Shown: one piece after another, positions 1 through 21,116 of the stretch
How positions within the stretch are numbered: the stretch's first letter is position 1
Layout: the number at the start of each line of letters is the position of its first letter
DNA from: Candidatus Nealsonbacteria bacterium RIFCSPHIGHO2_02_FULL_43_13
Lineage (GTDB): Bacteria; Patescibacteriota; Minisyncoccia; Minisyncoccales; MHMH01
Assembly: GCA_001819295.1 (NCBI GenBank)
Contig: MHMD01000026.1
Span: 8,219 to 29,334 of the forward strand
Direction: 5' to 3'
DNA length: 21,116 nucleotides
The notes under the pieces: generated by a model
The model's input: the letters and a program-made list of their open reading frames with translations, nothing else
What the model was told of the DNA's origin: nothing
The model's database searches: none
Translations under genes and position numbers: made by a program

Positions 1-1235
1 TGATTGGGGTTGGCGGAGGCGGGGGTTCGATTGTTTCGGAAATCGCGCGCAACCTAAAAAGAGTTGATTTTGTGGTGGCCAATACCGATGCCAAAGCTCT
101 AAAAGAAGCATCTAAATATACCAAGATTTTGCAATTCGGCCAGGAAACAACGGGGGGGCTTGGTTGCGGCATGAACGCAAAAATCGGCCAAAAAGCGGCT
201 AAGGACGATAAAGCAAAAATCGCGAAGCTTTTTCGAGGCATTGATTTGTGTCTTTTGGTAAGTTCTTTGGGCGGCGGCACAGGTTCGGGGGCTGCTCCCG
301 AATTTGCCAAGATTGGCCGGGAAGCGGGCGCCATGGTTTTTGGCATCTTTACTTTGCCGTTTAAATTCGAGGGGGGCAAGAAATCGTACCTCGCTAAAAA
401 CAGCCTTAAAAAATTAATACAGAGCCTGAACGCTGTTTCGATTATTCCCAACGAAAACATTTTTAAAATTATTGATAAAAAAACTCCTTTGAAAGAAGCT
501 TTCTCGACCATTAATAGGCGGCTTTCGGAAAATCTCCGAGGATTGGTCGAAATGATTTATCTGCCGGGACTCATCAATATCGATTTTGCCGACGTCAGAA
601 CGATTTTAGACGGCCGGGGCAAACTGACTTATTTAAACAGCGCAGAATCCCAGGGGCCGAATCGCGTCGACGAAGTTTTAAAGGAATTATTGAAAAGTCC
701 GCTAAACGAATACAATATTGAAGGAGCGGAGAAAATACTTTTCAATATCACCTCTTCCCAAAACATCGGCATGAAGGAGGTGGAGCAAGTTTCAAAGACG
801 ATTTCCGATTTCAATCGCCGCGCCAAAATCATTTTCGGCGTATCTCAAGACAATGACTATAAAGATAAAATCAGGATTTCGCTGTTAGCCGTCGGTTGCG
901 GCAGAGAAGACCGGCCTAAGGCCGGTTCGCCTAAGGCGAAAAAACCACAGCCTCTGCCCCAGAGAGAAAAGCCGAAAAAAAAGCACAAACCTAAAGCTCG
1001 ACCCAAAAAGAAAACCAAAAAACCGAGTTTAAACAAAAAATCCGCATCAACATCGGTATTGACAGAAGCGCCCAGCGAAGAAGAGCCGGACAGAGTCTTA
1101 ACCAGGAGAAACGCGCTTGATTTAAGAAAAGCGGTTGAGGAGGTAGAGGAAGAAATGGAAGCAAAAGAAAAGAAATGGGAAATCCCGGCTTTTCTGCGGA
1201 GAAAAGCCAAAAACAACGAGCAGGCGTCAAAATAA
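1..1235 (+). CDS. ftsZ: Cell-division GTPase FtsZ (5' end outside window)
   Basis: Tubulin-like GTPase that polymerises into the cytokinetic ring at the inner membrane. The frame is open from the first bases, and translation begins inside the N-terminal glycine-rich nucleotide loop (IGVGGGGG), so only about 10-25 residues are missing. The phosphate-binding signature is GGGTGSGAAP, a tubulin-like Ser where most FtsZ proteins have GGGTGTG. The T7 synergy loop (NIDFADVRTI, about nt 578-604) supplies the catalytic Asp. A long very basic linker (about nt 940-1060) follows, then an acidic helix and a C-terminal peptide, EIPAFLRRK, matching the FtsA/ZipA/SepF-docking tail of FtsZ. About 410 residues are visible. 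The linker holds two tandem in-frame hairpin repeats (911-940). The next gene starts 4 nt after the stop. Identity is secure because GTP loop, T7 loop and tail peptide are all present. Confidence 0.96.
   Translation, partial: IGVGGGGGSIVSEIARNLKRVDFVVANTDAKALKEASKYTKILQFGQETTGGLGCGMNAKIGQKAAKDDKAKIAKLFRGIDLCLLVSSLGGGTGSGAAPEFAKIGREAGAMVFGIFTLPFKFEGGKKSYLAKNSLKKLIQSLNAVSIIPNENIFKIIDKKTPLKEAFSTINRRLSENLRGLVEMIYLPGLINIDFADVRTILDGRGKLTYLNSAESQGPNRVDEVLKELLKSPLNEYNIEGAEKILFNITSSQNIGMKEVEQVSKTISDFNRRAKIIFGVSQDNDYKDKIRISLLAVGCGREDRPKAGSPKAKKPQPLPQREKPKKKHKPKARPKKKTKKPSLNKKSASTSVLTEAPSEEEPDRVLTRRNALDLRKAVEEVEEEMEAKEKKWEIPAFLRRKAKNNEQASK
911..940 (+). repeat. Two tandem in-frame hairpins with a GCCTAAGGC core inside ftsZ
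   Basis: CCGGCCTAAGGCCGG (911-925) and TTCGCCTAAGGCGAA (926-940) lie back to back. Each is a 6-bp perfect stem closed by a TAA triloop, and both share the core GCCTAAGGC. They are read in frame as part of the linker (PKA-GS-PKA), so they add residues without breaking FtsZ. This looks like a small inserted palindromic element or its duplication. Confidence 0.6.
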
Positions 1236-1239
1236 ACCT

Positions 1240-1836
1240 ATGCTAAACCTCAAAATTTTAGTCCCGATTATTGCAATAACTTTTATAGTTATCGTTGGGG
1301 GATTTTTCGCTTGGCAGCATTTTGGGACGCCGAAGCAAGTTGGTTGCACCGAGGAGGCGAGAATATGTCCTGATGGATCCGCTGTCGGTCGCACCGGCCC
1401 CAACTGCGAATTCGCGGCATGTCCTGCAGACGAAACCGCTACGTGGCAGATTTATAGAAACGAGAAGTATGGGTTTGAGATAAAATATCCGAAAAGCAAT
1501 CAGTGCAAATTTTCAGAAAATGGCGAAGGGTCTTTTTCTTTCGGCAGAATCGAGTTGAGCATAACTGATTCAAAAGGGTTGGATTTAGTTGATTATGCCA
1601 ATAGTTTTATAGACAATGATAATTGGATCATTGAAACAAGAGAAAATGCCATCACCGCCACTAGTGAATCGGTTAAATTAACGTATCGATTCGGTGGGAC
1701 AAACAGATATGGAGAAGTAACTTTTATTAAAAATAATGGGGATATTTATACTATTGGTTATACTGCCGGCGGTTTTACTTGCGATGAGCCGCAAATTTTT
1801 CCACAAATGCTTTCTACTTTTAAGTTTTTGGAATAA
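1240..1836 (+). CDS. Membrane-anchored CPDGS-module protein, first paralogue
   Basis: Protein of 198 residues with unknown function. Residues 5-26 form one hydrophobic anchor, so the rest is probably outside the cell. Residues 34-62 form a compact module with four cysteines (C36, C43, C56, C61) and the string CPDGSAVGRTGPNCEF. After a short spacer comes a domain beginning YGFEIKYP (77-84) and ending in MLSTFKFL. From experience this combination is common in Parcubacteria-type genomes, but it has no assigned role; the cysteines could form disulfides. The start lies 4 nt after the ftsZ stop with no Shine-Dalgarno sequence. The gene at 2182 repeats the anchor, module and tail, so the two are paralogues. 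The gene is real on length, composition and paralogy; the function is not known. Confidence 0.8.
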   Translation: MLNLKILVPIIAITFIVIVGGFFAWQHFGTPKQVGCTEEARICPDGSAVGRTGPNCEFAACPADETATWQIYRNEKYGFEIKYPKSNQCKFSENGEGSFSFGRIELSITDSKGLDLVDYANSFIDNDNWIIETRENAITATSESVKLTYRFGGTNRYGEVTFIKNNGDIYTIGYTAGGFTCDEPQIFPQMLSTFKFLE

Positions 1837-1840
1837 AAAG

Positions 1841-2164
1841 ATGGCATGGAAAAACATTAAAAGCGTCCTGAACTCTCGACAAGACCAGCGTATGGTGAAT
1901 AAGGTCTTTTTTATTATCATAGGCGTTACGGTTTTTGGATTAGCCGCAGGCTATTTTTCTCTCTTGCAAATTGGACAAAAGAGCTTCGATGCTGTTTTGA
2001 AGGATATAAATTTTCTGTACTTTCTTCTGATGGTTTATACTGGTTTTTTGTTGTTTAATCTGGTTTACAAAAAGCGCATTCTCCGCATTTTTAAAATAAC
2101 CTCTTTTTTGATTTTCTGCGGAGAAAGCCAGACAACAACAAGTAGGCGCGTGGTCTTATGCTAA
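1841..2164 (+). CDS. Small two-helix membrane protein of unknown function
   Basis: Protein of 107 residues. The open frame extends upstream into the preceding gene, but the ATG at 1841, 4 nt after that gene's stop, matches the spacing of its neighbours and removes a long overlap, so it is preferred. Two hydrophobic stretches (about residues 21-41 and 51-72) predict a hairpin membrane protein with a basic loop after the second. The last 15 or so residues (ESQTTTSRR onwards) are polar and look unlike the rest; the tail could have been altered by a frameshift. A 9-bp inverted repeat (2079-2087 and 2117-2125) lies in this 3' part. No family is recognised. It sits between two related CPDGS proteins and is probably co-transcribed with them. 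Confidence 0.55.
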   Translation: MAWKNIKSVLNSRQDQRMVNKVFFIIIGVTVFGLAAGYFSLLQIGQKSFDAVLKDINFLYFLLMVYTGFLLFNLVYKKRILRIFKITSFLIFCGESQTTTSRRVVLC

Positions 2165-2171
2165 AATAATC

Positions 2172-2178
2172 AAGGAGG
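2172..2178 (+). promoter_or_regulatory. Strong Shine-Dalgarno sequence
   Basis: AAGGAGG lies 3 nt before the ATG at 2182. It is exceptional here, because most starts in the window have no recognisable Shine-Dalgarno sequence. Confidence 0.7.
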
Positions 2179-2181
2179 GGC

Positions 2182-3099
2182 ATGAAATCTAATTTTCTTC
2201 TTTATATTTTAATATTATCAAGTCTCTGGGTTTTATTGGTTTTTGGATTTATTTTGGCCTATTTTTTTTCCGACACAGGGCTCGTAATCTTTGCGTTAAT
2301 AGGAATTTCGTGGATGTTGATTGCCGCTGGTTTAATGGGACCAAAAAGACTAAAAACAAGAATGAGGGAATTCCAAATTTGGAGTCGAACCAAGGCTGTA
2401 ATCTTTTTTCCAGTTCATCCTCACCAAGCTATTGACGAAGCGCTAAAGGGAGGGATCAAAGAATTCGTTCCGACCAAAGAAAGAATTAAGAACTTTTTGA
2501 TTTTAAATATAATAACCCTAATTTTTGTAGTGATTTTGATTATTGGAGGGTTTTTTGCTTGGCAGCAGTTGGGGACGCCAAAATCAGTTGCTTGTACTCA
2601 AGCGGCAAAAATTTGTCCCGATGGATCCGCTGTTGGACGCACTGGCCCCAATTGCGAATTCACAGCCTGTCCTATAGACGAAACCGCCGATTGGCAGACT
2701 TACGAGGATGATAAATACGGTTTTACAATGAAGTATCCGACAGAGTTTTTCCTAACGCAACCTTTGCAACCGCAGTCAAAAATAATCTCATGCGATTACG
2801 TTAATTTCGTCAACAAGTGTTCTGTAGAAAGAACGACTATTAATAACCTGCCTTTCTGTTTGCAGAAAACGAGCGAAGGGGCAGCCGGAACGACTTACAC
2901 CACCTATAGTTATACGACCACGAGAAATAAGGAATGTTTTGTAGTATCTTTTACTATGTCGTATCCTAATTGCATGAATTATTTGCCCATTGAGAGTCAG
3001 GAAATGCAGATGGCTTACAATAAGTGCCGATTAGATAACGAAGTTAATAAGCCTGCGGTAATCGACAAGATGCTTTCCACTTTTAAATTTTTGAAGTAA
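2182..3099 (+). CDS. Membrane protein with CPDGS module, second paralogue
   Basis: Protein of 305 residues, function unknown. Two hydrophobic helices (about 5-28 and 33-52) and a basic/amphipathic cytoplasmic stretch (54-103) precede a third helix (104-128). From that helix on it parallels the protein encoded at 1240: GGFFAWQ-GTPK, a four-Cys CPDGSAVGRTGPNCEF module (C138, C145, C158, C163), an ETA-WQ linker, YGFTMKYP (179-186), then a longer divergent domain with extra cysteines and the same MLSTFKFL tail. It can be read as the first paralogue's architecture with an added N-terminal membrane domain. It has the one strong Shine-Dalgarno sequence I found in the window (AAGGAGG, 2172-2178), which fixes the ATG at 2182. 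The next gene starts 4 nt after the stop. Confidence 0.8.
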   Translation: MKSNFLLYILILSSLWVLLVFGFILAYFFSDTGLVIFALIGISWMLIAAGLMGPKRLKTRMREFQIWSRTKAVIFFPVHPHQAIDEALKGGIKEFVPTKERIKNFLILNIITLIFVVILIIGGFFAWQQLGTPKSVACTQAAKICPDGSAVGRTGPNCEFTACPIDETADWQTYEDDKYGFTMKYPTEFFLTQPLQPQSKIISCDYVNFVNKCSVERTTINNLPFCLQKTSEGAAGTTYTTYSYTTTRNKECFVVSFTMSYPNCMNYLPIESQEMQMAYNKCRLDNEVNKPAVIDKMLSTFKFLK

Positions 3100-3103
3100 A
3101 AAT

Positions 3104-4042
3104 ATGGAAACTATTTACGACTTAATTATCATTGGCGGCGGGCCGGCAGGCATGACGGCCGGCATTTATACGGCGCGCCAGAAACTGAAAACTTTATTGA
3201 TTACCAAGGATTTCGGGGGCCAGATGGCGAAAAAAGCGGTCAGTATTGAAAATTATCCTGGTTTTGAAGAAATTTCGGGATTAGAACTTATCCAACTTTT
3301 TGAAAAACATTTAAGAAGCCACGAAATAGACATCGAAATCAATGCGGTGAAAAACGTAAAGAAATCAGGAGATGTTTTTTTACTGATGACGGCCGATCGC
3401 AAAGAGTTCAAGTCAAAAGCTGTAATTGTAGCTTCGGGCGCCGACCCCAGGCCCTTGGAAGTTGAAGGCGAAAAGGAATTCATCGGCAAAGGGGTGTCTT
3501 ATTGCGTTTCTTGCGACGGCCCTTTGTTTGCCGACAAAACCGTGGTTGTTATCGGCGGAGGCAATGCGGGGTTCGAAGCAGCGCTATCTTTAAGTAATTA
3601 CGCTAAAAAAGTATACATCTTGGAGTCGGGAGAAAAAATCAGGGCCGAAAAATCAATCCAGGATCAAGTCAAAAAGATCGCCAAAATAACCGTTATCATC
3701 GGATCTGTGATACAAAAAATTCAGGGTAAAACTTTCGTCGAGTCGATTATTTATCAAGAAAAAACATCAAAAAAACTCGTTACTTTGGAGGTTCAAGGAA
3801 TTTTTGTCGAAATAGGTTCGCAACCCGCGACAAGTTTTGTCAAAGACCTGGTTGATTTCAACGAAAAAGATGAGATCGTGGTTGATCCGAAGACGAGTCA
3901 AACTCGCACTCGCGGCCTTTTTTCAGCCGGCGATGTTGACGACGTGCCTTATAAGCAAGTCGTGATTGCTTGCGGTGAAGGGGCCAAAGCCGCGATTTCC
4001 GCTTCTATTTATCTTCAAAAAAATGATCGGGCACAACATTAA
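3104..4042 (+). CDS. trxB: Thioredoxin reductase-type flavoprotein
   Basis: Two-domain FAD enzyme of 312 residues, the usual size for a low-molecular-weight thioredoxin reductase; it passes electrons from a nicotinamide cofactor to a disulfide partner. The N-terminal FAD fold has GGGPAG (11-16). The redox-active pair is CVSC (C134, C137) followed by DGP. The second Rossmann fold has GGGNAG (151-156), and the C-terminal FAD motif reads GLFSAGDVDD. The segment that in NADPH-dependent enzymes carries HRRxxxR reads ESGEKIR (174-180), as in AhpF-like proteins, so NADH or another donor is possible. The gene starts 4 nt after its upstream neighbour and overlaps the enolase start by 20 nt. No cytosolic thioredoxin is in the window; the glutaredoxin-like protein at 6458 is a candidate partner. 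Confidence 0.92.
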   Translation: METIYDLIIIGGGPAGMTAGIYTARQKLKTLLITKDFGGQMAKKAVSIENYPGFEEISGLELIQLFEKHLRSHEIDIEINAVKNVKKSGDVFLLMTADRKEFKSKAVIVASGADPRPLEVEGEKEFIGKGVSYCVSCDGPLFADKTVVVIGGGNAGFEAALSLSNYAKKVYILESGEKIRAEKSIQDQVKKIAKITVIIGSVIQKIQGKTFVESIIYQEKTSKKLVTLEVQGIFVEIGSQPATSFVKDLVDFNEKDEIVVDPKTSQTRTRGLFSAGDVDDVPYKQVVIACGEGAKAAISASIYLQKNDRAQH

Positions 4043-5267
4043 ATCAATTAAAGGTAGAGAAATTTTAGATTCAAGGGGTTATCCCACTATCGAGGTAGCA
4101 TTAGCCACCGAGTCCGGTATTTATATAGCCTCGGTTCCCTCGGGAACTTCTACGGGCAAATATGAAGCCAAAGAATTAAGAGACGGCGGCGATAGATATC
4201 TGGGTTTGGGCGTGCAAAAAGCTATAGAAAACATCAATCAAATTATCGCCCCAGCCCTTTGCGGCAAAAATCCGCAAGAGCAGCAAGAAATCGATAATTT
4301 AATGATTAAATTGGACGGTACGCCCGATAAATCTAAATTAGGGGCCAATGCTATTTTGGGAGTCTCGATCGCCGTTTTAAGGGCCGGAGCTGGAGCAGAA
4401 GGCGTGCCTTTGTGGCAATGGATTGCCGAAATCGCTAAAACTAAGCCTCTTTTGCCTTTCCCCTGTCTTTTATACGTCGAAGGCGGCGTACACGGCCGAG
4501 GCAACGTGGACGCCCAGGAATTTATGGTAACGCTTGAAGATGATTCTTTCCATGAACAGCTAAGGCTCGGCACGGAAACCTATCACGCCTTAAGGGAGAT
4601 TTTAAATAAAAAATTAGGTAAAGCGTCCACGAACGTCGGCTTAGAGGGCGGTTTTACGCCACCTGTTCAAGAAACCGAAGATGTTCTGGATTTGATTATG
4701 GAGGCAACGAAAAAAAATGGCGCTAAAAACCTCAAAATTATTATTGATATGGCGGCCGGCACTTTTTTTAAAAACGACCGGTATTATTTCGAGGGAGAAA
4801 GTTTTGACCAAAAAGATCTTACTATTTTTTACACTAAACTTTGCCAAAAATATCCCATTGCCGGCATAGAAGATCCTTTTGCCGAAGATGACTGGGTCGG
4901 CTTCAAGGGTATTACTCAAAATTTAGGCCAAAAAATCAATATTATCGGTGACGACTTGCTGGCCACCAATATCCAAAGAATCCAGGAAGCTCAAAAGAAT
5001 GGCGCTTGCAACGCTTTGATTTTAAAACCTAACCAAGCAGGTACGGTTTCAGAAACCGTTAAAGCGGCCAAGCTTGCCCTAGAGCACAATTGGGATGTTT
5101 TTGTTAAACATCGATCGGGAGAAACGTGCGACACGTTTCTGGCCGACCTCGCGGTTGGGCTGGGAACAGGATTTTTGATGGCCGGAGCTCCCAACAGAGG
5201 GGAAAGAGTCGCCAAATATAATCGCGTTTTAATGATCGAACAAGAATGGCAAAATTATTACTGTTAA
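4023..5267 (+). CDS. eno: Enolase, divergent
   Basis: Converts 2-phosphoglycerate to phosphoenolpyruvate. At 414 residues it is near family length (about 430). The ATG at 4023 is chosen over an upstream in-frame ATG at 3966 because enolases begin with the (I)KSIKGREILDSRG strand seen here. Mobile loop SVPSGTSTGKYEA (38-49), Mg ligands D242, E283 (IEDP) and D310 (GDD), acid E208 (LEGGF), base K335 (LKPNQ) and HRSGET (363-368) are all in place. Two departures are seen. The usual N-GG-H loop reads YVEGGVHGRGN. The substrate-binding second Lys (yeast K396, in QIKTG) aligns with M386 in FLMAG. Activity is still likely because every metal and acid-base residue remains. The 5' end overlaps trxB, and the 3' end overlaps the mutase by 22 nt, so translation is probably coupled. 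Confidence 0.93.
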   Translation: MIGHNIKSIKGREILDSRGYPTIEVALATESGIYIASVPSGTSTGKYEAKELRDGGDRYLGLGVQKAIENINQIIAPALCGKNPQEQQEIDNLMIKLDGTPDKSKLGANAILGVSIAVLRAGAGAEGVPLWQWIAEIAKTKPLLPFPCLLYVEGGVHGRGNVDAQEFMVTLEDDSFHEQLRLGTETYHALREILNKKLGKASTNVGLEGGFTPPVQETEDVLDLIMEATKKNGAKNLKIIIDMAAGTFFKNDRYYFEGESFDQKDLTIFYTKLCQKYPIAGIEDPFAEDDWVGFKGITQNLGQKINIIGDDLLATNIQRIQEAQKNGACNALILKPNQAGTVSETVKAAKLALEHNWDVFVKHRSGETCDTFLADLAVGLGTGFLMAGAPNRGERVAKYNRVLMIEQEWQNYYC

Positions 5268-5848
5268 GGCATTTAAAATCCCAGTGGAACAAAGAGAATC
5301 GCTTCGCCGGCTGGACCGACATTCCCTTAAGCAAAGAGGGGATTGAAAGCGCTCCAGAAACCGCAAAGAACCTTGCTGATTTCAAAATCGATAAGGTTTA
5401 CACTTCGCCTTTGACCAGGAATAAACAAACAGTTTCTCTGATTTTAACTGAATTGAATAAAGAAGAATTACCGGTCGTGATTGATAAAGCTCTAGATGAA
5501 AGAAATTACGGGAAGCTTCAAGGTTTGAATAAAGACGAAGCAAAAAAACAGTTTGGCTCTAAACAGGTTCATTTGTGGCGCAGAAGCTGGAATGAGGCTC
5601 CGCCCGAAGGAGAAAGCCTGAAAGATGTTTATCAAAGAACAACTCCGTTTTTCAAAAAATACATCGAATCTGATTTAAAAGAAGGTAAGAATATTTTAGT
5701 GGTTGCCAGTCATAATTCTTTAAGGGCTATTGTTAAATATATCGAAAAAATAAGCGACAGAGATATTATTAATCTTGAAATACCTTATGCCGGGTTGTTG
5801 AAGTACGAGTTTAATGATAAACTTAAAACATATGAACATCAATACTAA
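5246..5848 (+). CDS. gpmA: Phosphoglycerate mutase, 2,3-BPG-dependent type
   Basis: Histidine-phosphatase-superfamily enzyme interconverting 3- and 2-phosphoglycerate. Its 200 residues are somewhat short for GpmA (about 230-250). The N-terminal strand LLLLRH (4-9) carries the phosphorylated His, followed by SQWNKENRFAGWTDIPLSKEG, the classical mutase signature. YTSPLTRNKQT, ALDERNYGKLQG, EAPPEGESL and the second catalytic His in VASHNSLRA follow in order. The usual RHG triad reads RHL; RH is kept and only the Gly is changed. The ATG at 5246 sits inside the end of eno, giving a 22-nt overlap that puts two successive glycolytic steps under coupled translation. The C-terminal tail lost in short forms is also absent here. 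Confidence 0.92.
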   Translation: MAKLLLLRHLKSQWNKENRFAGWTDIPLSKEGIESAPETAKNLADFKIDKVYTSPLTRNKQTVSLILTELNKEELPVVIDKALDERNYGKLQGLNKDEAKKQFGSKQVHLWRRSWNEAPPEGESLKDVYQRTTPFFKKYIESDLKEGKNILVVASHNSLRAIVKYIEKISDRDIINLEIPYAGLLKYEFNDKLKTYEHQY

Positions 5849-6452
5849 TAAATACTTAATACCTGCAGCGATCGTTCTTGCCGGAATTTTAATTGCCGGC
5901 GGCTACGTTTTTATTAATTATTGGCCGATCGGAACGCTTTCTTCTCAAGCGGCAGCTGACAAGGCGATGACCTTTATTAATAAAAACATCGAACAAGGCG
6001 TAACCGCATCTTTAGTAAACGTGAGTTCTCAAGGATCGGTTTATCAAATTAGTTTGAAAATTAACGAAATTCCGTACGAATCTTACATCACCAAAGACGG
6101 CAAGTTTTTATTTCCCACGGGCATTAATCTCGAGGCGGCCGCCATTGAAACTCCCGCAGAAACTTCCGCCGCTACGGCTTCTTTTGCCCAATGCCTGACG
6201 GCAAAAAGCATGAAGTTTTATGGTTCCAAAAATTGCAGCTGGTGTGATAAAGAAAAAGAATTATTTGGCACTTCTTTCCAATATATCAACTACATAGAAT
6301 GTATCGACTCCGCAACCGGCGGATTAACTAAAACATGCCAGGATGCAAAAATAGAATCTTTCCCCACCTGGCAGTTGCCTGGCGGTAAAATGGAGTCCGG
6401 TTTCAAAACATTAGAACAATTAGCCGAAACATCGGGTTGTTTAATTAAATAA
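5832..6452 (+). CDS. Membrane-anchored thioredoxin-like protein
   Basis: Probably an extracytoplasmic thiol-disulfide oxidoreductase of 206 residues. A single hydrophobic helix (about 8-30) follows a short N-terminus, then a domain of about 90 residues with no clear family, then a thioredoxin-like fold whose strand MKFYGSKNCSWC holds the CxxC pair (C135, C138). The cis-Pro loop is SFPTW (P178). Further cysteines at YIEC, KTC and near the C-terminus resemble the thioredoxin domains fused to VKOR-type proteins. An in-frame ATG at 5814 would add six residues; 5832 is preferred because it gives less overlap with gpmA, though neither has a Shine-Dalgarno sequence. It could act on the four-Cys surface proteins encoded upstream (inference). 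Confidence 0.78.
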   Translation: MNINTNKYLIPAAIVLAGILIAGGYVFINYWPIGTLSSQAAADKAMTFINKNIEQGVTASLVNVSSQGSVYQISLKINEIPYESYITKDGKFLFPTGINLEAAAIETPAETSAATASFAQCLTAKSMKFYGSKNCSWCDKEKELFGTSFQYINYIECIDSATGGLTKTCQDAKIESFPTWQLPGGKMESGFKTLEQLAETSGCLIK

Positions 6453-6457
6453 AAACT

Positions 6458-7677
<1,220 letters not shown>

Positions 7678-7695
7678 CCGAAGAACTTTTTATGG

Positions 7696-7724
7696 AAACG
7701 AGCTTGGCTCGTTTTTTATTTTAG
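7696..7724 (+). terminator. Intrinsic terminator after gapA
   Basis: AAACGAGC (7696-7703), triloop TTG, GCTCGTTT (7707-7714) form an 8-bp perfect stem running into a T-rich tail, TTTTTTATTTT. It ends the 3104-7677 gene run. The -35 region of the next promoter overlaps the loop and right arm. Confidence 0.85.
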
Positions 7725-7740
7725 GATATAATCAATTAAT
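7704..7740 (+). promoter_or_regulatory. Promoter of pduL-ackA-ppsA, predicted leaderless
   Basis: -35 TTGGCT (7704-7709), 17-bp spacer, perfect -10 TATAAT (7727-7732). Transcription should start about 7 nt after the -10, at about 7739-7741, which is the ATG itself. No Shine-Dalgarno sequence could then be present. The -35 lies inside the preceding terminator hairpin. Confidence 0.7.
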
Positions 7741-8313
7741 ATGCCCGTGAAAATACCCGTTGAAATATCAGCCAGGCACATTCATCTGTCTCAAGGAGAT
7801 TTGGAAGTTCTTTTTGGCAAGGGATATTGCTTAACTCAAAAAAAGGCGTTAACCCAGCCGGACGAATTTGCCGCTCAAGAAACCGTTACGGTGCGCTTTC
7901 AAGATAAAGAAATTCCTCAGGTAAGGGTAATTATTCCTTTGAGGCCGCGAACGCAATTAGAAATCTCCTTGACCGACGCTTATGGCATGGGCCTGCTCAC
8001 AGTAATTAAGCAATCGGGCGATCTGAAGGGCACGCCGGGCGTTTTGCTCATGGGGCCTAAGGGCCGGGTTGAACTCAAAGAAGGGGTGATCGTTGCCCAG
8101 CGTCATCTTCACGTTTCTTTTAGAGAAGCTTTAAAATTGGGTATTAACGGCCAAAAAACCGTATCGGTGAAAGTAAACGGCCAAAGAATGACAACTTTTC
8201 ATAATATTTTAGTCAGGAAAGCCGAAAATTATCGACTGACCATGCACCTGGATACCGACGAGGGCAATGCCGCTGGTATTGCTGATAAAACATTCGGCGA
8301 ACTAATCATATGA
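7741..8313 (+). CDS. pduL: PduL-type phosphotransacylase
   Basis: Zinc-dependent phosphate acyltransferase (190 residues) exchanging CoA and phosphate on a short-chain acyl group; next to ackA it probably plays the part of Pta in acetate formation. The family has two related beta-barrel halves, each with a His-rich metal motif: SARHIHLS (H13, H15) and AQRHLHVS (H122, H124). A third cluster, MHLDTDEGNAAG (168-179), matches the conserved C-terminal metal/substrate motif. It is close to the size of the housekeeping, non-microcompartment form and has no encapsulation peptide at its N-terminus. It overlaps ackA by 4 nt. The ATG at 7741 follows a strong promoter directly, so the message is probably leaderless. 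Confidence 0.92.
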   Translation: MPVKIPVEISARHIHLSQGDLEVLFGKGYCLTQKKALTQPDEFAAQETVTVRFQDKEIPQVRVIIPLRPRTQLEISLTDAYGMGLLTVIKQSGDLKGTPGVLLMGPKGRVELKEGVIVAQRHLHVSFREALKLGINGQKTVSVKVNGQRMTTFHNILVRKAENYRLTMHLDTDEGNAAGIADKTFGELII

Positions 8314-9323
8314 TACTGGCGCTTAACTGCGGCAGCCAATCGATTAAATATAAAATTTTTAATAGTGATTTTAAGGTTTTAAGAGAAAAAGTGGTAATTT
8401 TTAAAAACCAGCGCAATTACGATCAAATTTTAATCAAAACATTAAATGAATTAAAAAGCTTTAACGGACTGATTAAAGTTGTCGGACATCGGGTAGTTCA
8501 TGGCGGCCCAAAATTCAGGAATCCAACGGAAGTCACACCGTTAATTTTAAAAGAACTGCGCCGATATAATAAATTAGCTCCTTTGCATAATCCGTTTAAT
8601 CTTTTGGGCATCAGCGTCGCTTCAAAAATTTTCCCTGGAACAAAGCAGGTGGCTGTTTTTGACACCGGATTTTACAGCGGCTTGCCCGAAGAGGCTTCAA
8701 TTTATCCCTTGCCCGAATCAATTAGAAAAAAATACGGGTTTCAACGCTTCGGTTTTCATGGCATTTCCCATAAACATGCAAGCGAACGAGCTGGCGGAGA
8801 AAAAATTATCAGCTGCCATTTGGGCGGGGGCTCTTCGATCACGGCCATTAAAAACGGTAAGGCAATCGACACCTCTATGGGTTTTACGCCTCTCGAGGGC
8901 TTGACGATGATGTCGAGGTGCGGTGACCTGGACCCGGGCATAGTCTTAGAACTTGCCCGAACCCTTTCGCCGGAAAAAACAGAAGCAATTTTAAATCACG
9001 AATCGGGCTTAAAAGGAATTTGCGGTCTTACCGACATGAAAGAAATTTTAAAGAAGGCTGACGAGAAAGATAAGAAAGCTATTCTGGCCCTGAAAATTTT
9101 TATTTACCGCATTCAAAAATACATCGGAGCATATTACGCCATTTTGGGCGGTTGCGACACTCTGGTTTTTACCGGGGCGATCGGAGCAGGATCTTTAAAG
9201 ATTAGACAGCTGATTTGCGGTGGTTTAGCTATTTTAAATAAACCTAATAAGGTCAAAATTTTAACGGTCAGACCCAACGAAGAATTAGCCATTGCCGAAG
9301 AGGTCAAAAAATATGAAATCTGA
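8310..9323 (+). CDS. ackA: Acetate kinase, short and with altered GIGEN motif
   Basis: ASKHA-fold kinase making ATP and acetate from acetyl phosphate. At 337 residues it is about 60 shorter than the usual 400. N-terminal LALNCGSQSIKY, HRVVHGG (R61), FDTGF (D118), FGFHGISH (H150), CHLGGGSS and MSRCGDLDP (R203) align with the known active-site residues. The C-terminal motif, normally VFTGGIGENS with the Mg-positioning Glu (Glu384 in Methanosarcina thermophila), reads VFTGAIGAGS, so Glu is replaced by A293 and Asn by G294. The rest of the site is intact; the enzyme may be active with altered metal handling, or specialised. It starts within the end of pduL and its TGA overlaps the ppsA start, so the three genes form one unit. 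Confidence 0.9.
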   Translation: MILALNCGSQSIKYKIFNSDFKVLREKVVIFKNQRNYDQILIKTLNELKSFNGLIKVVGHRVVHGGPKFRNPTEVTPLILKELRRYNKLAPLHNPFNLLGISVASKIFPGTKQVAVFDTGFYSGLPEEASIYPLPESIRKKYGFQRFGFHGISHKHASERAGGEKIISCHLGGGSSITAIKNGKAIDTSMGFTPLEGLTMMSRCGDLDPGIVLELARTLSPEKTEAILNHESGLKGICGLTDMKEILKKADEKDKKAILALKIFIYRIQKYIGAYYAILGGCDTLVFTGAIGAGSLKIRQLICGGLAILNKPNKVKILTVRPNEELAIAEEVKKYEI

Positions 9324-11643
9324 AAAATACATTCTCCCATTTGAAGAAATCAGTTCTAAAGACGTCCCTTTGGTTGGCGGTAAAAACGCCTCTTTGGGCG
9401 AAATGATATCGCAATTAGCCCAAAAGGGCATAAACGTGCCTGACGGCTTCGCGTTGACAACCGCGGCCTATTGGCGATATCTGAAGGCTAATCAAATTGA
9501 CGGTAAACTCAAAGAAATTTTTGCGGATTTCAATCCTAAAAAAATTGAAAGTCTGCAAAAAGTCGGCAAGGCCTCGCGCGCTCTTATCATGCGAGGAAAG
9601 ATGCCTGACGACCTTAAAGAAGAAATCTCGCGCGCCTATCAATTATTGGGCCAGAAATACGGTAAAAACCCGACTGTGGCCGTTCGTACCTCGGGCGTAG
9701 CTGAAGATACGGCCACCGCATCTTTTGCCGGCCAATTTGAAACTTACTTAAATGTTACCGGCGAACAAAATATTTTGGAAGCTGTCAGAAAATCAATTGC
9801 CTCAACTTTTACCGATCGGGCCATAGCTTATAGGGAAGAAAAAGGTTTTTCCCAATTAAAACTCGGGCTGTCGGTTGGAGTTCAAAAGATGATCCGTTCA
9901 GACCTGGCTTCCTCCGGCATTATCTTTACCATTGATACCGAATCGGGATTCAAAGACGTGATCGTTGTGAACTCGATCTTCGGAGTGGGCGAAATGATTG
10001 TTAAGGGAAAAATCACGCCGGACCAGTTCACGGTTTTTAAATCAACTTTAGAGCAGGGCTTTAAGCCCATTATTGCGAAAAACCTCGGCCGCAAGGAGAA
10101 AAAATATATTTTCTCCAAAGGCGGCGGATTAAAAGAGGCGGCTGTGAGCAAAGCCGATCAATCGAAGTTTTCCTTAAACGACGAGGAAGTTTTAAAACTG
10201 GCTCGCTGGGCGAGCATTATTGAGAAGCATTACGGCCGGGAACAAGATATTGAGTGGGCCAAAGACGGCCAAACAGGAAAGCTGTTTATCGTTCAATCAA
10301 GGCCCGAAACGGTTTACGAGACTCAAACCAAGAAAGTATATGAAGAATACGAGCTTAAAACGACTAAAACGCCGATCATCACCGGCATTGCCGTAGGCAA
10401 CAAAATTGGCCAAGGGAAGATCAGGGTCATCGAAAATGTCGCTAAAATCAACGAATTCCAGCAGGGAGAAATTCTGGTTACTAAAATGACCGATCCGGAC
10501 TGGGTGCCGATCATGAGGCTGGCTTCTGCTATCGTAACTGACGAGGGTTCCCGGGTATGCCATGCGGCGATTGTCAGCCGCGAATTGGGCATTCCGGCTA
10601 TTGTGGGCACAGATAAGGCCGCCAAGGTATTAAAGACAGGGCAAATGGCCACCGTTGACTGCAGCAGCGGCACAGGACGCGTATATCTAGGGACAATTCC
10701 TTTTAAGATTAAAAAATACAACCTCGAAAACATTCCCGAAACTAAAACGAAAATCATGATGAATGTCGGCAGTCCGGAAATAGCCTTTAAGAACTCCTTC
10801 TTGCCCAACAAGGGGGTGGGCCTGGCCAGAGAAGAATTTATTATCGCTTCCAAGATTAACGCTCATCCGCTGGCTTTAATCAAACAAAACAAAAGTCAGT
10901 TTTTCGTAGACGAATTGGCGCGGGGCATCGGACAGATAGCTTGTGCTTTCTGGCCCAATCCCGCGATCGTCAGATTTTCCGATTTTAAGACTAATGAATA
11001 TGCAACCCTGCCGGGTGGCCAAGAATTTGAACCGAAAGAATCAAATCCCATGATCGGCTGGAGGGGAGCTTCAAGATATTACGATCCCAAATATAAAAAA
11101 GCGTTTATTTTAGAATGCCAGGCTCTTAAAAAAGCGCGGGAGGAGTTCGGTTTGAAAAACATCTGGGCTATGGTGCCGTTTTGCCGTACTATTGAAGAAG
11201 GCAGGAAAGTTCTAGCGATAATGGCTGGCGCCGGGCTAGAAAAAGGCAAAGACGGCCTGAAGGTCATTGTGATGTGCGAAATTCCCTCAAACGTTGTTTT
11301 AGCTGAAAAGTTTTTGCAAATTTTTGACGGAATGTCTATCGGCTCCAATGATTTAACCCAGCTTGCTTTGGGAATTGATAGAGATAATGCTCAAATTGCC
11401 CAGATTGGCGATGAGAGAAACGAAGTTGTCAAGCATATGATTGCTAGGGTCATAAGTATCTGCAAACAAAAGAAAAAATACTGTGGTATTTGCGGTCAAG
11501 CGCCTTCCGATTTCCCGGATTTCGCCGAATTTTTAGTCGAGCAGGGGATAGAGTCAATTTCTTTAAATCCGGACACGGTTATCAAAACGACATTGCTTAT
11601 CGCCCAAAAAGAAAAACAACTTAAACTTAGGGACAGTAAATAG
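9313..11643 (+). CDS. ppsA: Phosphoenolpyruvate synthase
   Basis: Converts pyruvate and ATP to PEP, AMP and phosphate, or runs in reverse; 776 residues against 792 in E. coli. The ATG at 9313 is chosen because the family start (ILPFEEI--DVPLVGGKNASLGEM) follows directly; a 9292 start would lengthen the overlap with ackA. Domains in order: ATP-grasp (VAVRTSGVAEDTATASFAGQ); the swivelling phospho-His domain with GSRVCHAAIVSRELGIP (H417); and the PEP-binding barrel with IGSNDLTQLALGIDRD and catalytic Cys in CGICGQAPSDFPDF (C727). The MTDPDWVPIM motif and overall order favour PEP synthase over pyruvate phosphate dikinase. In a fermenter it may work toward pyruvate plus ATP (inference). Its TAG stop is the first base triplet of the palindrome at 11641. 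Confidence 0.94.
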   Translation: MKSEKYILPFEEISSKDVPLVGGKNASLGEMISQLAQKGINVPDGFALTTAAYWRYLKANQIDGKLKEIFADFNPKKIESLQKVGKASRALIMRGKMPDDLKEEISRAYQLLGQKYGKNPTVAVRTSGVAEDTATASFAGQFETYLNVTGEQNILEAVRKSIASTFTDRAIAYREEKGFSQLKLGLSVGVQKMIRSDLASSGIIFTIDTESGFKDVIVVNSIFGVGEMIVKGKITPDQFTVFKSTLEQGFKPIIAKNLGRKEKKYIFSKGGGLKEAAVSKADQSKFSLNDEEVLKLARWASIIEKHYGREQDIEWAKDGQTGKLFIVQSRPETVYETQTKKVYEEYELKTTKTPIITGIAVGNKIGQGKIRVIENVAKINEFQQGEILVTKMTDPDWVPIMRLASAIVTDEGSRVCHAAIVSRELGIPAIVGTDKAAKVLKTGQMATVDCSSGTGRVYLGTIPFKIKKYNLENIPETKTKIMMNVGSPEIAFKNSFLPNKGVGLAREEFIIASKINAHPLALIKQNKSQFFVDELARGIGQIACAFWPNPAIVRFSDFKTNEYATLPGGQEFEPKESNPMIGWRGASRYYDPKYKKAFILECQALKKAREEFGLKNIWAMVPFCRTIEEGRKVLAIMAGAGLEKGKDGLKVIVMCEIPSNVVLAEKFLQIFDGMSIGSNDLTQLALGIDRDNAQIAQIGDERNEVVKHMIARVISICKQKKKYCGICGQAPSDFPDFAEFLVEQGIESISLNPDTVIKTTLLIAQKEKQLKLRDSK

Positions 11644-11668
11644 TACCACAGACTAGTTCATGGTACTA
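11641..11668. promoter_or_regulatory. 28-bp palindrome upstream of the TrpR-family gene
   Basis: TAGTACCA, a 12-nt centre containing ACTAGT, then TGGTACTA. It begins on the ppsA stop codon and ends 9 nt before the preferred regulator start at 11678. A weak -10-like TACTAT (11664-11669) overlaps its right arm, so a bound protein would block transcription of the gene. An almost identical copy lies at 12181. Confidence 0.65.
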
Positions 11669-11677
11669 TTAATATGT

Positions 11678-12196
11678 ATGGGGAAGTTTAGTTTAAATAA
11701 ATTACCGCAAGAACAAAGAATCCAAATGATCGGAGAGTTTTATGACGTAATCGATTGTTTAAGAGACAGAAAAGAAATCAGGTTATTTTTTAAAGATTTG
11801 TTAACCGCCGACGAGATTGCGACTTTAATGCGGAGAATAGAGGTGGCCGCTCTTTTGGCGGCAGATTATACTTATGAACAAATAGCCCAAACATTGGGCG
11901 TGGGTAGGGGAAAAATTACCAATGTTCAGAAATCGTTAAGTAAGAGCGGGGATGGTTATAAAATAGCCATTAAGAGGCTGTTAGAAAAACGGAAGAAAAG
12001 ATTAAAAATCCAAAACAAAAAAGAGAACAGCCGGCCTTTCACTTTTGAAAGATTAAAACAAAAATATCCATTACAATTCCTTTTGTTTAACATAATCGAT
12101 GAAATTTCAGAAAAACTCGACGGCAATAAATTACAAGAGAAAAAAGCGTTATTATCCACTCCTTCAAGACGCCCAACAAATAGTACCATAGACTAG
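11678..12196 (+). CDS. YerC/TrpR-family DNA-binding regulator
   Basis: Predicted helix-turn-helix regulator of 172 residues. Residues 1-100 match the TrpR-like fold of YerC/YecD proteins: an N-terminal helical bundle, the signature FFKDLLTADEIATLMRRIEVA, then the reader helices TYEQIAQTLGVGRGKITNVQKSL followed by SGDGYK. A strongly basic stretch (KRLLEKRKKR) and a C-terminal extension of about 55 residues with no recognised domain follow; TrpR and YerC themselves are only about 100 residues long. The ATG at 11678 is preferred because the upstream ATG at 11660 lies inside the palindrome. The stop at 12194-12196 lies inside the second palindrome. The two palindromes are natural candidates for its own operators (inference). 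No tryptophan genes are in the window, so a Trp ligand is not implied. Confidence 0.85.
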   Translation: MGKFSLNKLPQEQRIQMIGEFYDVIDCLRDRKEIRLFFKDLLTADEIATLMRRIEVAALLAADYTYEQIAQTLGVGRGKITNVQKSLSKSGDGYKIAIKRLLEKRKKRLKIQNKKENSRPFTFERLKQKYPLQFLLFNIIDEISEKLDGNKLQEKKALLSTPSRRPTNSTID

Positions 12197-12208
12197 TACG
12201 TGGTACTA
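12181..12208. promoter_or_regulatory. 28-bp palindrome, second copy, upstream of the pfkB-family gene
   Basis: Same arms and centre as the 11641 element, with 25 of 28 positions identical; here the arms extend to 11 bp (AAATAGTACCA and TGGTACTATTT). It contains the stop codon of the regulator gene and lies just upstream of the putative pfkB-family promoter. The T-rich sequence after it (TTTATTATTTTT) means it could also serve as a weak terminator. Confidence 0.65.
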
Positions 12209-12231
12209 TTTATTATTTTTGGATTTAAGAG

Positions 12232-12240
12232 TGATAAAAT
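12232..12240 (+). promoter_or_regulatory. Extended -10 element before the pfkB-family gene
   Basis: TGATAAAAT is an extended -10 (TG-N-TAAAAT) 14 nt before the ATG at 12255. No convincing -35 is seen; the region where it would lie is directly next to the palindrome ending at 12208. The predicted leader is about 8 nt. Confidence 0.4.
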
Positions 12241-12254
12241 AATTTTAAAAACCT

Positions 12255-13238
12255 ATGTTCGATATTATAACTTTTGGTTCGGCGACACAGGATATTTATT
12301 TGAAGTCAGAAAAGTTTTTACCGGTTTTCGGCAAGGAATTTACCACTGGCAAAGGTATTTGCCTGCCTTTGGGATCGAAGATTGAAGTGGAAGATATTTT
12401 TTTTACCTCGGGCGGAGGAGGCACGAACACTGCCGCGACTTTTGCGAATCAGGGTTTTAAGGTCGCTTATTGCGGGATGGTCGGCGATGATAATTTCGGT
12501 AAATTAATTACCGATGAGCTTAAAAAATACGGCATTGATACGAGTTTAATTAAAAAAACTGAAAAAATGCCCACGAATATCGCCGTTCTTTTGATGCAAC
12601 CGGGCAATGATCGCACTCTTTTGGTTTATCGGGGAGCCTCCGATCTTTTAGGAAAAAAAGATATCCCGTGGGCTAAAATCAAAAATACGAAATGGATGTA
12701 TCTTGCCCCATTTGCCGGTAAATTAACTGACATCACTGAAGAATTAATCGATTTTGCCCAAAAAAATAAAATAAAAGTAGCTTTTAACCCCGGCTACAAT
12801 CAATTGACCATGCCGAAGGCGGTTTTGCCAAAGATTTTAAAGAAAATCGACGTTTTAATCCTTAATCGAGAAGAAGCGTCTCTTTTAACTAAAATACCCT
12901 ACCAAAAAGAGACAGAAATCTTTAAAAAGATCGACGAGTTAACTCCTGGCATAGCTATCATGACGAAGGGCAGAGAAGGAGTTGTGGTTTCTGACGGCCG
13001 ATATCTCTATCAAGCTGAATCATTGGGCATGAAATTGGTTGACGGCACCGGAGCGGGCGATGCTTTCGGATCAGGATTTGTCTCGGGTTTAATTCAGAAA
13101 AACGACCTTAGCTACGCTATTCAACTAGCTATGGCTAATTCGAGTTTTGCTATTACAAAACTAGGGGCTAAGGAAGGCATTCTACGTAAAAACCAACCCT
13201 GGCCGAAAGTAAAGGTCTCGAAAGCAAACTATCTTTAA
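12255..13238 (+). CDS. PfkB-family carbohydrate/nucleoside kinase
   Basis: Ribokinase-fold kinase of 327 residues. The N-terminal substrate lid is followed by SGGGGTNTAATFANQG (52-67) and GMVGDDNFG (74-82), the first PfkB signature. NPGYNQL and LILNREEASLL lie in the middle. The second signature DGTGAGDAFGSGF (263-275) supplies the catalytic base D269 and the anion hole. The substrate cannot be read from sequence; sugars, sugar phosphates or nucleosides are all possible. Given the surrounding glycolytic genes a sugar role is plausible, but this is inference. It follows the second palindrome, which may control it, and precedes a separately promoted ferredoxin gene. Confidence 0.9.
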   Translation: MFDIITFGSATQDIYLKSEKFLPVFGKEFTTGKGICLPLGSKIEVEDIFFTSGGGGTNTAATFANQGFKVAYCGMVGDDNFGKLITDELKKYGIDTSLIKKTEKMPTNIAVLLMQPGNDRTLLVYRGASDLLGKKDIPWAKIKNTKWMYLAPFAGKLTDITEELIDFAQKNKIKVAFNPGYNQLTMPKAVLPKILKKIDVLILNREEASLLTKIPYQKETEIFKKIDELTPGIAIMTKGREGVVVSDGRYLYQAESLGMKLVDGTGAGDAFGSGFVSGLIQKNDLSYAIQLAMANSSFAITKLGAKEGILRKNQPWPKVKVSKANYL

Positions 13239-13241
13239 GCC

Positions 13242-13278
13242 TTGACCTTAAAAAAATTTCGGGTATGATTAAAATACT
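13242..13278 (+). promoter_or_regulatory. Promoter of the ferredoxin-bL25 unit, predicted (near-)leaderless
   Basis: -35 TTGACC (13242-13247), 16-bp spacer, -10 TATGAT (13264-13269). The expected start site at about 13276 is 3 nt before the ATG at 13279, leaving no room for a ribosome-binding site. Confidence 0.6.
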
Positions 13279-13494
13279 ATGGCTAAAATAGTTTTGGAAA
13301 TTCAGAAATGCATCGGCTGCGGCTCGTGCGAAGCCGTCTGCTCAAAGTTCTGGAAACTGGGTGACGACGGCAAAGCTCAACTTTTGGGTTCTCAACCCGC
13401 TGGCGATAATTTTGAGCTCGAAGTTAAAAACATCGAATGCAACAGCGAGGCGGTTGAAGCCTGTCCTGTTCAATGTATAAAAGTGGAAAAATAA
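13279..13494 (+). CDS. Single-cluster [4Fe-4S] ferredoxin
   Basis: Soluble low-potential electron carrier of 71 residues. The cluster ligands are C11, C14 and C17 (CIGCGSC) plus C62 in the C-terminal ACP motif. C21 and C54 fall where one-cluster ferredoxins of the Thermotoga type have a structural disulfide. WKLGDDGKAQLL matches the corresponding turn in that group. C66 is extra. There is no second CxxCxxC, so one cluster is expected. It may accept electrons from pyruvate or 2-oxoacid oxidation, but no oxidoreductase gene is in the window. bL25 follows 1 nt after the stop. Confidence 0.92.
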   Translation: MAKIVLEIQKCIGCGSCEAVCSKFWKLGDDGKAQLLGSQPAGDNFELEVKNIECNSEAVEACPVQCIKVEK

Positions 13495-13495
13495 T

Positions 13496-14218
13496 ATGTT
13501 AACCCTGTCAGCAAAGATTCGTAAAATTCAAGGTAAAAAGATTAAAACTCTTCGAGAAAAGGGTGTTTTACCCGTTGTTTTATACGGCCCCAAGATTAAA
13601 AACGAAAGCTTGGAAGTCGCTTTAAAGGATTTTGAAAAGATTTTAAGCGAGGCCGGAGAAAGCACTCTGATCTCGTTGGAAGTCGAGGGGAAGAAACCTG
13701 CCTCGCCGGCAGACGGGGAGAAAAATTTAGTCCTGATCCACGAAGTCAAATTCGACCCCATGACCGGCCAGCCGACTCATGCCGATTTCTATCAGCCGAT
13801 TTTAACCGAGGAAATCCAGGTAAAAATACCTTTAATTATCGAAGGCGAAGCGCCGGCGGTCAAGAACCTGGGAGGCACTCTGGTGAAAAACATTTCTGAA
13901 ATTGAAGTCAAGGCCTTGCCTCAGCATTTGCCTAAAGAGATCAAGATCAACGTTAATGGCTTGGAAACTTTCGAAGACAAGGTTTTAATTAAAGATTTAC
14001 AATTACCTGAAGGCGTAAAAATCTTAAGAAGCCCCGAGGAAATTATCGCCCGGGTCGCTCAACCGGAAAAAGTTGAAGAAGAATTAAAGAAACCCATTGA
14101 GGAGAAGGTGGAAGAGGTGGAAAAAATTGAGAAAGAAAAGAAAGATAAGGGCGAGGAAGAAGTTAAAGAGCCGACAGCGCCGGCTGAAGCAAAGCCGGCT
14201 CCGCAACAGAAGAAATGA
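13496..14218 (+). CDS. rplY: Ribosomal protein bL25 (CTC type)
   Basis: 5S-rRNA-binding protein of the large subunit, 240 residues with two domains. The N-terminal domain (1-95) opens LSAKIRKIQGKKIKTLREKGVLPVVLYGP and contains VLIHEVKFDPMTGQPTHADFYQ, the bL25 signature. The C-terminal beta domain (96-185) carries IPLIIEGEAPAVKNLGGTL. From about 190 to the end is a highly charged Glu/Lys tail ending in an Ala/Pro-rich stretch, probably disordered. A short in-frame insert (KPASPADGEK) splits the usual VEGK-VLI hairpin and is encoded by a GC-rich imperfect palindrome (13697-13718). The stop overlaps the next start as ATGA. Confidence 0.93.
   Translation: MLTLSAKIRKIQGKKIKTLREKGVLPVVLYGPKIKNESLEVALKDFEKILSEAGESTLISLEVEGKKPASPADGEKNLVLIHEVKFDPMTGQPTHADFYQPILTEEIQVKIPLIIEGEAPAVKNLGGTLVKNISEIEVKALPQHLPKEIKINVNGLETFEDKVLIKDLQLPEGVKILRSPEEIIARVAQPEKVEEELKKPIEEKVEEVEKIEKEKKDKGEEEVKEPTAPAEAKPAPQQKK
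13697..13718 (+). repeat. GC-rich palindromic insert inside the bL25 gene
   Basis: CTGCC (13698-13702), TCGCC, GGCAG (13708-13712) with GC-rich flanks, read in frame as PASPADG between two strands that are contiguous in ordinary bL25. It resembles GC-rich palindromic repeats seen in CPR genomes (recollection, not searched). Confidence 0.45.
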
Positions 14219-15552
14219 GAAAATTGTTAAAAATTTACGTATTGCCAGCATTAGTCTCGGTTTTAATTACACCGGGACTTTTTGCTTTAGCCAATCCCAG
14301 TCCGAGCGAAGAACGGCAAGCTCTGGAAGAAGAATTAAAACAGCTTGAAGCTCAAATCGCCAATTACGATAAAAACATCACGGCCACCGCCAAAGAAAAA
14401 AAGACCCTGGAAAACACCATTACCTCGCTTAAAAATAAAATCAAAAAATTAGACCTTCAAATCAGCCAAAGCAATATTGTCATCAAAGATTTAGGCTTGC
14501 AAATTAAAGACACCGAGGCTTCAATAGATAAAACTGCCCTTAAAATCGAGGACAGTAAAACGAAATTAGCCGCCATTTTACAGGAAGTTTATGAAGAAGA
14601 TCAGCGTCCTTTGATTGAAATATTGATCTCGGAAGGCATCTCTGATTTCTTCGACAACTTAGTAGCCTTGGAGGCCTTAAATACCAAAAATCAGGAACTT
14701 TTAATTAATATCAAAGCGCTCAAAACGTATTTGGAAGACCAAAAACAGTCTTTGGATGAAGAAAAGAGCGGTTTGGAGAAACAGGTAGCCATCCAAACCC
14801 TGCAACGCCAGGAGAACGCCTCGGCCAAAGCTGAACAGGATTCTTTATTGAAGCTGACCGAAGCCGAATACCAAAAACAGCTCGCTGAAAAGAATAGCGC
14901 AGAAAAACAGGCTCAAACTATCCGCTCTAGAATCTTTGAATTAATCGGCGTGCCTGATGCCCCTACCTTTGGAGAAGCGTACAATATCGCTAAATTTGTT
15001 TCGGAGCAAACCGGCGTCAGACCAGCTCTCTTGCTGGCTGTTTTAACCCAGGAATCAAATATCGGCAAGAACGTCGGCCAGTGTTTTTTGACTAATTTAA
15101 GCACCGGGGAAGGCGTGAGGGCTACAACCAAGGCGCGAGAAACGAAAGTGATGAACCCCAGCCGGGACGTCACTCCGTTTGTGCAAATTACCCAAGAATT
15201 AGGTCGAGATGTTTACAATACTCCAGTTTCTTGCCCGTTAAAGAACTCCTCCGGAGCCCCGGTGGGCTACGGAGGAGCGATGGGTCCTTCTCAATTCATT
15301 CCTTCAACTTGGCTGATGTATAAAGATAAAATTAAAAATATGACCGGCTTAGCGCCTGATCCTTGGAATATCAAAAACGCCTTTTTAGCTACGGGCGTAT
15401 ATTTGAAAGACTTGGGAGTGCAAAGCAACGAATTTAAGGCCGTGATGAGATACTTTTCGGGATCCAGCTGGTCCAAGTGGGAAGAGTTTTACGGCAATTC
15501 AGTATTGGCCATTGCTAAGCAATACGAACAGGATATTAAGGGGATGCAATAA
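14215..15552 (+). CDS. Secreted coiled-coil murein hydrolase (MltB/SLT-like domain)
   Basis: Protein of 445 residues. A signal peptide (1-26, hydrophobic PALVSVLITPGLFALA) leads to a long coiled coil (about 31-240) like those of EnvC/PcsB-type cell-wall regulators. A lysozyme-fold domain (about 255-445) follows, with the candidate catalytic Glu in LTQESNIG (E280) and the lytic transglycosylase signature GAMGPSQFIPSTW (354-366). An insert of about 60 residues with two cysteines (C290, C340) lies between these motifs. It probably cleaves peptidoglycan glycan strands at the cell surface, perhaps during division. It starts on the bL25 stop (ATGA). Its last 17 nt overlap the end of the convergent methyltransferase gene. 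Confidence 0.88.
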   Translation: MRKLLKIYVLPALVSVLITPGLFALANPSPSEERQALEEELKQLEAQIANYDKNITATAKEKKTLENTITSLKNKIKKLDLQISQSNIVIKDLGLQIKDTEASIDKTALKIEDSKTKLAAILQEVYEEDQRPLIEILISEGISDFFDNLVALEALNTKNQELLINIKALKTYLEDQKQSLDEEKSGLEKQVAIQTLQRQENASAKAEQDSLLKLTEAEYQKQLAEKNSAEKQAQTIRSRIFELIGVPDAPTFGEAYNIAKFVSEQTGVRPALLLAVLTQESNIGKNVGQCFLTNLSTGEGVRATTKARETKVMNPSRDVTPFVQITQELGRDVYNTPVSCPLKNSSGAPVGYGGAMGPSQFIPSTWLMYKDKIKNMTGLAPDPWNIKNAFLATGVYLKDLGVQSNEFKAVMRYFSGSSWSKWEEFYGNSVLAIAKQYEQDIKGMQ

Positions 15553-15565
15553 TATCCTCTTTTTG
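15531..15565 (+). terminator. Possible terminator in the overlap of convergent genes
   Basis: GGATATT (15531-15537) and AATATCC (15551-15557) form a 7-bp AT-rich stem with a 13-nt loop, followed by TCTTTTT. The hairpin includes the stop codons of both convergent genes. The T tail suits the plus strand only. Confidence 0.45.
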
Positions 15566-16297
15566 ACAAAACATTACCACCCACTTTTCTTTGTATTCCA
15601 ACAAGCCTTTAGTGCCAATTTTCCATTTCGGAGCGCCTGTTCTTTCAAAAAAAGATAAAATCTGATAAAACAAATTAAAAAAAATCTTAGGAACAGTGAA
15701 ACCTTCCAATGAGTTTTTGACTTCTCTATTGCGGAGGAACCAGACTATAAGAGGGGAGTATAATTTATTAAATATTTTGATATAAAAGCTCGGGGCTCGA
15801 TATTTTAAGATTTGAAAACCGTTTTTCGAAAGCAGTTCTTTTAATCCGGCGACTTCATATCTTCTCTTGTGGCCGGCGGCTGAATCAAATTCGCTGAAAA
15901 ATTTCTGGCCCAAAGGTACCGCAAAGATAAAAAATCCTGACGGCTTTAAGACTCTGGCGATTTCGGAAAAAGCTTTTTCATCGTTTTCGATATGCTCTAG
16001 AACCTCGAAACCCGCGACAAGATCAAAAAAATTATCTGCGAAAGGAAGATTGATAATGTCTCCGACGGTAGCTATTCCGCCTATCGCCTCAAGCTTTTTT
16101 ATCGCTTCCCGGCTTGAATCTAAAAAATACCCGCCTTTGACGGGTATTCTGGGACAATCCCCGGCTCCTAGCTCCAAGTTCCGCTTGCCTTCAAAATCCT
16201 TTAAGATCTTCCATAACGACCAGATCGTCGGCTTCTGGACACTCCCGTATTTCCATAACCGGTCATAAATTTTTGGGTTGTTATATTTTTCTGCCAT
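15536..16297 (-). CDS. Class I SAM-dependent methyltransferase
   Basis: Protein of 253 residues with a Rossmann methyltransferase fold (Methyltransf_11 type). Motif I is LELGAGDCPR (41-50), the acidic end of strand 2 is YFLDSS (57-62), motif II covers GDIINLPFADNFFDLV (79-94), and FEVLEHI (97-103) and ARVLKPSGFFIFAVP follow. The C-terminal part has aromatic and basic residues and two hydrophobic stretches, so it may sit near the membrane. The substrate cannot be named; lipids, quinones, glycans and small molecules are all open. It is not the PrmC release-factor methylase (no NPPY motif) despite being co-transcribed with RF1. The start codon overlaps the RF1 stop (TAATG). Confidence 0.85.
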   Translation of the reverse strand: MAEKYNNPKIYDRLWKYGSVQKPTIWSLWKILKDFEGKRNLELGAGDCPRIPVKGGYFLDSSREAIKKLEAIGGIATVGDIINLPFADNFFDLVAGFEVLEHIENDEKAFSEIARVLKPSGFFIFAVPLGQKFFSEFDSAAGHKRRYEVAGLKELLSKNGFQILKYRAPSFYIKIFNKLYSPLIVWFLRNREVKNSLEGFTVPKIFFNLFYQILSFFERTGAPKWKIGTKGLLEYKEKWVVMFCQKEDIIASP

Positions 16298-17043
16298 TAA
16301 AGAGATTGGTTGAGAGTTTCGACGAGCTTGTCCAGCTTACCGTCCATAATACCTTCCAAATTATGGAAGCTTTTTTTGACGCGGTGATCGGTGAGGCGAT
16401 CTTGGGGAAAATTGTAGGTTCTGACTTTTTCGGCGCGTTTCGCCCAGCCGATCTGGGCCCTTCTTTTTTCGTCTAAGGCGCCAAGTTGTTCCATTTCCTG
16501 TTTTTCGAGAATTTTAGCAGCTAAAAGGCCGATGGCGCTTTCTTTGTTTTGCTGAAGATTTCTTTCGGTATGGCATTCCACGGTCAGGCCGGTAGGCAAG
16601 TGGATAACTCTAACGGCCGTCATTCTTTTATTAACGTTTTGTCCGCCCGGCCCAGTTGCCTTACAAACTTCAACCCTAATATCAACCGGATTCATTTTAA
16701 TTTGAGCCTCTTGGGGCTTGGGCAAAACCGCCACCGAAGCCGTAGAGGTGTGGACTCGTCCCTGTTTTTCGGTTTTAGGAATCCTTTGCACTCGGTGAAC
16801 TCCGCCCTCGTACTGCATTTTCGAAAAAGCCCCATTGCCTTGTAACTCTAAAACAATTTCTTTGTAACCGCCTAATTCCGAAGCCCTGGAATCTAAAACA
16901 TCCTGCCGCCAACCTTGGAGTACGGCGTATTTTGAATACATGCGATAAAGGTCAGCCACAAAAAGAGCCGCTTCTTCGCCACCGGCGCCAGCCCTAATTT
17001 CGATGATAGCCTCATCGAGTTTTATTCCTCGGGAATCAACCAT
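16297..17043 (-). CDS. prfA: Peptide chain release factor 1 lacking domain 1
   Basis: Class I release factor for UAA/UAG codons. Codon-reading PKT (89-91, in [14 protein letters not shown]) fits the PxT motif of RF1, not the SPF motif of RF2. The catalytic GGQ is at 133-135 (GPGGQNVNK). [12 protein letters not shown] and the final helix are normal. At 248 residues it begins exactly at domain 2 ([16 protein letters not shown]), so the N-terminal helical domain of roughly 100 residues found in E. coli-type RF1 is absent. It is not hidden upstream, since the bL31 stop lies 2 nt before the ATG. PxT and GGQ are intact, so peptide release should work; contacts made by domain 1 near uL11 must be missing or replaced. 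Confidence 0.92.
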
Positions 17044-17045
17044 AA

Positions 17046-17270
17046 TTACCTTTTCTTCCTTAGACCTTCTTTTTTAGCCAGTCTCTTTCTAAACTTCTGA
17101 ACCTGGCCTACCGTATCGAGAACCTTATCTTTGCCGGTATAAAAAGGGTGGCACTTTGAGCAAATTTCCACGTCCAGATATTCTTTAGTGGAGCCTGTGG
17201 TGAAAGTATTGCCGCAAGCGCACTGCACTCTTGCTGAAGGATAATATTGTGGGTGGATATCTTTCTTCAT
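17046..17270 (-). CDS. rpmE: Ribosomal protein bL31, zinc-binding form
   Basis: Large-subunit protein of 74 residues near the central protuberance and inter-subunit bridge B1. The C+ form is recognised by CAC (C17, C19) and CSKC (C37, C40), which bind Zn. [12 protein letters not shown] and [17 protein letters not shown] are typical. The gene leads a minus-strand unit with RF1 and the methyltransferase and is divergent from rpsB. Its promoter places the transcript start at or within a nucleotide or so of the ATG, so it is probably leaderless. Confidence 0.96.
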
Positions 17271-17305
17271 GCAATTATCGTACCTTTAAATTTTTTATTC
17301 GTCAA
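17271..17305 (-). promoter_or_regulatory. Promoter of rpmE-prfA-methyltransferase, predicted leaderless
   Basis: On the minus strand: -35 TTGACG (17305-17300), 17-bp spacer, -10 TACGAT (17282-17277), then six bases to the ATG at 17270. The transcript should begin at or next to the start codon. Confidence 0.6.
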
Positions 17306-17318
17306 GATATTCCATATG

Positions 17319-17347
17319 TTGCGGTTTCTCCAAAAGCATGGTATGCT
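17319..17347 (+). promoter_or_regulatory. Putative rpsB promoter
   Basis: -35 TTGCGG (17319-17324), 17-bp spacer, -10 TATGCT (17342-17347). The start site would be about 10 nt before the ATG at 17364, giving a very short leader with no Shine-Dalgarno sequence. I saw no leader structure. Confidence 0.45.
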
Positions 17348-17363
17348 TAAAACCAGATGTTAT

Positions 17364-18083
17364 ATGACTAAAGAAAAATTCAATATCAATACCGAAGAAA
17401 TGATGAAAGCCGGCGTCCAGTTAGGACACAGTACTTCCAGGATCAATCCTAAAATGCAGCCGTATCTTTCGGGAGTGAGAAGCCGAATACACATCATTGA
17501 TTTGGAAAAAACCAAAGAAAAACTAACCGAGGCTTTAGAGTTCATCCAAAGTATTATCGCAGAAAACAAGGTGTTGCTTTTGGTTGGAACGAAAATAGAA
17601 GTAAAGGCTTTAATCAAAAGTGTCGCCGAAGAATGTTCTTTGCCTTATGTTTCCGAGCGTTGGCTGGGAGGCACTTTTACAAACTTCGGCGCGATTTTAA
17701 AAAGAATCGATTACTTTAAGGAATTAGAGAGGAAAAAAGCCGCAGGCGAACTAGAGAAATATACCAAAAAAGAAAAAGCCGGCATTGAAGACGAGATCCA
17801 AAAAATGGAGATAAAATTCGGTGGGATCAAGGAAATGAAAAAGATTCCCGATGCTATTTTGATCACTGACGTGAATGAAGATGAGCTGGCGATCAGGGAG
17901 GCAAAGCAAGCCAATGTCAAAATCATCGGCATTTGCGATACGAACGTTGACCCGACATTGACCGATTTTCCGATTCCGGCCAGCGATGACGCTGTTTCTT
18001 CTCTCAAATATATTTTGGAAAAAGTTAAAGAAACGGTAAAATCAACTAAGCCGAAAGTAAAGGCGGAAAAGACGGAAAAATAA
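17364..18083 (+). CDS. rpsB: Ribosomal protein uS2
   Basis: Small-subunit protein of 239 residues. The ATG at 17364 is chosen because MTKEKFNINTEEMMKAGVQLGHST is the normal uS2 start; an upstream in-frame ATG at 17247 would add 39 unrelated residues and overlap bL31. VRSRIHIIDLEKT, ERWLGGTFTNF and the C-terminal ILITDVNEDELAIREAKQANVKIIGICDTNVDP are canonical. The tail is Lys-rich. tsf follows after 4 nt, the order common in bacteria. Confidence 0.97.
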   Translation: MTKEKFNINTEEMMKAGVQLGHSTSRINPKMQPYLSGVRSRIHIIDLEKTKEKLTEALEFIQSIIAENKVLLLVGTKIEVKALIKSVAEECSLPYVSERWLGGTFTNFGAILKRIDYFKELERKKAAGELEKYTKKEKAGIEDEIQKMEIKFGGIKEMKKIPDAILITDVNEDELAIREAKQANVKIIGICDTNVDPTLTDFPIPASDDAVSSLKYILEKVKETVKSTKPKVKAEKTEK

Positions 18084-18087
18084 GAAC

Positions 18088-18528
18088 ATGATAGACCAAA
18101 TCAAAAAATTAAGAGCCGAAACCAGCGTTTCAATTATTGAATGCGAAAAAGCCTTAAAAGAAGCCAATGGCGACATGACTCAGGCTAAAGAGATTTTAAG
18201 AAAATGGGGCCAGAATTTTGCCGAACAAAAGAAAGACAGGGTTACAGCCCAGGGTATTATTGATTCTTACATCCACCCTAATAAAAAAGTGGGGGTCCTG
18301 TTAGAATTAAACTGCGAAACTGATTTTGTAGCCAAGGGCCAATACTTCCAAAATTTAGCTCATGAGCTATGCTTGCAAATTGCCGGCATGGGGGATATTG
18401 AAACTCCGCTGCTATCCCAGCCCTGGATCAAAGATCCATCAAAAACTATCAAAGACTTAGTGCAAGAGCAAATTTCAAAGACAGGGGAAAACATCATTGT
18501 CAAAAGATTTATCAGATACCAGCTTTAA
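18088..18528 (+). CDS. tsf: Elongation factor Ts, short form
   Basis: Nucleotide-exchange factor for EF-Tu, 146 residues. The UBA-like N-terminal helices (IKKLRAETSVSIIECEKALKEA, 5-26) and the exchange motif TDFVA (78-82, in LNCETDFVAKG) that inserts at the EF-Tu nucleotide site are intact. The E. coli protein has about 283 residues with a duplicated core; here only one core subdomain and a brief C-terminal segment (GENIIVKRFIRYQL) are kept, a little less than the 196-residue Thermus form. Such short EF-Ts fits a streamlined genome. It is followed by a 17-bp perfect hairpin (18538-18579). Confidence 0.94.
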   Translation: MIDQIKKLRAETSVSIIECEKALKEANGDMTQAKEILRKWGQNFAEQKKDRVTAQGIIDSYIHPNKKVGVLLELNCETDFVAKGQYFQNLAHELCLQIAGMGDIETPLLSQPWIKDPSKTIKDLVQEQISKTGENIIVKRFIRYQL

Positions 18529-18537
18529 TGATTAATC

Positions 18538-18579
18538 GCAGTCCGACTGCCCTTAAAATTAAAAGGGCAGTCGGACTGC
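18538..18579. repeat. Perfect 17-bp inverted repeat built from nested palindromes
   Basis: A 17-bp perfect stem with an 8-nt AT loop lies between tsf and the next gene. Each arm contains a 13-nt palindrome with one odd central base: GCAGTCCGACTGC on the left, GCAGTCGGACTGC on the right. No T tract follows on either strand, so it is not a standard terminator, although it could stabilise the rpsB-tsf mRNA end. Confidence 0.75.
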
Positions 18580-18589
18580 CCAAATATCC

Positions 18590-18940
18590 GTGTTTGAGTT
18601 AATTTCCATCGTCATTTTTATTTTGAGTCTGGCCGGCATGGCCGTGATTTTATGGCGCAAAATCCCGGCTTTATGCAAATTGCCGGAGCGTGAGTTTGCC
18701 TTCTATAATTCTTTAACGGTAAAAATCGGTAAGGGAATAAAAAGAATACCGGTCGTAAAAAACTTTTCTTACGACCTGTATCTGCAAAAAACGCTTTCTA
18801 AAGTTCGCGTTTTAACTATGAAAACAGAAAACAAAACTGGTCATTGGCTGGAAAGATTGCGCCAAAAGAATTCTAAAAAGAACCAGACCAACAACGATGA
18901 TTATTGGGATACTCTTAAGAAAGCCAAAGACGATAAGTAA
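18590..18940 (+). CDS. Small single-span membrane protein of unknown function
   Basis: Protein of 116 residues starting at GTG (18590). One hydrophobic helix (residues 2-22) is followed by WRKIPALCKLPEREF and a basic, Lys/Asn-rich cytoplasmic tail of about 90 residues ending in acidic-basic repeats (NNDDYWDTLKKAKDDK). No family is recognised. From experience, proteins opening with a helix and a WRKIP-L-LPE motif recur in Parcubacteria-type genomes, which supports its being real. It begins 11 nt after the 18538-18579 hairpin and ends 9 nt before tRNA-Thr, so co-transcription with the tRNA is possible. Confidence 0.65.
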   Translation: MFELISIVIFILSLAGMAVILWRKIPALCKLPEREFAFYNSLTVKIGKGIKRIPVVKNFSYDLYLQKTLSKVRVLTMKTENKTGHWLERLRQKNSKKNQTNNDDYWDTLKKAKDDK

Positions 18941-18949
18941 AAATAATTT

Positions 18950-19021
18950 GCCGAGGTAGCTCAATGGTAGAGCAGCGCTTTTGTAAAGCGAAGGTTGGGG
19001 GTCCGAATCCTCTCCTCGGCT
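18950..19021 (+). tRNA. tRNA-Thr (anticodon UGU)
   Basis: Complete cloverleaf: acceptor GCCGAGG (18950-18956) pairs with CCTCGGC (19014-19020), followed by a T discriminator base. The D arm is GCTC-AATGGTAG-AGC, the anticodon loop TTTGTAA gives UGU (codon ACA), and the T arm has TCCGAAT in its loop. The top of the anticodon stem has a G-A mismatch and the T stem uses G-U pairs. The CCA end is not encoded. Confidence 0.93.
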
Positions 19022-19024
19022 CAC

Positions 19025-19056
19025 AGGCCGACTTTTTATAGGCGGTTTTTTGTTTT
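19025..19056 (+). terminator. Probable terminator after tRNA-Thr
   Basis: A weak GC stem (around 19025-19030 with 19043-19048, with G-U pairs) is followed by a T-rich run TTTTTTGTTTT. The stem is poor, so the call rests mostly on the T tract and position. Confidence 0.4.
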
Positions 19057-19075
19057 AGGAAATCCAACAAATGAG

Positions 19076-19160
19076 GCTGGAAGCGCTTTCATAATAGATA
19101 TCTCTTTCGTTTTCGAAAGGAAACGATCTATTGTGAAAGCACTCCCGGCTTTTTTATTTT
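19076..19160 (+). terminator. Long hairpin with T tract (terminator or small structured RNA)
   Basis: The left arm (19076-19099) pairs with the right arm (19126-19149) over 24 positions with two mismatches and two G-U wobbles. The loop contains a second hairpin, CTTTCG-TTTT-CGAAAG. The right arm runs straight into TTTTTTATTTT. It is much longer than a normal terminator stem. G-U pairs and mismatches argue for selection as RNA, in the plus direction. Confidence 0.6.
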
Positions 19161-19172
19161 AACGGATTTTAG

Positions 19173-19213
19173 GATTTCCGAAATCTTTAATATATGATTA
19201 GATTTCGGAAATC
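19173..19213. repeat. Perfect 14-bp inverted repeat, same design as the 18538 element
   Basis: A 14-bp perfect stem with a 13-nt AT loop. The arms contain GATTTCCGAAATC and GATTTCGGAAATC, each a 13-nt palindrome with an odd central base, exactly the layout of the 18538-18579 repeat with different bases. It lies 20 nt upstream of the -35 of the mini-gene promoter. Confidence 0.7.
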
Positions 19214-19232
19214 AACGAAAAGCACATGCCCC

Positions 19233-19260
19233 TTGACAGAGTTTTAGCAAAGATTATAAT
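19233..19260 (+). promoter_or_regulatory. Perfect-consensus promoter of the Cys-rich mini-gene
   Basis: -35 TTGACA (19233-19238), 16-bp spacer, -10 TATAAT (19255-19260), the best promoter in the window. The start site at about 19267 lies 16 nt before the ATG at 19283. It may also feed the rRNA if the downstream terminator is read through. Confidence 0.8.
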
Positions 19261-19282
19261 AACAACTGTAAAAGACAAACAT

Positions 19283-19354
19283 ATGGCTGCGAAGAAAAAG
19301 AAAAAAAACAAGAAGCTCTGCCCGTGTTGTGGTTGTGCTCCTTGTAAATGCTGA
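19283..19354 (+). CDS. 23-residue Lys- and Cys-rich mini-protein
   Basis: Short frame ATG to TGA. Residues 1-12 hold seven lysines (MAAKKKKKNKK), then a compact tail CPCCGCAPCKC with six cysteines out of 11 residues (C13, C15, C16, C18, C21, C23). It is basic and lacks a signal peptide. It sits alone between a perfect-consensus promoter (19233-19260) and a good intrinsic terminator (19386-19413), so a transcript of about 145 nt carries little else. The Cys spacing could bind zinc, copper or an Fe-S cluster, and the Lys block could bind RNA or DNA; both are inference. No Shine-Dalgarno sequence is seen, as for most genes here. The alternative is a non-coding RNA whose frame is chance; the ordered composition argues against that. 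No family is recognised. Confidence 0.6.
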   Translation: MAAKKKKKNKKLCPCCGCAPCKC

Positions 19355-19385
19355 AGGATTTATCGCTTTAAGAAAGACTTGAAAT

Positions 19386-19413
19386 AATCAGGATCTTTTC
19401 CTGATTTTTGTTT
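19386..19413 (+). terminator. Intrinsic terminator of the mini-gene
   Basis: AATCAGGA (19386-19393), a 5-nt loop, and TCCTGATT (19399-19406) form an 8-bp perfect stem running into TTTTT. It separates the mini-gene from the 16S gene. Confidence 0.8.
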
Positions 19414-19491
19414 CCAGCGGGAAGAACATTAAAAATAAAATAAGTAAGTTAACTAACTACGGTTTTTTAGAGTTGCTTCGTAATATATAGT
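19414..19491 (+). other. 16S upstream region without a clear promoter
   Basis: AT-rich leader containing AAGTTAACTAAC near 19447-19457 (core AGTTAACT is palindromic) and a T-rich stretch just before the rRNA. -10-like TAATAT (19481-19486) has no matching -35. No boxA-like antitermination site was recognised. Confidence 0.4.
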
Positions 19492-19981
<490 letters not shown>

Positions 19982-20096
19982 GAACCCATTAAGGGTTGGC
20001 GCAGAGCTTCTCCAGCAATGGAGAATAGGAAAACTTAGCTTATATGCTGGGACATCTTTCGTTGTCCGCTGAATGTTTCCAAAAGGAACGCGACGA

Positions 20097-20125
20097 AAGA
20101 CAATCAGCAGGGAAGTTGTTATAAT
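20097..20125 (+). promoter_or_regulatory. Possible intron-internal promoter for the endonuclease gene
   Basis: AAGACA (20097-20102), 17-bp spacer, TATAAT (20120-20125), with the ATG 12 nt further on. It overlaps the Q core element, so the bases are partly constrained by RNA folding and the promoter may be fortuitous. Confidence 0.35.
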
Positions 20126-20137
20126 TAGAGTGATAAA

Positions 20138-20737
20138 ATGGCTAAGATTTCTGAAAAACAAAAAGCGATTATTTTAGGTACACTTTTAGGCGATGGCTAC
20201 ATCTATCAAGATAAGTATGGAGGCTGCCGCTTAGAAATAAAGCATTGTAAAAGTCAAAAAGATTATGTTTTTTGGCTTTATGAAAAACTACGGACGATTT
20301 GTCCGGGTAAACCTAAAGAAAGGGCTGATAATCATCAGTGGAAATTCAATACTGAATCCAATTCTGATGTAATTAGTTTTAGGAAATTATTTTATCCGAA
20401 AGGAATAAAAATAGTTCCTCGCAATATTTCAGAAATTTTAACCAAACCTCTTAGTCTCGCGATTTGGTATATGGATGACGGGAGCTTAGATTTTAGACCA
20501 AAAAGTCATTGTGCTTTCAGTTTAAAGACTAATGCTTTCACGCTAGAAGAATGCCGACTATTATCCAAAATTTTAGATAATAATTTCGGAATTAAATCTT
20601 CTGTCCAATATCCACTTTGTCGAGGCAAAAGATATCCTCAAATTTATATCGGAAAGAGTGGTCGCGATCAATTCGTAAAGACGATCGCGCCATTTATTAT
20701 AAATTGTTTCCAATATAAATTACCTCATTATAATTAA
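20138..20737 (+). CDS. LAGLIDADG homing endonuclease inside the 16S intron
   Basis: Intron-encoded DNA endonuclease of 199 residues with two LAGLIDADG motifs, so it probably acts as a monomer. Motif 1 is LGTLLGDGY (13-21, catalytic D19) and motif 2 is LAIWYMDDG (107-115, catalytic D114). It should cut intronless 16S genes around the 516 junction and promote spread of the intron; some relatives also help splicing as maturases. The frame is complete, with no stops or missing acidic residues, which suggests recent or continuing mobility. It starts at 20138 just after core element Q and stops 3 nt before R. Expression may rely on the rRNA precursor or on the internal promoter at 20097. Confidence 0.92.
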   Translation: MAKISEKQKAIILGTLLGDGYIYQDKYGGCRLEIKHCKSQKDYVFWLYEKLRTICPGKPKERADNHQWKFNTESNSDVISFRKLFYPKGIKIVPRNISEILTKPLSLAIWYMDDGSLDFRPKSHCAFSLKTNAFTLEECRLLSKILDNNFGIKSSVQYPLCRGKRYPQIYIGKSGRDQFVKTIAPFIINCFQYKLPHYN

Positions 20738-20852
20738 CCCCTCAGAGACTTGTCTCGTTATTGAGACGGATGGGTGCTTTTAAACATCCATAACACGCTA
20801 AGCTCCTCGCAAGAGGATGATGATATAGTCCATTTAACTATCAAGTTAGATA

Positions 20853-21116
20853 GCCAGCAGCAGCGGTAATACAGAGACTCCAAGCGTTATCCGGATTTAT
20901 TGGGCGTAAAGGGTCCGTAGGCGGTAAGAATAGTCTTTGGTCAAATACTCAGGGCTTAACCTCGAGGACGCCAGAGATACTTTCTAACTAGAAGGCGCTA
21001 GGGGCTGATGGAACGGTCGGTGTAGGGGTGAAATCCGTTGATATCGACCGGAACACCAAAAGCGAAGGCATTCAGCTGGGGCGACCTTGACGCTGAGGGA
21101 CGAAAGCGTGGGCATA
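20853..21116 (+). rRNA. rrs: 16S ribosomal RNA, 3' exon (3' end outside window)
   Basis: Resumes at (G)CCAGCAGCAGCGGTAATAC, the 530 loop, and continues through GGATTTATTGGGCGTAAAGGG to about E. coli position 780 (GACGCTGAGG-ACGAAAGCGTGGG), where the window ends. The base equivalent to C526 is A, which mismatches the universal 515F primer but pairs with U505. ACTCC (20877-20881) pairs with GGAGT near the end of the 5' exon, so the helix around the intron site is intact after splicing. Confidence 0.94.

Follow-up and report, generated by a model that had tools for sequence, protein, structure and literature searches.

The 72-nt reading frame upstream of 16S rRNA in our window, the whole 21,116-nucleotide stretch of DNA that we analysed, is best read as the first cistron of the rRNA transcript, a predicted translated leader ORF. 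The 23-residue Lys/Cys-rich frame announced by an earlier note on this DNA was found at 19283–19354, with seven Lys within residues 4–11 (eight overall) and six Cys within the final 11 residues. Its stop lies about 140 nt from the start of 16S (~19492–19499), both being on the + strand. The features of the region are as follows.

18950–19022, + strand: tRNA-Thr (TGT), the neighbour 5' of the rRNA operon (ARAGORN and Rfam)
19073–19152, + strand: long hairpin followed by a T-run, where the upstream transcript probably ends (fold −40.7 kcal/mol, z −7.0)
19233–19260, + strand: predicted rRNA-operon promoter TTGACA-16-TATAAT (12/12 match)
19270–19275, + strand: pre-ATG box AAAAGA, complementary to TCTTTT of the downstream hairpin (6 pairs, fractional rank 0.46)
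19283–19354, + strand: leader ORF MAAKKKKKNKKLCPCCGCAPCKC (ATG at 19283, TGA at 19354; 23 codons, 72 nt, stop included)
19386–19413, + strand: terminator-like hairpin and T-tract between the ORF and 16S, AATCAGGA-TCTTT-TCCTGATT then TTTG
19424–19436, + strand: boxA-like GAACATTAAAAAT, read from the sequence, with similar GAACNTTGAAAATT in relatives
19463–19480, + strand: recurring leader element TTTTTTAGAGTTGCTTCG directly 5' of 16S, seen by eye in many relatives' leaders
19492–21116, + strand: 16S rRNA, truncated by the window end and interrupted by an insert (Rfam RF00177, model positions 1–769 of 1533 over 1625 nt)

Only the tRNA and 16S reached the Rfam gathering score in the window, and no leader RNA family did. 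None of 200 shuffles folded as well as the hairpin at 19073–19152; the whole leader segment (19266–19420) folded no better than its shuffles (z −1.1). The sequence at 19424–19436 is a putative counterpart of rrn boxA. A tRNA occupies the equivalent place in two relatives (G007 and G001).

TTGACA-16-TATAAT was the sole 12/12 promoter match within the scanned part of the window (17000–21116), and we found no other promoter-like site on the + strand between 19260 and 16S. We located 16S in 83 of 100 relatives and, by pattern, in 140 of 243 genomes of the order, and compared 160 fetched 16S leaders from 39 families, all of the same Patescibacteria order as the window. In 144 of them, a sigma-70-type promoter could be called ahead of 16S. 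Six other members of the window's family had readable leaders (G003 and G008 had no 16S match), and five of these lack the ORF. In four (G004, G005, G006 and G007), a 12/12 promoter and a hairpin precede 16S; in the fifth, G001, the promoter matches at 10/12 and the hairpin is missing as well. The sixth member, G002, retains the frame together with promoter and hairpin. Because close relatives lacking the ORF keep the promoter before 16S, the element at 19233–19260 is, on this comparison of leaders, the promoter of the rRNA operon, and the ORF therefore sits inside the rRNA leader. The earlier note had proposed a self-contained gene driven by a promoter of its own. Promoter, short frame and T-tract hairpin do follow one another as they would in a stand-alone gene with its own promoter and terminator and no tie to rRNA expression. 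We found no promoter for the ORF separate from its neighbour's, however, and with ORF-less relatives carrying the promoter at the corresponding place 5' of 16S, such a gene is very improbable. The absence of the ORF from five of six family members also indicates that it is dispensable. Loss of the frame with promoter and terminator kept, which the earlier note had named as evidence against its proposal, was seen in four of the six readable family members; since the ORF is present in 20 of the 160 leaders of the order, the case for the peptide survives such losses.

These 20 cases were recovered by looking upstream of 16S in related genomes, as had been proposed. Each ORF is short and Lys-rich, carries Cys towards its end and occupies the same position in the leader; together they represent 11 of the 39 families. 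Nineteen came from the initial leader set, and the other, MAKKKGKKGGCSC of G047, lies in a leader that exceeded the first length cut. Examples include MAKKKAKKKKKCCCG, MAKKKKKKKSECCCCC, MAKKKAKKKKVC, MAKKKAKKKACCCCKK, MAKKKAKKKKRDCCCK, MAREKETKCNCGGGCGCGGNCGC and MADKKSAKKVNKKKAAPKTCACSCNCCPSNK, and the ORF of the family member G002 encodes MAKKKKAKKKKSDCGCC. A single Cys is present in the ORFs of G014, G060 and G026, and Lys-rich frames without Cys were found in three more leaders (G035, G074 and G108). A pattern scan of a named genome collection returned 62 stretches, six of which are the leader ORF, all in Patescibacteria and all 5' of 16S; they include 'Candidatus Nealsonbacteria' RBG_13_42_11 and CG08 36_22. 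The strict motif CPCCGC occurred in this genome only among 247, a count that is misleading taken alone. A search of 100 relatives with the single peptide gave three weak matches besides the window, all rejected as unrelated frames or, in L006, as a different small ORF. The latter (G098, ~1525–1599) encodes MCETCGCTPAEPEKEGEAEEEKEE, with Cys first and an acidic tail.

On a poorly resolved 16S tree (53 rows, 492 columns, 16 rows with the ORF), presence of the ORF required 11 label changes versus 13.9 with shuffled labels, and 24 of 500 shuffles reached 11 or fewer. The distribution of the ORF is patchy, and gains and repeated losses look alike on so weak a tree. In G128 (L187) and G129 (L188), the box GAAGAGAC is followed by ATG AAT TAA where relatives have the peptide; these start-stop remnants suggest that initiation can persist without a peptide.

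The ORF counts were set against chance in 150 leaders of the order, after removal of 10 of the 160 that were too short or had no called promoter. Frames were counted if they were Lys/Arg-rich, had Cys in their second half and started within 48 nt of the −10 box, and 300 dinucleotide shuffles served as reference. Frames with at least one Cys were present in 21 leaders versus a shuffle mean of 2.7 (maximum 8), two of the 21 (G061 and G140) looking like chance frames. At least two Cys were found in 17 leaders (shuffle mean 0.31) and at least three in 14 (shuffle mean 0.03, maximum 1), which bears out the claim that the Lys/Cys composition is unlikely by chance. Over 19 ORFs, Cys was encoded 62 times in frame versus 1 and 3 times in the other frames. 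The corresponding counts for Lys were 129 versus 69 and 61, so that Lys richness partly reflects A-rich composition. Synonymous and non-synonymous change, a comparison suggested by the earlier note, could be read from 13 ORFs starting with MAKK (11 with Cys, plus G035 and G074): codon positions 1 and 2 are invariant and position 3 is free (Ala C5/A5/T3; Lys G7/A6 at both codons). Third positions vary while residues stay, which argues for selection on the peptide or the meaning of its codons and not on nucleotides. By this pattern, the leader ORF is under selection for one or the other, and the proposal of a protein-level micropeptide too short for gene finders gains support. That the frame has no function, being a chance product of an A-rich leader or kept merely as a spacer, would be in keeping with the partly compositional Lys richness and the patchy distribution, but is barely credible given the codon-position pattern and the 14 leaders with at least three Cys.

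Outside the order, a phylum-wide sample of 239 genomes provided 182 with a 16S match among the matches listed, and from these, among the matches listed, 70 leaders (11 from the same class and 59 from other classes). No such Lys/Cys ORF lay within reach of a called promoter in any of the 70 leaders among the matches listed. Six of these 70, again among the matches listed, had no promoter call, and one of the six, L344, has a loosely fitting frame; seven more outside-order sequences among the matches listed have such frames elsewhere upstream. A class-wide search for a promoter followed by an MA-x-K start returned 38 places in 33 of 383 genomes. The rRNA leaders among the 30 places read were L106 (G184) and L107 (G068), both from the same order, and one of the 8 other places was the known G026 leader. 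A profile built from 19 peptides matched in 13 of 243 order genomes, recovering 8 of the 20 known ORFs and missing the window's own; at this sensitivity, the order-wide search gave one plausible unlinked copy, in G209. A match in G027 was rejected as out of frame within a phosphoribosyltransferase-like gene, and those in G200 and G206 and a second one in G097 were seen as short translations only.

The copy in G209 (L281, reverse strand, 1501 of the reversed locus) is a Lys/Cys mini-ORF, MAKKQKKLKKRIITCRCCG, followed by a hairpin. It lies directly downstream of a 336-aa gene resembling a radical SAM/SPASM enzyme and could be the precursor of a modified peptide. Three archaeal contigs (L243, L258 and L221) also carry small Lys/Cys ORFs, none within 800 nt of a 16S start: tandem MAKKKKAKKK and MAKKKSKKSAKKCSCC, the SEC-C-like MAKKKGKKKEKLCSCGSGKPTSECCGC, and one of 40 aa. 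These look-alikes may be unrelated to the leader ORF.

The earlier note had placed a terminator immediately after the frame. A hairpin with a T-tract is indeed present (stem-loop 19386–19406, T-tract through 19413), but it begins 31 nt past the stop codon. Its placement between the ORF and 16S makes a conditional terminator or a processing element more likely, and we infer that the hairpin is one of these. Of 116 order leaders no shorter than 100 nt, 59 carry a terminator-like hairpin, versus an expectation of 2.6 by mononucleotide shuffling; outside the order, among the matches listed, 14 of 63 leaders do so, versus 0.6. Among ORF-bearing leaders, 13 of 19 have a T-tract hairpin between the ORF and 16S (that of G049 at a doubtful place), two more have one by a looser rule (G078 and G097), and G047 has one by eye; none was seen in 4 of the 20 (G014, G060, G043 and G068). 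ORF and hairpin are thus separable, with four ORF leaders lacking the hairpin and many hairpins occurring without an ORF, and the persistence of the ORF without the hairpin indicates that it is not merely part of an attenuator. This separability would also suit a pre-16S processing site accompanied by the ORF as an independent passenger. A T-tract abutting the stem and a competing upstream box better fit a terminator switch, however, and we regard the passenger explanation as highly unlikely. In ORF-less leaders of the order (e.g., L013, L031 and L032), a hairpin with interior GAAGGTATCTAA...TTGGATGTCTTC recurs before 16S; it has a covarying box upstream, and there was no Rfam match at the equivalent place of the window.

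We put at slightly below even the chance that the peptide predicted from the first cistron is a small, basic, thiol-rich factor that is produced alongside rRNA and works in trans. The rRNA promoter would drive the leader ORF ahead of 16S, and the peptide, made in step with rRNA, would act on ribosomes or on their assembly or protection. Its Lys block would bind rRNA or the ribosome, and its Cys tail would hold metal or serve as thiols. At the hairpin, conditional termination or processing would apportion the output to a short message for the peptide and to complete rRNA. A role in trans is favoured by the persistence of the ORF without the hairpin and by the archaeal look-alikes away from 16S (L221, L243 and L258); within the order, a small Lys/Cys ORF away from 16S occurs in one genome, G209.

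The variation of the Cys residues weakens a role in trans. Their number ranges from 1 to 6 over 19 ORFs with no common spacing, and these ORFs did not have the conserved Cys/His number and spacing of a fixed-site metal-binding peptide (zinc ribbon or SEC-C), making a single fixed site for metal less likely. Metallothionein-like and SEC-C metal-binding peptides are Lys/Cys-rich with CxC and CC pairs. The window's peptide shares this richness and these pairs, but differs in its lack of a profile match, the absence of a fixed Cys spacing and its location in an rRNA leader. Six peptides, including the window's, had no match in Pfam; in NCBIfam, they gave only four weak matches below the cut-off, all from L258 and none from the window's peptide. 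One of the four, from this Woesearchaeota look-alike, was to SWIM/SEC-C. A search of PDB sequences gave one weak match (E 4.8). The loose Cys spacing would be easier to reconcile with pausing or codon reading than with a well-defined site for metal.

Alternatively, the ORF might act in cis as the leader ORF of an rRNA attenuator, a possibility that we take seriously while judging the chances to be against it. A ribosome starting or pausing on the ORF would cover the upstream box, the terminator would then form and rRNA transcription would drop; as a corollary, few free ribosomes would mean more rRNA. The leader location, the T-tract hairpins between ORF and 16S, the box directly 5' of the ATG in many ORF-bearing leaders, the start-stop remnants, and the loose number and place of Cys at the ORF end, which resemble regulatory codons, are all consistent with such an attenuator; the four ORF-bearing leaders without the hairpin are not. 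The box is complementary to the hairpin loop and 3' arm, and its pairing would exclude the hairpin. In the window, this pairing amounts to 6 bp with a rank of 0.46 among other leaders, which is not significant alone and counts against an attenuator here. In relatives such as G026, G063 and G054, the pre-ATG box is longer and its pairing, judged by eye, perfect (GAAGAGA/TCTCTTC, a form shared with G108, G130, G128 and G129). Other box/hairpin forms are GAAGACAT/ATGTCTTC (G004, and inside longer runs in G036 and G089), GAAGACAA/TTGTCTTC (G127), AAGACGA/TCGTCTT (G081), GAAGACA/TGTCTTC (G028), GCGAAGATAT/ATATCTTCGT (G024) and GAAAAGAC/GTCTTTTC (G002).

Over 56 leaders (3 of 59 dropped for having little sequence 5' of the hairpin), a leader's own box and hairpin paired better than permuted partners (360.5 vs. 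303.8, sd 7.1, p ≤ 2 × 10−4), a p-value that, like those below, is flattered by the non-independence of related leaders; some top scores (G121, G049 and G088) look artefactual, which tells against the attenuator. The covariation persisted in ORF-less leaders (p = 2 × 10−4, n = 43, 2 of 45 dropped), with one ORF-less leader per family (p = 2 × 10−4, n = 17) and after removal of the commonest ATGTCTTC class (p = 0.004, n = 33); a control stretch farther upstream gave p = 0.30 (n = 8). In ORF-bearing leaders, the pre-ATG box did not covary significantly with the hairpin (p = 0.18, n = 14), the stretch from stop to hairpin gave p = 0.006 with the misplaced hairpin of G049 included, and the ORF itself gave p = 0.085, all of which weighs against an attenuator. 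The pairing in G026, G063 and G054 is beyond the reach of permutation because box and loop hardly vary there. A common stem at the Cys codons was not general and was rejected (19 ORFs, mean z −0.56; strong only in G186 and G189), a further point against an attenuator. Overall, a switch-like box-hairpin element is supported in ORF-less leaders and only suggested in ORF-bearing ones.

A leader micropeptide ORF joined to a conditional terminator, such that translation of the ORF by existing ribosomes sets the output of new rRNA, is unlikely. If true, ribosome supply would feed back directly on the synthesis of rRNA in bacteria of minimal genome, with no regulator protein.

In the open-licence literature, outside which most subscription papers lie, we found no precedent for an rRNA-leader peptide or a selected frame in an rRNA leader. 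In trp-type attenuators, a short ORF is followed by a terminator-like hairpin and then by the regulated biosynthesis genes. The order of elements is alike here, but rRNA lies downstream and the ORF-bearing leaders have no common competition between ORF and hairpin. E. coli rrn operons combine leader pausing or attenuation with boxA antitermination, and signals before 16S affect elongation; we know of no leader peptide there. Leader signals before 16S are common to both, but here the ORF and hairpin lie upstream of the boxA-like sequence. Mycobacterial polycysteine leader ORFs are the subject of Canestrari et al. 2020, by whose title operonic gene expression reportedly responds to cysteine. As far as that title goes, they too are very short ORFs that sit in an operon's 5' leader and have Cys codons close to their end; they differ in that here the operon is ribosomal and a Lys-rich body precedes the Cys. 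These ORFs and E. coli rrn leader attenuation are the nearest parallels.

The host group comprises tiny, mostly uncultured bacteria. In this group, the RNA that precedes rRNA seems to encode a very small Lys/Cys peptide as well, which would couple peptide output to ribosome production. The gain would be either a ribosome-linked micropeptide that ordinary gene finding misses because of its size or, in bacteria with reduced genomes, a route by which ribosome supply feeds back on rRNA transcription, an old question.

Two further elements were observed around the leader. The insert that splits 16S carries a 199-aa ORF (20138–20737) presumably resembling a LAGLIDADG-type homing endonuclease, so that the insert is probably an intron. 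Upstream of the promoter, a palindromic GATTTCCGAAATC-type repeat lies at 19157–19213, and two similar places in the same genome (G000 C8 and C19) show 79–82% identity; these palindromes are perhaps a dispersed repeat family.
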